This document shows, piece by piece, positions 1 through 63,064 of a stretch of 63,064 bases of DNA. The notes under the pieces were generated by a model. It was not told the DNA's origin. It saw only the letters and a program-made list of their open reading frames with translations, and ran no database searches. This DNA is from Sulfobacillus benefaciens (GTDB lineage Bacteria > Bacillota > Sulfobacillia > Sulfobacillales > Sulfobacillaceae). Location of the stretch: contig PXYT01000016.1 of NCBI GenBank assembly GCA_003023725.1, positions 59,699 to 122,762 of the forward strand, written 5' to 3'. Position 1 is the first letter of the stretch, and every line of letters begins with the position of its first letter. The position numbers and the translations under genes are program-made.

Positions 1-328
1 TGGATTCTCATCCGCGAAGGAGGAAGCCCCCCTTTGCAACCAGCACAACGCCTACGTGATGATGCCCCAGGCACCGAATTCCCATGCTCTCAGCTTGATA
101 CCGGAAGCCGAAGGCGGGGTTATTGCCTGTCCGTTCCATTATTGCGGGCGAAACGCACATCGACAAATTGCGGTCTAGTCGGGATAATAGGCATGTATGT
201 ATTTTCGTGTGGTATTTCTTGTAACCTCTTGTAACCTTAGGGTTGGCCAGGGCACATCAGAAAACCCCGGCTGAGCACGACAATGATGAAACAGCTGGCG
301 CATCACTTTATTTTGGGGAGGTCGAACG
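1..328. other. upstream region, no gene seen
   Basis: I see no convincing gene in the first 328 bases. A 66-codon open frame at 34-234 lacks a good ribosome binding site and has no recognisable domain. The last bases hold the ribosome binding site GGGGAGG (315-321) of the helicase gene that follows. The segment may be the tail of an upstream intergenic region cut by the window edge. Confidence 0.5.
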
Positions 329-3300
329 GTGGCACAAGTTCCCACTCAGGAAATCATGACGACGAATGACATTATCAAATACTGCGGCCCGGTCTTTTAC
401 CGGCGCGGATATCAATATGTCAAAGAGGGGCGAGTCAAGGCCCTTGCTCCCGGCTCGCCAGATCCTTTTCTGTACCAAGCCCGCGTTCGCGGCACGGAAA
501 GCTATCTCGTCAGTCTTTTTTATGGAGGGGACGGCCGCTTCATGAGCAGTCACTGCGAATGCCCGGCATTTCCCGCTCACGGCGTCTGCAAGCATATTGC
601 CGCAGTCCTCATTGAACGGGCCGAACCGCCGGCCAACTCACCCCCGCAGAACATTTCTTCTCCCCATCCGGCACAGTCTTCACCTACGTCGCGAACCACT
701 GCGCGGTTTTTGGATGTGTTTCGTGTTCCCCGATCGCCTGCGCTATCCAATTCGTCCAAAGAAATACTCCGCCTGGAATATCTGATCGGCGTGGCAGAAT
801 CTGGCTCCGCCACAGTTTTTACCTTGGAAATGAAAATTGGCACAGACAAACGCCTGTATATTGTTCCGAAAGTGCCTGAATTTTTGCGGGAAGTGCGCGA
901 TGGAGCAGTGCACACCTTTTCAAAACTTTTCACCTATGACCCGAGAGCCCACACTTTCGAGCCGTCCGACCGCAAGGTTCTGGAGATCTTATTTCAAGCC
1001 TTGGATCACAGTCTTTTTTATACTCAAACCCAGCAGAACACGAATTATCAGTCCTATCGTTATAACTTTTATGGTACCCGGGCACGCTCGGACCGGACGA
1101 TGAGCCTCCCCCCGTTTATTTGGCAACAGCTGGCCTCCGTTTTGCCGGAAGTCCGGGCTTTCTGGTCCCGTAATCCCGTGTTGCCGGTCAGAATTTCCAA
1201 GAGTTCTATTCCCCTGCTTTTTAAGCTGGAGGAAACCAAGGCTCCCTCATCCCCAACATCTGCCGACAAGTCATATGTTTTAAGCTACGAAAAACCGAAA
1301 CTGAAAGTGCTGCCTCTATATGGATCGGCCGTCAGAGAACCGGATATCTATCTCATATCCCGCCGTCAAGCGGATCTGCTGCATCAGATTCTGGCGATTC
1401 CCTCGTCGTCAAAGGCCGTTAAGATCCCGCTGGAATCCCGGGAAATGGAAGACGTGGTCACAGAAGTTCTGCCTCAGCTCGACGGGCTGGGGCAATTGCG
1501 GCTGTCACCGGACATTGCTTCTGTTATTGTATCCGAACCTCTGAAACCTCGAGTTTATCTCGACTGGGACGGCGAGGGTATTGAAGCCCAGCTTCACTTT
1601 GTCTATGGTTCCACGATCATTGTAGCGGGCGATCCAAGTTCCGGTGCCAGCTCATCTCAGATCATTCGCCGGGATCGGGTTGAGGAAGCTCGAATAACGA
1701 GCCGGCTGATTGATGCCGGCTTCCATCAGGACGAAAGCCGGTTTGTCTTGACCGAAGACGAGGCGATATACCAGTTTATGTCGGAAACACTGGAGGAACT
1801 GACCCATGAAATGGACGTGCGCGTCAGCGAATTATTTGATCCTGTCCATCATGTCTCGTCTTCGCCCAAAGTCCGGATGGACATGGATCCGGAGCATTCC
1901 TGGCTGGAAGTATCCTTCGAATGGGGTGATCTCGAAGAAGACGATATCCTGGCCGTGTTGCGTGCCCTCAAAGAAAAGCGCCGTTACCACCGCTTGACAA
2001 ACGGCCAGTTTCTTCCTCTGGAGGAAGCTGGCTTTGAGGCGGCGCAGAAAGTCCTGGAAGAACTCGATATCGACCCGGACGATCTAAACGGATCCGGGAC
2101 AACGGTGCCGGCATTGCGAGCCGTCCCCCTGGTCGACCCCAGCCATCCCTATCAAACCCAATGGGAGTTGGGCAAGTCTTTGAGACGATGGCTGGACGAT
2201 TTGCGTCATCCGGATAACCTTGACGTGGCCGCTCCCGCCAGTTTGACGGCCAAGCTGCGAAACTATCAGGTAACTGGATTTTTGTGGATGAAAATGTTGA
2301 GCCGTTACGGCTTTGGAGGAATCCTCGCTGACGATATGGGACTCGGCAAGACCTTGCAAAGTATTACGTACCTGCTGTCCGAACGGGAATCAAAAAACTG
2401 GGAGAATCCCGCATTGATCGTGGCACCTGCGTCTCTTATTTATAACTGGCACCGTGAATTTGAGATGTTTGCCCCGACCCTCAAGACACAGGTGATGGCG
2501 GGCGATCCCAAAGAACGGCAGCAAATGCTTGAAGAGGCCAAGAATAACGGCATCGATGTCTTGATCACGTCCTACCCCCTTCTGCGGCGCGATCTGGCCT
2601 ATTACCGCCAACACACCTTTCATGCTGTGATTTTCGACGAGGCGCAAACGCTCAAGAACGCCGGAACCCAGGCCGCACAGGCAGCCTATCAAATCAAAAG
2701 TTCCCACCGCTTTGCTTTGACGGGCACTCCCATGGAAAACCGGCTCACTGATCTGTGGTCCATTTTTCGTGCCGTCTTTCCAGAGTTGTTGGGCAGCCAC
2801 AAAAAATTTTCCCAAACCACGCCGGATCAACTCAGAAAACAGGTCCGACCATTCATTTTGCGGCGGCTGAAACAGGACGTGTTAAAAGACTTGCCGGAAA
2901 AGATTGAGTCCGTGGAAACCACAGAACTCACCCGTGAGCAAAAATCCATTTATCTCGCCTATCTGGAAAAAGTGCAGGCGGATACGCAAAGCGACCTGGC
3001 CCGGGATGGATTTCAAAAGAGCCGGATCAAAATTTTGGCTGCACTGACCCGTCTGCGGCAAATCTGTTGTCATCCGGCGCTGTTCATGGACAATTATCAG
3101 GGCACTTCAGCAAAAATGGACCTGCTTTTGGAGCTTGTTGAAGAATCTTTGGAGTCGGATCACCGCTTACTCATTTTTTCCCAGTTCACCTCAATGCTGA
3201 AAATGATTGCACAAAACTTCGACGATAGAGGCTGGTCCTATTTCTACCTCGACGGAGATACCCCGGTAAATGAACGACTGCAGCTGGTTTCCCGATTTAA

Positions 3301-3622
3301 TCAGGGAGAGCGCTCGGCCTTTCTGATTTCGTTAAAAGCCGGGGGCACCGGTCTCAATCTCACGGGAGCCGATACCGTGATTCTCTACGATTTATGGTGG
3401 AATCCCGCTGTGGAATCGCAGGCAGCCGACCGTGCTCACCGCATCGGCCAGAAAAAGGTGGTGCAGGTCATGCGCCTCATCACTCAAGGCACTATTGAAG
3501 AGAAAATCTATGCTTTGCAAAGAAAGAAACAAGATCTCGTTGACCAGGTCATCCGTTCCCAAGGTGAAGATATTCCCTCGATTACGGAAGAAGATATTCG
3601 CCAAATTCTTCAATTGTCCTAG
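329..3622 (+). CDS. SWIM zinc-finger SNF2/RapA-type helicase
   Basis: A 1097-residue Swi2/Snf2 ATPase of the bacterial SWIM-helicase kind. These are double-stranded-DNA translocases thought to remodel protein-DNA or RNA polymerase complexes; the cellular target is not known. The N-terminus carries a SWIM zinc finger with C76, C78, C87 and H89. The long middle is poorly conserved. The ATPase core begins near residue 640: Walker A DDMGLGKT at 668-675, Walker B DEAQ at 770-773, a helicase C-terminal domain from about 925, and motif VI DRAHRIGQ at 1034-1041. The start is GTG at 329, seven bases after GGGGAGG. The gene stands alone and ends with a strong GC stem-loop. Length and motif order are normal for the family, so I see it as intact. 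Confidence 0.95.
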   Translation: MAQVPTQEIMTTNDIIKYCGPVFYRRGYQYVKEGRVKALAPGSPDPFLYQARVRGTESYLVSLFYGGDGRFMSSHCECPAFPAHGVCKHIAAVLIERAEPPANSPPQNISSPHPAQSSPTSRTTARFLDVFRVPRSPALSNSSKEILRLEYLIGVAESGSATVFTLEMKIGTDKRLYIVPKVPEFLREVRDGAVHTFSKLFTYDPRAHTFEPSDRKVLEILFQALDHSLFYTQTQQNTNYQSYRYNFYGTRARSDRTMSLPPFIWQQLASVLPEVRAFWSRNPVLPVRISKSSIPLLFKLEETKAPSSPTSADKSYVLSYEKPKLKVLPLYGSAVREPDIYLISRRQADLLHQILAIPSSSKAVKIPLESREMEDVVTEVLPQLDGLGQLRLSPDIASVIVSEPLKPRVYLDWDGEGIEAQLHFVYGSTIIVAGDPSSGASSSQIIRRDRVEEARITSRLIDAGFHQDESRFVLTEDEAIYQFMSETLEELTHEMDVRVSELFDPVHHVSSSPKVRMDMDPEHSWLEVSFEWGDLEEDDILAVLRALKEKRRYHRLTNGQFLPLEEAGFEAAQKVLEELDIDPDDLNGSGTTVPALRAVPLVDPSHPYQTQWELGKSLRRWLDDLRHPDNLDVAAPASLTAKLRNYQVTGFLWMKMLSRYGFGGILADDMGLGKTLQSITYLLSERESKNWENPALIVAPASLIYNWHREFEMFAPTLKTQVMAGDPKERQQMLEEAKNNGIDVLITSYPLLRRDLAYYRQHTFHAVIFDEAQTLKNAGTQAAQAAYQIKSSHRFALTGTPMENRLTDLWSIFRAVFPELLGSHKKFSQTTPDQLRKQVRPFILRRLKQDVLKDLPEKIESVETTELTREQKSIYLAYLEKVQADTQSDLARDGFQKSRIKILAALTRLRQICCHPALFMDNYQGTSAKMDLLLELVEESLESDHRLLIFSQFTSMLKMIAQNFDDRGWSYFYLDGDTPVNERLQLVSRFNQGERSAFLISLKAGGTGLNLTGADTVILYDLWWNPAVESQAADRAHRIGQKKVVQVMRLITQGTIEEKIYALQRKKQDLVDQVIRSQGEDIPSITEEDIRQILQLS

Positions 3623-3628
3623 GCTTCC

Positions 3629-3661
3629 CTCCCCGGCCCAAACGCGGTAGGGGCCGGGGAG
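3629..3661 (+). terminator. GC-rich stem-loop after helicase gene
   Basis: Seven bases after the helicase stop, an 11-bp perfect stem (CTCCCCGGCCC at 3629-3639 and its complement at 3651-3661) encloses an 11-base loop. No run of T follows, so it is a non-canonical terminator or an mRNA 3'-end stabiliser. Confidence 0.6.
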
Positions 3662-3700
3662 AGAGCATTCAGAAAAGAACTTTGAGAAAGGGGCCGTGCA

Positions 3701-5632
3701 TTAACGAAACAGTCTTTTGGTTCTTGGCCATCTCCCGTAACCGCCCAAATGTTGACGGGGGTCTCCCCGTACCACTTTTCGCAGCTTCAATTCGACGGCA
3801 GCAATTTGTACTGGGTCGAAGAGATGCCGAACGAAGGGGGACGCAATGCCGTCGTCTGTTTCGATTGTTATGGCCAGACCGCGCCCATCACCGAATCCCC
3901 GTATAATGTCCGCACCCGGGCCCATGAATATGGAGGGCGCTCCTACGTGGTTCACGAGGATACAGTCTATTTCAGCAATTTCGCGGATCAGCGCCTGTAT
4001 CGCCAAAAACGGGGTGAAGACCCTATCCCCGTTACGGCACCAGGGCCCCTTCGCTACGCCGACATGGTTTTTGACGCCAGGCACCGCCGGATCATTGCGG
4101 TCCGGGAAGATCACCGCGTTTCTGACATTCATGCCGAAACCACTCTGGTCATTATTGATCCCCAAGGCGACGAGTATGGAACCCCTTGGGTGTCCGGGCA
4201 TGATTTTTACATGCATCCTCATATCAGCGAAGACGGCAGCAGATGCGCATACCTGGCCTGGAACCATCCCCAAATGCCATGGGACGGCACAGAATTATGG
4301 CTTGCCGATATCTCCTCGGAGGGTGAGTTGATTAATCGGCGGCACATCACTGGATCCGCCGCCGACGCGATCCTGCAGCCCACGTTTTCTCCCGGAGGCG
4401 TTTTAACCTTTCTTTCCGACCGCTCTGGCTGGTGGAACTTGTATCAGTGGGTCAATGATGACGCCCAGGCTGTGTTCCCTGCCCCTTACGAATTTGGCAT
4501 GCCACCTTGGGTCTTCGGCATGACGAGCTATGGCTATCTTAACGAAGACCGCATACTGGCCGTCTATACCGACGGTGGAATCCGACATTTGGCTCAGATT
4601 GACGTCAAGAGCCGCTCGCTGACCGAATGGCATTTGCCCTATACGTATTTTGACTCGCCCGCCGTTCGCGACTCGGGCCACGCCGCTTTCATCGGCGCTT
4701 CCTGGCACTCTCCCGTGGCAATTGTCAACCTCTGTGTCGCCCGAGGAACATCTGAGGTGATTAGACCCTCCCAAGTCGCGCCCATGGATACCCGGGACAT
4801 TAGTGTGCCCGTATTTCAACCATTCCCGGCAGCGGAAAGCCAACAGGCGTTCATGGCTTTCTATCCGCCGAACAACCACCGGTTCACCGGGCCCGATCAT
4901 GAATTGCCGCCTTTGATTGTAATCAGCCACGGCGGTCCCACCTCCACCGGTACTCCGCTGTTTAGCCCTGCCATCCAATACTGGACTACTCGCGGATTTG
5001 CCGTCGCAGACGTCGACTACGGCGGAAGCAGCGGTCACGGACGGGCTTATCGCAACCGGCTTCGCGGGCAATGGGGCATTGTTGACGTCGACGATTGCAC
5101 CCGGGCCGCCCTTTATTTAGCTGATCAAGGGGTGGTGGACCCGCAGCGGATGGTGATCCGCGGCGGGAGCGCCGGAGGATTCACCACATTAGCCTGCCTC
5201 ACTTTTCGCGACGTCTTCCGGGCAGGAGCCAGTTATTATGGCGTCAGTGATTTAGCTGCCCTCGCCCGTGAAACCCACAAATTTGAATCAAGATATCTGG
5301 ACAGCCTGATTGGACCCTGTCCCGAACGGGAAGAGATTTACCGCGAACGCTCTCCTTTGTTTCACGCAGAGCGGATCCATGCTCCGGTAATCTTCTTTCA
5401 AGGCCTTGACGACAAAGTGGTCTTACCTGAAAAATCCCAAATGATGGTGGAAGAGCTACGCCACAATCATGTTCCCGTTAGTTATATCGCATTTCCGGAC
5501 GAGGGCCACGGTTTTCGGAACGCCGACAACATCGAGCGCGCCATTCAAGCAGAATGGTATTTTTACAGCCGTATTCTGGGTTTCCCCTTGCCGGAACCAA
5601 TTGAGCCGGTGGCGATCGACAACCTTCCCTGA
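3701..5632 (+). CDS. S9 (prolyl oligopeptidase) family serine peptidase
   Basis: Cytoplasmic alpha/beta-hydrolase peptidase of the dipeptidyl/acylaminoacyl-peptidase group: a beta-propeller-like N-terminal half followed by the hydrolase domain. Counting from the ATG at 3749, the nucleophile Ser474 lies in GGSAGG, the acid is Asp555 (QGLDDKVV) and His587 lies in DEGHGF, so the triad is complete. The first usable ATG (3749) has no ribosome binding site. The in-frame codons before it spell FGSWPSPVTA, which resembles the usual N-terminus of this family (GTWPSPI type). The ribosome binding site AAAGGGG (3687-3693) lies seven bases before codon TTA at 3701, which is where a TTG start would be expected. 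I therefore place the true start at 3701 and flag it as a lost or non-canonical start codon. With that N-terminus the protein has 643 residues. Confidence 0.88.
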   Translation, partial: LTKQSFGSWPSPVTAQMLTGVSPYHFSQLQFDGSNLYWVEEMPNEGGRNAVVCFDCYGQTAPITESPYNVRTRAHEYGGRSYVVHEDTVYFSNFADQRLYRQKRGEDPIPVTAPGPLRYADMVFDARHRRIIAVREDHRVSDIHAETTLVIIDPQGDEYGTPWVSGHDFYMHPHISEDGSRCAYLAWNHPQMPWDGTELWLADISSEGELINRRHITGSAADAILQPTFSPGGVLTFLSDRSGWWNLYQWVNDDAQAVFPAPYEFGMPPWVFGMTSYGYLNEDRILAVYTDGGIRHLAQIDVKSRSLTEWHLPYTYFDSPAVRDSGHAAFIGASWHSPVAIVNLCVARGTSEVIRPSQVAPMDTRDISVPVFQPFPAAESQQAFMAFYPPNNHRFTGPDHELPPLIVISHGGPTSTGTPLFSPAIQYWTTRGFAVADVDYGGSSGHGRAYRNRLRGQWGIVDVDDCTRAALYLADQGVVDPQRMVIRGGSAGGFTTLACLTFRDVFRAGASYYGVSDLAALARETHKFESRYLDSLIGPCPEREEIYRERSPLFHAERIHAPVIFFQGLDDKVVLPEKSQMMVEELRHNHVPVSYIAFPDEGHGFRNADNIERAIQAEWYFYSRILGFPLPEPIEPVAIDNLP

Positions 5633-6505
5633 GACGGCACCTGCCGGCATCGCCAGGCCATAGATGAAACCCTGAGCCCTTGGGACCTCGGATCCCAGGG
5701 GCCCATGGCCGTCTTCTGTCCCCTTATTTGTCTCGCATCCATTCCCAGCCAACAACCATGGACTGACTCCGAATTCTCCAAAACGGGTTTCGCCCCTTGG
5801 CGAAACCAAGAGCCCACCCTTCCTTGTTCTTGCCGGCACCTCGGCCGGCACATTCTCATGCTGCGATCGAACCGGTACTCTTTTGCTGAACGGCTCTATT
5901 TCACTCCCTCACCAGAGCGCACTGAAATCTAGGCCGTCCTCAAGCCCACACCCTCTTTTAAGCCCTGGCTATTTCACGGCATCCCAGAATCCTATGAGTC
6001 TGGAGAATGGCTGCAGACAGTCGTACTATAAATGTTTTGTGTGTTTCGTGCGGCGATGTTCGTGCCAGAGGGCCGGATACGCCGCTTACCGTAACGTTTC
6101 CCATCTCGCCCGGCTGATTCTCGGGTCACACGCCCGTCTGGAGACGCGAATGCCCTTAAAAGCTTGTCAAACATCCGAGATTACCGCAAAATCTTTAGGG
6201 GATACCGTTTTCGTGGTGTTCTTCGCAATGGTCTGGTACGTTCGGCAGGAAAATTGCGGTACCGAACCGCTTCCTGAGGGCACAGAACGCCAGGGGTTTA
6301 GGACCGTTCCCGCGGTATCATCGATGCCAATATGCTTTGCGCTCGGCGCAGCGGAGGGAAAATTTTCCTTGCGCATGAACCGTGAAGCAACCCATGCAGT
6401 GACAGCTAAGCCCGTTGCAAAATTTTTGGGCTTGGGGGAACGGATCCGAAGTGGTGCCGACGGGCACCGCTAAAAACTAAAAAGTCGAAAGGAGAGAAAG
6501 GCGCA
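5633..6505. other. long intergenic stretch, no gene seen
   Basis: About 870 bases separate the peptidase from the acyl-CoA ligase. The open frames here (for example 5883-6473) have odd composition rich in Ser and Cys, no ribosome binding site and no recognisable fold. An imperfect hairpin, CCCTTGGGA (5677-5685) against TCCCAGGGG (5693-5701), could end the peptidase transcript. I see nothing else. Confidence 0.4.
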
Positions 6506-6550
6506 TTGGCCGCTGAAACGGCCGCACTTATTGCGCCGAAATACTGGTGA
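6506..6550 (+). CDS. candidate 14-codon leader peptide overlapping the ligase start
   Basis: A TTG-initiated frame of 14 codons (LAAETAALIAPKYW) follows a near-ideal ribosome binding site, AAAGGAG at 6488-6494. Its TGA stop (6548-6550) overlaps the GTG start of the ligase at 6547. The ligase itself has no ribosome binding site in front of its GTG, so translation by re-initiation is plausible. The alternative is that this is a displaced N-terminus of the ligase. No homology is claimed. Confidence 0.4.
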   Translation: MAAETAALIAPKYW

Positions 6551-8154
6551 AACAACACGAGAACCCAAATATTCCGCGTGTCGTCCCTCAATATTTTCAA
6601 CAATGGACTAAAACTAAGTCGAATGATCTCTATATCGTGGACCATAGTATGGAGCGCGACGAAGCCCGATGGACATTTGGGCAATTTGCTGAAATCGTCG
6701 ACGCTACGACTCGTGCGCTCCGTGATGAGGGAATTACAAATCATGATGTTGTAGCCGTTGAGCTGCCAAATAACTGGGAATTTGTCGCCTTAACCTTGGC
6801 CATTTGGAATTTGGGGGCAGTCATTTGTCCGATTATGCCCATCTTTCGTGAACATGAAGTACGCCAGATCCTTTATAAAACCCGTGCCAAGGTGTTTGTG
6901 CTGCCCAAAACATTTCGTCACTTCGATTTTCAAGACATGGCCCGCCATCTCGCGCAGGACTATCCCCACCTGACTATTTGGATGCGGGGAGAAACCGAAG
7001 AATTCCCTTCACTCCATGAGATGATGAATCCTAAACCCCTTACCGGTGATCTCTCTCTGTCTTTGCCCGATTATGACGATCTGGCCGAAATTGTGTTCAC
7101 CTCTGGTACGACCGGACGACCGAAAGGGGTTATGCATTCTCACCGGACACTATTGCGGGGACTGTTGATTCAGCGTGATTTTCTCCATTTGGGGTCGGAG
7201 GATGTGATTTTCATGCCCTCGCCGTTTGCTCATCAAACCGGATTTTTGTACGGCGTGGTCTTTCCCCTGCTCCTCGGAATTCCCGCCGTCTATCAGGATA
7301 TTTGGGAGCCTCGAACCGCCCTGGACTTGCTCTCCACTTGGCATGCCACCTTTTCCATGGGAGCCACGCCATTTTTTGCCGATTTAACCGCACATTATGA
7401 TCCGCTCAAGCATGACTTGTCCGCTCTAAAAATTTTTCTCTGTGCCGGAGCCCCGATTCCCCGGGTTTTGGTGGAAAAGGCTCACTCCCAGCTAGGTACA
7501 CATATTCTGACGGGATGGGGAATGTCCGAAAATTCCTTGGTTACCCTGGTCAAGCCCGAAGATCCGCTGGAAAAGACCTACTCCACTGACGGCCAGCCTG
7601 TTCCGGAAATGTTTTGCCGGGTTGTGGACGAAACCGGAAAAGTTTTGCCCCCGTTTACCGAAGGGGAATTGCAAGTCAAAGGTCCGCAAAACTTCATCGG
7701 TTACTTTGACGAACCCGAATTGACCGAGAAACTTTATACTGACGATGGATGGCTTAATACCGGCGACTTGGCCATTATCGATACGGACGGCTATATCCGC
7801 ATAACCGGACGTGCCCGAGATATGATCAACCGGGGAGGCGAGAAAATTCCTGTGTCCGATGTGGAAGACTTGCTTTACCGTCATCCCGCCATTAAGGAAG
7901 CGGCCTTGGTGGGGACGGCGGATGACAGGTTGGGGCAACGAGCCTGTGCGGTGGTGGTACTGAATCCTGGGGCACATTTAACCCTTTCTGAGCTGACCCA
8001 ATATCTGGATTCGTGTCATCTGACCAAACAATTCTGGCCGGAACGCTTGGAAATTGTTTCAGATCTACCGAAGACTCCCAGCGGCAAGATTCAGAAATTC
8101 CGGATCCGCGAATGGTTTGACCAAGGGCTGGACCCCCATTTGTCGTCACATTGA
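6547..8154 (+). CDS. AMP-dependent acyl-CoA synthetase/ligase
   Basis: A 535-residue ANL-superfamily enzyme that activates a carboxylic acid as acyl-adenylate and transfers it to CoA. Core motifs are present: the P-loop FTSGTTGRPKG near residue 183, the GWLNTGDL segment near 401 and the hinge GRARDMINRGGEKI. The C-terminal PSGKIQKF holds the adenylation lysine. Length is normal for the cyclohexanecarboxylate/medium-chain type, but substrate cannot be read from sequence. The start is GTG at 6547, inside the stop of the short frame at 6506-6550. No metabolic partner gene adjoins it. Confidence 0.92.
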   Translation: MKQHENPNIPRVVPQYFQQWTKTKSNDLYIVDHSMERDEARWTFGQFAEIVDATTRALRDEGITNHDVVAVELPNNWEFVALTLAIWNLGAVICPIMPIFREHEVRQILYKTRAKVFVLPKTFRHFDFQDMARHLAQDYPHLTIWMRGETEEFPSLHEMMNPKPLTGDLSLSLPDYDDLAEIVFTSGTTGRPKGVMHSHRTLLRGLLIQRDFLHLGSEDVIFMPSPFAHQTGFLYGVVFPLLLGIPAVYQDIWEPRTALDLLSTWHATFSMGATPFFADLTAHYDPLKHDLSALKIFLCAGAPIPRVLVEKAHSQLGTHILTGWGMSENSLVTLVKPEDPLEKTYSTDGQPVPEMFCRVVDETGKVLPPFTEGELQVKGPQNFIGYFDEPELTEKLYTDDGWLNTGDLAIIDTDGYIRITGRARDMINRGGEKIPVSDVEDLLYRHPAIKEAALVGTADDRLGQRACAVVVLNPGAHLTLSELTQYLDSCHLTKQFWPERLEIVSDLPKTPSGKIQKFRIREWFDQGLDPHLSSH

Positions 8155-8340
8155 TCCCGTTTTCGGCTACCTTAAAGTCGCGAAATAAATTGTCGTGGTT
8201 CTAAGTGGTCTTTTTAAGTGGTCTTTTAAAGAGGAAAACACCCTCCTCTTCGAATTATGGATGGTCTGTTCGTGGCGGGATTCATCCGCGATCTCGCGAA
8301 ATCTTTTGTTCTTCAAGCTCGTCCCCGTCGTCCAGGAGTT

Positions 8341-8360
8341 TGCCTGCATTATTGCAGGCA
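8341..8360. terminator. 8-bp hairpin with TTAT loop
   Basis: TGCCTGCA (8341-8348) pairs perfectly with TGCAGGCA (8353-8360) across a four-base loop. It lies between convergent genes, about 190 bases after the ligase stop. On the plus strand it is followed by the pyrimidine-rich TTCTTCG, so it could terminate the ligase transcript. Confidence 0.45.
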
Positions 8361-8396
8361 TTCTTCGTGCTGTAGCAAGGATCTCCCGTTCCCAAA

Positions 8397-8442
8397 CACC
8401 CTGAATCATAATTCCATAACGTGCGGACCATGATTCAGGGTG
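8397..8442. repeat. 13-bp inverted repeat with 20-base spacer
   Basis: CACCCTGAATCAT (8397-8409) and its exact complement (8430-8442) flank 20 bases. No T run follows on either strand. It may be a large hairpin at the end of the convergent transcripts, or a mobile-element end. Confidence 0.5.
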
Positions 8443-8593
8443 CTTTCCGATTGAAAACTTCATCATTCCTCCATCTGTTGATCAGTCACAATGTTTACCA
8501 TAGGAGCGAACACTGAATCAGGGCATTGAATGAGGACTTCACGACGGCCCCTTGTCTGCATCTTCACGGTGCTGTGACGTCGCGATGCCCCAA

Positions 8594-10051
8594 TTACCCT
8601 CCAACGCGTCTGGGGGTATCGGAGGTTGCGACCGGCGGAGCCATGGTGTCGGCAGGCTGGTCCGGCTGTGTGAGCAAAGTCCACCAGGTGCGAGCGACCA
8701 AAAACGCGATGATGAGAAAGCCCACCGCCGCCACATAAAATCCTATCCCATAAAGATGAGGGTCGACGAATACATAGAGGAGTCCGCCCAAGAAGGCCAG
8801 AGTGGTTCCCGCAATGAATCCGCGCCCCAGCGCATTATGATCTTGCCTACGCGGGAGATAGCGCTCTGCGATGACCAGAACCAGAATGATCGCCGGAATC
8901 ATGAAAAACGCGAAGTCCTGGTGCCAAAATGTAAAGATGGCATCCGCTTGGGCTCCCGGTGCTTGAGGATTACCCGCGCCGAAATATTGCTCATTCAACT
9001 CAATCGCATACCCCGCCACGACGACCGTCACAATCGTCATGAGATAAGCCCAGGCTTGGGCCCAATGCAACAGCCGGGAAGATCCCGCCCGAGCATGTTG
9101 AAAGAGAAGAGCGGAGAGAGCCAACAACCCGCCTAGCATGACGAACACGCCAGTGACCAAATCATCGCCGGCAATCCCATCGATACCATGGGGTCCGAAG
9201 GCAAACAACGTCGGAGGTTGAGCCGTGGTGAATCCTGCCACCACGTAAATGACGGTCATGGCAACGATGCCAAACGCCATCATTATCAATCCCACGCGGG
9301 CCAGAGTGCGGGTTGCGGGTTTGAGAGCCCCGTAACCCCACTGCCAGACCAGAGCGGCCACTAAGGTTCCGATGACCGCCACCACCATTTCATGAGAATG
9401 CGAGGTGACGAGGTTGGCTGTCCAGGTGCCGACGCTCAGCCCTGCCCAGTGTGCGTAATCATCCGGCCAGCCCCAGGGCGCATGGGGGAATTCCAGCAAC
9501 CATCCCGCCACGTGACCCATAAGAGCCGCCAGCAGCATGGAGAAGCTGCCCAACCAGGCGACCCAAAACGGTAGGGTCCGGGATGCGGGCTGCTGAAGAC
9601 GATAATCGATCCAAAACCCCCAGATAAGGACGATAAGCATTTCGTCGAGAGCAAAGAATCCGGCAATCTGAGTCCACAGGGCAAAAGCGTTGGAAGGATT
9701 GTGGTCAAATAATCCGCCAACACTGGCTAAAAAAGTGGCCACCAGCGCTCCTCCCACGATCCACGTCTTCACATGAGATGAACAACACTCGAAGATTTCC
9801 ACCGTAACCAGGGCTAACACGCCGACAAGTCCAATGAGAAACCCATGGAGGAACATGACATTGCGCCAGACGATATCGGCACTGGCGGACGGCTCGTTGA
9901 AATAGGGAATGGACACATAAAGACTCAACGCTGCATACATTCCCAACCACGCTATGAGAAACAGCAAGGCCCGGCGATTGGTCCACCAACCCCATAGAGG
10001 GTGAGAAGACCCATTCTGAATGGGGAGATCTCGGGACGTATTCCGCGACAC
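8594..10051 (-). CDS. polytopic membrane protein, distant heme-copper oxidase-like His pattern
   Basis: A 485-residue protein with about twelve predicted membrane helices. It belongs to no family I can name with confidence. His69 in MFLHGF sits where subunit I of ba3-type oxidases has its helix-II heme ligand (TLHG). TANLVTSHSH (H218, H220) resembles the helix-X GHFH segment, and H180, H190 and H377 are further membrane-side histidines. The tandem His of helix VII and the His-Glu/Tyr of helix VI that hold copper B are not visible, so a catalytic oxidase is doubtful. The start chosen is GTG at 10051, nine bases after AAAGGAG; a TTG at 10060 lies too close to that site. No subunit II or cytochrome gene adjoins it. 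It could be a redox-linked membrane protein or an unrelated carrier. Confidence 0.7.
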   Translation of the reverse strand: MSRNTSRDLPIQNGSSHPLWGWWTNRRALLFLIAWLGMYAALSLYVSIPYFNEPSASADIVWRNVMFLHGFLIGLVGVLALVTVEIFECCSSHVKTWIVGGALVATFLASVGGLFDHNPSNAFALWTQIAGFFALDEMLIVLIWGFWIDYRLQQPASRTLPFWVAWLGSFSMLLAALMGHVAGWLLEFPHAPWGWPDDYAHWAGLSVGTWTANLVTSHSHEMVVAVIGTLVAALVWQWGYGALKPATRTLARVGLIMMAFGIVAMTVIYVVAGFTTAQPPTLFAFGPHGIDGIAGDDLVTGVFVMLGGLLALSALLFQHARAGSSRLLHWAQAWAYLMTIVTVVVAGYAIELNEQYFGAGNPQAPGAQADAIFTFWHQDFAFFMIPAIILVLVIAERYLPRRQDHNALGRGFIAGTTLAFLGGLLYVFVDPHLYGIGFYVAAVGFLIIAFLVARTWWTLLTQPDQPADTMAPPVATSDTPRRVGG

Positions 10052-10060
10052 GATGCTCAA

Positions 10061-11498
10061 CTCCTTTCACCATGAAGACGGGCGGACAATTCGCCATATT
10101 GCCGAATTGCGCACCATATTGCCGTCACCGTTTTGAGTGGAACAGGAAGGAGTGCCCGTTTGTTCCGGTTGAATACCACTTCCTTCACCATCAGCGTAAG
10201 TCCAAAAAAACTTTGTGCCTGCGTTCACATGTAGTGATTTCAGGGGGCTGCATGGCCTATAACCATCGGGCTCCTTCGACTCCCCCTTCAGTACTTTTTA
10301 ATATCGCTAGAATATTGTCGAATAGGATTGCTCGGGATTGAATTGTTGGAAAGAACTCCCTGATCACAAATTCACTCTCATATTACGCAGGGTTTCAAAT
10401 CCTTGCATTTCAAGGGACCTTCCATTCGCAGTCAACACGGCTATCGCTTTTAACGCGATTCGAACCCCGAGGGCAAGCATTGCTCGTCCACTTTGCCGAC
10501 GTCTGGAATCAACGATTGGCGGTAAAATTGGCGGTAAATCCGTGGCGAGTGGACCACATAATATTTCGGGCATTTCAGAGTCGCAAGGATCACTGGTATT
10601 AAATTGGCGCCCTGCTTCCGACGGAACCACTCGCCAAACAAGAGCTGGACCAAATGATATTCTCCACGGCGGGTTTTTCCGTAATGATGAAGATGCGCAT
10701 AACCTGGGTAAGGGCCTTGGACGCAATCAGACTATTATGCGCTGAGGAACATGGCAGAGTCCAGGAAACTACGGAAGCCAATCCGACATCGGCATGTTTG
10801 AACGGTCCAAAGTTACGCCTGGGGAGATTGCGCAAGACGCCAAGGGCCACAAACCCGTCGTCCAGCGATCAATGAGCTTCGGGAGCGATCCCTGAAACCC
10901 TCGCCTCAGCCCGTCAGGGTTAGGCGGCGGGAGAGTTCATCAATGGTTTCGTCCCCAGCCGCTCAATTTCTTAAAACTTGTCCAGTACGAATACCTTAGG
11001 GTGGGAATCTATTTGGGCCAGGGATCCCGTTCGTCGCAATCGCGGTGTCAAGCAAGTCCGTCGGTTCCTGGTTCTCCTGGTTCAAGGTCATACCGACTTC
11101 CAAATCATGAAGTGTGGCGCCAAGTTGGGATTGATCCAAAAGGTGGCGCATCTGATAAATTGATATCAAATCGGTACTGGTGGGAATACAATGTGGCATC
11201 ACGTGGAGCTATTGACACCCTGAGAACAAGCACAGACGGCACCCAGGCGGCTGAGAGCAAAGCGTCATACAGCCTCCGGGGATGAGCCATGCAGAATTTG
11301 TTGGTCGACATCTTAAATCGGAGGCATTCCCAACAGACCGGCAGGTTTCTCAGTTTCCTTAGGCCTCTCCCCGGATGGCATCAGGTGACAACTCGGTTCG
11401 TCGCAAAATGCGCCCTGCCGCAACCTAAAGCAACAAACCTAAAGAGGACGCAGTTCAGCGAGATCTGCGAACCTCCTTCCGCACTATTCGCTACGGTA
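10061..11498. other. 1.4-kb stretch without a supported gene
   Basis: Only short overlapping frames occur in all six phases. Minus-strand stretches around 10599-10850 and 10996-11202 have protein-like composition but are split by stops, consistent with a decayed gene I cannot identify. The first bases hold the upstream region of the membrane-protein gene. No terminal repeats or RNA gene were recognised. Confidence 0.4.
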
Positions 11499-12719
11499 TC
11501 ATCGCGAACGGCTTATAATGAGAGACGCATTCTGTCCTCCAAATCCGAAGGCATTCACTTGCACTATTTCTACAGATAGAGTCCTGGGCTCATGCAAAAC
11601 GACGTCGAAATCCACCTCAGGATCGAGATGGCGCGTTCCTTGCGTCGCAGGGACAACACTTTCGTGCATGGCTCGGATGGCGGTAATTACCGACATCGCG
11701 CCTGATGCTCCCATGCTATGGCCAATGTGCCCTTTTATGGAAATCACCACAGTGTGCGGCGATCGATAAACTTGATTGATAGCGCGAATTTCGGCCCGGT
11801 CCCCTACAGGAGTTGCGGTGCCGTGGGCCAAAACCAGATCAACGTCGGAGGCTGTGAAGGACCCTGATTCCAGGGAGCGCTGCATAGCGCGGGCCTCCCA
11901 TTTTCCGGAGGGGTCAGGCGCAGTCACATGATATCCGTCCGCCAAAGAGGCATATCCCTTGACATACGCCAAAATCGGCTGTCCCCGTCTAAGAGCATGA
12001 GCTTCCGATTCCAAGATGACCACCCCCGAGCCTTCCCCCATGACAAATCCCGTTCTGTCCCGGTCAAAGGGTTTTGAAGCATCCGAGCCATGAGTGGCGT
12101 GAGCCAGCGCATGGGCATGAAACAGACTGGCACTGACAAGCGGGTCCAATAAATTCTCCACGCCGCCCGCAATGGCCACATCGACCATTCCGGACTGAAT
12201 CAGTCGGGCGGCCATGCCGATGCTGTCAATACCGGAAGCACAGGCAGAGGTCACAGTCAATTGAGGCCCATGCACGCGGTAATGCATGGCCACGTGTGAC
12301 GCCGCCATGTTGGGGATGACAGAGGCCATAAGCCGGGCAGGAACCTTGTGGATTCCTTCCGTAATATAAGCTGATTGCGCCACCGCCAGATCCGGTACGC
12401 CCCCCATGGAGGTTCCCATAACTACGGCCGTCCGTTCTTCGGGCAAGACATTTAGTCCCGCTTGAGTCAGGGCTTGGGATACGGCGGCCAGTGTGTAAAA
12501 AGTAAACCGGCTGGCATTGCGCAATACCCGAGGATCATCGACCACGTCTTTGGGATTGAAAGAATCTCCGACCCTAGACTGCCAAATGGGGGAAGCAATA
12601 CCCGGTATCATGACCCCTTCGATGGCCTGTTCCCCCTCCAAAAGCCGATGCCAGAACTCATCCACTGTTAGACCGAGAGAGGCAATGATACCCATGCCCG
12701 TAATCACACACGAATCCAT
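11499..12719 (-). CDS. fabF: beta-ketoacyl-ACP synthase II-type condensing enzyme
   Basis: A 406-residue thiolase-fold enzyme that condenses malonyl-ACP with an acyl-ACP in fatty-acid (or polyketide) chain elongation. The KAS II catalytic triad is complete: Cys160 in SACASG, His299 in AHGTATPVGD and His331 in KGHIGHSMGASG. Length matches FabF. The ATG at 12719 follows AAGGGAG. It lies 23 bases downstream of tatA on the same strand, so the two are probably co-transcribed, an uncommon pairing. No acyl carrier protein, malonyl transferase or ketoreductase adjoins it. It may be a second, specialised synthase rather than the housekeeping one. Confidence 0.9.
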   Translation of the reverse strand: MDSCVITGMGIIASLGLTVDEFWHRLLEGEQAIEGVMIPGIASPIWQSRVGDSFNPKDVVDDPRVLRNASRFTFYTLAAVSQALTQAGLNVLPEERTAVVMGTSMGGVPDLAVAQSAYITEGIHKVPARLMASVIPNMAASHVAMHYRVHGPQLTVTSACASGIDSIGMAARLIQSGMVDVAIAGGVENLLDPLVSASLFHAHALAHATHGSDASKPFDRDRTGFVMGEGSGVVILESEAHALRRGQPILAYVKGYASLADGYHVTAPDPSGKWEARAMQRSLESGSFTASDVDLVLAHGTATPVGDRAEIRAINQVYRSPHTVVISIKGHIGHSMGASGAMSVITAIRAMHESVVPATQGTRHLDPEVDFDVVLHEPRTLSVEIVQVNAFGFGGQNASLIISRSR

Positions 12720-12742
12720 GGCTGTCTCCCTTCACAAGGTTT

Positions 12743-12994
12743 TCAATCGGAACCGTTGTCCGTGGAGTGAGCGGAAAATGAATGGGGATCCGGTGAATCG
12801 GATGGTTTATTATCGAAGGTCGCGTTCTGTTCTTGATTGACTGACGAATTTTTCGTGCCATGAAGTTCGTTTTGAAACTCTCTAATCCCCTTGGCCAAAT
12901 CCGATCCCAAATGCGGCAGCCTCTTGGGTCCAAACACTAAGAGGGCAACAACCAATAACAGTACAATGTGCATCGGAGCAAACAAATCGTCCAT
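12743..12994 (-). CDS. tatA: TatA/TatE-family twin-arginine translocase subunit
   Basis: An 83-residue protein with the TatA layout: a short N-terminal membrane helix (MHIVLLLVVALLVFGPKRLP), the conserved FGPKRLP hinge with its Phe-Gly, an amphipathic helix LGSDLAKGIREFQNEL, and a polar, disordered tail rich in Ser and Asp. TatA forms the pore that exports folded proteins with twin-arginine signals. The ATG at 12994 follows GAAAGGAAG; an upstream in-frame ATG at 13087 would add 31 residues unlike any TatA. No tatC is near. It heads a likely operon with the ketosynthase. Confidence 0.9.
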   Translation of the reverse strand: MDDLFAPMHIVLLLVVALLVFGPKRLPHLGSDLAKGIREFQNELHGTKNSSVNQEQNATFDNKPSDSPDPHSFSAHSTDNGSD

Positions 12995-13063
12995 TGAGTC
13001 GCCGCTTCCTTTCTTAATCAGACATTTTTCATCAGGAACGATTCCCGTTCCCCCCACTCTCAC

Positions 13064-13085
13064 GATCAGCCGATCAGTGCTGATC
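13064..13085. promoter_or_regulatory. 7-bp inverted repeat upstream of tatA
   Basis: GATCAGC (13064-13070) and GCTGATC (13079-13085) form a perfect inverted repeat around eight bases. On the tatA strand TGATC occurs three times within 24 bases. It lies 70 bases upstream of the tatA start and could be an operator. A second small repeat, GGAACG/CGTTCC, lies between it and tatA near 13036-13052. Confidence 0.35.
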
Positions 13086-13087
13086 AC

Positions 13088-14674
13088 AACTCAGACAGCC
13101 ACGGTTCGGTCCGCCCCTATTATACTCTTCAATTCCGGGTAAATAGAGTGCCTTCTCCTCACCGTGCGCATTGTCACGGAAATCCCCGTTTCCTCAGTTC
13201 TCAATAGCACACTTTGGTTATGCATATATCGTCGTGCGTTGGGAACTTGTCCCGCAGCAAAAGCGTATGCGGGAAAAGTTTGTCCAAACCCGGCCCTGGC
13301 CGTCAAACTGACTCGGCGCACCGATCACAAAACCGCATAAAAGGGCCCGCGTTATCCTCGCCAAGGAACCCCAACGATTCAGCGTCATGCCTGGGGAAAT
13401 GAGCACACGTCATCTGAGGTCCAAGTGGCTCCATCACAGCAAACACCGGAAAGCCATTAATCTCCGGGAGCGACCCAAAATACCCACCCGCGGTATGAGA
13501 CGCGGGAGACGACGATTGGGGTGTTGAGAGGATAAAGCAGATCAGAGGTGATTGGTCAGTCGGTGGTGATACGCCCTTGGCGGCATGGTTCTGTGTCTCT
13601 CCCTGTGACAAAGGCGGGACATCTGGACATTCCGTATCGCGGTGCAGTCTTCGCCTTCATCGGGGTGTTGGCCCAAGGCGAGCTAGAATCCAAGCACATC
13701 GAGGCATTTCGCGATGAACCCTTTCTTTTCGATGGCGTTAGGCCTCGGCCCGATGCCGTCAAGTCTGGATCCGGAGCCAACGGCTGAACCAAGCAATCCT
13801 TGGGAAGAATAGGCCGGCCATTGGGCCGTCCCTATCCAGGGGATAGCCGACAAATTGTTACCGCAGCACATACCGGCCCGCCAAATCGGAGGAACTGGGT
13901 ACGCACCCGTGGATCTCGATGTGGCCCCTTATAATACTGAGACAACAAAACAAGGAAAGGAGTGTTCCGCACGTCCCGAACGTAGAGCCAACGGATAGCA
14001 AAGGCGCGAACAAGCCCAACATCTTCTCGGCAAATTCCGGATTTTTACTCTTGCCAGCATAAATCGAACCCGGTACCACAGTACCACAGCTCTTCTCGCG
14101 TTCTCGGAACTGTCTCGAAACTCCCAAAAGCGGTGTGCTAAGGCGACTTTGAGAATCAACTTTCACTTTGCAGAGGCAATAAGGTGTTGCTCCGCGCACC
14201 TTACGGCTATTGGTGTTCTGACAACATCATGGGACCAATTGAAAAGATCGTCCGGAGGGCCTTCGCCACGAGGAGATACCGCCTTCATTGCATGCGCCCA
14301 ATAGGAGCTTAGCGTGGGTGATCATAGACCATGCGAAACTCCGTCTTGACAACGAATCCGAGGTTTTCCGACAAGTGGACTCTTTGTGGAAAGACTGACG
14401 ATTTAGATTCTATTAGTGCCTCAAAGCGCTATTCCATATCAGGTTGATGGAATCCGGATCTATGGACGCCAGAGTCGAATAACGGCAAGTCAAACTCGCT
14501 TTAGGACCAAAATATCGGCACTTCTCGTCTTCACGCTCACCGTCAACTTCCCACTGGCCGTTTTCGGCCGAAACCATCTCTCCTTATGGAAAAGTGCTGC
14601 GTCCTAAAGATCCAGAGCGCTTTTCGGTGTCATGCCGAGACGACAACCAAAGCCACGCCAGAAGGAACAGGACC
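13088..14674. other. 1.6-kb stretch without a supported gene
   Basis: Short frames only. A minus-strand frame at 13858-14199 contains a hydrophobic segment and one at 13303-13611 has a CDRC motif, but neither has a start signal or a family I recognise. The plus-strand frame at 13548-13787 is likewise unsupported. Decay of older genes is likely. Confidence 0.4.
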
Positions 14675-15490
14675 CTACTGCCGATGTCGCAGAACATTGA
14701 AATGAAAGCGGTCGGTGACGAAGTGATCCTGCGACAAGAGAATAGGAAGAGACTGCTGGTTGAAATGTGCCTGGCGAAGACGCAACAAGGGAGTCTCCGG
14801 GTCTATTTGCAAATGATGCGCCATGGAAGGGGTTGCCTGGGTCACCTCAATGGCCGTACGCGCGAAAATAACGACCTGTCCCCAGTCTCTTTCCAAGTAC
14901 TGAAAGAGTGATTCATCCAGGGAATCCGGGGTTTTGGGTGCTAGGGATACCGGCAGCACATCAATACAATACAAGACCGGCACACCATTGGCCGTACGGA
15001 CCCGGTGAATTTCCGTCACCATTTCCGGATGCCAAAACGACAGTTCTTCCGCCTCTTGAGCGGTGGGGGACCGGGATCCCATTTCCACGTAACTGGTTCC
15101 CGGTTGATATCCGTGCGCTTCAATCCATTGAGTAATACTGATCAGAGATTCCAGTCCTCCGGAAATAGCCTGGGCCTGGGCGACAAATGTTCCAATGCCC
15201 CGGCGCTTAACGAGATATCCCTGCACGGTCAATAAGGCGACAGCTTCCCGGACGGTTGCCCGGCTCACACCGAATTGCCGTGCCAACTCATCTTCCGCCG
15301 GAATTTGGTCTCCCGGTTCCCAGTGCCCGTTAATAATGCGGGAACGAATAGCGGAGGCGACTTGCCGCGGCAACGGCAGCCTGGAGGGTATTCCCTGTGT
15401 TCCTATCCCGGCCATATTCTCCCCCTGATCGGCCCGAAAGCCGGAAGATGATGCTTTCCCGCCAGGAACCGGGCTTTTGTGTTGCGACAT
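14675..15490 (-). CDS. GntR family regulator (HutC/UTRA type)
   Basis: A 271-residue repressor-like protein. A winged-helix domain spans about residues 35-105; its recognition segment reads DELARQFGVSRATVREA, followed by the wing YLVKRRGIGTFVA. A UTRA ligand-binding domain follows to the C-terminus. The ATG at 15490 sits after GGAGG, 13 bases behind the deoB stop, so it is the last gene of the deo operon. By analogy with other sugar-phosphate GntR proteins it probably senses deoxyribose-5-phosphate, deoxyribose-1-phosphate or a nucleoside and controls this operon. In Bacillus that role belongs to DeoR of another family, so this is a substitution. Confidence 0.9.
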   Translation of the reverse strand: MSQHKSPVPGGKASSSGFRADQGENMAGIGTQGIPSRLPLPRQVASAIRSRIINGHWEPGDQIPAEDELARQFGVSRATVREAVALLTVQGYLVKRRGIGTFVAQAQAISGGLESLISITQWIEAHGYQPGTSYVEMGSRSPTAQEAEELSFWHPEMVTEIHRVRTANGVPVLYCIDVLPVSLAPKTPDSLDESLFQYLERDWGQVVIFARTAIEVTQATPSMAHHLQIDPETPLLRLRQAHFNQQSLPILLSQDHFVTDRFHFNVLRHRQ

Positions 15491-15503
15491 TCTCTATCGC
15501 CTC

Positions 15504-16673
15504 CTATTTTCTGATGATGAGCTCTTTGGCAGCCACTCCGGGAAAGGGATAAGGCACCTTCCATAAGGCGGCCAGCGTAGCTCCAATGTCTCCTAAGCCA
15601 ATTCGCGCAGCTCCCATTCGGGGTTTTAGCCCTGGACCATAGGCTAACCAGGGGACCCGCTCCCGGGTGTGATCCGTGCCTTTGAACGTGGGGTCGCACC
15701 CGTGATCGGCGGTAATCCACAACTGATCATCGGCTTCCAGTGCATTCCACAACCCAGGCAGAAAGCCGTCCACTTCCCTCAGTGCCTGGGCATAGCCGGA
15801 GGGATTCCGGCGATGGCCGTAATGCGAATCAAACTCTACCAAATTGGTAAAAATAAAGGTATCAGACTTGGCTTTGCGGAGAGTCTCGAGGGTTATCTGC
15901 AAGCCGTCAAGGTTGCTCTGGGTGACCCGGTGCTGGCTTAATCCCTGCTGGGAGAAAATATCACCGATTTTTCCGATGGCAATCGTTTCAATCCCGGCTT
16001 GGAGAAGTCCATTCAACACTGTCGGTCCCGGCGGCCGTATCGTAAAATCGTGGCGCCGGGGAGTCCGGACGTACCCTCCCTGTTTCCCAATAAAAGGCCG
16101 GGCAATGACGCGGCCAATGCGGTAAGAACTCTTGTCCAAGGACTGACGCAGATCGCCGCACCACTGATATAACATCTTTGGTGGAATCACGTCTTCATGA
16201 GCGGCAATCTGGAGCACGCTGTCGGCCGAAGTATACACAATAGGAAATCCGGTTTGCCTGTGAACTTCTCCCAGCCTCTCAATAATCTCCGTGCCGGACG
16301 CCACTTCGTTCCCCAAAATAGGTCTTTGGATGACTGATTCGACCAAAGCCAGGACCGAGTCCGGAAACCCCTCGGAAAACGTTTCAAACGGTTTGTCGAT
16401 GGTGATCCCCATCATTTCCCAATGTCCCGCCAAGGTGTCTTTTCCGCGTGCCTGGGGAATCATCGCATATGCGACGCCCCGGAGGGGAACCTGATCATCC
16501 GTCGGTAAAAATACCAGTCGGTTCAAACCCATAGCCGCTAAATGGGGAAGGCTCAGAGTGGGTTCTGCCGCGGCAACATGCCCCAGGGTATTCGCCCCTT
16601 CGTCCCCAAATTGTGCAGCGTCTGGGGCCGCGCCTATGCCTCCGGAATCAATCACAATCAATACGATCCGCAT
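15504..16673 (-). CDS. deoB: phosphopentomutase
   Basis: A 389-residue alkaline-phosphatase-superfamily enzyme that interconverts (deoxy)ribose-1-phosphate and (deoxy)ribose-5-phosphate. The N-terminal metal site MRIVLIVIDSGGIGAAPDA and the C-terminal ITADHGCDPTFKGTDHTRE supply the two-manganese ligands. The mid-region TSADSVLQIAAHEDV is also typical. The start is the ATG at 16673 after GAGGAGAGAG; a start at 16691 would add six residues without a site. It lies 51 bases after the pdp stop and feeds deoxyribose-5-phosphate to DeoC. Confidence 0.95.
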   Translation of the reverse strand: MRIVLIVIDSGGIGAAPDAAQFGDEGANTLGHVAAAEPTLSLPHLAAMGLNRLVFLPTDDQVPLRGVAYAMIPQARGKDTLAGHWEMMGITIDKPFETFSEGFPDSVLALVESVIQRPILGNEVASGTEIIERLGEVHRQTGFPIVYTSADSVLQIAAHEDVIPPKMLYQWCGDLRQSLDKSSYRIGRVIARPFIGKQGGYVRTPRRHDFTIRPPGPTVLNGLLQAGIETIAIGKIGDIFSQQGLSQHRVTQSNLDGLQITLETLRKAKSDTFIFTNLVEFDSHYGHRRNPSGYAQALREVDGFLPGLWNALEADDQLWITADHGCDPTFKGTDHTRERVPWLAYGPGLKPRMGAARIGLGDIGATLAALWKVPYPFPGVAAKELIIRK

Positions 16674-16724
16674 GCTCTCTCTCCTCTTCACAACCGTTTG
16701 GGGATGCCGGAACCGCAGATGGCA

Positions 16725-18014
16725 TCACGTCTGGGTAGAGATGCGGTCCAGGACTAGAGGTTCTTGTGGTGGCTGTGCCGTACTCCAGTGCACAGCAAGG
16801 GATAACGTCTGAAGCGCCTGGTCCGCATCTTGATCGGAACGGGCAAAAACTTGCGCTATGACCTCACCCGGAGCCATGAAGCGGCCCGTTTTGGCGTAGA
16901 AGCGGATTCCCACTCCTGGGTCTACCGAATCTCCCAATTTGTGTCGACCCGCTCCCAGTTCCAGTGCCACTTCCCCAATTGTTCGGGTGTCGATCCTTTC
17001 GATCCACCCTCCATCCTCGGCCCGCCACTCTCGCACCACTGGTGCCAGGGGCAATCCGTTTTCCACCGCAGCCAACTGGCCGCCTTGCGCGATAATCCAT
17101 TGGCCAAAGCTCTCCCAAGCCTTGCCCTGGTCTAAAACCCCCGCTGCCCGCTCCATGGCATCATGCAGCGATTCATGCGTGACCAGGTGCACAAGTTCGG
17201 CCGCCAGCTTGAGAACTTCGTCCCGTAAATCCTCCGGCCCCTGGCCTTTCAGGCAGTCTCTAGCTTCATTGACCTCAATGGCGTTGCCCACGGCCCACCC
17301 TAAAGGCTGGTTCATCGAGGTTAACAAAGCCGTGACGGCCCGGTGGTGATGATACCCGATTTGCACCATAAGCTTGGCCAGTTCCCGAGCCTGTTCAAGA
17401 TCAGCCATAAAGGCTCCGTTGCCCACCTTGACGTCAAGTACCAGATGAGGCGTACCCGCAGCCAGTTTCTTCGACATTACCGAAGCCGCAATCAGAGGAA
17501 TGGACTCCACCGTGGCAGTAACGTCGCGCAAGGCGTATAACCGTTTATCGGCCGGGGCCAGTTCGGAGGATTGAGCCACTACAGCCACTCCAACCCTGTC
17601 GATTTGCCGCCTTACGGCACTCATGGGCAATTCCGTCTGAAATCCAGGAATACTCTCCAGCTTGTCCAGGGTGCCGCCGGTATGTCCAAGCCCACGCCCG
17701 GACATTTTAGCCATAGGATAGCCCAAGGCCGCCATCACCGGAGCCAGCACCAAGGTTGTCTTATCACCGACACCGCCTGTGGAGTGTTTGTCAACACTGC
17801 CCAGAGGTTCTGCAGAGGGAGAACCGGTAAAGGCCATCGATCCTGTCAAAGAAAAAACTTCGTCTTCGGTGAGTCCCCGGCAATAGACCGCCATGAGCCA
17901 CGCCGACAGTTGATAATCTGGCCAGCGGCCGTCGACAACTCCTTGTATCAGTTCCGCTAGCTCTTGCGAGCTCAAAGGAATCCTGTCTCGAGTTTTTTGA
18001 ATGAAAGGGATCAT
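16725..18014 (-). CDS. pdp: pyrimidine-nucleoside phosphorylase
   Basis: A 429-residue nucleoside phosphorylase II family enzyme that cleaves thymidine, deoxyuridine or uridine with phosphate to base and pentose-1-phosphate. The phosphate-binding stretch GSVDKHSTGGVGDKT lies at 72-86 and SGRGLGHTGGTLDKLES at 105-121. Length is that of Firmicute Pdp. The ATG at 18014 follows AGGAGG at ideal spacing and lies 22 bases behind deoC. Discrimination between Pdp and thymidine-specific DeoA rests on host group and operon only. Confidence 0.93.
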   Translation of the reverse strand: MIPFIQKTRDRIPLSSQELAELIQGVVDGRWPDYQLSAWLMAVYCRGLTEDEVFSLTGSMAFTGSPSAEPLGSVDKHSTGGVGDKTTLVLAPVMAALGYPMAKMSGRGLGHTGGTLDKLESIPGFQTELPMSAVRRQIDRVGVAVVAQSSELAPADKRLYALRDVTATVESIPLIAASVMSKKLAAGTPHLVLDVKVGNGAFMADLEQARELAKLMVQIGYHHHRAVTALLTSMNQPLGWAVGNAIEVNEARDCLKGQGPEDLRDEVLKLAAELVHLVTHESLHDAMERAAGVLDQGKAWESFGQWIIAQGGQLAAVENGLPLAPVVREWRAEDGGWIERIDTRTIGEVALELGAGRHKLGDSVDPGVGIRFYAKTGRFMAPGEVIAQVFARSDQDADQALQTLSLAVHWSTAQPPQEPLVLDRISTQT

Positions 18015-18036
18015 GGATAACCTCCTCGTGTTGTCA

Positions 18037-18798
18037 TCAGAGCTCTTCATTCAAAATCTCCCGGGTGCGGCTGGCCCCAATCCGGCTGGCTCCGGCTTCA
18101 ACCATGGTCCGGGCCTCGGAGGTAGAATGGATCCCGCCCGCCGCTTTGACGCCAATGTCGGCTCCCACAACCTCGCGCAAGAGACGAACATCCGCAACAG
18201 TAGCTCCCCCTCGGTCGAACCCTGTTGATGTTTTCACAAAGTCTGCCCCGGCTGCCACTGACAACAAGGCACTCTGAATTTTCTCCTCCTCCGTCAGACG
18301 AACCATTTCCAAAATCACCTTGAGGACAACTGGAGCCGGAGCCGCCTCTCTTACCGCCTCGATATCGTCCAAGACTTTTCTCCACTCCCTTGCCTTCAGC
18401 GCGCCCAGGTTAATCACCATATCGATTTCTTGAGCTCCGTGATCCACCGCCCACCGGGTTTCATAAGCTTTAGCTTGGGACGCCCCGGCTCCCAGGGGAA
18501 ATCCAGCCACCGAAGCAATCTGTACCGGACTCATTCCCAGAGTCTCGTGTGCATAGGGAACCAGCCAGGAATTAATGCATACGGCATAAGTATGCCACTT
18601 CTCGGCTTCTCGGCATAACTGCCGAATATCGGCAGGTGTAGCGTCTGCGGACAGCAGCGTATGATCAATCACCCCCGCCAGACTCGTACTCACAGCTTGA
18701 TAGGGCTCCCGGCGGATCATTTGAATCCGCCGGGATTCATCCGAAGTCAAAACTGGCTCCAGTGTTCCGACGGCTTGCTTAATTTTACCCCAATCCAT
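18037..18798 (-). CDS. deoC: deoxyribose-phosphate aldolase
   Basis: A 253-residue class I aldolase that splits 2-deoxyribose-5-phosphate into acetaldehyde and glyceraldehyde-3-phosphate. The Schiff-base Lys189 lies in DFVKTSTGF and the proton-relay Lys218 in VKAAGG. DHTLLSADAT near residue 45 is the usual opening. A roughly 35-residue N-terminal extension is present compared with typical 220-residue DeoC. The ATG at 18798 follows AAAGGAGAGG; a longer frame upstream has no site. It is the first gene of deoC-pdp-deoB-gntR, which makes a complete route from deoxynucleosides to central carbon. Confidence 0.95.
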   Translation of the reverse strand: MDWGKIKQAVGTLEPVLTSDESRRIQMIRREPYQAVSTSLAGVIDHTLLSADATPADIRQLCREAEKWHTYAVCINSWLVPYAHETLGMSPVQIASVAGFPLGAGASQAKAYETRWAVDHGAQEIDMVINLGALKAREWRKVLDDIEAVREAAPAPVVLKVILEMVRLTEEEKIQSALLSVAAGADFVKTSTGFDRGGATVADVRLLREVVGADIGVKAAGGIHSTSEARTMVEAGASRIGASRTREILNEEL

Positions 18799-19104
18799 TT
18801 TGTCGAATCCTCTCCTTTTCGGTCCAATCCTAATCGGATGGTTCCGGAAGTCTCTTTGGGCAAATACCGGCCGGACTCCTATCATGCACTCCCCACGATT
18901 AGGGCCAGGTGGTAAAAGCATCCGGCGCCGGTCGCCACCGCCATTAGGACGTGCAAACTTTTTCTTTCCCTTCCACTATCATACAGAAATAGCGAGAACC
19001 ATCGCGTCCCCATTCCCAGGAAAAGAGGGCGGCCCAAACCGCCACCGGATCGGGGGCCGCCTTCTCGTGGTGCCGCATCCGCTTGGCCCATGCTCCAGAC
19101 TGGG
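18799..19104. other. deo operon leader and tail of MFS transcript
   Basis: These 306 bases hold the promoter region of deoC, where I could not pick clear -35/-10 boxes or the GntR operator, and the terminator of the upstream MFS gene. No gene is seen. Confidence 0.4.
19019..19063 (-). terminator. rho-independent terminator of MFS gene
   Basis: On the minus strand a GGCGGCCC/GGGCCGCC stem (19028-19035 with 19054-19061), extendable past one wobble pair, is followed by CTCTTTTCC. It lies about 40 bases behind the MFS stop codon and upstream of deoC. Confidence 0.65.
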
Positions 19105-20400
19105 TTATTCCCCGGATGCCGTCTCGATACTGGCGCCTTGGCCGGTCTCATGCCCTTTGATGGCCCATAACACCGCCCCACTCAGCCCAATGGCCCAGAT
19201 GATGAGATTGAACAGCATATACTGGTGCAAATTGTAGTGCTGGCTCATATAGATGGTGACGATATACAGCCCGATGCTGACAAAACGGACCACGGCAGTG
19301 TAGGTGCCCCGGTGGGCGGTGGGCCACACTTCCGCTTTTAGGGTGTCCTCGGTGAGATAGCTGATGTTCACAAACAGGTTCAGCACGACGAGCAAGAGCC
19401 AGAAGAAAGCGATCGTTTTGGTCCACTGGTTTACCGTCAAATAAATGAGGACGGTGATCACAAAGGTGCCGCCATACCCCCACAGCAGCATGCTCTTCCG
19501 GCTCCAGCGGTCCGCCAGCAGTCCCAGAAAACCCGAAAAGAATCCGACGCCAGTCGCCACCAGCAGAATCAGCGCGGTGTAATGCGTAAAGTAACTCGGC
19601 CCCAGCACATACGTCATCAGCCCGAACCCGGCCGTCCCCGCAAAGGCGATCGCCGTGGTGGCGTAGAGGCGGACCCCCAGGGAGACCCGGACGGGAGCCG
19701 ATTGACGGGCTTGCTGCGCGCGTATGGCCTGGCGCACCTGATATTCCTCGGTTCCGTAATATTTTTCCGCTTCCTGGCGGGCGCGTTCGGTGAACCCCCG
19801 GCGCTCCAGCCAGCGGATGGATTCCGGGGTATGCGTCCGGGCCAGAAAGAGCACAAAGAGCACCACCAGAATGGTGACCGCAATCATGCCCCGCTGAAAG
19901 GCGACGGCATGATACGCGCTCAATAACGAGACCAGGGCCAACAGAAACCCGCCCAAATTGATGAAGTTGATTTCCATCATCATGGTCTTGCCCCGGTGCT
20001 TGGCCGGCATCACCTCGTGGGAGGCCGCCATAATCGTGTTCATTTCTCCCCCCGCGGCAAAGAGCAAGACAGCCAAAAACAGCAGAATCAATTCATAGGA
20101 ATCGCTGAAGACAATCCCCACGGCACCCACGCCATAAAGCGCCATGGTCAAATAAAAGGTGTTTTTGCGGCCTACCCGATCCGCCAGCGGCCCGGCCACC
20201 GCAATGCCGATAATGAGCCATAACGGGGCCCATGACAGCAGCAGCGAGCGCAAATGCACCGGCATCGGCACCCAGCCGGTCGCAATGGTGGCCATGCCGA
20301 AAATGTAGGCTTCCAGCAACATGCCCAGCCCGAACGCCCAAAAGGACCAGCTGTCGGTGGGCGTCCACCGCTCCTCGCGCAGAGGAGCCGTTTCCGACAT
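19105..20400 (-). CDS. MFS transporter (metabolite/sugar:H+ symporter type)
   Basis: A 431-residue carrier with twelve predicted helices. The motif GPLADRVGRKN after helix 2 and its second-half counterpart LLADRWSRKS are the classical loop motifs of the sugar and aromatic-acid porter group. A long basic loop of about 60 residues separates the two halves, as usual. The ATG follows GGGAGGGACAGATA; whether translation begins at 20403 or 20400 is undecided. It is a single gene, and its substrate cannot be read. Confidence 0.88.
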   Translation of the reverse strand: MSETAPLREERWTPTDSWSFWAFGLGMLLEAYIFGMATIATGWVPMPVHLRSLLLSWAPLWLIIGIAVAGPLADRVGRKNTFYLTMALYGVGAVGIVFSDSYELILLFLAVLLFAAGGEMNTIMAASHEVMPAKHRGKTMMMEINFINLGGFLLALVSLLSAYHAVAFQRGMIAVTILVVLFVLFLARTHTPESIRWLERRGFTERARQEAEKYYGTEEYQVRQAIRAQQARQSAPVRVSLGVRLYATTAIAFAGTAGFGLMTYVLGPSYFTHYTALILLVATGVGFFSGFLGLLADRWSRKSMLLWGYGGTFVITVLIYLTVNQWTKTIAFFWLLLVVLNLFVNISYLTEDTLKAEVWPTAHRGTYTAVVRFVSIGLYIVTIYMSQHYNLHQYMLFNLIIWAIGLSGAVLWAIKGHETGQGASIETASGE

Positions 20401-20403
20401 CAT

Positions 20404-20954
20404 TATCTGTCCCTCCCTCTCTTCCCCCGTATGGGGATTTTTATTCTGAATCCTGACACTACCTTATCCGTAACGGGTGGGCCCCATACCAAAAGGGCTA
20501 AATACTATAAAGAATTTTGCAACAATAAGGCAACATATCCTGACTTCCCACTATGATGAGTCCTCAGACATCCGATGTCTTCAGGGGTTTTAAAAATCTA
20601 GCAACTGAACCTTTCCCCTCACCGCTAGATTTATCTGTATTATCGCACGAGGGTACTGAGAAAACAATGAGGAGCCGCAACATTATGCGAAAATTGACTC
20701 AACGAGGAAGAGCCATGTCTCCTCCTTCTTTCCCCGCAGGGAAGATGGATGCAATTCATGTTTCCAGCGCGTTCCGAGATTTTGATAATGTGCGCCATCT
20801 CTGTATGAGCCTTCAACACGGTGCTTTTTTTCTTTCCTGGTGTCGGTCATATTCGGTACAATGAACAAACAACATGCACTCGCACCTTTGGAAGCTCTGA
20901 GTTATGCTCCCGTTGGTGTCAAACCCAAGCAGCATCACGGCACAAAGAGACTTT
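20404..20954. other. intergenic region between divergent genes
   Basis: These 550 bases hold the upstream regions of the MFS gene (minus) and the methyltransferase gene (plus). A 103-codon frame at 20553-20864 lacks a site and a recognisable domain. No operator-like palindrome was found. Confidence 0.35.
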
Positions 20955-21548
20955 ATGGGAAAGAAAGGACGAAGGATCCGCTTGAACAATCTCGGTCTTG
21001 TCGCCAATGGTCTCCTTGCTCTCTGGGTGATTCTGGAATTTTATACATTGTCCCGGCACTGGACGATCCACACGCCATCCCGGGACAAGGGCAGTATGAT
21101 TGTAATTGGCGTAACGGTGGCGCTCGCATTCCTTTTGGCCGATACCGTCAATGACTGGGGAAAGAGCTGGAATGTCGCCATTCCCCCCGAAATCGAGGTG
21201 CTGGGGCTGATTGTCATGGCAGGCGGCATGGTTCTTCGCTTCTATTCAGTCCATATCCTAGGCCGTTTCTTCACTCCTGTGGTCACGTTTCAACCAGAGC
21301 AGACCCTGGTGCAAAATGGCCCCTACCGCTATATTCGCCATCCCAGCTATACCGGCGTGTGGCTGGCATTTATTGGCCTGGGTTTGTCCTGTTCCGGATG
21401 GATGCAGTTCGCACTGTTTGCTGTTTTACCCTTAGTGGGACTGCTTTACCGCATTCATGTGGAAGAAGAAATGCTGCTTCAGTTGTTCGGCCCCCTTTAT
21501 CGGGAATACGCCGCCCGTACGTGGAAGTTAATCCCTTACCTCCTTTAG
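20955..21548 (+). CDS. isoprenylcysteine carboxyl methyltransferase (ICMT) family protein
   Basis: A 197-residue membrane protein with about five helices. The C-terminal half carries the ICMT/phospholipid methyltransferase signature: GPYRYIRHPSYTGVW, then HVEEEMLLQLFGPLYREYA and the terminal WKLIPYLL. Such enzymes use S-adenosylmethionine on membrane-bound substrates; bacterial members have mostly unknown acceptors. The start chosen is the ATG at 20955 (MGKKGRR), weakly preceded by AAAGAG. An in-frame ATG at 20904 would add 17 polar residues. Confidence 0.85.
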   Translation: MGKKGRRIRLNNLGLVANGLLALWVILEFYTLSRHWTIHTPSRDKGSMIVIGVTVALAFLLADTVNDWGKSWNVAIPPEIEVLGLIVMAGGMVLRFYSVHILGRFFTPVVTFQPEQTLVQNGPYRYIRHPSYTGVWLAFIGLGLSCSGWMQFALFAVLPLVGLLYRIHVEEEMLLQLFGPLYREYAARTWKLIPYLL

Positions 21549-22159
21549 GACAGGAGCCAGCTTTTGGATCAGTTGCCCTGTTTTTCAAACAGTTTTCTCC
21601 GTTGGTAAGATCGGTCGGCGGTACGACGTTGTAGGCAAGAGGGTGGTCGTGAGGCCATTGCCATATCATGGCTTCCCGGGGATATCTAAGAAGGCAACCG
21701 CGACGGCGAAATTCGAGCGGTCCCAGCCAGGAGCTACTCGGGATTTTCATTGCGCCGACACAGAAATCCCTATCCATGCCGCACAGGGACATCTATGGTG
21801 TCGTTTTTGCTCGCGGGCATTGCACCACTGATCTCTTACCGTAAATTGGCACTCCCTCTCTCCAGGCCGGCTCCCAGTTCAATGACTCCACGTTCCCAGT
21901 CCAAAGTGTTCTGACAGCCTTGCGATTTGACGTAACCCGCTTTCAAGAGCCCTCGTGATGCCGTGTGCACAATGCAATGACGGACATGGAGGAGGACCTT
22001 CGCGTTATGAAAAGCTCTCATTGACACAAATAGTGAACGGTGATTTACTTTTTTTAGACATTTTCCCCGATTCACACTATTCGTGCTTGTATCTTTTGTC
22101 AAGAGGGAGCACTGGACACACGCCAATTGATCAAAGACAAGGCCGAAAGGAACGGAGAT
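21549..22159. other. 0.6-kb stretch without a supported gene
   Basis: Only short frames without start signals. The region immediately before 22160 carries the ribosome binding site AAGGAACGGAG of the TetR pseudogene. Nothing else is recognised. Confidence 0.4.
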
Positions 22160-22613
22160 ATGGCCGATCGACGCACTTCCAAAATCGAAACATGATTGGC
22201 CGAAACGCGGGATCGGATCGTGCAGTCAGTCATCGCTTTGATTGCCACCAATGAATATAAGGCCACGAGTATGGACGGGATCGCCGCCAATGCCGGAATT
22301 TCAACAGGGCTCTTGTGCCGATATTTTTCGTCGAAATCCGACATCTTTCGAATCTCCTCCCGGAAGCAGTTGGGGCGGGAGGAGATTCCCCCTTTAGCGG
22401 CCGAAGTCGTTGCATCCGCCATGGTGGGCGCTGTGGTCGAAAGTCTCGCCAGCCCGTTCTCGACGGTGAGCGACCGGAATGAGGAACATCGTGTGGTCGG
22501 GGCATTGGCACATTTGTGTCTGCAAGCTGCGGGCTACCGGGATGATGCATCGGGTGGCCAATAGTTCTGGACGTGTTTTCAACCATATGTACGGCATCAC
22601 CAACATGATCTAA
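22160..22613 (+). pseudogene. decayed TetR family regulator
   Basis: An ATG at 22160 with a good site starts MADRRTSKIET and meets an in-frame TGA at 22193. The same frame then continues as a TetR helix-turn-helix (SMDGIAANAGISTGLLCRYF). The middle is short: the frame jumps from the DNA-binding region to VASAMVGAVVES, suggesting an internal deletion. A +1 shift near 22540 is needed to reach the natural-looking tail HRVANSSGRVFNHMYG, which ends at TAA 22613. A shortened protein from TTG 22196 is possible but would lack most of the ligand domain. The intact neighbour downstream is a thioesterase, which it may once have regulated. Confidence 0.75.
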
Positions 22614-22698
22614 CCGTGAAACGAGATCCAGTGGCTCGTTGTTAAAGAATTACGGTTATTCACCACGGACATTAATTGTCATAAACGAGGGGACGACC

Positions 22699-23106
22699 AT
22701 GAACGACATTCAGTCCTTTGCACGGCAGGTTTTTGCCAGTCAACCTTTCAGCCAGTTTATAGGTGCGCAATTGACCGATGTGGCACGCGATAGTGCGGAA
22801 TTGACTCTTCCTATTGTGGAACGCCTCAAACAGCAACATGGTTTCGTTCACGGTGGCGTCATCAGCTATCTTGCGGACAACGCCATCACCTTCGCGGGCG
22901 GTCTGGCACTGAGGGGCAACGCGCTGACGGCCGAATTCAAGATCAATTATCTGCGGCCAGCCGTCGGCGATCGTCTTATAGCCCGGGCAAAGGCTCGGAG
23001 CATTGGCAAACGTCAGGCTGTCTGTCAGTGCGAGATTTATGTCGTGAACGGCAGCGAAGAAAAACTATGCGCCCTGGCTCAAGGAACGGTCGTGCTATCG
23101 CCATGA
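22699..23106 (+). CDS. PaaI-type hotdog-fold thioesterase
   Basis: A 135-residue acyl-CoA thioesterase. The family signature HGFVHGGVISYLADNAITFA covers residues 47-66, with the usual Gly-Gly turn at the start of the hotdog helix; the terminal strand carries AKARSIGKRQAVCQCEIY. Members hydrolyse phenylacetyl-, hydroxybenzoyl- or medium-chain acyl-CoA as a salvage step; the substrate here is unknown. The ATG at 22699 follows GAGGGG. It sits downstream of a dead TetR gene. Confidence 0.88.
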   Translation: MNDIQSFARQVFASQPFSQFIGAQLTDVARDSAELTLPIVERLKQQHGFVHGGVISYLADNAITFAGGLALRGNALTAEFKINYLRPAVGDRLIARAKARSIGKRQAVCQCEIYVVNGSEEKLCALAQGTVVLSP

Positions 23107-23444
23107 TCGGGTGCTGCAGCGGCGCGCCGAATGGGAACTTTTGGCTGGAAGGCCATGAACAGGAGGAAAATGCGGTGCGCTCTTCGTCAGCGTCGGCCGC
23201 CCCGGGGACTGTCCTGCCGAGTGACTGGGATAAGTTTCCTACCTGGTCGTGCGCACCAAGAGGAAATAATTCCTGAACATTCGCGATTGGTTTACAATGG
23301 AAAACAGTGGACAGGATCCTTGCTCCGGCTTCATCTCTTGCGGTTTCTTTATTGGCTGAGAACGGATGGCGTAAAGAGACGGACCGGACGCTAGCCCTCC
23401 TTATTTCTCGATATACCCTGAACTCAATGATGGGGTGAAGGCAT
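23107..23444. other. intergenic region, nothing recognised
   Basis: 338 bases between thioesterase and MFS genes. Frames here have no sites. The end holds GGGGTGAAGG, the likely ribosome binding site of the transporter. Confidence 0.4.
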
Positions 23445-24686
23445 ATGCATAGTCCCACGGTTCGCAGTAGCGAAATTCTCTTTCACCGAATTCGCCTGGT
23501 TTCCGGCCTGGGAATTCTGTTGGACGGCTATAACCTCTCGATTATTGCCGTAACCTTGATTCCCTTGACGCGGCAATTCCATCTGGCTGCGGGCGCGATG
23601 GGACTGCTCGCGTCCGCAACTCTAGCTGGCTCGATTCTAGGCGGGATGTCCGCGGGAGTGCTCGCCGACCGTTATGGACGGAAAACGCTGCTGATTTGGG
23701 ATCTGGTGATTTTTATCTTATTCTCCGCCATCTCCTCACTGGCGGTCAGCTATCTCTGGGTGGTCCTGGCACGATTTGTCGTGGGACTCGCGGTCGGTGC
23801 CGATTACGCTATTTCTCCCACCTATGTCGCGGAATTTGCCTTGCCGGAATCTCGCGGCTTTCACATGGGGTACATCTGGCTCGCATGGTCTGTGGGAGCC
23901 GTCGGGAGTTTTGGACTCGGGGCACTGGTTGTGGATTCCGTGGCACCAGGACTCAGTTGGCGTCTATTGTTTGCTCTGGCCGTAATCCCGGCTGCAGTGG
24001 GGTTAATTATGCGCCACCAACTGCCGGAATCCCCTAGGTGGCTGCAGCTACGCTTAAACAGAGAAAAGCCGGCATCCCGTTCCTCGCGCAGCCCCCTCCG
24101 TCTTTGGATTTTGGCCATGGTTCCCTGGTTTCTTTTGGATTTTACCAGCTATGGTCTTGGCCTGCTTCTGCCTCTTTTACTTAAATCAAACAACCTCACA
24201 TCCACCACCGGTTCCATTTTGGGTACCGGTTTGGCAGCCCTGTTCGGCGGATTGGGAACATGGTGGGCTATGCCGCGTCTGGACCGGTTGGGCCGGATAC
24301 GGATCCAGATGAGGGGGTTTTTTCTCTCCGGACTCGTCCTCTTTGTCTTGGCCGTGAGTCTTTGGCTTCACGTCCGATTCTTTTTGGGCTTGCTGGCGGG
24401 CCTCATGGTGGCGAACTTCTTCAGTGGCAGCGGGCCCGGAACTACTTGCGGGATCATTCCCGCCGAAATTTTTCCCACACCCCAACGGGCCACCGCTTTA
24501 GGAGCGGCCACTGCATTCAGCCGCATCGGTGCCATTGCCGGTGTTTTCGTTCTGGGATTCGCCGAAGTACATTTTCACTTTGGCGGCGTATTAGCTATCG
24601 CCGGACTGGCTTCGGTGCTCGGCGCCGTTGTTACCTGGTACTGGCGCATTGAGCCCAATCAAACGGCTTTGCCCGACAGTCTCTGA
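23445..24686 (+). CDS. MFS transporter (sugar/acid porter type)
   Basis: A 413-residue carrier with twelve helices. The loop motif GVLADRYGRKT after helix 2, RFVVGLAVGADYAISPTYVAEF in helices 4-5 and PESPRWL closing the first half place it in the sugar or aromatic-acid porter branch. The second half has SGPGTTCGIIPAEIFPTPQRA. The ATG at 23445 follows GGGGTGAAGG. It converges on the psiE-like gene with a shared terminator hairpin. Substrate is unknown. Confidence 0.88.
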   Translation: MHSPTVRSSEILFHRIRLVSGLGILLDGYNLSIIAVTLIPLTRQFHLAAGAMGLLASATLAGSILGGMSAGVLADRYGRKTLLIWDLVIFILFSAISSLAVSYLWVVLARFVVGLAVGADYAISPTYVAEFALPESRGFHMGYIWLAWSVGAVGSFGLGALVVDSVAPGLSWRLLFALAVIPAAVGLIMRHQLPESPRWLQLRLNREKPASRSSRSPLRLWILAMVPWFLLDFTSYGLGLLLPLLLKSNNLTSTTGSILGTGLAALFGGLGTWWAMPRLDRLGRIRIQMRGFFLSGLVLFVLAVSLWLHVRFFLGLLAGLMVANFFSGSGPGTTCGIIPAEIFPTPQRATALGAATAFSRIGAIAGVFVLGFAEVHFHFGGVLAIAGLASVLGAVVTWYWRIEPNQTALPDSL

Positions 24687-24730
24687 GTGTGATTTTCGGC
24701 TGACCAATGCTGTCACAAAGCACGTTCAGA

Positions 24731-24763
24731 GGGCGGCCTTTTAGGACCTCAAAAAGGAAGCCC
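24731..24763. terminator. bidirectional terminator between convergent genes
   Basis: A two-part stem: GGGC (24731-24734) with GCCC (24760-24763), then CCTTTT (24737-24742) with AAAAGG (24752-24757), separated by a small GG/AA internal loop. The T-rich and A-rich arms suit both the MFS gene (plus) and the psiE-like gene (minus). Confidence 0.6.
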
Positions 24764-24778
24764 TGAGTCCCTGAACAT

Positions 24779-25204
24779 TTAATCCGCATCATGGGCTGGC
24801 AGATAGACAAGCACGACACTTAGGATGACAACACTAACCAAAGTAACAACAGCGTTGGCCGAAGCCAAGGACGTTGTCGTCGCCAGGACCACACCGTGAC
24901 GTAAAAGCGCAATCCACACCAAAGCCAGTAAGGGTTTGACCGGCAAGTGCCGAGTCTTAAAAGTCAGGACCACCGTGTGCAACAATTCCGCTAACATTAA
25001 CAAAGTCAAAATGGGATCCAAACTGGAGAGAACGGCGGGATAGGGATGCGTGGCCATAATTTTGTGCGCAATGACTGTCACAACCCGCACTGCCAGAGCG
25101 AGGACGCTCATAACGGTTAACAAATACAGGCCGTCGGCACTCCACTTGATCACTCGTTGCACCAGACGACGCATCGGCGAAGCGCTCGGGTTCATGCCAA
25201 CCAT
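24779..25204 (-). CDS. PsiE-like membrane protein
   Basis: A 141-residue protein with four predicted helices, matching the phosphate-starvation-inducible PsiE domain: DPILTLLMLAELLHTVVL in helix 2-3 and the conserved LLRHGVV near residue 100. The function of the family is unknown; in E. coli psiE responds to phosphate and cAMP. Translation may begin at 25204 (ATG only three bases after GGAGGG) or at the ATG three codons on. No Pho box was recognised upstream. Confidence 0.75.
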   Translation of the reverse strand: MVGMNPSASPMRRLVQRVIKWSADGLYLLTVMSVLALAVRVVTVIAHKIMATHPYPAVLSSLDPILTLLMLAELLHTVVLTFKTRHLPVKPLLALVWIALLRHGVVLATTTSLASANAVVTLVSVVILSVVLVYLPAHDAD

Positions 25205-25594
25205 CTTCCCTCCAAATCTTGTCGAAAACGCGGCATTTTGTGAATACCGCCCGGGCCTTTGTCATGGATGCGGTCCCGTCTTTTCATTGTTTTGATGTCA
25301 TCTTGCTTCTGGCAGGAATGCTATAGTATATCCATAATTTTTGTTTTCATGCCAGGCTTCCCATGATAGTCCTTGCAGTCGTGCTGCTGGACTCACGCCA
25401 GCTTTTCCTGCGTAAATCCCCGGCACCTGCCGTGTTTATGACTGGTTGCGGTTATGAGACTAAATCTGATACGGAAAACGGAACTGACAGGCAGAACTCT
25501 TCGGCTGACAATTAAGGCCAGGGCAGCTGGCGGATTACCGTAAAATCAAGGATAACCATACCGTCAAGGCCCAATACGTCAGGAGGACAGTTCT
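25205..25594. other. divergent intergenic region with possible promoter
   Basis: About 390 bases between divergent genes. TGCTATAGT near 25318 is an extended -10-like sequence on the plus strand without a well-placed -35. AGGAGGACAG at 25581-25590 is the ribosome binding site of the next gene. Confidence 0.35.
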
Positions 25595-25930
25595 ATGCGC
25601 CGCTTTCATGGCTCCCGGTGGATTTTTCCGCTTTTGACAGTAATCATTGCCGGAGTACTACTTAGTATTCCCGACTTCGCCGCAGGGTCCGCCACCCATT
25701 TAATCGTGGCTGGAGGCACCCGCAATTCCCTAGCTCAGCAGGGGCAGGACAATGGCAGCAACATCGAAAACCAAGGCGGGGTGCACGACGCTCCCCATCT
25801 CTATGCACCCGTGGGCCAATTGCCGGAAGTTCCCTGGGCAGCCGGGATACCACTCATTCTGGTCGCTCCGATCGCCGCGGGTCTCAAGCGGCGGCGACCT
25901 CGTCCCTATCGAAAGGCCAACTTGCGCTAA
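25595..25930 (+). CDS. small exported protein with tripartite C-terminal anchor
   Basis: A 111-residue protein of unknown function. Residues 1-29 form a signal peptide (MRRFHGSRWIFPLLTVIIAG and following). The short Gln/Asn-rich middle ends in LPEVPWAAGIPLILVAPIAA followed by GLKRRRPRPYRK. A short motif, a hydrophobic helix and an Arg-rich tail is the layout of sorting signals such as LPXTG and PEP-CTERM proteins, though neither consensus is met. The start has an excellent AGGAGG site. An alternative reading is simply a C-terminal membrane anchor. Confidence 0.7.
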   Translation: MRRFHGSRWIFPLLTVIIAGVLLSIPDFAAGSATHLIVAGGTRNSLAQQGQDNGSNIENQGGVHDAPHLYAPVGQLPEVPWAAGIPLILVAPIAAGLKRRRPRPYRKANLR

Positions 25931-27228
25931 CAATCCACTCAATACCGGACCCGATCTCCATAATTCCGGATTCCATTTCGAGCCGCTAATAGCGATTCTC
26001 CAACATCAGCCAATCCTGACAGCAACGTCAGAGGTTTATATCGCACCCTGGAAAACCCCACATCCCTGGTCAAGAATGAGTGCCGCAAGTTTTATGCTGA
26101 ACACCCCCAACTCCCCTTAGCCGGCAACCACCAGAAGGCTCAGGCATGGAGAGTGTTCAGCAGTGCCTCGATGAGCTACCGTGCTACGGGATGCCCCCGA
26201 TTTAGCACGTGACAGTCCCATTGGAGGTATTAACCGGACCAAAGTCGCAATACCGAGCCACCGGGAAACCGCATGGCGATGTTTTTGTTGCCTTATGCCT
26301 CCCGCGGATGAGATGGGAGGTATTGGTTAACAGCAGTTGCCTCCGCCGACTTCGCGAGTTCCCGTCCGTAATCCGTTATCAAAAGCCAAAGGCTGGGGAA
26401 TGCGCTTGGTCAAACGAAAGAACTTGACGGGGGCGTTTGGTCAAACATCATGGCAACATCATGCTTTCCGGCAAATGCCGGTCCGGCACGGGTAGAGAGT
26501 GCAGGGCACAGCCTGTTCCTCTTCGTATAAAAGACCGCAGCTGTCGCTCATCACACGGAGGCCTTCTGAAAATCCATCAGGACTAATTGTGACACATACT
26601 TCAATAAGAGGGCTGAGGTTGAACCGGGGCCAGTGCAGACAACGTGTGAGCATCCCGAACATATTCTTTAGCAAGAGACGTTTCCGGAAGATAGCCGCCA
26701 GAGTGCCAGAAACGGCTTGATCCTGACGAGTCATAAAATATTGAGTTGCCACTTTCAAAGTTGAGATCTTGACTCAGGGTCGAATCCTGTAAATCCACCG
26801 GAAATTTTGACCCAACGGTTATGAACTCGTTGAAGGTATCCCTTGCAGTATTCCCACCAAGCGAATGCCCTCGCCAAGCGTCCCCGCGGTATTCTCAGAG
26901 AAACAAAGACGACCACAACAAAGGAACACCTTGGGACTGTATGGTACCGGAGTTCCCAACGATGAGCGGACCGTGTTGGTGTTCATGACACGGAACTTTT
27001 TTGAGCCTTTATGCCAATGAAAATTTTCCGTCTGGCCAAAAGTTGCTAAAATTCTTCATTATGCTCTTCTTTATTCCGCTTTCCGGGCGATATTCGCCTG
27101 ATTTCGAAAAACGTCTCATTTACGCCGGAACCTGTTCATTAAAATTACAGAATATCGTACAATGTTGCCATAATAACATTGGGGACAGATTCAGGTCCCG
27201 GTATTGCCACTAGAGGGGGAAATATTCT
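25931..27228. other. 1.3-kb stretch without a supported gene; Fic promoter at its end
   Basis: No gene is supported. A frame at 26209-26427 and one at 26459-26758 (minus) have no sites. Near the end, TTCATT and TACAAT are separated by 17 bases (about 27136-27164) and could be the fic promoter. AGAGGGGGA at 27212-27220 is the ribosome binding site. Confidence 0.4.
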
Positions 27229-27996
27229 GTGTCCAATGTCTTGTCGTCCTTGGATGATCGGCTCGAACGGGTCGATCAACAGCGACAATGGTCGTTTGAG
27301 GCCATACGTCCGGTCTACGACGCTTTACGGGCGCGCATGACCTACGCTTCTAACATGATCGAAGGGCAACATCTGACATTAGCTGAAACCGAGGCTGTGC
27401 TGCGAAAGGTTCCCGGTCAGGCAAATCTTTCCCGCCGACATCTCGAGACCATCGACCATAGTCTGGCATGGGATACCATGATGCGATACTCCCAAAGCGA
27501 TGAGCCCATCAGTCCAGAGTTGTTGCAGTCCCTCCACGCTTTCGTTGTTCGTCACACGCAGCCCGACGAAGCAGGCCGTTATCGCACGGTACCAGTGGCT
27601 ACGAAAGGCGGCGCCTGGGTCCCTTCCCATCCCGTCACCATCTCCCGTAAAATTGATCAATTATTCGATGAATTGAAAAAGACCGCTGTTCACCCGGTAA
27701 CCGCAGCCGCTTGTTTGCACGCCCGGTTAATGGCGATCCATCCCTTTATGGATGGCAATGGGAGAACAGGCCGTCTGTTGCTGAATTTATGGCTGATCCG
27801 TTATCATTATCCCCCCGCTTTGCTTGGCCCAGAAAACCGGGCCGCGTATTATACGGCTTTGCAGTCAGCAGATGGAGGCGATTTCGTTCCCGTTGTCAAT
27901 GTCGTGTTGCAAGGTATGTTTCAAACCCTTACCTGGTATGAACAAACTTTGCGTTTGCATATCCAGCCTAAAGCGGCGGGTCGCAGTTCAGGTTAA
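27229..27996 (+). CDS. Fic family AMP-transferase with inhibitory motif
   Basis: A 255-residue Fic-fold enzyme, expected to transfer AMP (or another nucleotide part) to a protein hydroxyl. The active-site loop HPFMDGNGRTGR starts at His171 and is complete, including the catalytic His and the phosphate-binding Asn-Gly-Arg. The N-terminal stretch S41-N-M-I-E45-G46 fits the inhibitory (S/T)xxxE(G/N) motif in the class II position, so activity is probably self-restrained. The start is GTG at 27229, behind AGAGGGGG. No antitoxin gene is next to it, in line with an internal inhibitor. Confidence 0.92.
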   Translation: MSNVLSSLDDRLERVDQQRQWSFEAIRPVYDALRARMTYASNMIEGQHLTLAETEAVLRKVPGQANLSRRHLETIDHSLAWDTMMRYSQSDEPISPELLQSLHAFVVRHTQPDEAGRYRTVPVATKGGAWVPSHPVTISRKIDQLFDELKKTAVHPVTAAACLHARLMAIHPFMDGNGRTGRLLLNLWLIRYHYPPALLGPENRAAYYTALQSADGGDFVPVVNVVLQGMFQTLTWYEQTLRLHIQPKAAGRSSG

Positions 27997-28337
27997 GCTT
28001 CACCTGCCCCGCGGCTAATGTCGTCCCAGGCCGCGCTAAACGACCGTCCCAACTGGCTATCGCCGAAGACTCGGGGACCATATTTTCCGGCTATTACCGG
28101 GGAAATATGGCCCTCCTTTTTGGATCCGCCTCTGTGCTCAAATGGCCTTTTTCCGGCCGTCCAGAGAAACCTCCTGCCGGCACAAACCTGCTACCGGCCC
28201 TTTTCTTTGAACCATGGTCCCTCCCTCCGGGAATCTTTAGGTCCAGGGCTTTCACACCCTTTGTCCGTATGCAGATTTTGTGCCAATCTTCTAGACTGAC
28301 ATTAGAATTTGTGACGCGGCTCACAAAATGAAGACAA

Positions 28338-28632
28338 CTGATTCGTAACCCGCCGGAAGGCGCGAGAGGAAGGAGAAGTCCCATGTGGTGCTGGGTTCTC
28401 CCACCGCAAACCAAAAGCGAGCCGCGTTCCAAAACCGTGGGAATTAGAGCCGATCTTTAAAACAACCTGGGGAACCGGAGCGTAACTCCGGTCAAGCGGC
28501 AAACTGGTTCACCGCCGTCCCCCGCTAAATCCTAACTGATAGTCCCGGCTTCCTCTCCGTCCAGGGAGAACCGGCTCAAAACGACAAAACGGCGCCGCAG
28601 TGGTTCCATTCCGAAAAAGAGAGGGAAACAAC
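28338..28632 (+). ncRNA. candidate structured 5' leader of the NarL-like regulator gene
   Basis: About 300 bases before the regulator contain several compact helices. The clearest is ACCGGAG/CTCCGGT with loop CGTAA (28474-28492). Others are GCGG with CCGC at about 28496-28515, and TGGG/CCCA with loop TTCT near 28394-28405. Codon structure is absent. I compared it by eye with cobalamin, c-di-GMP, c-di-AMP, T-box, RNase P and 6S consensus sequences and found no match, so this is a proposal only. Confidence 0.3.
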
Positions 28633-29319
28633 ATGGCTACCGATGCCGGAGGTGCTGCCCCTATCGGTGTCGCCTCACTGGTCTCCAATGAGATGGAGGA
28701 TGAAGGACTGCTGGCTGTGATCCGGAGTACCCCTGATATGGTCGTGCGCTGCCATACCATAATGACCCATGTACCGCCGGGATTATCATCATTTCAACTC
28801 TGTGATTGGGACCTTGTGGAGGTTATTGTGATGATTTTGCCGACATCCATCGTGGAAGATGCTGTTTCCACGTTTATTCAGGCAATGCCGCACATCCCTC
28901 TTGTTGCCGCAATCAATAGTCCCTGGTCCGGTCCCGACATTGTCCGAATCATTCAAGAAGGAGCTGCCGCATTGACCACGTCGATGCGGGCCAATGTTAT
29001 CGTTAACATGATGCGTCTTGCCTATTATCACGCCGGCGCCGTGGACCTTGACATGTCCCAAAGCGCTATACGGACAGTGATGGCGCTGGGCCCCCACACG
29101 ACTTCTCTCAATGCTCTCGACCGCGAGATTTGGTCTCTTGTAGCCAAAGGCTACTCAAATGCTCAAATTTCCGCTATGCTGGGCATTTCCTTGTCACGCA
29201 CAAAGCACCGAATCAAACATATTTTTCGCTATTTAGACGTCCATCACCGAACCCAGGCCATCAAACTCTATGATGAGAACCGTAATCCACTCCCCCCGCC
29301 CAACCATCTGCCGAACTAA
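28633..29319 (+). CDS. NarL/LuxR-type regulator with degenerate receiver domain
   Basis: A 228-residue protein with the two-domain plan of NarL response regulators. Residues about 155-205 form a LuxR helix-turn-helix (IWSLVAKGYSNAQISAMLGI then TKHRIKHIFRYL). The N-terminal half follows the receiver pattern, with a strand at VEVIVMILP and an Ala-rich EGAAALTTS stretch. But the acidic cluster, the phosphorylated Asp and the conserved Lys (replaced by Thr) are not visible, so it is probably not controlled by phosphorylation. The ATG at 28633 follows GAGAGGGA. No kinase gene adjoins it. Long structured leader upstream. Confidence 0.82.
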   Translation: MATDAGGAAPIGVASLVSNEMEDEGLLAVIRSTPDMVVRCHTIMTHVPPGLSSFQLCDWDLVEVIVMILPTSIVEDAVSTFIQAMPHIPLVAAINSPWSGPDIVRIIQEGAAALTTSMRANVIVNMMRLAYYHAGAVDLDMSQSAIRTVMALGPHTTSLNALDREIWSLVAKGYSNAQISAMLGISLSRTKHRIKHIFRYLDVHHRTQAIKLYDENRNPLPPPNHLPN

Positions 29320-29374
29320 GACCGGCCCAGAACATTACCTGCACGTGTTCACCCTTCTCTCCCCTCGTTAACCC

Positions 29375-29396
29375 GGGGCCCGTGTTCCCAGGCCCC
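29375..29396. terminator. hairpin between convergent genes
   Basis: GGGGCC (29375-29380) pairs with GGCCCC (29391-29396) across ten bases, between the stops of the NarL-like gene and the convergent MFS gene. No T run on the plus strand. Confidence 0.4.
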
Positions 29397-29412
29397 TCTC
29401 CAGCTTTCCTTC

Positions 29413-30621
29413 TTACTTGCGCTCTAGACCCCTGCCAATTACCGCCACCCCCCCGAGATAGACCAGAGCAAGCAAGGCCCAAGCCGGACGATAAGAAGCA
29501 AAGGTCCTGACAATCTCTCCAAAAACAGGAAGAAAGAGCACAATGCCGATAAACCCGGCCATGCCAATCAGTCCCAAAGTCATCCCCCGTTCCGTAGTCG
29601 TGCTCATTTGGGCCACCCAGGCGGTTAAAAGCCCGTTCCAGCCGTCCAGTCCCGCGCCTAATCCGCCAATTACCGCCAAACCTCCCCAAAAAGGCAAGGA
29701 AGCCGGCAACACTGCCCACAGCACGAGAGAGACAATACCGGTAAGAGCCACTGCCTGAAAGAGCCTCAGCAGCGGCACCCCCTTGTCACTCAACACCCCG
29801 GCAACGATACGGACCACAAACCCGGACAGTAAAGCCAGCGCAATAACGGGCCCGGCAACTGTCAGAGCAACGCGCCATCTTCCGTGAAGATCCAAAATCG
29901 CGTAGGTCAACAACACATACTGCCCAGGAGAAAGTAAAAAACTGACCAGCAAGGGAAATTTCAGCGCCAACAGTCTCCGCCGAATTGGACGGCAGTCGAA
30001 TTCCCTTACATTTGGGGGGATGCGATCCGAATTGTTCTGAGGGCGGGAAGGCAGCACCCAGGCGAATAACAGGCGCCACAGTCCCACATTGATGGCAATC
30101 AGCCCTAATACCGTTTTCAGATTCCAATGCTTAATCAACAAAGGAAAAACACTGGCCGCCACAATTCCGCCCAAAGGCGTGGCCGCCTGACGCAGTCCGA
30201 TAGCCGTGCCCTCATCTTTCGATCCTCCATAGATGCGGGTTATGGCCGTGGTTCCCGTTAACGATAGGGCCGGCAGGAAAAATCCGACAAATCCCAACAA
30301 CACGATTAACGGAGTAAAAGCCCGGGGCAAAAACCAGGCCAGAGAACCCATGATCCCGACAATAGCTATTCCTGACACCCAAGCCACTGTTTTCAGACCG
30401 TAACGCGCCAGAGCAAATCCGGCGGGAATCATACCCACCACAGCCCCTAGGGCCACCGTGGAAAACAAAATTCCCATCTGAGCAATTCCTAGGTGTGCAT
30501 ACTGTTTAAAGGCTTCGCTTAAAATCGAGAGCCCTTGTTGCGACATGGTAATAGCCAGTTGATCGACAAAAGCCACTATCAGTACCCAAATTTTTCTCCT
30601 GCCGCCGTCGTCTACGACCAT
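29413..30621 (-). CDS. MFS transporter
   Basis: A carrier of about 402 residues with twelve predicted helices. Helix 1 begins KIWVLIVAFVDQLAITMSQQ, and a conserved GIAQMGILFSTVALG leads into helix 2. Motif A is weak, so the subfamily is uncertain. The frame is open upstream to 30771, but residues 1-50 of that longer reading are polar and unlike a transporter start, so I take the ATG at 30621, close behind GGGGGGTGG. A GTG a few codons away is also possible. Confidence 0.8.
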   Translation of the reverse strand: MVVDDGGRRKIWVLIVAFVDQLAITMSQQGLSILSEAFKQYAHLGIAQMGILFSTVALGAVVGMIPAGFALARYGLKTVAWVSGIAIVGIMGSLAWFLPRAFTPLIVLLGFVGFFLPALSLTGTTAITRIYGGSKDEGTAIGLRQAATPLGGIVAASVFPLLIKHWNLKTVLGLIAINVGLWRLLFAWVLPSRPQNNSDRIPPNVREFDCRPIRRRLLALKFPLLVSFLLSPGQYVLLTYAILDLHGRWRVALTVAGPVIALALLSGFVVRIVAGVLSDKGVPLLRLFQAVALTGIVSLVLWAVLPASLPFWGGLAVIGGLGAGLDGWNGLLTAWVAQMSTTTERGMTLGLIGMAGFIGIVLFLPVFGEIVRTFASYRPAWALLALVYLGGVAVIGRGLERK

Positions 30622-31301
30622 CCACCCCCCGGGGTGCACTTGGAATTTCCGGTCTTTCCCTTCATTCCGGCCACGATTGGCACCATAAACCCTTGTTAGG
30701 ATTCCCATTCCGAGCTTGGGCACACGAATCTCGAAAAAGCGGGCAACGAACAAGATAGAATCCCGTTTCAACCGTGTAAGGGCAGGGCAGTGATAAAAAG
30801 GAGGCAGATGCCGTTCGGTCTCGTTTTCTGCCTTCCAGCCCGCGGTCCAATAGGAATCCCTGAAGGATGAGTGCCGGCCGCCCTGTCGCAGGAGGCTTTA
30901 GGGCAAGTGAGAATCTCATTCCGGCGGCCATCTGGATCTAAGCGGTGACAAGGGGGAATCATTGGTTTTTTGCTGGTATTGACCATGATCCGAAGCTACC
31001 CATGCGCGAGTCATTCCGAAATGGCTCGCTTGGGTGAGAATCATTGCCGGTTCCCAGGTCGACCAGCGAAAGCAGAACTATCTATCCCCCCGCAGTCCTG
31101 GCCCACCGGGGAAAAATCTTCTATAAGCAAGCGAGCAGAGACCGTCATCAATCCGCGAGCGGAAAACCCGTTCTCATTCCCACAATGAACAGACAGGAGG
31201 CTCAATTCAGCCTCCTGTCTGTTACGAAACATCAGCCTAAGACACTCTCTCACTTTGATTGGAGTTTCGATTTGAATCGATGAGTTCTGGCCTTACGTTA
31301 G
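30622..31301. other. intergenic stretch, no gene seen apart from one terminator
   Basis: Nearly 700 bases between two genes on the minus strand. Frames at 30970-31283 (plus) have no sites. The only clear structure is the 15-bp hairpin at 31188-31223. Confidence 0.45.
31188..31223 (-). terminator. 15-bp perfect hairpin behind dsrE2
   Basis: AACAGACAGGAGGCT (31188-31202) pairs perfectly with its complement (31209-31223) across a six-base loop. It lies 78 bases behind the DsrE2 stop on the minus strand and is followed there by CATTGTG, so it is a strong stem without a proper T run. Confidence 0.65.
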
Positions 31302-31769
31302 TCAGATAAACAACGAAATCTTGGCTTCCCGGGCAAAGTCCAAAAATGTGGCCGCCCCCACCACATCTTCCACTTCCGGCACCAAATCTTCGCGCTTGAC
31401 CCCAAGAACGTCCATAGACATTTGACAGGCCACCATGTGCACACCCAATTCCTTCGCTTCCGAAACAAAATCCCGAATCGTCATCACATTGGATTGGGCA
31501 AACTGATTTTTCATCATGGACGAAACCATTTTGGTCCCGAAGGGAACCACTCCTGCTACTTTAGCCAGGGCGGGCATTCCCGGGTTTCCCGCGATCGATA
31601 CGGACAAATTGTCAATTTTGTCCTTGTTAATCACATCGAGCCCCCAAAACGTAAAAAACAGCATACATTCCATATCCATAGCCGCTGCCGCTGTTGCCAG
31701 AATGAATGGCGGATAAGCCATGTCCAAACTGCCTTTAGATACAATGATTGCTAACCGGTCTTGCTCCAC
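31302..31769 (-). CDS. DsrE2-like sulfurtransferase/peroxiredoxin-fold protein
   Basis: A 155-residue DsrE/DsrF/DrsH superfamily protein of the DsrE2 type. In sulfur oxidisers these carry persulfide sulfur with TusA and rhodanese. Cys115 in VACQMSMDVLG is the conserved sulfur-binding residue; Cys35 in DMECMLFFTFWGLDV is a second conserved one. Hydrophobic stretches near residues 22-45 suggest membrane association. The start is GTG at 31769 behind GAGGAGGG. It stands alone, 27 kb from the tusA-dsrE pair. Confidence 0.9.
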   Translation of the reverse strand: MEQDRLAIIVSKGSLDMAYPPFILATAAAAMDMECMLFFTFWGLDVINKDKIDNLSVSIAGNPGMPALAKVAGVVPFGTKMVSSMMKNQFAQSNVMTIRDFVSEAKELGVHMVACQMSMDVLGVKREDLVPEVEDVVGAATFLDFAREAKISLFI

Positions 31770-32320
31770 TGAATTCCCTCCTCATTTCGCAATGCTGAGT
31801 AAGCCTCAGTAATTTAGTGCGCGGATCCCATAAATTACTGTCGTGTACAATAGCCCCCAGGTTCACGGCAGTCATTCTGAACGAACCGAATCGGACTAGG
31901 CACGCTGAGCTGAATATCGGTATCGTTAAAATTATTATACATAAAATAAAAATGAGCAAGACTATTTTTAAAATAATAACATGTAATTTTCAACTGAACT
32001 GAACTTCACTAGCGATATTTCCCGGTTCATTGTAAACGTCACTGATTGTCTGTTTATGTCACCAGGGCTCATATCACCTATCATAGACGAGTATGACTGT
32101 TCATAAAAGGTAGTTCTTAAGCATCGTCCGCGGCCGGATGCACGGCACGCCGCCTCAACTTAGACACCGTTTCACTCTTTTCTAGGCACACAAAAACCTG
32201 CCACCAAGCCGGGCGGCAGGATCTGAAAAAGAGTCCGTCATCAACCCCTCTTCATCTCCGTGACAGGAACAAGGCGGGGTAAGTGAAGAAGGCAGCACTC
32301 CTTATTGACCTCAAAATGTC
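31770..32320. other. AT-rich intergenic stretch
   Basis: The upstream region of dsrE2 includes a CTGAG-N5-CTCAG repeat near 31795-31809 and an AT-rich stretch at 31920-31985. No gene is supported. Confidence 0.4.
32192..32220 (-). terminator. terminator of the repeat-protein gene
   Basis: On the minus strand the CCTGCC/GGCAGG stem (32215-32220 with 32197-32202) is followed by TTTTTG, about 100 bases behind the stop of the repeat protein. A classical rho-independent terminator. Confidence 0.75.
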
Positions 32321-33448
32321 CTATGCAGTGGGCAGGCCGGGCATTGGAGAGGCCATGGAGGTCTTATGCGACCAATTCCCTGTAACCCAATGGTCAATCA
32401 TAACGCTCAAGTGGGATTTAATCCGGGTCCCCTGTGCCGGGGTGAGCAAGCCGTTCGACACAGCTTTTTGAATCTGCGCTTGGGCATCTTTCATAAGTGT
32501 TGACTCCAACGCACTAGTCGACGTTCCCGCGTGTTGCGCAATCTGGGACAGGGTTTCTCCCGAACTCAAGTCCGTTCCGAGGGTACTGGGAGATATGTGA
32601 AGGGCTGCGGCTGTCTTCTGAAGCAATGGTCCCATAAATCCCCTGGGACTCTGAAATCCGGCAAAATGCCGCCAACGTCCGGGGCTTTGGGTTACTACCC
32701 GGTCAATGACAGCACCGATATGGGAATCAAGACGACTCGCCTGGGCCGAGGTAAAAATGCCAATGGATACACCCTTCTGAATCTGGGTGCGGGCATCTTG
32801 CACCAAAGCCGATTCGAGGGCACTCGCCGACGATCCCGAATGCTGCGCAATCTCGGCCAAACTTTGGCCTGATTTCATGTCGGTCTGAACAGTGGCCGCT
32901 GATATGTGAAGGGCTGAACCGACATCATTGAAGAACATCCCCATCATGACCTGTCCACCCTGACGGGCGATTAACTGTCTCCACTGAGCGGGGTTTTGCA
33001 TCATCACCCGGTTAAGCAAGGGACTCAGATGAGAATCCAGGCGTTCCGCCTGTGACGCTGTGAACAAACCCGCCGAGACGGCCTTTTGAATTTCAGTTTG
33101 TGCGTCCTGCAACAAGACCGCCTTAAGGCTCGCACGGGAAACCCCTGCATGCTGTGCAATCTGAGCCAGGCTTTGGCCGGAATTCAACTCCGATTCCACC
33201 GTAGTCGGGGACACATGCAAGGCGCTTGCCACGTCATTGGCTAAAATGTCCGTCACATTGAGTCCGCCTGGCATTCCCCATGCACCGAAGCGGGGATGAT
33301 GTCCCTGCTTGTTAACGGGACGTTGGCCTGCATTCACCACCGGATGCGTGGTGGCATTGGCACCAGCATTATGTGACACGGTTATAGCAGCTACCGTACC
33401 GCCTCCGACAAACACACTAGCGGCAACCCATGCTAACGATTTGATCAT
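32321..33448 (-). CDS. exported protein of three 103-residue repeats
   Basis: A 375-residue protein of unknown function. A signal peptide or N-terminal anchor spans about 1-30 (MIKSLAWVAASVFVGGGTVA). Three repeats begin near residues 72, 175 and 278, exactly 103 residues apart. Each runs ALHxS-T-SGxSLxxIAQHxG, then a helical DAQTQIQKAVSxGLxTxAQ segment and a DSHL-like helix. The repeats are all-alpha by composition, and the SLAQIAQHAGVS core recalls a helix-turn-helix or spore-type LysM-like helix pair. It is transcribed away from the two-component pair, sharing a 377-bp intergenic region, so the regulator may control it. The start is ATG 33448 behind AAGGAGCGTGGACTG-type purines. Confidence 0.85.
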   Translation of the reverse strand: MIKSLAWVAASVFVGGGTVAAITVSHNAGANATTHPVVNAGQRPVNKQGHHPRFGAWGMPGGLNVTDILANDVASALHVSPTTVESELNSGQSLAQIAQHAGVSRASLKAVLLQDAQTEIQKAVSAGLFTASQAERLDSHLSPLLNRVMMQNPAQWRQLIARQGGQVMMGMFFNDVGSALHISAATVQTDMKSGQSLAEIAQHSGSSASALESALVQDARTQIQKGVSIGIFTSAQASRLDSHIGAVIDRVVTQSPGRWRHFAGFQSPRGFMGPLLQKTAAALHISPSTLGTDLSSGETLSQIAQHAGTSTSALESTLMKDAQAQIQKAVSNGLLTPAQGTRIKSHLSVMIDHWVTGNWSHKTSMASPMPGLPTA

Positions 33449-33825
33449 CAACAGTCCACGCTCCTTCAGTAATATGGGCGTCGAATAAGACCGCCTGTCC
33501 TCAGTAAACGCCTCACACGTTTCCAAAGTGTTACGAAAACCAAATCTGCAAACTCATGCTGCTCACTTCGGCATCACCGAACGAAAAACCTTGGAGATTT
33601 GAGTCTTTAACTTATCATGCTTAAGCCAATATGCCAAGCTAAGCCGTCTCGATGAGATAAAAGAAGCCGTTCAAAAAAGCGTTGTCATCTTCCCCAGGCA
33701 CGCACGTGCTAAAATGCCTGAAATAAACGGCAGTGGGAGCGGTAGAGCTCCGGGACAAAAATCTTTGTTTGGGGGGAGCCTATGCTAGAATGAGCTAGAG
33801 TGCCATAACAACGGAGGTAAGGAGC
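33449..33825. promoter_or_regulatory. divergent promoter region of repeat protein and two-component pair
   Basis: 377 bases shared by two divergent units. On the plus strand TGCTAGAAT (33783-33791) is an extended -10 box with TTTGTT 16 bases before it. ACGGAGGT (33811-33818) is the ribosome binding site of the response regulator. On the other side the leader of the repeat protein shows no clear boxes. OmpR-type direct repeats were not obvious by eye. Confidence 0.5.
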
Positions 33826-34581
33826 GTGCATGATCAGCCGGATCACAAGGGATCTTCCCCAGAACCAGGCCTGAACCTTTTGATTATTGATGATGATGAA
33901 GGAATCTTGGAACTGTTAACGGCCTACGGCCGTTTGAGCGGGTGGCATACCGTGCCAGCCACGTCCCTGGCTGCAGCCCTAAATGCTTTGGCCTCCTTCG
34001 CCTTTGAGCCTTCTGTGATAATCCTCGACTGGCAGTTGCCGGACAGCGACGGACTGTCATCGATCCGTTCCCTGCGCCAAAGGACGTTCTCCCCTATTCT
34101 TATGCTCACAGTGCGGAATAAGGAATCCGACATCATCGAAGCCCTGAATCTGGGGGCAGACGACTATGTGGTTAAACCTTTTAGCCCGGGCCAAGTGCTG
34201 GCCCGCTGCCAGGCTTTAAGCCGCCGGAGGGATTCTCTGATCCGGAGCACAAAGGGGTCTGTCATCACGACTCATGATCTGGTCATTGATCGCGAACGCC
34301 GCCAATGCCTGCAGAATGGATCCCCCGTCAATCTTTCCACCCTCGAATTCGACTTGTTGGTTCATTTGGCACGTCACAGCGGGCGGGTTTGGACCCGAGA
34401 CGAATTATTGCAACGGATTTGGGGAGACGTCGGGGACGCCTTTGACCGCGCCGTTGATGTGGAAATTGGCCGGTTGAGGCGAAAATTGGGCGACCCGCCC
34501 GAAAATCCACGCTATATAGAAACAGTGCGGGGAGTGGGATACCGATGGCGCGACGAGACTACTTCTCCCGCCCGGCTATAG
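33826..34581 (+). CDS. OmpR/PhoB-family response regulator
   Basis: A 251-residue two-domain regulator. The receiver domain (about 16-130) has the acidic pair in IIDDDEG, the phosphorylation site Asp68 in LDWQLPDSDG and the conserved Lys in VVKPFSPG. The winged-helix domain ends with the typical GRVWTRDELLQRIWG, the AVDVEIGRLRRKL recognition segment and VRGVGYRW. The start is GTG at 33826 (ATG four bases on is out of frame). Its end overlaps the kinase start by 37 bases, so they are translationally coupled. Confidence 0.96.
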   Translation: MHDQPDHKGSSPEPGLNLLIIDDDEGILELLTAYGRLSGWHTVPATSLAAALNALASFAFEPSVIILDWQLPDSDGLSSIRSLRQRTFSPILMLTVRNKESDIIEALNLGADDYVVKPFSPGQVLARCQALSRRRDSLIRSTKGSVITTHDLVIDRERRQCLQNGSPVNLSTLEFDLLVHLARHSGRVWTRDELLQRIWGDVGDAFDRAVDVEIGRLRRKLGDPPENPRYIETVRGVGYRWRDETTSPARL

Positions 34582-35597
34582 GAATCTGGCTGCTGGCGAT
34601 GATGACCGGACTCGCCGGAGTCGGAATTGTGGTCCTGGGGGGCAATTGGTGGGTATCAGCCAGCCATCTTGCCGGCTCCTCCCAACAGGCAGCCTACATC
34701 GTATTAGCCTTGCCCACCCTCCTAATCATCTCGGCAGTGGCCTGGTTCCTCTCGGTACATATTGAACGTACGGTCCTGGGTGAGCTGTCCAGCATTGTGG
34801 AATGGATTAACCAGGTGGATGACGGACATTTTGAACCCCTGCCGGTCTGGGACACCGGTCCCTGGGGTCAACTCACCTACGCCCTCAATCAAATGGCCAG
34901 CCGTCTCGCCACGGCCCAACAGGAGCGAGATGTGTTTCTCGCCAGTGTCGCCCACGAGTTAAAAACCCCCCTGACGGTGCTGCGCGGCAATCTTGAGGGT
35001 CTGATGGATGGGGCCCTGACTCCCACACCGGAGCGATGGGCCGCCTTAACGCGAGAAATCAACCGCCTCACCCGTCTCGTTAACGATCTACTCCTGATTG
35101 AAACCATGCGCCAATCTCCTCCCGCCTTCAACCGGAAACATTACGATCCCCGCGAGCAACTTGCTTCCCTCATACTTCGCTTTGAGCCTCTGGCTCGCAT
35201 GAAAGGGGTGGAAATGACTGGGGAATCCCAGGTCCACGAAGTTTATCTGGATCAGGACCGGATGGAGCAGATTCTGGTCAATTTGGTGGACAACGCCCTA
35301 CGGCATACGCCGGAAGGAGGGCGCATCTGCATCCGCTTGCAACGAAAGATGGAGGGAAAGAAAGACACTCATCAAATCGCCATGCTCGAATGGTGCATTG
35401 AGGATTCGGGACCAGGAATTCCTGCTTCGTCCGCCTCCCTGGTTCTCCAGCCGTTTTTCCGGGATCCCCGTTCCCGGGGAGCGGGGTTGGGATTGGCCGT
35501 GTCAGCCGCACTCGTTCAGGCTCAGGGTGGCACTTTACAAATATCAACCAGTGAACTGGGCGGAGCCAAAATCTGTCTAAGCCTTCCCTTCTCCTAA
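34545..35597 (+). CDS. sensor histidine kinase
   Basis: A 350-residue membrane kinase and partner of the response regulator. Two helices at about 10-35 and 45-70 bracket only a very short outside loop, so it probably senses within or at the membrane rather than by a large external domain. A HAMP-like linker follows. The phosphorylated His137 lies in SVAHELKTPLTVLRG, the N box in LVDNALRHTPEGG and the G boxes in DSGPGIP and RGAGLGLAVSAALV. It begins inside the regulator gene. The small SHOCT gene converges on it eight bases after its stop. Confidence 0.95.
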   Translation: MARRDYFSRPAIGIWLLAMMTGLAGVGIVVLGGNWWVSASHLAGSSQQAAYIVLALPTLLIISAVAWFLSVHIERTVLGELSSIVEWINQVDDGHFEPLPVWDTGPWGQLTYALNQMASRLATAQQERDVFLASVAHELKTPLTVLRGNLEGLMDGALTPTPERWAALTREINRLTRLVNDLLLIETMRQSPPAFNRKHYDPREQLASLILRFEPLARMKGVEMTGESQVHEVYLDQDRMEQILVNLVDNALRHTPEGGRICIRLQRKMEGKKDTHQIAMLEWCIEDSGPGIPASSASLVLQPFFRDPRSRGAGLGLAVSAALVQAQGGTLQISTSELGGAKICLSLPFS

Positions 35598-35604
35598 AGA
35601 CTGG

Positions 35605-35817
35605 TTAGGATTGAAGCCGTTTACGAATTTCCTCGTATTCCTCAAGTGTGATTTCTCCCCGAGACAATCGTAGCTTCAATATGGCCAACGGATCATTATC
35701 CCGCCGCCTAATATCACTGTGGCTCCGGATCCAGTACCAGATGCCAAGTCCCAGCATGATAATGAGGCCGATCCAAAGGACATTCGAAATCCACATCATG
35801 GTCATCATACCGCCCAT
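35605..35817 (-). CDS. small SHOCT-domain membrane protein
   Basis: A 70-residue protein: Met-rich start, one membrane helix (WISNVLWIGLIIMLGLGIWY) and a C-terminal SHOCT motif LKLRLSRGEITLEEYEEIRK. SHOCT is a short helical hairpin, often found at the end of oligomerising envelope or phage proteins. The ATG at 35817 follows AGGAGGG with good spacing; a longer reading adds 25 polar residues without a site. It is paralogous to the next small gene, 470 bases away on the same strand. Confidence 0.85.
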   Translation of the reverse strand: MGGMMTMMWISNVLWIGLIIMLGLGIWYWIRSHSDIRRRDNDPLAILKLRLSRGEITLEEYEEIRKRLQS

Positions 35818-36289
35818 AATTGGCCCTCCTGCAGGTATTGTATCCTGCCTCCCCGACACTCGCAAAGAACTGGCTTTTCTCTTCCGGATCACGCCGAGAT
35901 GGTCAAGAACCCACGGGCCAGCACCTTTGAAAATAGTCGTTCCGGAAAAGATCTGTTTCTGTTGAATCCGTCCTTAGTCAATAAAATCGGAACTTAGCAG
36001 AAAAGCCACGGAAATGAGCGACCAAACCTCTATCCTAAGCGGACTCAACGCCCACTCTCAATTTAGAAGATTCAGGGTCAAGAGCCAGCCCAGAAATTGC
36101 CGATCTCTTATCGAGGCGCCCGTAAAACACCGGGACGGCATAAGTCTTTTGACTTTTGGAACGGCTGGTCGCCTTGAGGCCAACACGGATCCTCCCGTGG
36201 TCGTGGAACCGACTTTCATGCGCCCTCATGCTTTCTCATGGCCATAATGCCATGAGAAAGCATGTCTTAGCGATTCTAGGGATCTGTCG
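35818..36289. other. intergenic region between the two SHOCT genes
   Basis: Holds the upstream region of the first SHOCT gene and the long hairpin at 36227-36264. No further gene is supported. Confidence 0.4.
36227..36264. repeat. 16-bp perfect inverted repeat
   Basis: CATGCTTTCTCATGGC (36227-36242) and its exact complement (36249-36264) enclose the six bases CATAAT. It begins 25 bases behind the second SHOCT gene. Neither flank has a T run, so it may stabilise the mRNA 3' end, act as a weak terminator or be a small-RNA hairpin. Confidence 0.6.
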
Positions 36290-36538
36290 TTAATCCCTCA
36301 GATGTGCCCGGAGCATTTCATATTCATCCGGGGTTATCTCACCCCGGGCCAGACGCATTTTGAGCTGTTTCAATGGGTCGCTCGAACCATTGCCGGAAGC
36401 GGATGAGTAACCTCGAATGATATATTTAATTCCCGCGAACATTCCGAGGATGACCGCCCCCAACAAGAGGAGTCCGAACAAAGCCATCCACGCCATGCCG
36501 GCACCATGGAAACCACTGGCAAACCCCCATCCCATCAT
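36290..36538 (-). CDS. second small SHOCT-domain membrane protein
   Basis: An 82-residue paralogue of the preceding protein: a Gly/Met-rich start, one membrane helix (MAWMALFGLLLLGAVILGMF) and the SHOCT motif LKMRLARGEITPDEYEMLRA at the end. The ATG at 36538 follows AGGGGGTGG. Both SHOCT proteins share the DPL-LK-RL-RGEIT core, so a local duplication is likely. Function unknown; proximity suggests a link with the two-component pair. Confidence 0.85.
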   Translation of the reverse strand: MMGWGFASGFHGAGMAWMALFGLLLLGAVILGMFAGIKYIIRGYSSASGNGSSDPLKQLKMRLARGEITPDEYEMLRAHLRD

Positions 36539-36890
36539 ATTAATCCACCCCCTGTAGCTCAATTATCACGCCTTGGGGTATCATTCTGATGTCACTTGTG
36601 TAACAGAAGGGTAACAGAAATCGTTTCCTTCAGAAGATATTTCCGGTCCGCGCACGAAATCCTGTGTGCACCGCAAGAAACGTCTTCTCTGATCCGTAAC
36701 GGTCCCCGGGGGACCCGGGATCGTTTAAAACTTCACAAGCGAATATAAGAACAGAGTAGCGCGGGTGAAAACCATTAAGGTTTTTGTCGAAAAGTTCCCA
36801 GACCATTGAAGGTATGATCTTTGTGATATAGACTGGCTGACAATCTTCTCAAGCTCAAGCAATGACTTTGTGGGCCGGTTTTTTCCAAAT
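36539..36890. other. intergenic stretch, nothing recognised
   Basis: 352 bases between the second SHOCT gene and the acetyltransferase stop. It includes CCCCGGGGGACCCGGG-like GC repeats near 36705-36720. No gene or clear promoter. Confidence 0.35.
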
Positions 36891-37388
36891 TCATCTCAGA
36901 TTTTCCGGTATCAATTTTTCCACGATGATGCAGTCAACCCACCGCTCACCAAGCTTGCCATGCCGCTCGTAGACCCCAACTTCCCGGAAACCGCAGGCTC
37001 GGCACAAGCGCCGGCTCGCTATGTTAAAATCAAAAACTCGCGAGAGGAGCTTCCAGTATCCCAGACGGCGTGCGTCTGCAATCAAGGCGTTCAAGAGCAT
37101 CTTCCCGAGTCCCCGGCCCCGGAAATCGCGGTCAATATACACCGAGAATTCCCCGATTCCCTGATAACACCGCCGCGGACGGTATTCTCCCGCTGTGGCA
37201 AATCCTACGACATATCCATCTTCCTCAACGACGACCGCGGGATAACCTTCGTGAGTTTGTAGCCACTCACGCCGATCCTGGACGGTTCGCGGTTCGGTTT
37301 CAAACGTAGCTGTTCCCTCTTCAATGCCCTGATTGTAGATTTCGGCAATTCGCCGTGCATCCGTGACGGTTGCCCGCCGCGCTATCAT
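36891..37388 (-). CDS. GNAT acetyltransferase, phosphinothricin acetyltransferase-like
   Basis: A 165-residue acetyl-CoA-dependent N-acetyltransferase. The opening RRATVTDARRIAEIYNQGIE and the EGTATFETEPRT segment match the Pat/YncA subgroup. The acetyl-CoA loop is RDFRGRGLGKMLLNAL near residue 90-105, and the domain closes with CGFREVGVYERHGKLGERWVD. Such enzymes acetylate phosphinothricin, methionine derivatives or related amino acids. The ATG at 37388 follows GGGGGTGGGGAC. It lies downstream of the large membrane protein on the same strand. Confidence 0.9.
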   Translation of the reverse strand: MIARRATVTDARRIAEIYNQGIEEGTATFETEPRTVQDRREWLQTHEGYPAVVVEEDGYVVGFATAGEYRPRRCYQGIGEFSVYIDRDFRGRGLGKMLLNALIADARRLGYWKLLSRVFDFNIASRRLCRACGFREVGVYERHGKLGERWVDCIIVEKLIPENLR

Positions 37389-37475
37389 GTCCCCACCCCC
37401 TCTATGCGCAGCATATGAAATCCGGCTCCACAAATCATCAATCGCCGTGGCCCCCGGGATCCTTGCCCGGTAGCG

Positions 37476-39119
37476 TCAAGGCAGATGGTACCATTTCACT
37501 TGGACGATTCGTAGTGACGAAAACTGATCCTGATACTGGACAACCACGGCTTGATGCACATCCATCCTTGTCACCATGTCTAAGGAGGGCCTCGCAGGGG
37601 TCAAAATCACCCCCGTGTCCTTGAAAGACGGGGCTTTGTGCTCGGGGTCTTGAGGCCACAATTCCGTTACCTGATAGAGATTCCTGCCATGGGACAAATC
37701 GGCCAGCATGTAATGAACAGCCCAATTGGCGTCCCACGCCGTGCTGATATGGTCGTGATACGTGTAAGTCCAGGGGGCAAAGGTCCATGTCGGATCAGCC
37801 ACGGTTAAATGACCCTCCTTGAGATGGTGCTGGTTCAATATGGCTAAGACCCGAACCCCAAGTTTGCCACTGAAGGCATTTGCCGCATTATAGGCCATGA
37901 TATCCTGAGCCCGAAGATTCAGCAGAGCTACCAAAAGAAAGGTTAACACGCCGATCACGGCGGCCCGAAAAAGACGCCATGGGATTTTTCCCGCATAAGC
38001 CAAGATGGCTTCGCCAACCAAGGCGATTCCGGGGGCGGCGACGGTCACGGAACGGTCTGCCACCCAATCATAGTGAGTCACTAGCCAGGGAAAGTAGCTG
38101 GCCACGGCCCAGATTATCCCGCCCACGATGAGAGACCATGGCCTATTCCAGGCTCTTGTGCCTCCGTTTGGTCCATTCGCCAGCTCAGCTCGGCCTGTCA
38201 TGTAATCCGCCATAGCCAGAACGATAGCCCCCAGCCCCAGCACTGCGGCAAGGATAAGCCACCATCCCGGAACTCGGTCAAAGTGCACACCCAATTTGAG
38301 CGCGTCCAGTTCCTCACTCCCCCAAATCGTGATGATTTGAGGGAGAATGAGGTGCAAAGAGTGAATTACCGAAGCCACCGAATGGTTGGCGACCTTGCCA
38401 TTGTCCCGCATTCCCGAGCTATGGGACAAATACCAGAACGCCGTGAGCATCAACGACAGCACCGGGCTTGCCAGCAGGGGCAGCCATTGCCTCCGGTATT
38501 TCAGGGCGACAACGGCCATGAGGCCAATAACGCTGAACCAGTATTGTTCATAGCACAAATCCGCGGCCAAAAAGGCGAGGGTCATGACGACCCACCAAAT
38601 CCGCCGGGATGTTGGCAGCTCATCTTGGACGAACCTTGCCAAGAACACCCATGCCCAGCCAAGAAACCACAGGCCGAGGACAATCCCCACCGACGCCGTG
38701 ATCCAGTATTGTCCTTCGTCGGTAAGAGGCAGCCAAAGCATGAGAACGGCAAAACCCCAAAACGGCAAACCCCACAGTTGGCTCAAAGCTCGCCGCCACA
38801 GCAAAACAGTCCAGAACATGAGAGCCAGAATCATCGCGGCCACTATCGTAAGATGGGGCCAAAACCGGGACAGCAATTCAATGTCGACCAGAAATGACAA
38901 CGGGCGGTAAGAATCAAGATGATAGGACAGATAAAACTCCCATCGCGATCCTCCGTGCCAGAAATTGGGATAGCCCAGGGTAAACCAGTCATCCCGAAAA
39001 GGGTGATATTGCCAGCCGGCGATTCCTTCGGATAATAGCCATAAACCCAGTAATAAAATGATAATAATCCATGCCCGGTTCCTTAAATATTTAGATGGTT
39101 GCTTCGATTGCGAATTCAT
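37476..39119 (-). CDS. large polytopic membrane protein, GT-C glycosyltransferase-like
   Basis: A 547-residue protein with about eleven predicted helices. The first outer loop holds FRDDWFTLGYPNFWHGGSRW, whose acidic residues and the mixed loop-helix layout recall GT-C glycosyltransferases. A C-terminal soluble part of about 100 residues (ADPTWTFAPWTYTYHDHIST) faces one side. I cannot name the family, and a polysaccharide-ligase role is only possible. The ATG at 39119 follows GGAGTGAGGGTGAC. Confidence 0.65.
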   Translation of the reverse strand: MNSQSKQPSKYLRNRAWIIIILLLGLWLLSEGIAGWQYHPFRDDWFTLGYPNFWHGGSRWEFYLSYHLDSYRPLSFLVDIELLSRFWPHLTIVAAMILALMFWTVLLWRRALSQLWGLPFWGFAVLMLWLPLTDEGQYWITASVGIVLGLWFLGWAWVFLARFVQDELPTSRRIWWVVMTLAFLAADLCYEQYWFSVIGLMAVVALKYRRQWLPLLASPVLSLMLTAFWYLSHSSGMRDNGKVANHSVASVIHSLHLILPQIITIWGSEELDALKLGVHFDRVPGWWLILAAVLGLGAIVLAMADYMTGRAELANGPNGGTRAWNRPWSLIVGGIIWAVASYFPWLVTHYDWVADRSVTVAAPGIALVGEAILAYAGKIPWRLFRAAVIGVLTFLLVALLNLRAQDIMAYNAANAFSGKLGVRVLAILNQHHLKEGHLTVADPTWTFAPWTYTYHDHISTAWDANWAVHYMLADLSHGRNLYQVTELWPQDPEHKAPSFKDTGVILTPARPSLDMVTRMDVHQAVVVQYQDQFSSLRIVQVKWYHLP

Positions 39120-40229
39120 GTCACCCTCACTCCGTGATTGGCATAAATATCATTGTACCAAAATCAGACGCAAGACCCCTCCATCCCTTAAGAGCACAAT
39201 GGCCGCATAGCCCCGGACATTCAAAAAATAACAAAACCCGCGTCTTTCAGGATATTTTGAACCGATATCCGAAAAGCCTGCGCTCCGTGCCAAAATAGGC
39301 TCCGCCTCTAGAGGATAAGTGGCGTACGACGGTGTGCGGATTGCCGAATCCGTTTGACGCGGGCACTTGACGATAAGAGAATTGCAGCCTGGGATTGGAT
39401 ATGGCAAGTTACTTAGGCAGCCGTCTTAATTGAGAAGGGGACATCCGGCAATGCGCCTGCGAGGCTGTCTCACTCCCCGCAAGCTCCGAAATCCGCTCTT
39501 CTGGGCAATGGTGTCAACCTCTTTTGAGTTTGGGAAAGCTGAATTATGGCGAATTCGAGATGCAAAGATGCTAAGTACCTGTGCGGTGAAGTGGCGCTGG
39601 GGCGGTGAAAACCGCGCAACAGTTAAAAAGAACTGAGAGCCGTTTCTCTTGCGATGTTGTCAGTAGTCCAAAGATAGGCGATATCTGCTTTGAGTCGCCT
39701 CCAGTGATTTCCCATGGTTTCTTCTCATGTTGAAATTTCGGTTCACCGGCTCTTGTCGCCTGCAGCTATGATGCCCAGACGTGCGGACAAAGATTGTCGC
39801 ACTGCTGATTGCCCTGGAATCAAGCCCTATTTTGCCGTATCGTACAGGCCCTGCACGAGAATTGTTGGACGGTTCGGCAATATTGTCCGTTGAGCTACGG
39901 GTTGGGAGGATTTTTCCTCCATCCTCGTGCCACGAAAGAATCGGGTTTTTTAGACATTGTGATCCATTGAAACCCGCGGCACATCCAGCATTCCACCGGG
40001 AGCGTGAAAATGTTCCATACGCGGCGGAATGATCATACTGGAGTCAGGAAGAAGCACACGCATCGTATGGCTGTCGAACAACCGGCAACCGGCCCACTGA
40101 ATCCGGTCATCATGGGCGTGCAACCGCCCCACGATAGCCTCGGCCGTGTTCTCAAAAATTGCTATTTGTTTACCCCAAGCCAAATATTCAAAATTTCCAC
40201 CCCAGGTGACACAGACGCCAAGTTCCTTG
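39120..40229. other. 1.1-kb stretch without a supported gene
   Basis: No frame has both a site and a recognisable domain. The best is minus-strand 39950-40183, which begins TTG without a ribosome binding site. The stretch separates the membrane-protein gene from the MerR operon and may hold remnants. Confidence 0.4.
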
Positions 40230-40258
40230 TTGACGTAAACGTAAATTTACGGTATATT
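40230..40258 (+). promoter_or_regulatory. MerR-operon promoter with palindrome in the spacer
   Basis: TTGACG (40230-40235) and TATATT (40253-40258) are 17 bases apart. The spacer contains the 12-bp perfect palindrome CGTAAATTTACG (40240-40251), and GTAAACGTAAA lies across it. A MerR-family protein binding between -35 and -10 of its own promoter is the expected arrangement. The half-site ACGTAAAC also resembles operators reported for LiuR-type MerR regulators. Confidence 0.75.
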
Positions 40259-40280
40259 CAGTATACACAAAGGGGGATGC

Positions 40281-40703
40281 ATGTTTATGTCCGCCAGGCA
40301 GTCACGACAGGGCGCCAAACTCTACAGCATCTCCGAATTAAGCGAACTCTACGACATCACATCCCGCACGTTGCGTCATTATGAAGACATGGGTTTGTTA
40401 CTTCCGGAACGCCGGGGCCAACAACGATTCTACCGGGAGCGGGATCGGGTGCGCCTTCAGTTGATTCTCAGAGGCCGGCGATTGGGATTCGGACTGCGGG
40501 AGATCCAAGAGATGCTGGACCTATACGATGCCGATCCCACGGAAATCACCCAGCTTCAAGAGGTTATTCGCCGCGGAGACGCCAAACTTCAGGAATTGCA
40601 ATCTCAGGTGGAAGAGCTTCAAACTATCATTGCCGAAATTATCGCACTGCGAACCAAAATGGAGCGACGACTCCAAAAGATCAAAACAGGCCGGCAAGAA
40701 TAA
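40281..40703 (+). CDS. MerR family regulator, LiuR-like
   Basis: A 140-residue MerR-type activator/repressor: helix-turn-helix YSISELSELYDITSRTLRHY, wing YEDMGLLLPER and a C-terminal coiled coil (LQEVIRRGDAKLQELQSQVE and on) for dimerisation, without metal-binding cysteines. The length and gene setting fit LiuR-type regulators of branched-chain or fatty-acid degradation. The ATG at 40281 follows AGGGGG. Eighteen bases separate it from acyl-CoA dehydrogenase, so the regulator and its likely targets form one operon. Confidence 0.93.
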   Translation: MFMSARQSRQGAKLYSISELSELYDITSRTLRHYEDMGLLLPERRGQQRFYRERDRVRLQLILRGRRLGFGLREIQEMLDLYDADPTEITQLQEVIRRGDAKLQELQSQVEELQTIIAEIIALRTKMERRLQKIKTGRQE

Positions 40704-40721
40704 AGAACGGGAGGAAGAGTC

Positions 40722-42335
40722 ATGGATGCGATTTCATATGCTTTTGGCACCAACCATTTTCAAAACGACGCTGATCTTCAAGCCGTGTTGCGTCACTTCT
40801 GGCCGGATTCCCTCGACAAATGGCCAGAACTCATCCAGTTTGGCCAGTTCTCCGGAACAGATGTCTACGAGGCGGTATACCACATCGACCACGATGCTCC
40901 GCCCGTTCTTATTGCCCATGATCTTGACGGAAACCGCATCGACCGCATCCGCTTAAGTCCCGTGGAAAAGCAAATTTTGGCCAACACGGCCTGGATTATG
41001 GCACCTCCCTATCAAGGCCAAGGCTGGCCATATCATTACGCGCTGCTCTATCTTTTGGGAGATCCCGGACTCGGATGCGTGTTAACCATTACCGGTCAGA
41101 CGGCGTATGCTCTGCATAAATATGCCGCAGGCGCAATCCCCGAAGTGGCGAAAATTACCGCAGATTTGTTGTCGGGCCGTGCCTGGGGAGCCACCTGGAT
41201 GACGGAGTCTCAAGGCGGAAGCGATCTGGGAGCTAATGAAACGGTGGCTCAACAGGATGGAGAAATCTGGCGTCTCACGGGCGACAAGTACTTTGCCAGC
41301 GGTGCCGGGCTGACCGACTATGCCCTGACGACAGCGCGCCCTTTAGGCCAAAAGCCTGGCCCCAAGGGACTGGCGCTGTTTTTGTTGCCCCGCCTCAACC
41401 ACCAAGGTGACTTGAATTATCATGTTCGGCGCCTTAAAGACAAAAGCGCCACTCGTGCGGTACCCTCCGGGGAGGTTGAACTCACTCACAGTGAGGCCTA
41501 TCTTATCGGGCGGGCCGAGGAGGGAATTTATTACACCCTCGAAACTCTCACCGTCTCACGCTTGGCTAATGCGGTGGTCGCCATGGCCACGGGTAAAAAA
41601 GCCCATTTGGAAGTCATGGAGCGGGTGCAGCGCCGTCACAGTTTCGGCCGGGTGTTACAAGATCATCCCCTGATTCGTCACGATTTGACTGATCTGGCGG
41701 TGCGGTCGGCAGCCGGTCTGGCGTTGGCTTTTTATGGCGTCGGCAAATTCGATCAGGCCTGGGACGAGAGACCGCCATACACCGGCCGTTACCATCTGGC
41801 GCGGTTGGTGACGCACCTTGCGAAAAATCGTACGGCCGATCATGCCGCTTCCATGACAGCCACGGCTATGGAACTGTTTGGCGGCCTGGGCTTCCTCGAA
41901 GAATATGCGGTGGCAAGATGGCACCGGGAAGCCTTGATTACCCCAATTTGGGAGGGGCCTAGCAATATCCAGGCTTTGGACTTTCTGGAATCGGTTCAGC
42001 GTCATAAAGCACACCGGGGTCTGCTGGAAGAAATGGTGCCACTCTTGGAGCAAGCCCATACACCTGCGGCTAATCAGGCTCTTGAGACCTTGGAAAAGAC
42101 GTTCCACCATCTCGAATCCGTCACCAACCGGGAAGCGCAGTGGTATTCCAAACAGGATTTGTCGTCTGTTGCCGATGCGGTTCAGGTAGCTCTGCTTTAT
42201 GATTTGGCACAAGATCAGGGAGAGCGTTATGCCAAACTGGCCGAACTCTACGAAATCCGATTTATGGCCCACCGGGATTATCCCTATTGGGCCGACGAGG
42301 ATCCAGACATCTGGGGAGGACAAGACCATGCGTGA
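40722..42335 (+). CDS. acyl-CoA dehydrogenase, AidB-like
   Basis: A 537-residue flavoprotein of the long AidB-like branch. Typical elements are MTESQGGSDLGANETVAQQD, WRLTGDKYFASGAG, RLKDKSATRAVPSGEVELT and VERVQRRHSFGRVL-like, with ARWHREALITPIWEGPSNIQ near the end where the flavin-binding and catalytic region lies. It oxidises an acyl-CoA to the enoyl-CoA; the chain type is not readable. The ATG follows GGGAGGAAGAG. Its last eight bases overlap the ligase start, so the two are translationally coupled. Confidence 0.93.
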   Translation: MDAISYAFGTNHFQNDADLQAVLRHFWPDSLDKWPELIQFGQFSGTDVYEAVYHIDHDAPPVLIAHDLDGNRIDRIRLSPVEKQILANTAWIMAPPYQGQGWPYHYALLYLLGDPGLGCVLTITGQTAYALHKYAAGAIPEVAKITADLLSGRAWGATWMTESQGGSDLGANETVAQQDGEIWRLTGDKYFASGAGLTDYALTTARPLGQKPGPKGLALFLLPRLNHQGDLNYHVRRLKDKSATRAVPSGEVELTHSEAYLIGRAEEGIYYTLETLTVSRLANAVVAMATGKKAHLEVMERVQRRHSFGRVLQDHPLIRHDLTDLAVRSAAGLALAFYGVGKFDQAWDERPPYTGRYHLARLVTHLAKNRTADHAASMTATAMELFGGLGFLEEYAVARWHREALITPIWEGPSNIQALDFLESVQRHKAHRGLLEEMVPLLEQAHTPAANQALETLEKTFHHLESVTNREAQWYSKQDLSSVADAVQVALLYDLAQDQGERYAKLAELYEIRFMAHRDYPYWADEDPDIWGGQDHA

Positions 42336-43884
42336 ACTCGTGGTCCATGAACTGCTATTTGACGCTGCCTATCAGCACGAATCCCAAAGCGTCATCAGCG
42401 GACATCACCTCTATACCTATGGCGCTATCCATACCCGGGCCGTCCGCCTGGCCGAGCGTATGGTCCGTCTGGGAATCAGTCCTGGCACGGTGGTAGGCGT
42501 GATGGACGTCAATTCCCACCGCTATTTGGAGTTGAAATATGCCCTGTCGATGGTTGGGGCCGTTATCCACACCATTAATTTCCGCCTCTCGCCGGAGGAC
42601 ATTCTGTTTACCATTCATCACGCCCGCGATGAGTGGCTCTTCTTATGGGAAGGGTTCGGGACGCTGGCCCAAAGCCTCTCGAATTCGGTTCCCCACTGTG
42701 TGTGGATGGGATCTGAGACGGGCGGCAGGGGATCGACAGACTATGAAACATTGATTGCCGAGGGGCGGGAACAAGTTCCAGACATTGCCGGGACAATCGC
42801 ACCGTCGGACTGGTATTCTGTGTTTTATACCACCGGAACAACGGGAAAGCCTAAAGGTATTCGTTACACCCATCAGCAAATGCTCATGGGTGCTCTTCAG
42901 ATTGCCCATCATTTGGCCTTGCATGACACCGGAGCGAAACTTTCTGCTCAGGATGTGATCATGCCGTTAATTCCTTTCTTTCATATTCACGGATGGGGGG
43001 CGCCTTTTATTGCCACTTATTTAGGCGCATCTTTGGTCCTGCCCGAACTCGGAGGCCCAGCAGAACAAATTGGATGGATACGGCAGCATCACGTAAGCTG
43101 GAGCAATATGGTTCCCACGCAGTTGTTTATGCTATTGGAGGAAGCACAGAAACAGCAGTTAGACCGCTTGACTCTTAAAGTTCTTACCGGTGGTAGTCCG
43201 CTGTCTTTGGGTTTGGCTCGGCGAGCGGATCAGTTCGGCATTTCGCTCTCCTTGATTTATGGGGGGTCCGACCAGTTAGGCAGTGCCATTTCAACCGCGA
43301 CCCAGCCAAAGGGACCTCACCGCCTCGAACAATTGACAACGAGGCTGACGCCGCTGCCGATGGCACACATCGAGGTGCGCAACGACTCCTTGGAGTTGAC
43401 ACCCTCGGATGGCAATACGCTGGGAGAAGTCTGGGTCCAAAGCCCTTGGCTGCCCGACGGCTATCTCAACGATTCCGAACAAACCGCCGCAGCCTTTAAC
43501 CATGGCTGGTTTCGCTCCGGCGACCTGGCAGTTCGCTATCCTGACGGGCGTCTTTATGTCCTCGACCGCACGAAAGATGCCATCAAAAGTGGCGGAGAGT
43601 GGATTGCCGGCAGCACCATCGAATCCGTGCTTTCCGAAGTCCCCGGGGTCAATGCGGCAGCCGTTATCGCCGTTCCTGATGATAAGTGGGGTGAAAGGCC
43701 CTTGGCGGTGGTGGAAGTTCAGGGGGAAGTATCCCAAGAAACGCTGTACCAAGCTCTAAACCAGGCAGTCGCCCAAGGACGGCTGGTAAAATTTTGGATT
43801 CCTGACACTATCCGTTTTATTGATCGGATGCCACTCACGAGTGCGGGAAAAATAAACAAAGCAGCACTGCGAGCGGGCACGTAA
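42328..43884 (+). CDS. AMP-dependent acyl-CoA synthetase
   Basis: A 518-residue ANL-superfamily ligase. Motifs are YTTGTTGKPKGIRYTH, GWFRSGDLAVRYPDGRLYVL, the hinge DRTKDAIKSGGEWI and the terminal TSAGKINKAAL with the adenylation lysine. The Gly/Pro-rich YGGSDQLGSA replaces the more usual YGMTE segment, so acyl-pocket specificity may differ from the ligase at 6.5 kb. The ATG at 42328 follows GGGGAGGACAAG and lies inside the end of the dehydrogenase gene. Ligase plus dehydrogenase would carry out the first two steps of acid degradation under MerR control. Confidence 0.93.
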   Translation: MRELVVHELLFDAAYQHESQSVISGHHLYTYGAIHTRAVRLAERMVRLGISPGTVVGVMDVNSHRYLELKYALSMVGAVIHTINFRLSPEDILFTIHHARDEWLFLWEGFGTLAQSLSNSVPHCVWMGSETGGRGSTDYETLIAEGREQVPDIAGTIAPSDWYSVFYTTGTTGKPKGIRYTHQQMLMGALQIAHHLALHDTGAKLSAQDVIMPLIPFFHIHGWGAPFIATYLGASLVLPELGGPAEQIGWIRQHHVSWSNMVPTQLFMLLEEAQKQQLDRLTLKVLTGGSPLSLGLARRADQFGISLSLIYGGSDQLGSAISTATQPKGPHRLEQLTTRLTPLPMAHIEVRNDSLELTPSDGNTLGEVWVQSPWLPDGYLNDSEQTAAAFNHGWFRSGDLAVRYPDGRLYVLDRTKDAIKSGGEWIAGSTIESVLSEVPGVNAAAVIAVPDDKWGERPLAVVEVQGEVSQETLYQALNQAVAQGRLVKFWIPDTIRFIDRMPLTSAGKINKAALRAGT

Positions 43885-44053
43885 ATTTCAGGCCCGACAA
43901 CCTGCAGACAAAGGGAGAGAAGCCGTTCCAGGCAATGCCCAAGCCCTTGTTTTGGAGCAGGCCATTCCCGTGGAGGTTCCGTGTTTTTACTCTTCCCTGG
44001 CCGCTGCCGATGGCCGTGCCGAAAGACCGGCAGGTCCGCATCTCGGCTTGGTA

Positions 44054-44257
44054 TCAGAAATGAACATCAGGCCGGGAAGGACGTAACAAGGTTGTCACGG
44101 AGGCCCAGTCAAATTCACGGGTGTCCAGACGGCTGACATAGCGACACTCCGGGTAATTATCGCAGACCTCGTACGCATCCCCAGTCAGATGAAGTGTATG
44201 GTGCCTCACCGGAAATTGGTGACAAATCGGGCATAAGTCGTTCAAGGAATCAACCAT
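44054..44257 (-). CDS. small zinc-ribbon protein
   Basis: A 67-residue protein with CPICHQF near the start and CDNYPECRY near the middle, a Cys-x2-Cys...Cys-x5-Cys set as found in topoisomerase-type zinc ribbons. Function unknown; such proteins often bind nucleic acids. The ATG at 44257 follows GAGGAGG at ideal spacing. Confidence 0.75.
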   Translation of the reverse strand: MVDSLNDLCPICHQFPVRHHTLHLTGDAYEVCDNYPECRYVSRLDTREFDWASVTTLLRPSRPDVHF

Positions 44258-44568
44258 ATAGGGTCAACCTCCTCTTGTGATGGTGGTGCCGCCAATTGAT
44301 TGTGATTTTGTTCACAACCTCATAATTAAAATATTCCCTTCTCATGCAATCAACTAGGAACAAAGGACCCCAACGTCGGGGCCCAGAGGGCGCATTTTTC
44401 CTGAGACCTGCCTCGCTGCCGGGCGATGCGTTCGGCCGCAGCGGACCACTACCGCCTTGTCTTTGCCGCCGGCACACTTTCCCCGGACCCGGCATGCCCG
44501 TCTTGAGAACTCGGATCTTTGACCCCGGGACTCAATGTTTTTTATCCCGCGTATGTTCGAAGCCGGTC
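44258..44568. other. intergenic stretch with hairpins
   Basis: Holds the upstream region of the zinc-ribbon gene and, on the minus strand, a GGGCCCC/GGGGTCC stem with one mismatch (44365-44384) followed by TTTGTTCC, which could end the CoA-transferase transcript. A second small GCCC-AGA-GGGC hairpin follows on the plus strand. No gene is supported. Confidence 0.45.
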
Positions 44569-45858
44569 TTATTCCAAAGTCCCTCGAAAACCCGGAATAG
44601 TGCGGCGGCCCTGTAGAACCAAGTCGGGACGGTCCTCGGGATGGGCAATGCGGATCAATGCTTGCGCCCGTTCATCCAAGGTTTTGCCGTGCAGTTCGGC
44701 TATGCCGTATTCGGTTACCACATACTGCACATGATTTCTTGTTGTGGTCACAGCAGCCCCGGGATGTAGGGTCGCCACGATGCGCGAGATACCTGTCGAT
44801 GTCCGGGATGGCAAGGCAATAATTGACTTGCCCCTGGGCGCCAGACTTGCTCCCCGCACAAAGTCCATTTGTCCCCCGACACCGGAGATAATGTGAGAAC
44901 CAATGGATTCGGCAGCCACCTGGCCGGTTATATCGACTTCAACGGCCGAATTGATCGAGGTCATACCAGGCTGCTGACGAATAACGGCGGTGTTGTTGGT
45001 GTAATCTACGGGCCGCATGGCTACAGAAGGATTGTCGTCTAAAAACGTATAGAGTTCTCGGCTTCCCAAGGCAAATGTCGATACCATTTGTCCCACATCA
45101 TGAGTCTTATAACGTCCGGTGATGACCCCGGCTTCAGCTAGACGCATGACACCATCAGCAATCATTTCGCTATGAATGCCGAGATCCTGGTGATGGATCA
45201 GTTCAGTTAATACGGCATCGGGAATTTTTCCTATGCCCAATTGCAAGGTGGCTCTATCGTCAATCAAAGATGCCACGTAATACCCAATTTGCCGGTCTAT
45301 ATCGCTTAGAGTTTCGGGCTCAACGTCGGGCAGTGCATCTTTCACCTCTATAGCATAGTCAATCGCGGAAACGGGCAGATGTGTAAAGCCCAACGTTCGC
45401 GGCACTTGCGGATTGATCTGGGCAATAACGGTTTCGGCACGCTCAATGGCTGTTAAAATCGCCTCGACGGTGGGCCCCAGGCTGACATACCCATGTCGAT
45501 CCGGGGGACTGACCTGGATGAAAGCAGCCTTTAAGTGAAACGCCGGGCGATTTAAAAACCAAGGCACATCCGACAGAAACAGGGGCAAGTAATAGGATTG
45601 GCCCGCATTGACCGCTTTCCTCAAATTTTTGCCCACAAAAAAAGACACATCTTTCAGATGGTCTGTCAAATCCGGCTCCACTTGGGGCATGGGGCCCTCT
45701 AAATGAAGATGGTATAGCCGAACGTCGGTTAAAGTCCGGGATCGTGAAGCCAACGCCTCGATGAGCCGGGTCGGGGTCGAGGCCATACCCTGACAATAGA
45801 TTTGATCGCCCGATTCAATCCCTGCCAAGGCTTCCATCACGTCCTGCACAATGCGCAT
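44569..45858 (-). CDS. acetyl-CoA hydrolase/CoA-transferase family enzyme
   Basis: A 429-residue family I CoA-transferase of the acetyl-CoA hydrolase/4-hydroxybutyrate CoA-transferase group. The catalytic Glu lies in SAVEVDITGQV, followed by GVGGQMDFVRGASLAPRG, a hallmark of the second domain; the C-terminus has VTEYGIAELHGKTLDERAQA. It moves CoA between acetate or another acid and an acyl-CoA. The ATG at 45858 follows AGGAGG. It may serve the acid-degradation genes next to it but is on the opposite strand. Confidence 0.92.
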   Translation of the reverse strand: MRIVQDVMEALAGIESGDQIYCQGMASTPTRLIEALASRSRTLTDVRLYHLHLEGPMPQVEPDLTDHLKDVSFFVGKNLRKAVNAGQSYYLPLFLSDVPWFLNRPAFHLKAAFIQVSPPDRHGYVSLGPTVEAILTAIERAETVIAQINPQVPRTLGFTHLPVSAIDYAIEVKDALPDVEPETLSDIDRQIGYYVASLIDDRATLQLGIGKIPDAVLTELIHHQDLGIHSEMIADGVMRLAEAGVITGRYKTHDVGQMVSTFALGSRELYTFLDDNPSVAMRPVDYTNNTAVIRQQPGMTSINSAVEVDITGQVAAESIGSHIISGVGGQMDFVRGASLAPRGKSIIALPSRTSTGISRIVATLHPGAAVTTTRNHVQYVVTEYGIAELHGKTLDERAQALIRIAHPEDRPDLVLQGRRTIPGFRGTLE

Positions 45859-46051
45859 GGGGAACGCCTCCTGTTTGGTAGTGGTCTCGCGAAAGTTTGC
45901 CTGCTATAATGAAGAGTCCTAAGATATCATACCATCTCGGCCTGTCGGCAAAAGCTTTGGCCACTTCTTTCGGAACACCCAATCGCGGTAGGGTCCTATG
46001 GAGGTCAGTGAAAAACATGGGCAAAGGCATTGACGCCCCGTGCTGTGTGGC

Positions 46052-47701
46052 TTAGGACGCAGACCGGGATCCGCTCTTCGTGCCCCGATCATCTCCGGTT
46101 TCTCTGGGATCGACTCCACCCGTTTGGGGACGTGTCGACGGTCCACGGGACGAGGCAGCCACAGGCGCCGTGTGAAAGCTGCGCAAAAATAGGGCGAAAA
46201 CGATCCCACTGAGTGTGACCGCCATCGCCAGCACAAAGACATCGTCCAAAGCCATCACAAAGGCTGTCTCTAAGATCTGGTCATGAATCAGCGTAAGAGA
46301 AACAGTTGTTGCCGCGGGTGGCAACATTCCGGCCAATCCGAGTTGCCGGGACAGAGTCTGAAGCAGTTTTTGTGCAACGCCGGATACGGGTGTATAAGCA
46401 GAAGACAGATAGACGGCATGCACCGCTTCCTGCCGAACCAAAGCCGCTGTCAAGGCTGCCAGTCCGAACGATCCGGCAATACGCTGAACAATGTTATTAA
46501 TCGCGGATCCGGTGGCCACCAAATCCGGCGGCACTCGGGACATTCCTGCGGCAATGGCGGGCATCATGGTCAGACCAATGCCAAGCCCCCGCACACTCAA
46601 CCAGAACACCACATCAGCCACGGGAGTGTTGATACTGAGATTGTGCAAGAGGTAGGTAGCGTACGCCAAAATCACAAGCCCTGGAATGACCAACGGTTTT
46701 GCGCCGATTTTGTCATACAAGCGCCCTGACAATCCCATGGTCAACGCAGTGGCCAGAGCACTGGGCATCAACATCAACCCCGTTTTCAAGGCCCCATACC
46801 CGGCCACGGTCTGCAAAAACAAAGGCACATAAAATACCCCTGCAAACATGCCGATGGTAACAACCACGGTAATCAGATTGGCCACGGCAAAGGAACCATG
46901 CCCAAAGACGCGGAGGTCGAGCAATGGATGGGGAACCGTCAGTTCCCACAGGACAAACAATACCAGCAGCAACACCGAAGCCGCGACAATGAGCACGATG
47001 GGCTCGGAAGTCCATCCCCAACGTTCGCCTTGCGACAAACCCAACAAGAGCCCAAACAGCCCTGCCGCCGACAAACCGAATCCAACACTATCCAACGGCA
47101 GGCGTTCTGTCGGAGCAAAAGGCGGAACAAGAGCCAAACTCAGAAAGAAACCCAGAATGCCAATGGGAACATTGATGTAAAAAATCAGACGCCAGTCGAC
47201 ATATTGAACGAGGTATCCTCCGAGTGCGGGACCAATGGCTGGAGCCACAATCGCGGTGACACCCCAAATTCCCATGGCGGTGCCAATCTGATTTCTGGGC
47301 ACCATACGGTATAACATGGCCATAGTGACGGGCATAATCAGCCCTCCGCCCACCGCCTGCAACACACGAAAGAGCATCAAAGTGCCTAAACTCCAGGAGA
47401 GGCCGGATAGCGCGGATCCGATGGTGAAAACGGCCAAGGATGCCATGTAGACCTGACGATACCCGAAACGCTCACCCAGCCACCCGGCTAAAGGCACCAC
47501 GGCGCCCAGTGTGAGAAGATAGATCGTCACCACCCATTGAACCTCTTGAGTGCTGACCGAAAACACACTCTCAAGCTTGGGAATGGCGATATTGACGATG
47601 GAGGTATCCAAGATGGCCATGAAACCGCCAATAATCAATACGAAAAGAGCAGATCCCCAATGCATGGGTGCCGGACCATGGGACCGGTTCGCGTTAGCCA
47701 T
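46052..47701 (-). CDS. DHA2-family (EmrB/QacA-type) drug-efflux MFS transporter
   Basis: A 549-residue carrier with fourteen predicted helices and the layout of EmrB/QacA proton-driven exporters. Helix 1 carries the conserved DTSIVNIAIP, the loop motif GWLGERFGYRQV follows helix 2, and GGGLIMPVTMAMLYRMVP and GPALGGYLV mark helices 4-5. The ATG at 47701 follows AAAGGAG; the ATG six bases earlier is too close. It lies 36 bases behind the TetR gene in one operon, so efflux is probably induced by a TetR ligand. Confidence 0.93.
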   Translation of the reverse strand: MANANRSHGPAPMHWGSALFVLIIGGFMAILDTSIVNIAIPKLESVFSVSTQEVQWVVTIYLLTLGAVVPLAGWLGERFGYRQVYMASLAVFTIGSALSGLSWSLGTLMLFRVLQAVGGGLIMPVTMAMLYRMVPRNQIGTAMGIWGVTAIVAPAIGPALGGYLVQYVDWRLIFYINVPIGILGFFLSLALVPPFAPTERLPLDSVGFGLSAAGLFGLLLGLSQGERWGWTSEPIVLIVAASVLLLVLFVLWELTVPHPLLDLRVFGHGSFAVANLITVVVTIGMFAGVFYVPLFLQTVAGYGALKTGLMLMPSALATALTMGLSGRLYDKIGAKPLVIPGLVILAYATYLLHNLSINTPVADVVFWLSVRGLGIGLTMMPAIAAGMSRVPPDLVATGSAINNIVQRIAGSFGLAALTAALVRQEAVHAVYLSSAYTPVSGVAQKLLQTLSRQLGLAGMLPPAATTVSLTLIHDQILETAFVMALDDVFVLAMAVTLSGIVFALFLRSFHTAPVAASSRGPSTRPQTGGVDPRETGDDRGTKSGSRSAS

Positions 47702-47736
47702 GACCATTCTCCTTTAATTCATTCCTCGGGACGTTA

Positions 47737-48324
47737 CTACCGGCCACTTTCCGAATCTTTTTCCGGCAATGGTTCTTCCGGGTGCGATGCGGCATAAATC
47801 CATGCCACCACATTGTCAAGAAAGACCTCGGAATCAAGAAGCGCACCCTCGGCACTCCACCACGCCGTCTCGATCAACACCGTCAGCAAAATTGTCGTGT
47901 CATAAGGACCTACCCTTACCGGGGAGCTATACCGCGTCAACAAAGGGAGCAATCGCTCTTCGAGCAGCTGGCGGCGATGCTGTTGAAAAGCGCGACTTCC
48001 TCCGCTATGGAGCAGAGCGATCAGCTCGCGGTGTTGGGAAATATGACGAAGAACGGAGCGCAGACGGCTGGGAGAAGGTTGGGTCCCTTCCAGCAAAGGA
48101 CGGCATTCCGCTAAACAATGGGTCAGTTCGTCTTCGAATAACCCATCCCAAATTGCCGTCGGCGACGAAAAGTATCGGTAGACAGCTGGCCGGGAAATCC
48201 CGGCCGACGCGGCGATTTGCCCCATGGAGACGCCCTCAAAGCCATATTCCAGGAAAAGCGAACGTGCAGCAGATAAAATTTCCATGCGCCGATCCTCCGG
48301 AGCCATGCGCACGGCACGAGCCAT
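47737..48324 (-). CDS. TetR family repressor of the efflux operon
   Basis: A 195-residue regulator. The helix-turn-helix reads GQIAASAGISRPAVYRYFSS near residues 34-53; the ligand domain is variable and does not reveal the inducer. The ATG at 48324 lies just behind the operators at 48353-48401. Its position first in the operon and the two matching palindromes around its promoter point to autorepression. The upstream in-frame ATG at 48333 would add three residues. Confidence 0.93.
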   Translation of the reverse strand: MARAVRMAPEDRRMEILSAARSLFLEYGFEGVSMGQIAASAGISRPAVYRYFSSPTAIWDGLFEDELTHCLAECRPLLEGTQPSPSRLRSVLRHISQHRELIALLHSGGSRAFQQHRRQLLEERLLPLLTRYSSPVRVGPYDTTILLTVLIETAWWSAEGALLDSEVFLDNVVAWIYAASHPEEPLPEKDSESGR

Positions 48325-48352
48325 TGTTCTCACGCCTTCCTCGATAGCCCAG

Positions 48353-48401
48353 TGACATTATGTCACTGGGGGTACCATAAATTGTAAATGACAATGTGTC
48401 A
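48353..48401 (-). promoter_or_regulatory. promoter with two matched TetR operators
   Basis: On the minus strand TTGACA (48397-48402) and TATGGT (48374-48379) are 17 bases apart. TGACA-N3-TGTCA occurs at 48389-48401, overlapping the -35, and at 48353-48365, just after the -10. The second is the core of a perfect 11-bp inverted repeat at 48348-48370 (CCCAGTGACAT/ATGTCACTGGG). The centres are 36 bases apart. Both sites lie where bound repressor would block polymerase. Confidence 0.85.
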
Positions 48402-48705
48402 ATAGTGCACTTTGACTGCTCCCGAAAAAACTTCCGTCAAGACGTTGTGCATGGACTCCTAAAGAATTCTTGACTCCTGTAGGAGGCGTCTTCATGGAAT
48501 CCCGGCTCCTTTGGAGATTCATGTTCGACGCAGGCTTTTAAAACAGCCGGGCCGATGATAAATTCAAAAAATGGTCATTCTTGACTCTTCGGGGCGTAAA
48601 GTTCTTCTACGCCATCTCTATTCTCTAAGTCGTCACCCTATGGCTCGGAATCTCGAGATCTGGGCAAATCTCTCGGCGCGCTAAAGATCCGGCAAAGCAC
48701 CCCCG
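48402..48705. other. intergenic stretch, nothing further recognised
   Basis: About 300 bases between the TetR promoter and the ArsR-type gene. A small CTCCTGTAGGAG hairpin lies near 48475-48486. No gene. Confidence 0.4.
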
Positions 48706-49830
48706 TCATCCCCCGGCAGATTCTTCGTTCCACCCCAGGAACGAGGGAACCTCCTCCCTGCGAAAGCTTTGCAGATCCAAAGCTACTCTCTCAAGAGCGG
48801 CAGGATTCGCTCGATAGAGAACGTAATGGCCGTGAACTATGCGCTCGACGAGTCCGACCGAATGCAATAGAGTCAAATGGCGGGACACAGTGCTTGCGCT
48901 CAGGCGCAGAGCATGGCTTATTGCGCTCGTCGTGCTCATCGACCCAATCAAGTGCCGCACAATCAAAAGACGAGTCGGTTCACTTAACGCCTCCAGCGTG
49001 CGTTCCAGGCAAACTGAAGCAGGTACTGGCATGGCCCATCGCCTGACGGCCAAGGACTGATACGTTACGCCGATCTCGCTCTCGTCGCCATCAACCCAGA
49101 CATGAGGCCAACAAAAAACACTGGGAAATAATTGAAAATCCGTCGTCGGTTTTAGAAAAAATTTGGATTTCCACGGCACGTGAACATCCACGGAAAAAAG
49201 TTCCGAAGACAGCCGAAATCGTGGAGAGATTTCCTGCCACCAAACCCTGGGATCCGGCTCATCCGTCATTCGGCTATTTATATCGTGTTCCAAGTATGGA
49301 ACACTTTCTTTCCATACCGCTTGGAACTGCCGTGTCCAAAAGTGTTGCATGAAAAAGCCCAGGCGGTCGCGCAGCGATTCCAACTGACGATCCCACTGAT
49401 CCCACCAACAAGGTTTGGTCAGCGGGGTGACGCGCTCCCATTCAGAATTACGCGCCATCCGTTTATCGAACTCTTCGGTCCACCGGTGCCGAATCCGCTC
49501 GTATACCGCACCCAGTTCGACGGCATTTAGTCCCATATACCGTTCCCATTCCTCGTCAAACCGTGGAGCCGGTTTCCCGGCTTTCGGCAACGGGATCATG
49601 GCCTGCACCCATCCCTGAAAAAATGGAGCCATCTCATCAAGATTCTCCGTGCCGGAAGATCCCATTTTTTGCCTCACATCCAGAATCCACCGCAAAAATA
49701 TCCCATGGTCTGTGGGCCGGGAAAGCACATGCAGAGCCCATGATATTTCCCGCATGGGAGACAAAACAAAATGTTTCGATGGCCGTTCCAGTAGTTTCGC
49801 ATTGGATTTGGCGGTAAAGTGGATAACCAC
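48706..49830 (-). CDS. ArsR-type regulator with large N-terminal domain
   Basis: A 374-residue protein: a long N-terminal domain of unknown fold (DUF5937-like in layout) and a C-terminal winged helix-turn-helix of the ArsR/SmtB type. The DNA-binding part reads EALSEPTRLLIVRHLIGSMS, SAISHALRLSASTVSRHLTL and then LVERIVHGHYVLYRAN. No metal-binding Cys pair is visible in it. The start is GTG at 49830 behind AGAGGAC; the ATG ten codons before lacks a site. It follows an MFS gene on the same strand, 190 bases away, and may control that or the efflux operon downstream. Confidence 0.8.
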   Translation of the reverse strand: MVIHFTAKSNAKLLERPSKHFVLSPMREISWALHVLSRPTDHGIFLRWILDVRQKMGSSGTENLDEMAPFFQGWVQAMIPLPKAGKPAPRFDEEWERYMGLNAVELGAVYERIRHRWTEEFDKRMARNSEWERVTPLTKPCWWDQWDRQLESLRDRLGFFMQHFWTRQFQAVWKESVPYLEHDINSRMTDEPDPRVWWQEISPRFRLSSELFSVDVHVPWKSKFFLKPTTDFQLFPSVFCWPHVWVDGDESEIGVTYQSLAVRRWAMPVPASVCLERTLEALSEPTRLLIVRHLIGSMSTTSAISHALRLSASTVSRHLTLLHSVGLVERIVHGHYVLYRANPAALERVALDLQSFRREEVPSFLGWNEESAGG

Positions 49831-50021
49831 GTTCAAACGTCCTCTGTGTTTCCCTGGCATTTCGCCTCAGGGTCATAATTACGCCTCGACTATACAAGTT
49901 CTGGCCCCCTCCGGCAAGCTTTATCCGCCCCTCCCTCAAAGTCCCGCCACGGGTCCCGCCGGAAACCATGTCGTTTCACCTGTCCTGACCGAATCCCATC
50001 TCTAAAACGGAAGAGGGCATT

Positions 50022-51197
50022 TCAGCGTGGCGACATTTCATGCGGCACGGAGTTCGACAACGTGGCACCGCGATAAAAGCACGCCACGTAACACATTCCC
50101 ACGGCTAAAATGCCTGCCGTCACAATTCCGGTCATAGCCGGATCTTCCCACGCCCACCCAATTAACGGATACGATGCCGCACTCATGGTATCGCTGGTAG
50201 TGCGCAGAATGCCGGTGGCTCTCCCGGTCTCGTTGGCATTATCCTGCTGTTGCACGGCCGCCGTCCAGACGACACTGTACAGATTGACCATGGTGCCCAC
50301 GATCGCCAAAAACCCCATCATGATCCATCCTCGCGAGGCCTGGATGGTTCCCAGCACCCCCACAATTCCCAGTCCGTATAGGGCCATAATCGGAAGTCGA
50401 CGGTAAATGGCAGTAGGGTGGCGAAAAATCGACCATTGCCCGATAAGATTTCCCAAAACCAAAATTGCGTTTTCCGTTCCGAGTGCCCGCGCCCCCAAAT
50501 GAAAGCGCAGCAATTCCAGGGGCAGTGCGGCATTGGACAGGAAGGACGGCAGCTGCGAGAGCCCTCCTACAATACTGATGGGCCAAAGCTTCGGCGTGCG
50601 GCGGGAAACGGGAATGGGATCCGCGCTTATCCTATGCCAGCGAGGCAATAACACAATCACCGCCCCTCCTGTCATCATCGCCAGAATAGTGGCGACCCAA
50701 AAAGGAGGGCGAAATCCTTCCGTCGCTACCATCCATCCGCCGGCAAGACTGCCTCCCATACCGCCAATGGCCACGCACACGTTAAATAAGGCCATACGGC
50801 GGGCACGGCGGGTGGGCGGAATGTGATATCCGGTGAGTGCCAAAGCCGAAGTCCAATAAATTCCCGCCGATGCCCCTTGCAAGAGCCGCAGCACCACCAT
50901 GCTCCATGGTCCCCATAAAAGTCCGTACCCGAATGCCACGGCCGCCAGAAGAGAAAAACTGACCAAGAGACCCGCCTTGGCTCCGCCTTTGTCAAACCAA
51001 TACCCTGCCACTATTCCGGTTCCGGCCCGGCCAATGGCCCATGCCGAATAAGCCAGGCCCAAAACCACGGGATTGGCCCCCATTTTGACAATAGCCAGCG
51101 GCGTGTCGACCCCCATTAATAGGGCGATGAACGACTGGCACATGGCAATTAGGCAAATCGCCCCCATCAGGGGGAAATCCGGCGCGTTGTTGTTCAT
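50022..51197 (-). CDS. MFS transporter
   Basis: A 391-residue carrier with twelve predicted helices. VAGYWFDKGGAKAG is a modified loop motif after helix 2, and GASAGIYWTSALALTGYHIP and AIGGMGGSLAGGWMVATEGF lie in helices 4-5. It resembles the YbfB/CynX-like or nitrate-type uniporter group in length, but the substrate is unclear. The ATG at 51197 has only a weak GGATG in front. It may share a transcript with the ArsR-type gene downstream. Confidence 0.82.
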   Translation of the reverse strand: MNNNAPDFPLMGAICLIAMCQSFIALLMGVDTPLAIVKMGANPVVLGLAYSAWAIGRAGTGIVAGYWFDKGGAKAGLLVSFSLLAAVAFGYGLLWGPWSMVVLRLLQGASAGIYWTSALALTGYHIPPTRRARRMALFNVCVAIGGMGGSLAGGWMVATEGFRPPFWVATILAMMTGGAVIVLLPRWHRISADPIPVSRRTPKLWPISIVGGLSQLPSFLSNAALPLELLRFHLGARALGTENAILVLGNLIGQWSIFRHPTAIYRRLPIMALYGLGIVGVLGTIQASRGWIMMGFLAIVGTMVNLYSVVWTAAVQQQDNANETGRATGILRTTSDTMSAASYPLIGWAWEDPAMTGIVTAGILAVGMCYVACFYRGATLSNSVPHEMSPR

Positions 51198-51203
51198 TGT
51201 GAT

Positions 51204-51700
51204 TTAAACATCCGCAGGCATATGGGCCCCGTGCCTGCAAATTTCCGCAAAAATAGCCACTCCGTGTCCTTTTGCCCCCAGACCATTTTCCGTATCGTTA
51301 AACGCCAAACCGGCAATATCCCAATGGACCCAGGCAGCTTTTCGGAAAACTGGCCAATGAATAACCTTGCGAAAATCTCTCCTTCGGGCGGCCTCCCGGT
51401 AGACCCGGTACTGTTTTTGGCGAACAAGGAAGTATCCACCACGATCACCGCAACCGGAACGCGAAGCCAAAACAACTGGTGATCCCGGCAGCAGACGAAG
51501 GCCGCACGAGCTAAAATGTCCATGGCGGTTAACACCGACGCCGGAGCTTTGGGATCGAATATTCCGGCAAACACCCCACAGATGTTTTCGCACAAGCCAG
51601 TAACATGCCGTCAGCACCGCAGACCCAGGATTTGAACATTGCCTGTTCCCACTTTTGACCCGACTCGGAACGGATACCGACTTGACTCTGTCAATAACCT
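51204..51700 (-). pseudogene. remnant of an M17 leucyl aminopeptidase
   Basis: On the minus strand two frames together spell the C-terminus of a leucyl aminopeptidase: GEIFARLFIGQFSEK in one frame, then AWVHWDIAGLAF and GAKGHGVAIFAEI in another, which match the family's F-FxxQFV, WxHLDIAG and KGATGFGVRTL segments. A frameshift near 51340 separates them. The metal-binding core (NTDAEGRL) upstream was not found, so most of the gene is lost or eroded. Confidence 0.5.
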
Positions 51701-52149
51701 CCGCTGTCCATACCTGGTTCTCGGCACCGGGATACACTGCCTCAATCCCCCCTGCGGCAGAAAATTATCGTCGAGCCCCGGGGTATAGGCTACGCGTAGT
51801 GGCGATAATATGCTCACGCGCTGGCAGGAGGACGCTGCGATTGCCTCCGCAACCAAATCAATTGAGAATCAGAACCAGGACCGGGACACCCGAGGTAACC
51901 TGATCATAGTAGGCACGCGTCGTGATCGAGAGAATGGCCACAACTTCGGATCCCGCTCTGACCAGCCTCCTCTCCACCTTAATCAGTTCGGCCAAAGCCG
52001 AAGGCTCCAGGTCATACAGAATTTCCCACACCTTCCTCATGGTGGCCAACCTCCCGCCAAGACGTTTTTCTGCATGTGCCTTTTCCCTCTGTCAGTCTTG
52101 CCTCAGAATTCCCAAAAGAGAATCGGTGCTCTCGGGCACTCGGTCTAAT
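51701..52149. other. decayed DNA behind the peptide permease operon
   Basis: No intact gene. A short minus-strand frame at 51858-52049 (63 codons) begins with a Met-Ala-Thr-Met and a leucine-rich helix and may be a further fragment of a lost gene; I cannot identify it. Confidence 0.35.
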
Positions 52150-53103
52150 TCATTGATATTGAATCCGGGGATCCACTACGGCATACAGAATATCGGCCAG
52201 GAGGTTTCCCACAATGGTTAGGACTCCCACCATAATCACGATACCCAGCAAAATCGGGTAATCCCGTTGCTGGGCCGCATTCCAAAACAATAAACCCATT
52301 CCGGGATAATCAAAGATAATTTCAATAATCAGTGCTCCGCTAAATAAGCTGGGAAGGGACATTCCCACGAGCGTAATCAAGGGCAGCAGTGAATTTTTGA
52401 GAGCATGGTGAACCAGAACAGCCCTCTCACTCAATCCTTTGGCGCGAGCGGTACGGATATAGTCCTGCACCAGTGTTTCCGCCATGGACGATCGCATATA
52501 GCGGCCCCATCCGGCGACTGAACCGATAATCAGCACCGACGCCGGGAGCACCAGGTGGTCCATATATGACGCCAGGGTCGGATGAGCCAACAAAGGATTA
52601 TATAACCCCCCCGACGGAAACCATCCCAGATTAATCGAAAACATGGACACCATGAGCACTCCCAGCCAAAACGTCGGCATGGCATACAGAAAGTACAGTA
52701 AAGCCGTCAGGGCATGATCCACTGGCTGATCCCGGTGCACAGCCTGATAAATCCCGATAATCACGGCCAGAACATGCGAAATAGCAATAGCACTCACTAC
52801 CAGAATCAAAGTCCGCGGCAGGTTGGTGAGAATTAAGCTGGCCACGGTCTGATGATATGAATAGGCATACCCTAAATTTCCGCGCAAGAGCTGTTCCAGC
52901 CAAATCAGATATTGGACCCACAACGGCTTGTTCAGTCCCAAGGAGCGATTAATCTGGGCAATCAAAGCCGGTGTCGCCTTATCTCCCAGCATGACCACCG
53001 CTGGCCCTCCCGGGACGACATGAATCAGCACAAAACTGATAATGGAAAGAAGCAGCAGGGTCGGCACGGCCTGGACAGCTCGTGCCAAGGCGTATTTCAT
53101 CAT
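52150..53103 (-). CDS. peptide ABC transporter permease, DppB/OppB type
   Basis: A 317-residue permease with six predicted helices. The DppB/OppB pattern runs from HVVPGGPAVVMLGDKATP in the first loop to the conserved TARAKGLSERAVLVHHALKN and PLITLVGM-like loop that contacts the ATPase. It forms one half of the membrane channel for oligopeptides, dipeptides or nickel. The ATG at 53103 overlaps the stop of the partner permease by four bases. No ATPase genes follow in the window. Confidence 0.92.
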   Translation of the reverse strand: MMKYALARAVQAVPTLLLLSIISFVLIHVVPGGPAVVMLGDKATPALIAQINRSLGLNKPLWVQYLIWLEQLLRGNLGYAYSYHQTVASLILTNLPRTLILVVSAIAISHVLAVIIGIYQAVHRDQPVDHALTALLYFLYAMPTFWLGVLMVSMFSINLGWFPSGGLYNPLLAHPTLASYMDHLVLPASVLIIGSVAGWGRYMRSSMAETLVQDYIRTARAKGLSERAVLVHHALKNSLLPLITLVGMSLPSLFSGALIIEIIFDYPGMGLLFWNAAQQRDYPILLGIVIMVGVLTIVGNLLADILYAVVDPRIQYQ

Positions 53104-54023
53104 CCTGTGCGTCCTCCCGGTAACCGGGAATCCATACGTGTATCCAGCGCGGCCCGAAAAGCGTCGCCGATAAAACTAATCGACAGCACTGTCCACAGCA
53201 CCGCCAGTCCCGGCGGATAGATCAGCCACCAGGCATGCTGGGGCAGATAGGTCATGGCATCAGCCAGCATGGCTCCCCAATTGGGAGTAGGCGGCGGCAG
53301 CCCCATTCCCAAAAAGCTGAGAGATGCTATCACCAGCACCGCATCCGCCACCATAAAGGTGGTGGCCACGATCACCGTCCCTAAAATATTGGGCAAGAGA
53401 TGCCTTAAGGCGATATGCGCGGTACTTCCCCCTACAGCACGGGACGCTTCCACATAGAGACGGTGTTTCAACGATAACACTTCCGCCCGCACCAGTCGGC
53501 TGACCCCATGCCAGGACGTAAACGCGATTAACAAAATGAGCAAACCCGGGCTCGGTGTTACCAGCGAATCAAGAAAGATAAGCAAAAAAAGTCCGGGAAT
53601 GGCGCGCAATAAATCGACCAGCCGCATCATGATCACATCCAGCCATCCCCCCACATACCCGGCTACCAGACCGTAAATGATGCCAATAAGCATGGCCGAC
53701 ACGGCGGCGGCAAATCCCACCTCCAGAGACATTTGACCTCCCAGCATAAGCCGCGCCAGCACATCGCGCCCGAGGTTATTGGTACCTAGGGGAAATCGGA
53801 AGGATGGGGCCTGCAAAATCGCCGTCAAATGCAATGCATAAGGACTGGCCCGGTAAATCAAGGGACCTGCAAATGAAAATCCGATCAGCGCCACGAGCCC
53901 GATAAGACCCGTCCAGGCTAAAGGATGATGCCAGAATATCCGCCGAAACCGCGAGGGTTCAGAAGTCTCATTCATCTGTTCCTCGGTTTCAAGCGTCTGT
54001 GTCTCGGAGTATATCACCGACAT
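53100..54023 (-). CDS. peptide ABC transporter permease, DppC/OppC type
   Basis: A 307-residue permease with six predicted helices. Features typical of DppC/OppC: the opening RFRRIFWHHPLAWTGLIGL, the loop FPLGTNNLGRDVLARLMLG and the ATPase-contact EASRAVGGSTAHIALRHLLP. It pairs with the DppB-type permease in one channel. The ATG at 54023 follows AGAGGGG; an internal ATG at 53975 is possible. It overlaps dppB by four bases and lies 57 bases behind the binding protein. Confidence 0.92.
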   Translation of the reverse strand: MSVIYSETQTLETEEQMNETSEPSRFRRIFWHHPLAWTGLIGLVALIGFSFAGPLIYRASPYALHLTAILQAPSFRFPLGTNNLGRDVLARLMLGGQMSLEVGFAAAVSAMLIGIIYGLVAGYVGGWLDVIMMRLVDLLRAIPGLFLLIFLDSLVTPSPGLLILLIAFTSWHGVSRLVRAEVLSLKHRLYVEASRAVGGSTAHIALRHLLPNILGTVIVATTFMVADAVLVIASLSFLGMGLPPPTPNWGAMLADAMTYLPQHAWWLIYPPGLAVLWTVLSISFIGDAFRAALDTRMDSRLPGGRTG

Positions 54024-54080
54024 CTCATGCCCCTCTTTCTGTGCCGAAGTTCTTCTCCATCAGAGATTGGCCTTCCGTTC

Positions 54081-55814
54081 CTATTGCCCCTTCCACCAAT
54101 ACTGCGGAGAGATGGCATCGGTGAAGTTATTGGCAGAGGAACGCACTCCATGGACATTATTGGCCACTTCCGTCAACCCCTCCGGCACCGGCATCCACAA
54201 GTTGGGCAAATGTCTCGCGGCAAAGAGCTGATACGCATCCAGTGCCTGCTGGGCAGCCCTGGGCGAAGGTTGGGGCTGATGCGTCGCCGCAATCAAAGAA
54301 TTCATCGTCGAATTGGAATACCCGTAGAAGTTATAACCGCCGTGAGTTTCATACATACCGCCGCCTGTCGGATAGCTCCCGCCATAACTCCATCCCAGAC
54401 CCGTTTGAATTTCCCACTTGGCCGGCTGATGATGATATTGCAGCATGGTGGCAAAGGGCAAAGGACTGAGCGAGACCTTAATCCCTTCTTTTGCCCAGTC
54501 TTGTTGCATGATTTGAACCATGGCCAGTGTCGTACTGTTGCCCGCATCGTATTCCACATTGAATGCGAGCTTTTGTCCCTTGCTGTTGGTCATAACGTGG
54601 TTAACCAGGTGCCAACCATTTTTCTCCAGCAAATGAATGGCAGCGGAAATGTTGTACGAATACAAAGGGCGGGTCAGTTGCGGAGCCAAAAAAGTTCTGG
54701 GGTGCAGTGGAACCGGGCCGGTTCCGGGCACACCCATTCCATTGTACAAAGCCTTGATAATCGCCGACTGATCGATTCCCATCTGCATGGCCTGGCGGAC
54801 GGGCCACTGCCGCAATATCGATCCCACCGCAGGACTCTTGAAGTTTAAAATGGTGCGGTCAATGCTGTATCCGTAGGATGCGCTCAGGGTGTCATTAGGC
54901 AACTCGCTTCGTTTAGCATACATGGACAAGGGCAGATAACCGACTTGGACCGTCCCGGTCTTCAGTGCATTCACTTCGGAAGTTTCCGAAGTTTGATAGG
55001 CCAGCACAAATTTGTGAATATAGGGTTTGTGACCGTCGTAGCGGGTATTGGGAGTAAAGGTCCAGGAAACATTCTGGACGGCATTGGTGAGCCGGAACGG
55101 CCCGTCAACCACCTTGAAGAAACTAACATTGTTGCCGTTTGTGGCCAAGTAGCTTAATTCCTGGTCCACGTTATTGGGGTAACGATTCCACGCCTGGGCC
55201 GGAAGGGGCATGAAATCACCGAGTCCGTCGTACTCGAACCAAGTTTGGTTTACCGGCTTCGTCAGCGTGATTTGGAATTCATGGGGGTTTAAGACCTGAA
55301 AACTCTTAATGAGTTGGGGCACCCCTCCCGACCCGGCCCCGGCGTAAGGCCAAGGAGCCGGAGCGTTGGCAGAGCTCGCGGCTTGAATCAGTTTCCAGGT
55401 AAAGGCCACGTCATTGGCCGTCACCGGAGTTCCATCCGACCAATGCCACTTTGGATGCATTTTAACCGTGTAAACCGTTCCCGATTTATTCCAGGTAATG
55501 GAACTGGCAATACTCCGCGAGAAATCAATCTTCCCGTTGGGAGCAATGTGAAACAATCCTTTGTACATGAGACTCGCCGCCCAGGCATCATATAAACTGT
55601 TATAGGCCACCGGGCGTAAGGGCTGATACCAGTTGATGGACACCAAAGGTCCCAAGGCCTGAATAATCGTGCCACCCGAAACCGGTTTGGTTGCGGTGGA
55701 TTTTGCCTTGGATGGGGTCGCAGTGGGTGTGCCGCACCCTGCCAAGACAAAAGGAATCAGGATAAAAGCCGCTGCTCCCAGGGCCATGGGGGCACGGCGA
55801 CGGCTAATCTTCAT
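54081..55814 (-). CDS. peptide-binding lipoprotein of the ABC transporter
   Basis: A 577-residue family 5 extracellular solute-binding protein. The N-terminus has the lipoprotein signal peptide with lipobox LAGC around residue 26, then a Thr/Lys-rich linker. The mature part follows the DppA/OppA layout (YDAWAASLMYKGLFHIAPNG, WHWSDGTPVTANDVAFTWKL near residue 120). The ATG at 55814 follows GAGGAAGCAATTC. It is the first gene of the unit binding protein-DppC-DppB. Substrate is not readable; a peptide is likely by family. Confidence 0.93.
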   Translation of the reverse strand: MKISRRRAPMALGAAAFILIPFVLAGCGTPTATPSKAKSTATKPVSGGTIIQALGPLVSINWYQPLRPVAYNSLYDAWAASLMYKGLFHIAPNGKIDFSRSIASSITWNKSGTVYTVKMHPKWHWSDGTPVTANDVAFTWKLIQAASSANAPAPWPYAGAGSGGVPQLIKSFQVLNPHEFQITLTKPVNQTWFEYDGLGDFMPLPAQAWNRYPNNVDQELSYLATNGNNVSFFKVVDGPFRLTNAVQNVSWTFTPNTRYDGHKPYIHKFVLAYQTSETSEVNALKTGTVQVGYLPLSMYAKRSELPNDTLSASYGYSIDRTILNFKSPAVGSILRQWPVRQAMQMGIDQSAIIKALYNGMGVPGTGPVPLHPRTFLAPQLTRPLYSYNISAAIHLLEKNGWHLVNHVMTNSKGQKLAFNVEYDAGNSTTLAMVQIMQQDWAKEGIKVSLSPLPFATMLQYHHQPAKWEIQTGLGWSYGGSYPTGGGMYETHGGYNFYGYSNSTMNSLIAATHQPQPSPRAAQQALDAYQLFAARHLPNLWMPVPEGLTEVANNVHGVRSSANNFTDAISPQYWWKGQ

Positions 55815-57419
55815 GAATTGCTTCCTCCTCGCTTTTTAGATAGATCTAGTGAAAAACGTTAGACAACGACATATAAAATGATTCATCTTCATCGGATCCG
55901 CCGAACTCCCGGCCCACCGACACATCCACTTTGTCAATCAATAGAGGCAGACAATGTTCCTGACAGCCAAGGATTCACCATTCCGGAAAGCGATAAAGAC
56001 CCCACCGGGAATAACGGCATCCTGAGGTAACGCAAATAACGGGAACAAGAGTGAAACCACCGGAGCACCGAATCTAATGTTCTCCATCCGGCCGGAAGAA
56101 CGGGAGCAGTTAAAAGGCTCGTTACCGGTGTTGGATTCATAGCCGATCAAAATCGCCGCACGAAACTCTGCCTGGTAAATAATAGGCAGCTACCACGTAC
56201 CCTACAGAGCAACCGAAGGAAATCCCAATGAGATTCGGGGACATTTGTTCCGTCTGTTGCAGTACCGGAGCGTCCCATAGAGTTTTGGCAACCGCAACGC
56301 GCCGAATCTCGTACCTCCTGTATCCTGTCCGGTATTTGGTCCGTGAAGAGGCATATCCCAGTTCGTTACGAATGATGCGGATGGATCTGACACATTACGA
56401 ACCTTGCCGGACCACAGGCAGCCGAGTTCTGTTCATGTGTGCCATCTATGCCGCACGCCGAATGTCGCCAGCATCTCCGGAATCCAAAACACAGCATGGA
56501 ATCCAGGGATAGCACCTACCCTTCTGTCTGTCACTGTACCCTTCGCCATACTCCACCATGTTCAATCCCGAAAGACGGAGTCCTAGGAACGGGGGCCGGA
56601 AGCAGCATTTGTCGCTCCTTGTCCGATCGGCCTCATCCACTCTTTCCTTAGTCCTTCATCAGCAGAAATCCAATCACCTCTTCTCACCCGAGCCCTCACC
56701 ACCTTGTTCTCGTTAAGTTTTGATTAAGTATTGACGTAAAATTCCCTCTTCGCAATGGAATTCCTGACAAAGTCCGCACGATTGCTTTTTTATCGAATCT
56801 TAATTTTCGATTGATTGTTCCCAACCCAGGCTATATTCTTCCGTGATGCCCTTCCCTCTGGAAGGATTTGCATAAACTGGAACAAATTCCCGGATACGCA
56901 CGCGCCGATGACCGACATGTTTATTCGTCGCTTCTCAAGGACAACCTGCGCAAGCGCGGTCCTGTCTTCATTCCCTGGCTGCCGGAAGTCCAAATCTTCC
57001 TCCGAGGGCGCCGGCGGACAACGGAACAACCGCTCGCACTCCACCCGGACGACGGAACCAAGAAGAAAATTCGGTGGCATGCTCCCCTCAGAAGCCATTC
57101 TCAGCCCAGGGTTAGGACAGTGGATACCTACAGTCATGGAAAGGGGAACCAATGCGATGAGCATTACCTGCGAAAACGGAAGGCAGGGCATATTTTCGGT
57201 AAGATTTGCAACGATGGAGGAAAATGACGCCACAGAATCCAACCCGCGGTTACGAGAAAGCAGGACACTTTTGGCCCACCAGCACCGCGTTTTGGATCCT
57301 GGCGAGTTAGCCAAGAAAGTCATAGCCCGTGGAATTTTTCACCGTCGGTCCTCCCCCTGTCCTTTGGTCTATGCCGTATCAGCATCCGTTTCTGGTCCGC
57401 TGCCGCCACCAAGGGGTCG
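55815..57419. other. 1.6-kb stretch of apparent gene decay
   Basis: No intact gene. Overlapping frames at 56790-57486 on both strands have no site or recognised domain. A minus-strand stretch at about 55930-56390 has protein-like hydrophobic parts split by stops. I read the region as decayed coding DNA without a nameable origin. Confidence 0.4.
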
Positions 57420-57950
57420 GTGCCAATCCCTAAAACTCCCCCGAAACTGCAAAACATTCTGGAGGAAGAAGGGGTGCGCCGCATAAATGAGCTGTTTTGC
57501 TATCACACCGCAGGATTGTCTATATCGGCACGATAATCCCTGGACCAGGCGAAAGCTCTTTCCTGAACGTACCGGCTTGCTCTCAAACTGGACCATTCCC
57601 GGGCAAGCCGGATCGTGGACATTGGCGCGAATGCCACCTGTGATGCATTGCACCAGCTGATTCAGGCAGAATTTGATAGGATGACGACCATTTATGGGTT
57701 TTTTCTTGCACGGGATCGGCACGCGATATAACCCTCTGTATCGATCCAAATGAGGAGAATGACTTGGTAGGATAGGCCAATGAATAGGCTCTTGGACAAA
57801 CAGGGCTGGAGGCGGGAGACAATTTCCATTATGTGTATGATTTTAGTGCTGGGTGGATCATAAGGTTTCAAGTCCAGTCTCTTATCCGTGGTGTCATGAC
57901 TTCACAACCTGTGGTGGTGACGCGCCACTCCCCCAGCGCAATACCCCTCA
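57420..57950 (+). pseudogene. decayed pRiA4b ORF-3-like protein
   Basis: A GTG at 57420 opens a frame VPIPKTPPKLQNILEEEG... that is broken by TAA at 57534 and TGA at 57564 but stays in phase to TAA 57729. It includes TYRLALKLDHSRASRIVDIG and DALHQLIQAEFDRMTTIYGF, the first half of the plasmid pRiA4b ORF-3 (IS1096 TnpR-like) fold. After a frameshift, LEAGDNFHYVYDFSAGWIIR at about 57800-57865 supplies the family's GDxFxYxYDFGDxW hallmark, again with stops before it. The whole is clearly inactive. Its end near 57950 is a guess. Confidence 0.75.
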
Positions 57951-58152
57951 TTTGACGACGAGGAGTAATATTCTTGGCCCCATGCCTACGTCCGCTGATG
58001 ACATGCAAGCCTCTTGTGCCGAGCATGTCACAAGTCTTGGCTGCATCATCCTGCATGTGTTTGAGCATCTCATCTTTTTCCTTAAATTGCTAAGGAAGGA
58101 ATTCGGTGTGAGAGAAGAGGCCCGAGGGAGAGATAAGAGAACGATGAAAGCA

Positions 58153-58203
58153 AGCCTGCGGGCGCACGAATGACACAAAAGTCCCATTCGCCGCCCGCAG
58201 GCT
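58153..58203 (-). terminator. two-part stem-loop behind the tusA-dsrE unit
   Basis: A 12-bp perfect outer stem (58153-58164 with 58192-58203), a short asymmetric loop, then an inner CGAATG/CATTCG stem (58167-58172 with 58185-58190). It lies about 100 bases behind the dsrE stop on the minus strand and is followed there by TTGCTTTC. Confidence 0.65.
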
Positions 58204-58300
58204 ATATAAGCAATCCGGAGTAAACTCTCCCATCCGTCAGTCTTTTCGAGGCGTTACCCCATCCGCAATTTGGGCACATGCTACAAAAGATAAAGGGTTC

Positions 58301-58639
58301 TCACACTCCGATGATTTGGTAGCCTTGCTCCACTAACCGCACTAAGGCTTCCCCTGCCGGTTCCATGCTAACTCCGTGGCGTCCCACGCTTTCTGTCACA
58401 CCGTACTGCTCGGCGTTAAACGGACAAGCAGCCATGGGAACATTCCCATCGTTTAATGCCTGAAGAGACTGGGTTAAGGCCTCGTCCGCATTCCCCACCA
58501 ATTTCACGCCGGGTCCAAAGAAGTACACTTCCACATCCTGCTGGCGATTGGTCTTAATCCGTCCTGCGAGAACAATATTGGCAAGGGCCTTGTCGCGTAA
58601 TTCAGGTCCGGCTGTGATCCAGAATGCTATTTTTGCCAT
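58301..58639 (-). CDS. DsrE-family sulfur-carrier protein
   Basis: A 112-residue DsrE/TusD-fold protein that probably accepts sulfur from TusA as a persulfide. Cys72 in MAACPFNAEQYG is the conserved binding residue. The ATG at 58639 follows GAGGAGG. It lies 327 bases behind tusA on the same strand; that gap contains no gene I can support, so it may be an untranslated linker or hold its own promoter. Confidence 0.88.
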   Translation of the reverse strand: MAKIAFWITAGPELRDKALANIVLAGRIKTNRQQDVEVYFFGPGVKLVGNADEALTQSLQALNDGNVPMAACPFNAEQYGVTESVGRHGVSMEPAGEALVRLVEQGYQIIGV

Positions 58640-58966
58640 CGATATTCCTCCTCATGATTTTCTGGTTTGCGGTGTCGCTAAGCTAGGCCACCTTCCGGGG
58701 AAACGACGACAATGCCGCCGTGACACGGGATACGGTCCTGTTTCCAGTACGGTAGGAGCCAAAATAAGTCGCCGAGAGGGAATTACGGGAAGATTTCCCG
58801 CTCGCCGGAGAATCTCTGTGCTTGACGAAGACCCGGGGTAAACTGTTAATCCATAAACCGCTTTCCTATCCGGGATAAGGTATGTTCGCAAATTTTGAGC
58901 TGAATCCCCGGTAGGTTTCGGCCCCGTCCGGGTCGGGGTCGGCTTTGCCATCACTCGTAAGCTTTG
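58640..58966. other. spacer between tusA and dsrE
   Basis: 327 bases between two functionally linked genes on one strand. A 100-codon minus-strand frame at 58652-58954 has no site and no recognised domain. A CGGACGGGGCCG-type GC repeat lies near 58920. A lost gene, a 3'-end hairpin or a second promoter are all possible. Confidence 0.35.
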
Positions 58967-59212
58967 TTAGGAACCTTGCGATTCCCTTTTTTCAATGCGG
59001 AAGCGATATTCCTCGCCCACTTGTTTAGACCACACCAGTTTGTGTCCGGTTCGGCGTGTCCACGCCTCGAAATCCGCCACGGAACCGGGATCTGTGGCCC
59101 ACACCTCCAGCTGGCTATGGGCGGCAAGGCTGTCTAGAGCTTTCTTAGTTTTCACAATGGGCATTGGACAAGATAAGCCTCGCACGTCCAGGACATTTTC
59201 GTTGTCAGCCAT
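58967..59212 (-). CDS. tusA: TusA sulfurtransferase
   Basis: An 81-residue SirA/TusA-fold sulfur carrier. The signature VLDVRGLSCPMPIVKTKKAL holds the persulfide Cys15 in the Cys-Pro-x-Pro motif. In sulfur oxidisers TusA passes sulfur to or from DsrE and heterodisulfide reductase-like complexes; in others it serves tRNA thiolation. The ATG at 59212 follows GGGGGATC; an upstream ATG eight codons before has no site. A promoter lies at 59442-59469. Confidence 0.92.
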   Translation of the reverse strand: MADNENVLDVRGLSCPMPIVKTKKALDSLAAHSQLEVWATDPGSVADFEAWTRRTGHKLVWSKQVGEEYRFRIEKRESQGS

Positions 59213-59441
59213 CAAGGATCCCCCTTCTCGCCTCATGATTCTTTCTGGTTTCGCGATTTGTCTGTGGAACGATTGCCGGTCCCCCGCTTACGAGAGGATC
59301 CCCGGAAAACCACTTCAAGAAAGCCCTGGGGCCCCTGGCACTTCCATCACACCCCCAAGCGGGCGACCTTTGATCTCTTACCTTGCCGCTTTCTCTCTTG
59401 CGCACCTCATATCCTAGCGGGTGCCAACAAGGACATTTAAT

Positions 59442-59469
59442 ACTATACATACTATAGTATTGCTGTCAA
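59442..59469 (-). promoter_or_regulatory. tusA promoter with palindromic operator
   Basis: On the minus strand TTGACA (59464-59469) and TATAGT (59442-59447) are 16 bases apart. The spacer holds the 12-bp perfect palindrome ATACTATAGTAT (59449-59460), and TATAGTAT is repeated in tandem just before the start site. A repressor bound between the boxes is likely. The sequence TGTATAGTA also occurs in the promoter region of the divergent MFS gene. Confidence 0.7.
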
Positions 59470-60035
59470 GAGGTTAGACACTCCTTTAACCAAGCGATCC
59501 CCGTAGACCTTAATTCCCTCTTAAAAGGCTGAATTCCATCGCCACCGTGCTATGTGTGCCCAGATATTACAAGATTTGTACCAGCAGTGACTACCCCTTG
59601 CTAGGGGCGCAGATTTTGCCAAACATGCTGCGCCCCCACCGCGTTCCACCCCGAGGACTGCTCAGTATGAGGCGGTCACGAAAGCTCAAGACAGAGTTGA
59701 CCAGAACACAGGAAAAGGGGCTTTTGCCACCCGAATGAGCCCAGAGGTGCGTCACAAACTCGGCCACAATGTGAGCATCAGCTCTCTCGGACCGTCAGCA
59801 CCGCCCACCGCGTATTCTCCCGTATTCTAAGCAGACTTACAGGCCACGACGCCGTGAGGATTGACCTCTGCAACATAAAAATATACATTGTATAGTAAGC
59901 GAGGACAAATCTTCAACCGAGGACGCAAATGGAACGGGCCAGAGTCCTACGGGGGTCCTACAGGAAGTCTCTGTGTATGGATGTTCTCTTGATTTGTCTA
60001 GGCAATCTCTATTACAGAAAGGAAGTCCGGGAACG
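59470..60035. promoter_or_regulatory. region upstream of the MFS-HxlR unit
   Basis: No gene is supported. On the plus strand TTGACC (59861-59866) and TACATT (59884-59889) are 17 bases apart, overlapping the inverted repeat TATAC-ATT-GTATA (59882-59894). The 150-base leader before the MFS start has no other clear structure. Confidence 0.55.
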
Positions 60036-61289
60036 ATGATCCCCACAACAGACAAGCCCTGTGCAAAGAGCCCGGGCGCATCACGCTGGACGGCTCTGGT
60101 CTGGATTACTACGGCTGAACTCTTGGCAATGAGCGTGTGGTTCAGTGCCGCCGCAGTGACGATGGCCCTAGTGCATCAATGGCATCTGCCGCTGTCGGCG
60201 GCTCCCTGGCTGACTGCCTCGGTCCAACTCGGTTTTGTGGCGGGTGCTCTGTTGAGCGCCACTTTCGGCTTGGCGGACCGGCTACCCCTGCGCCGGCTAA
60301 TGGCATGGGGATCCTTAGGCGCAGCGGTTAGCACCATGGCCCTTTTGGCCTTTCCCTCAGGAGGCTGGGAGCCGTTTGTCTTGCGGGCTGTCACCGGAGC
60401 CTCTCTGGCCGTGGTCTATCCCGTTGCCGTACAATGGCTTGCGCCATGGTTTCCACAACAACGAGGGCTGGCGGTGGGCATTCTCATCGGCGGGTTGACA
60501 CTCGGGTCCGCATTGCCGCATCTTTTGGCGGGCATGCCATTGGTGCAAAACTGGCGGGGAGTTTTGTCCGGCAGTGCCGTGCTGGCAATCATTGGCTGGG
60601 CTCTGGTGAAATGGGTGGTTCCCGAATACCCCGGAGCATTTCATCCTCCGGCCTTCCGCTGGAACCGAATCGGTTCAGTGGTGCGCAACCGCCCGGTGAT
60701 GTTAGCGAATCTTGGCTATTGGGGGCATATGTGGGAACTGTACGCAATGTGGACCTGGATACCGGCGTTTCTGTTCGCCAGTGAACAAGCTTTCTGGCAT
60801 GGTCCCGTACTGTTGGGAATTACAGGCAGCGTGAGTTTTGCGGTCATCGGCGTGGCGGGATTTTTGGGAGCGTTGGCGGGCGGATGGGCAGCCGATCGCT
60901 GGGGAAGAACCCGCGCCACCATGATAGCCATGGGCATCAGCGGAGCCATGGCTCTCATAATTGGGCTGACATACCGCCAGGCCCCGGGCTTGACATTTCT
61001 GGTGGCGATCATCTGGGGATTCAGTGTCATTGCCGATTCGGCGCAGTTCTCCACAGCGGTGACGGAACTCAGTCCCTCCCATCTTTTAGGCAGCGCTTTG
61101 ACTTTGCAAATGGCGGTAGGATTTTTGATTACCATAGGATCCATTGATTTGGTGGGTTGGCTGGAACCCCTTTGGGGTTGGAGTCATGTCATGATGATAT
61201 TGGCCGTGGGCCCCCTCATCGGAATTGGGGCCATGGCCCGCCTGCGTGCAAGACCAGAATCCTCAAACCTGGCGCACGGCCACCGATAG
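60036..61289 (+). CDS. MFS transporter of the CynX/NIMT-like group
   Basis: A 417-residue carrier with twelve predicted helices. The first half has SVWFSAAAVTMALVHQWHLP and LTASVQLGFVAGALLSATFG, as in cyanate/2-nitroimidazole-type and some arsenic-linked MFS proteins. The second half has GGWAADRWGRTRATMIAM as its loop motif. The ATG at 60036 has only a moderate GGAAG in front; the frame is open to 59973 without a site. It lies 40 bases before an HxlR regulator, suggesting one transcript. The link with sulfur genes upstream is positional only. Confidence 0.82.
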   Translation: MIPTTDKPCAKSPGASRWTALVWITTAELLAMSVWFSAAAVTMALVHQWHLPLSAAPWLTASVQLGFVAGALLSATFGLADRLPLRRLMAWGSLGAAVSTMALLAFPSGGWEPFVLRAVTGASLAVVYPVAVQWLAPWFPQQRGLAVGILIGGLTLGSALPHLLAGMPLVQNWRGVLSGSAVLAIIGWALVKWVVPEYPGAFHPPAFRWNRIGSVVRNRPVMLANLGYWGHMWELYAMWTWIPAFLFASEQAFWHGPVLLGITGSVSFAVIGVAGFLGALAGGWAADRWGRTRATMIAMGISGAMALIIGLTYRQAPGLTFLVAIIWGFSVIADSAQFSTAVTELSPSHLLGSALTLQMAVGFLITIGSIDLVGWLEPLWGWSHVMMILAVGPLIGIGAMARLRARPESSNLAHGHR

Positions 61290-61329
61290 GGTTCAGGTAA
61301 GCAGCGTGATTTAGGAAAGGAGAGTAACC

Positions 61330-61689
61330 ATGACTGAAGACCTCTCGTCTATAGTCTGTCCTATTCAACGGGCCGCCACGTTGGTGGGAGATGTCAACGT
61401 CATCGTGATTCTGCGAGAATTGCAGGACGGCCCCAAACGTTTTGGTCATTTTATCGAAGTGGGACTAAATCCCCGTTCCTTGTCCAAACGTCTCCAGCGT
61501 TTGGTGGACGAAGGAATCCTTACGCGGACGGCTTATGCCGAATCCCCGCCGAGGGTGGAATATGCCCTTACAACCAAAGGAAGAGCTCTGACTCCGGTTT
61601 TGAGGGCTTTGCAGGAATTTGGCGAGACTTGGCTGCCGCGGACACCATGGGACAGACAGGCATTTGAGGAGGAAGCGCGAAAGCCCTGA
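61330..61689 (+). CDS. HxlR family winged-helix regulator
   Basis: A 119-residue HxlR/DUF24 regulator. Cys10 in CPIQRA is the family's conserved redox-sensitive position; the recognition segment is GLNPRSLSKRLQRLVDEGIL, followed by the wing SPPRVEYALTTKGRAL. These proteins often sense aldehydes, quinones or reactive oxygen through that Cys. The ATG at 61330 follows AAAGGAGAG. It probably controls the MFS gene before it. Confidence 0.93.
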   Translation: MTEDLSSIVCPIQRAATLVGDVNVIVILRELQDGPKRFGHFIEVGLNPRSLSKRLQRLVDEGILTRTAYAESPPRVEYALTTKGRALTPVLRALQEFGETWLPRTPWDRQAFEEEARKP

Positions 61690-62371
61690 AGCCAAATTTT
61701 GTGGGCTCATCTGAACCGCCGCAGGACCGCGGCCAAGCCTAGGCAGGGAAGACCAGCAGCCGGCGGAAGGCGCGAAATCCTCACGAATTAACAAATCAGA
61801 TGGGAATAACCGGCCGTGTGAAAACCGGGTCACAGTCAAGGTTATGAATTTGCCAAATCCTACCACACAGTGAATAGTATAGGGGCATCATCTTACATTT
61901 TCATCATTTCATCCAATTTTTTCTCGGAGTCATGCCCTCGGAGTCATGCCAATGTCTCCATCAGCCATCATCCCTGCCGCCGCGATAGCCCTGAACATAG
62001 AGAATTCTTTCGGGACGTGCATCGCATGGGAAAACCCGTGGGCCACTACCAAACGCGCGCCGGGCCTTATTTTGACCCAGCGCGCCCATGTTGGTGATGC
62101 AAAAGTATAACGTATATAAGGTACAAGTAGCCCCTCGCCTTACCGGTGATCCGGTTGTCTTTCGAAAGAATTGGAGGAGCGTGGATTCCCTCTCCCGTCA
62201 CGAGATCTGGGGATATCGAAAACAAACGGATCGTAAACCCCTAACGGCTGTCAACGACCCCGCCCTGAAGGGCGGAGCTTGCGACTCCCCGGAAGTGCGG
62301 ATGATAGCCGAAGCCGTCTCCTTCCTTAAGTGGGGATTATTTGACGCTTACCTACCAGTAAGCCTGTCGTC
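61690..62371. other. stretch with repeat and mobile-element end
   Basis: No intact gene. It holds a perfect 14-bp tandem duplication CTCGGAGTCATGCC (61923-61936 and 61937-61950) and the IS605-like end listed separately. Frames at 61870-62097 and 62088-62375 have no sites. Confidence 0.45.
62250..62290 (+). mobile_element. IS605-family-like right-end/omega-RNA hairpin remnant
   Basis: AACGACCCCGCCCTGAAGGG and CGGAGCTTGCGACTCC follow each other here; CCGCCC (62260-62265) pairs with GGGCGG (62270-62275) across TGAA. This hairpin and the following GCTTGCGAC are typical of the 3' end of tnpB and its guide RNA in IS200/IS605 elements. No tnpB frame or left end is seen, so it is a remnant at most. 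Confidence 0.45.
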
Positions 62372-62770
62372 ATGACCGTTCCATTGATGAAGCAATCCTC
62401 AACGTCTAATGTGAGTGCAGGTATTATCTCGCCAAACAATACACAAACGGGCGACTGTGGAACGGCGTCAATCGCCGTGAGAAATGCCGGGAGTGGTTAC
62501 GCCAATATTAGCTTGACGGCCACCTCCACGCAAGGGCGCATCATCTATGAATCGAATGCCGTATCTGGCTCCGGTCCCGACGGAGCGATTAACAACAGCG
62601 GGTCGGGTTTTCCCTTTAGCGCGAACTGGAACACTACCTACCACGACCAGACGGGTTTTGGTTACGTGGCAGTGACGGGAGTCATTACCGTGGAAACCGA
62701 TAATGGCAGCACGTGCGTGAGTAAACCGCTGGCGTCAAGCGGCTGGATTATCCGATTGATGGCAGGGTGA
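62372..62770 (+). CDS. secreted-type protein, N-terminally truncated
   Basis: A 132-residue frame rich in Asn, Ser, Thr and Gly (ISPNNTQTGDCGTASIAVRN), composed like an all-beta secreted domain, with two Cys that could pair. No signal peptide precedes it: an in-frame TGA at 62342 blocks any extension and there is no ribosome binding site before ATG 62372. The closeness of the IS605-like end suggests that insertion removed the start, so it may not be expressed. Confidence 0.5.
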   Translation: MTVPLMKQSSTSNVSAGIISPNNTQTGDCGTASIAVRNAGSGYANISLTATSTQGRIIYESNAVSGSGPDGAINNSGSGFPFSANWNTTYHDQTGFGYVAVTGVITVETDNGSTCVSKPLASSGWIIRLMAG

Positions 62771-63064
62771 CGCGTCATTGGACAGTTTTACTATCGCTGG
62801 AAAAGAAGCGGTATATCCTCGGTTCCCGTAACCCCAGTTCACCACGGGAAACCCGTCGGGCCATTTCCCACGACCTATCGTCCGACGGCCATCGCTCGAG
62901 GCCGTCACCTCACCGTGGTTGTGTTAATGGCGAGTTGGTGCTTGTATTGTGCCTATGATGATAAGTAGTAACTGCTCAGTACCCCGCCCGTGGAAAATAA
63001 TGCTGGACAGAATGAATCCCATCCGCTAAAGTAGAGTTATCCGCTTTTAGGATGGAGATGGGCA
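62771..63064. other. window end, no gene seen
   Basis: A 63-codon frame at 62767-62958 has no site. The last bases (AGGATGGAGATGGGCA) could lead into a gene beyond the window. Confidence 0.35.

Follow-up and report, generated by a model that had tools for sequence, protein, structure and literature searches.

The window analysed here, a stretch of 63,064 nucleotides from Sulfobacillus benefaciens, carries on its minus strand a gene of 485 codons that is flanked by an acyl-CoA ligase-like gene (6547-8154, plus strand) and a FabF-like gene (11499-12719, minus strand). Open reading frame calling lists the gene as 8594-10060 on the minus strand from a TTG codon, which adds three residues to the product started at the GTG at 10051. 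The GTG start is the better supported because the sequence AAAGGAG lies 9 nt before it but abuts the TTG, and the boundaries of 8594-10051 given in an earlier note on this DNA look right. Residues are numbered here from the TTG at 10060, which gives the numbers of the earlier note plus three. Relative to its 86% identical homolog L009, the window gene differs at 65 first, 32 second and 208 third codon positions over 488 codons, and the protein is therefore under purifying selection. The gene and the residues on which the argument turns are as follows.

8594..10051, minus strand: gene for a protein of 485 amino acids with a predicted 12-helix heme-copper oxidase (HCO) fold, GTG start (AF2 model and fold search)
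10061..10067, minus strand: AAAGGAG, read from the sequence as the likely ribosome-binding site of the GTG start, which it precedes by 9 nt
9845..9847, minus strand: H72 on helix 2 (H69 in the earlier note), 25/26 relatives; proposed, in the register favoured below, to replace the helix-6 histidine of the HCO CuB site
9701..9706, minus strand: D119-H120, where helix 3 ends, placed by profile DP on the HH of HCO helix 7
9512..9514, minus strand: H183 on helix 5, in a GHIAGW motif, 22/26; kept except in the CtaB-linked clade and in L034
9398..9400, minus strand: H221, first histidine of an HxH on helix 6, 25/26; proposed to bind a high-spin heme on the proximal side
9392..9394, minus strand: H223, second histidine of the HxH on helix 6, 26/26; proposed ligand of a low-spin heme
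8921..8923, minus strand: H380 on helix 10, 26/26; proposed to complete the axial ligand pair of the low-spin heme

The encoded protein has no family match in Pfam, NCBIfam or PHROGs by profile search, no convincing Pfam match was obtained for any of 16 family members, and profile searches against PDB sequences, with the single protein or with the 16-member alignment, returned nothing convincing; the profile libraries that were searched miss the family entirely. The best NCBIfam match among the members was to a short peptide family (E 0.00098) and was taken as chance. The PF00115 model misses the window gene, yet scores seven true COX1 genes of this genome at 364-517 bits. These seven genes are intact, on contigs C104, C153, C140, C145, C108, C94 and C112 of genome G000, and make up a large terminal oxidase set. 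A 444-amino acid membrane ORF of the same genome, at locus L008 (G000:C90:111929-112084), resembles COX1 weakly (E 2.3e-4, a match below the cut-off), has no Pfam match and is perhaps another unlisted HCO relative.

A contig scan found seven related loci, one from a Sulfobacillus sp. and the others from Bacillota or Clostridiales bins. Relatives are encoded by 14 of 101 near genomes and by 23 of 154 class genomes, or 24 if a short, weak match in G062 is counted; some class genomes have two to five matches each, fragments included. In the phylum sample 6 of 398 genomes match, with long matches only in G000 and G088 and short, weak ones in the other four. Altogether 37 distinct ORFs match the family profile, of which 26 near-full-length sequences were used below and 11 partial or weak ones were dropped. 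The family appears to be restricted to its class and to be highly divergent from HCO subunit I.

The reduction of O2 and NO in respiration is mainly the work of HCOs, whose subunit I is a ring with pseudo-threefold symmetry, thought to have been assembled from three four-helix units. An AF2 model of the whole window protein, built from a seven-sequence alignment, has 12 helices (pLDDT 64, pTM 0.71). Cytochrome oxidase subunit I chains take ranks 1-5 of a Foldseek search with this model, the best with an E-value of 5.7e-3 and none below 1e-3, and from rank 6 onward MATE transporters appear with low TM-scores of 0.13-0.19. The best 50 VIA-align rows are all HCO or nitric oxide reductase (NOR) chains (50/50, Z 19.8-24.5), and sequential rmsd across the cbb3 and NOR rows is 3.5-4.1 Å. 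An HCO subunit I fold, with the 12-helix ring seen in the predicted model by AF2, Foldseek and VIA-align, is thus well supported at moderate model confidence, and a transporter fold, the outcome against which the earlier note had set its HCO suggestion, was not borne out. The structurally closest chains are the cbb3 oxidase 3mk7 (Z 24.5, rmsd 4.1 over 393 residues) and the NOR 4xyd (Z 23.8), not the ba3 type to which the earlier note had likened the histidine spacing.

In HCOs, the low-spin heme takes one ligand from helix 2 and another from helix 10, where it is bound by the second histidine of an HxH whose first histidine is the high-spin ligand; CuB is held by a histidine of helix 6 and by the HH pair of helix 7. 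The COX1, cbb3 and NOR sequences used for comparison carry these motifs. The three histidines singled out in the earlier note, H69, H218 and H220 in its numbering, are present (H72, H221 and H223 here) and are kept in 25, 25 and 26 of the 26 relatives, which exceeds chance, but that set of ligands was incomplete without H380, which is invariant. Their placement is not that of an ordinary HCO, since the HxH pair sits on helix 6 whereas HCOs carry theirs on helix 10. It was correct that the copper B histidines are not seen: HH occurs nowhere in the protein, and D119-H120, which might take its place, is poorly conserved (D in 17/26, N in 5/26, H in 16/26), so the CuB set, a helix-6 histidine plus an HH following helix 7, is absent. 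The residues four positions after H72 and H221 are I76 and M225, each invariant (26/26); they occupy the positions at which the HPEVY of A-type enzymes has a tyrosine four after the CuB histidine and the HxxxE of NOR a glutamate four after the FeB histidine, and neither motif is found. The idea of an HCO relative in which no copper site can be seen therefore stands as to the predicted fold and the missing HH, while its ligand set, its likeness to ba3 and the placement of its histidines have to be changed.

H72 and H221 are both lost in one family member, L034, which lies on a long branch. Their joint loss is what would be expected if {H72, H221} and {H223, H380} formed two sites. This bears on the possibility that an HCO-like 12-helix fold has been reused for a task without heme, for instance in transport or sensing, where the histidines would take part in proton or metal transfer. 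The lack of a sequence-level HCO match in the family libraries, the absence of CuB, and a set of conserved acids (D300, invariant in 26/26, with D299, D373, E354 and E357) are compatible with such reuse; the conservation of the histidines and their pairwise loss argue against it, as does a heme O synthase-like gene beside the family gene in four of four loci of one clade, though none was seen beside the window gene. We consider reuse without heme to be improbable.

Because the HxH sits on helix 6, the register between the family and the HCOs was tested. The family (F) and the HCOs (H) were each divided into thirds of four helices and compared with our own profile DP aligner, the -glob mode of hhalign being unstable, with z-scores taken from 12 or 60 shuffles per cell. 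With a NOR profile of 30 sequences, the best local hhalign match joins family residues 215-281 (helices 6-7) to NOR residues 372-440 (helices 10-11) with a score of 39.0, an E-value of 4.4e-4 for one comparison; none of 150 block shuffles reaches this score (maximum 30.7). The same register of helices 6-7 on 10-11 is best with cbb3 (five sequences; 31.4, 0/150 shuffles), and both the NOR and the cbb3 profile place H221 on the first histidine of HCO helix 10. In comparisons between HCO classes the helix-10 third best matches itself in six of six cases, and the family third that matches it is helices 5-8. The HCO thirds are, however, alike (H1-H3 scores up to 63), and therefore one matching third cannot fix the register. 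A by-eye register in which H380 was the first histidine of the HxH, with a D-x6-H that fits the A-type motif, was set aside: in a scan with the helix-10 profiles H380 took ranks of only 3 to 33, and with NOR and cbb3 it was H221 that came first.

Over the whole length, the profile DP aligner with NOR ranks the rotated order on top at both gap settings (59.9 versus 48.3 and 36.4; 34.1, 30.5 and 22.7). At the first setting the permuted order puts H380, D119, H120, H221 and H223 on five ligand columns of NOR, with H72 four positions off; H380 falls on the helix-2 histidine of NOR at this one of the two gap settings, and not on the helix-2 histidine at the second setting or with cbb3. Summed over five HCO classes for the 26 members, the scores are 20.2 for this rotation (R1), 17.7 for the other rotation (R2) and 9.6 for the ordinary order (R0). 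In the CtaB-linked subset (three sequences; zero columns) the sums of 6.7, 7.6 and 3.4 for R1, R2 and R0 do not separate the registers. Rotation of the family sequence leaves the local hhalign scores unchanged and speaks neither for nor against permutation, and family helices 1-4 or 9-12 alone show no convincing similarity to HCOs.

The other rotation would equate family helices 5-12 with HCO helices 1-8 and family helices 1-4 with HCO helices 9-12, which would make H221 the ligand on helix 2, put H72 in the place of the second HxH histidine and turn H380 into a CuB-type histidine. This is the register preferred by the B-type profile (four sequences), which matches family helices 5-7 to HCO helices 1-3 with a score of 32.1 (0/60 shuffles), and by a mixed A/B set of 20 sequences, which gives 30.1 in the same 5-7 on 1-3 register (2/150 shuffles); PPTL after family helix 7 also resembles the YPPL that follows A-type helix 3. 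The A1 and A2 profiles gave nothing, 19 and 28 of 60 shuffles scoring as high. The structurally closest classes, NOR and cbb3, favour R1 instead, family helices 1-4 have no match to HCO helices 9-12, which is the most conserved third, and one histidine would have to be gained and another lost. We regard this opposite permutation as very improbable.

A further possibility is that there has been no permutation, and that the protein is a relic in the ordinary helix order that lost the CuB HH and the second histidine of helix 10, gained a second histidine on helix 6, and holds one rearranged heme or none. The sequential fold match along the whole length fits this, but a sequential aligner is blind to permutation, and therefore the whole-length VIA-align match does not discriminate between the registers. 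An AF2 model of helices 1-8 (pLDDT 73, pTM 0.73) is divided in its verdict: among the best 50 VIA-align rows this fragment lies on TM1-8 in 45, which are A- and B-type chains, and on TM5-12 in five of five cbb3 rows, with tied Z-scores of 16.5 and 16.8. Weak signals in the ordinary register come from F3-H3 with cbb3 (z 2.9, 0/60 shuffles) and F1-H1 with the B-type profile (z 2.6, 0/60). Against these, the ordinary order has the lowest of the three summed scores, histidines would have to be both lost and gained, H223 would have no explanation, and the low-spin pair would be broken up. Read in ordinary order, helix 10 has a single histidine and not an HxH; in the rotated order H223 and H380 fit the low-spin pair. 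An unpermuted relic is a doubtful reading. A rotation by four helices is favoured rather than proven, as the B-type register differs and the predicted structure is ambiguous. The titles and abstract openings in our literature search contained no mention of circular permutation in heme-copper oxidase or nitric oxide reductase.

Set beside the known systems, the family shares its 12-helix fold and HxH with CcoN of cbb3 oxidase, whose helices 10-11 match family helices 6-7, but CcoN has the helix-7 HH and the CuB triad, both absent here, the family HxH is on helix 6, and no family profile match was obtained. NorB of cNOR and qNOR is likewise similar in fold and HxH and gives the strongest profile match; unlike NorB, the family has no HH and no glutamate four residues after the helix-2 or helix-6 histidine, and the order of its histidine-bearing helices is rotated. 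The A- and B-type (ba3) COX subunit I proteins of PF00115 have the same fold, and those of B-type give a profile match to family helices 5-7 in the other register, but the family has no PF00115 match and neither HPEVY nor HH. NnrS is a 12-helix heme/copper membrane protein; the family resembles it as a 12-helix membrane protein, but 0 of 16 members match the NnrS model (PF05940). A search for NnrS in the class genomes found none, though its control was also unmatched. Two proteins of 600-610 amino acids, L136 and L137 (from G063 and G094), have an AHGHAQLLGW-type motif and are weakly NOR-like; L136 is in addition weakly NnrS-like in Pfam, below the cut-off.

The neighbors of the family genes point to heme and redox chemistry. 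In all four loci of the divergent group, L074, L075, L077 and L078, the heme O synthase model TIGR01473 is the best match to the gene next to the family gene; its 185-207 bits fall slightly short of the cut-off of 210.3. A fusion of a UbiE-type methyltransferase with a universal stress protein (Usp) comes directly next in L077 (13402-14844), and a UbiE-Usp fusion (12625-14115) lies two genes downstream of the family gene in L085, whose product is 52% identical to the window protein; such fusions thus accompany family genes in two clades. Downstream of the L074 gene are genes for an Fe-S protein, NrfD and a molybdopterin oxidoreductase. In family f39, the gene is repeated in three of three loci (L070-L072, from G120, G121 and G119) beside genes for two secreted proteins and one small secreted protein, a cluster without known function, and an ApbE-like gene is present in L070 and L071 (2/3) and also in L084. 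The L084 locus shares this cluster of a repeated family gene with secreted proteins of no assigned family; its copy at 4376-5497 is a fast-evolving, frameshifted cousin that has the same losses of H72 and H221 as L034.

We conclude, with a probability of roughly two in three, that the window gene encodes an HCO-fold heme protein, a divergent relative of subunit I without the canonical CuB histidine triad, heme binding being deduced from the conserved histidines. We do not class it as an HCO, because PF00115 does not match it and the CuB ligands are missing. If the ring is pseudo-threefold like that of HCOs, H223 would face helix 10 and H221 would face helix 2, whatever the evolutionary path. 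From these natural pairs, H223/H380 and H221/H72, and from their conservation, one pair being invariant and the other co-lost, we propose a low-spin heme and a second site without copper. One low-spin b/o-type heme would be held between H223 on helix 6 and H380 on helix 10, and a second heme would probably have H221 as its ligand and H72 on the distal side, at the position of CuB in HCOs.

Relative to known HCOs these sites would be shifted by one four-helix unit round the ring, and the simplest route to such a shift would be a circular permutation, family helices 9-12, 1-4 and 5-8 corresponding to HCO helices 1-4, 5-8 and 9-12. That the family represents a naturally permuted HCO fold, displaced by exactly one four-helix unit, with the bis-histidine low-spin and high-spin-type heme sites kept and CuB replaced or lost, is a tentative proposal to which we give somewhat less than even odds. 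Electrons may pass from quinol or a small carrier to the low-spin heme and from there to the second one, at which NO, O2 or a similar small ligand could bind. Ordinary four-electron reduction of O2 is unlikely because there is no CuB and neither the helix-2 nor the helix-6 histidines have a tyrosine at position +4; a redox or NO-type role, or one in electron transfer, is favoured. If the family has kept the HCO ring yet moved its heme sites by one unit, the pores of the ring would be interchangeable. The origin of the HCOs by triplication of a four-helix unit would then be testable, and Sulfobacillus-like bacteria would possess a copper-free offshoot of these enzymes.

Follow-up and report, generated by a model that had tools for sequence, protein, structure and literature searches.

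LiaFSR, BceRS-BceAB and SaePQRS are the closest described counterparts of the locus reported here, which lies in a 63,064-nucleotide stretch of DNA from the acidophile Sulfobacillus benefaciens (assembly GCA_003023725.1, contig PXYT01000016.1, positions 59,699 to 122,762; called the window). Common to all are a two-helix kinase with a linker of <25 aa and no sensor domain, and a conserved neighboring membrane protein as candidate accessory component. However, the accessory candidate here is a SHOCT protein in place of LiaF, an ABC transporter or SaeP/Q; moreover, the regulator is of the PhoB type, and the neighbors, in relatives, are copper and cupredoxin genes. With CusRS, CopRS and PcoRS the locus shares an OmpR-family regulator and a HisKA kinase that are found near copper genes in relatives. 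In contrast to these systems, it has no periplasmic metal-binding sensor domain and scores far below the models TIGR01386 and TIGR01387.

SHOCT domains are carried by >1000 bacterial proteins and, according to Eberhardt et al. (2013; PMC3581485), their function is not established; self-oligomerization, the sole idea tested, was not supported there. The proteins described in that paper and in the PSP survey of SHOCT-like domains (PMC11237479) share with ours a short C-terminal helical hairpin after one helix, but the accessible parts of neither describe a SHOCT protein as a fixed kinase partner or together with rusticyanin. An island of the same type has been published for Sulfobacillus thermotolerans Kr1 (G005) as a plasmid-like region with CopA, CopZ, CsoR and rusticyanin (PMC6803676); in the available portion of that paper the regulator-kinase pair, the SHOCT genes and the operator go unmentioned. 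At this locus the window's genome (G000) has, unlike Kr1, neither copper genes nor rusticyanin. A sensorless kinase that has a SHOCT protein as its constant partner, together with a SHOCT gene that has a candidate operator, would make SHOCT function experimentally testable. For the rusticyanin/SHOCT operons of Sulfobacillus, a genus that is relevant to bioleaching and has a little understood iron-oxidation electron chain, the pair would also be a first candidate regulator.

Gene arrangement and the regulator-kinase pair

An earlier note on this DNA had described five neighboring genes as a candidate envelope-sensing module. All five open reading frames were recovered at their places in the window with slightly shifted start sites (Table 1), and order and strands were as described, with the repeat protein gene (REP) divergent from the regulator-kinase pair (RR and HK) and S1 convergent with HK across a gap of 7 bp. 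The RR and HK genes overlap by 37 bp. A literature search found no published description of this five-gene set, and the note likewise knew of none.

Table 1. Features of the locus, with positions in the window
Feature	Description	Position	Strand	Evidence and remarks
REP	Exported three-repeat protein	32321..33448	-	Divergent neighbor, probably not a constitutive part; adjacency to the pair limited to G000 and G006
Inverted repeat	Imperfect, upstream of REP, TAACAC-N9-GTGTGA (- strand reading)	33513..33533		Upstream sequences; in three species
RR	PhoB/OmpR-type response regulator	33826..34581	+	Pfam Trans_reg_C and Response_reg; orthologues in relatives; system core
HK	Histidine kinase with 2 transmembrane helices	34545..35597	+	HisKA, HATPase_c, topology, alignment; system core
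S1	70-aa single-helix SHOCT protein, tail-to-tail with HK	35605..35817	-	Pfam SHOCT 29.8 bits; flank conservation; alignment
S2	82-aa single-helix SHOCT protein	36290..36538	-	Pfam SHOCT 36.6 bits; alignment; profile search; rusticyanin positions
S2 operator	Predicted, CTGTTAC-N4-CTGTTAC-N4-GTGACAT	36587..36617	-	Sole exact match in the genome; matrix score

RR combines a receiver domain (Response_reg, 7e-21) with a winged-helix Trans_reg_C domain (E 1.5e-27), both over the Pfam cut-offs, which places it in the OmpR/PhoB family. Its closest NCBIfam relatives are MtrA/PhoB, with scores under their cut-offs, and alignment with E. coli PhoB, which was included only for orientation, shows a PhoB-like DNA-binding domain. 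In HK, Pfam identified HisKA (1.8e-14), HATPase_c (4e-22) and a sub-threshold HAMP stretch, and neither PAS nor GAF, hence no other sensory domain. Two hydrophobic helices at residues 12-30 and 52-70 are joined by a 21-residue linker, so that the earlier description of a kinase with almost no external sensor loop holds; the linker measures 16-21 aa in all eight aligned orthologues. With two N-terminal helices and a linker below the published limit of 25 aa (PMC4388633), HK fits the intramembrane-sensing type, for which a requirement for extra components is known (PMC4388633). A CusS/CopS-type periplasmic metal-binding domain is absent from this short linker, and the heavy-metal models remained well under threshold (TIGR01386, 106.8 bits against a cut-off of 292.55; TIGR01387, 126.3 against 279.2). 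A plasmid search with HK gave, among the matches listed, only generic kinases of <35% identity. Relatives collected in a named-genome alignment scan were discarded, since the pattern AHELKTPL had pulled in unrelated kinases, S. thermotolerans being the sole orthologue.

The HK-S1 linkage and the two SHOCT proteins

Using an independent Pfam SHOCT search, and taking in only loci with an assembled 3' flank, we found a convergent SHOCT gene within ~170 bp of the HK 3' end at 11 of 11 orthologue loci (10 genomes of the class), against a SHOCT background of ~1 per Mb. At five loci the two gene ends share 4 bp, and the placement persists at ~50% sequence divergence. S1 orthologues (E <= 5e-29; next match 5e-18) occur in exactly those 11 of the 154 class genomes that have HK orthologues, a count for which both profiles were derived partly from genomes that they subsequently detect. 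A SHOCT gene also lies ~1 kb from each of the next three kinases (G106, G116, G118). Judged by gene linkage, the conserved core is RR, HK and S1, a "two-plus-one" signaling module and not a set of five genes.

Both small proteins exceed the Pfam PF09851 gathering score of 27 bits. The probable start of S1 is ATG 35817 and not 35892, a GGAGG-type ribosome site preceding MGGMMTMMW; S2 starts at 36538. Among S1 orthologues the alignment reveals a Met-Trp pair that never varies and, within the first 12 residues, 4-5 Met (MMxMMW-type motif). S1 has zero K/R ahead of its helix and 1-6 behind it, which predicts an N-out/C-in orientation with a cytoplasmic SHOCT domain. S2, as alignment and profile search indicate, is orthologous to the SHOCT protein encoded directly upstream of rusticyanin-like genes in relatives, and is a member of a SHOCT-rusticyanin operon family. 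The earlier note described S1 and S2 as two paralogous SHOCT proteins; their likeness is mainly confined to the SHOCT half, and their associations differ. S1 associates with the kinase; for S2 the companions are rusticyanin and a promoter motif.

Predicted operator and copper setting

A triple 11-bp direct repeat, ~50-79 bp ahead of the S2 start, is the candidate operator. In a search limited to exact matches of YTGTKACN4YTGTKAC, it was the only hit in the 4.56-Mb genome, and a matrix built without this genome scored it at 24.2 (shuffle maximum 11.6). Across 15 genomes, 15 of 19 exact matches precede a SHOCT, rusticyanin or membrane-protein gene, and in 1.32 Mb of other loci matrix sites >20 were confined to the S. 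thermotolerans island. The unlinked rusticyanin gene of G006, the sister species, has an operator site of its own; none was found near the sulfocyanin genes of G000 and G006. The upstream regions of RR, S1 and the window's REP lacked a match at two mismatches or a matrix score above shuffles, and the regulator site that had been expected in the shared intergenic region 33449-33825 was not recovered.

Rusticyanin-like, sulfocyanin-domain or CopA genes lie within ~10 kb of the core in 8 of 11 genomes, with CsoR, CopZ, SCO1 and CcdA-like genes nearby in some relatives. The Kr1 chromosome carries an orthologous RR-HK-S1-S2 set at ~137-142 kb. In relatives, this setting takes the place of the generic envelope or acid stress suggested before.

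Proposed mechanism and alternatives

We give about even chances to a copper- or cupredoxin-linked system in which S1 is the accessory input component of HK and S2 an output gene, rusticyanin having been lost in this genome. HK has no signal-binding domain of its own; S1 would expose its Met-rich N-terminus on the external side of the cell membrane, with its SHOCT hairpin of helices on the cytoplasmic side, and by touching HK could either pass on an extracytoplasmic signal or restrain the kinase until the signal arrives. The signal would most likely be copper in the form of Cu(I), or the redox or loading state of cupredoxins. Triple 11-bp direct repeats (YTGTKAC-N4-YTGTKAC-N4/5-TGACA) would then be the binding site of phosphorylated RR, which would activate, rather than repress, SHOCT genes of the S2 type, rusticyanin-like genes and the gene of a polytopic membrane protein, the S2 promoter keeping the one exact operator after the presumed departure of the rusticyanin gene. 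The sequences themselves show the gene set, the topology, the HK-S1 linkage, the copper/cupredoxin neighborhood and the operator with its placement; signal, S1-HK contact, operator binding and direction of control are inferred. Several findings count against this mechanism: the genomes G000, G006 and G035 have no copper genes beside the module, and G000 has no rusticyanin-like gene; S1 lacks an operator, and its transcription runs towards HK; and some genomes have only parts of the system intact.

One such case are G002 and G030, where a frameshift splits RR and a stop codon interrupts HK, with both SHOCT genes, S1 and S2, intact. This would be expected if both SHOCT proteins were effectors of copper handling or cupredoxin maturation, kept near the two-component system only by a shared mobile metal island, with HK sensing by itself through its helices or its short linker. 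We consider this possible, at a clearly lower level of confidence. S2 does precede rusticyanin-like genes, further operator-bearing SHOCT genes exist, the islands carry transposases and one has been published as plasmid-derived (PMC6803676), and in SaeS the short linker can itself tune the kinase (PMC4388633). However, S1, unlike S2, follows HK in its fixed convergent position even in G000, G006 and G035, which have neither copper nor cupredoxin neighbors. A second case are G009, G026 and G028, where operator and S2 are present without an RR or HK orthologue, and another regulator may therefore read the operator in these genomes. Extended to all of them, with a different PhoB-family protein as the reader, other targets for RR and a merely positional link to S2, this idea appears slightly more doubtful still. 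The candidate operator is indeed absent from the window's RR promoter, but 11-bp direct repeats are the site type of the PhoB/OmpR family, RR has a PhoB-like DNA-binding domain, and the operators cluster in its islands and, in G031 and G029, sit between RR and the gene divergent from it.

That all five genes form an envelope-sensing module, with exported REP read by HK, we regard as unlikely. In two species REP and RR are divergent genes, and in eight relatives proteins with related repeats are encoded directly downstream of another RR-HK pair, so that the repeat family does associate with two-component systems. Yet REP adjoins the pair in only 2 of the 11 HK-bearing genomes, the adjacency being missing in nine; its orthologues show no linkage to the pair in G001-G005 and further relatives, a DsrE-like gene is linked to it in each of the three closest species, and the REP-RR gap contains no operator match. 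REP is probably a neighbor gained or retained in a sub-lineage and not a required part. Of the two proposed inputs for the kinase, REP or the SHOCT proteins, the second has gained ground with the constant SHOCT neighbor and the intramembrane type of HK, and the first has not. Both OmpR-type pairs and SHOCT genes occur commonly, but that they are unrelated genes meeting here by chance on an ordinary chromosome stretch is, given the 11 convergent placements in 11 loci at such divergence, very improbable.

Beyond this locus, and returning to S1 as an input component, SHOCT proteins with Met-rich N-termini might be general accessory copper-input subunits of sensorless kinases, forming with the direct-repeat operon a cupredoxin electron-transfer regulon in acidophilic Gram-positives. 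We offer this as a speculation that is rather doubtful; if true, it would be the first defined role of a widespread orphan domain.

The REP reading frame spans 32321-33526, with ATG 33448 as the likeliest start (375 aa, N-terminal hydrophobic export segment). Hits to ribosomal S20, AraC-type HTH, LysM and tRNA deacylase passed Pfam cut-offs and were rejected as repeat artefacts, being partial and mutually inconsistent; DUF2680 (PF10925) reached 32.7 bits against 25, but over profile positions 24-48 of 57 only, and unrelated families also pass. A single repeat unit, folded with the other two as alignment, was all-helical (pLDDT 81); with Foldseek nothing in the PDB scored below E 0.001, and a second comparison gave no Z >4.8, so that REP was assigned neither a fold nor a function. 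The inverted repeat upstream of REP does not match the S2 operator. The three repeats described earlier are well supported: among offsets 80-129, 103 alone exceeds 15% self-identity (104/273 = 38%), and identity to unit 1 is 50% for unit 2 and 41% for unit 3.

A membrane-embedded kinase and its SHOCT neighbour

The window lies within contig 64 of G000, a 4.56-Mb draft genome of the genus Sulfobacillus, and all five open reading frames that the earlier note had reported, REP, RR, HK, S1 and S2, were found in it. RR is a PhoB/OmpR-family regulator; RR and HK carry the expected domains and both S1 and S2 a SHOCT domain, all above Pfam cut-offs. The 103-residue period claimed for REP proved sharp: at this offset 104 of 273 residues match, and no other offset between 80 and 129 exceeds 15% identity. 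HK had been described as nearly devoid of an external loop, and we indeed observed two hydrophobic helices with a 21-residue linker (16-21 residues in seven orthologues).

A search of 61 relatives with HK revealed orthologues in ten other genomes (45-74% identity). Using an independent Pfam SHOCT search of these relatives and the window, we found an oppositely oriented SHOCT gene, at most about 170 bp from the HK 3' end, at all 11 loci with an assembled 3' flank (G000, G002, G004, G005, G006, G008, G018, G031, G035 and two in G030); in five of them the gene ends overlap by 4 bp. A contig break splits HK in G029, where S1 lies on one of the two contigs. Of 154 genomes of the class, 11 have HK orthologues, and the same 11 have S1 orthologues (E <= 5e-29; next match 5e-18); both profiles drew in part on these genomes, and the Pfam search is therefore the cleaner linkage test. 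S1 is the constant neighbour of HK. Near three more distant kinases (E ~1e-77 to 1e-80; G106, G116, G118) a SHOCT gene is found about 1 kb away, past the regulator gene.

RR and HK are both disrupted in G002 and G030: a frameshift splits RR and an internal TGA stop interrupts HK, yet S1 and S2 remain open. The compared proteins of these two loci appear identical despite placement of the genomes in different genera, which suggests either a recent transfer or contamination of an assembly. G001, which lacks an HK orthologue, encodes a close relative of RR (E 8e-102).

Positions of the features discussed (G, genome; C, contig; L, locus)
Feature	Location	Strand	Remark
REP	window 32321-33448	-	exported three-repeat protein
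RR	window 33826-34581	+	response regulator
HK	window 34545-35597	+	histidine kinase
S1	window 35605-35817	-	SHOCT protein
S2	window 36290-36538	-	SHOCT protein
Candidate operator	window 36587-36617	-	S2 promoter
DsrE-like gene	window 31302-31769	-	REP neighbour
DsrE-like gene	L065 4713-5180		REP neighbour
DsrE-like gene	L069 4079-4546		REP neighbour
Inverted repeat	window 33513-33533		REP upstream region
Broken RR/HK	L066 (G030:C228)		S1, S2 still open
Broken RR/HK	L068 (G002:C58:3000-20230)		S1, S2 still open
Polytopic membrane protein	L071 12813-13961		operator-bearing
Polytopic membrane protein	L074 17471-18001		operator-bearing
Polytopic membrane protein	L076 1693-2844		operator-bearing
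Polytopic membrane protein	L068 13005-14720		operator-bearing
RR relative	G001:C96:37597-38280
Transposase-like ORFs	L072 6416-7569		G004, upstream of RR
Operator-like site	L245 (G026:C113)		acyltransferase-like gene
Operator-like site	L246 (G028:C48)		acyltransferase-like gene

The repeat protein and the copper neighbourhood

The proposal that the five genes co-occur as a module stood for RR/HK with S1 and failed for REP, which adjoins the pair only in G000 and G006. REP is on a different contig in G002, more than 0.2 Mb away from the pair along the chromosome in G004 and in G005 (the latter being S. thermotolerans Kr1, CP019454, of the same genus as G000), and present without HK in G001 and G003. 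A DsrE-like gene, adjoining REP in G000, G006 and G002, is its steadier neighbour; between species it is 95-98% identical, compared with only 60-62% for REP. In eight relatives (L085-L092) REP-related repeat proteins are encoded directly downstream of a different RR-HK pair with a long kinase, so this family of repeats may associate with two-component systems, in that case a different one. The inverted repeat TAACAC-N9-GTGTGA upstream of REP was found in three species, its G006 version reading TAACAG-N9-CTGTTA.

S1 and S2 fall in separate SHOCT groups, and S2 orthologues in relatives precede a rusticyanin-like gene. The 61 genomes contain 19 strong rusticyanin-like loci (E <= 1e-23), and at 15 of these a same-strand SHOCT gene comes immediately before, no more than about 1.2 kb away. 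We use "rusticyanin-like" because the three proteins tested matched the NCBIfam rusticyanin model (E 5e-24 to 2e-28) yet scored under its equivalog cut-off. A class I methyltransferase gene comes after the rusticyanin-like gene at many SHOCT-rusticyanin loci (L070, L072, L074, L077, L097, L100, L232, L240, L250, L251).

Rusticyanin-like, sulfocyanin-domain or CopA genes lie within about 10 kb of HK in 8 of 11 genomes, and CsoR, CopZ, CcdA-like and SCO1-like genes in some. Such copper neighbours are absent around RR/HK in G000, G006 and G035. The 61-genome search found no rusticyanin-like gene anywhere in G000, which has sulfocyanin-domain proteins and, away from the locus, copper ATPases. The accessible text on the S. 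thermotolerans genome describes a plasmid-like region of 83 kb that carries CopA, CopZ, CsoR and rusticyanin, and contains no mention of the RR/HK pair or the SHOCT genes (PMC6803676). In G004, transposase-like ORFs (IS3 type, judged by eye) directly upstream of RR point to a mobile island.

A candidate operator in the S2 promoter

The S2 promoter carries three direct repeats with an 11-bp period, CTGTTAC-CCTT-CTGTTAC-ACAA-GTGACAT. The pattern YTGTKACN4YTGTKAC matches exactly once in G000, at this promoter, and 19 times in 15 genomes, and 15 of these matches immediately precede a SHOCT gene, a rusticyanin-like gene or a member of a single family of polytopic membrane proteins. A reversed control pattern gave a similar total count, so it is placement and not number that constitutes the evidence. 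The polytopic family has no Pfam or NCBIfam match; elsewhere a relative seems fused to a sulfocyanin (SoxE) domain (judged by eye from sequences).

A weight matrix built with G000 left out scored 24.2 at the S2 promoter of the window versus a shuffle maximum of 11.6. At eight of nine S2-type promoters its score was between 24 and 36, but in the window it found no sites at the promoters of RR, S1 or REP. When 1.32 Mb of loci, mostly from unrelated bacteria, were scanned, sites above 20 were confined to the S. thermotolerans island. The rusticyanin gene of G006 lies on a separate contig with its own site, which argues for regulation in trans. At two loci, one each in G026 and G028, an operator-like site, possibly due to chance, also precedes an acyltransferase-like gene by about 280 bp.

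Proposed roles of S1 and S2

RR, HK and S1 would form an intramembrane-sensing system, a known type, with a new kind of candidate accessory protein: the kinase architecture is the same, whereas the candidate accessory is here a SHOCT protein. Kinases of this architecture, without a signal-binding domain, require extra components (PMC4388633), such as LiaF for LiaS (PMC3543457). S1 has no Lys/Arg ahead of its helix and one to six behind, which predicts an outside N-terminus and an inside SHOCT domain; the N-terminus is MMxMMW-like with Met-Trp invariant. Because of this need for extra components, the constant neighbourhood and the Met-rich N-terminus predicted to lie outside, we propose that S1 may be an accessory input part for HK, with Cu(I) or the state of cupredoxins as its most likely signal; S2, in this proposal, would be an output gene of the RR/HK system. 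An operator at S2 and none at S1 suits this split, and the operator type would fit a PhoB/OmpR-family regulator such as RR. Contact of S1 with HK, metal binding and binding of the operator by RR are predictions from sequence.

There are two rival readings. The SHOCT proteins might be effectors of a metal island, or a different regulator might read the operator. Both are compatible with G009, G026 and G028, which have operator and S2 without an orthologue of RR or HK, and with the preservation of S1 and S2 in G002 and G030 where RR/HK decayed.

As for novelty, the earlier note knew of no described system with these five genes, and in the mostly open literature, with little subscription content, we likewise found no report of a SHOCT protein partnering a kinase in a copper setting. 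In Haloferax, silver is reported to induce a membrane protein with a SHOCT domain (PMC10694973), which is compatible, albeit weakly, with the copper-linked reading.
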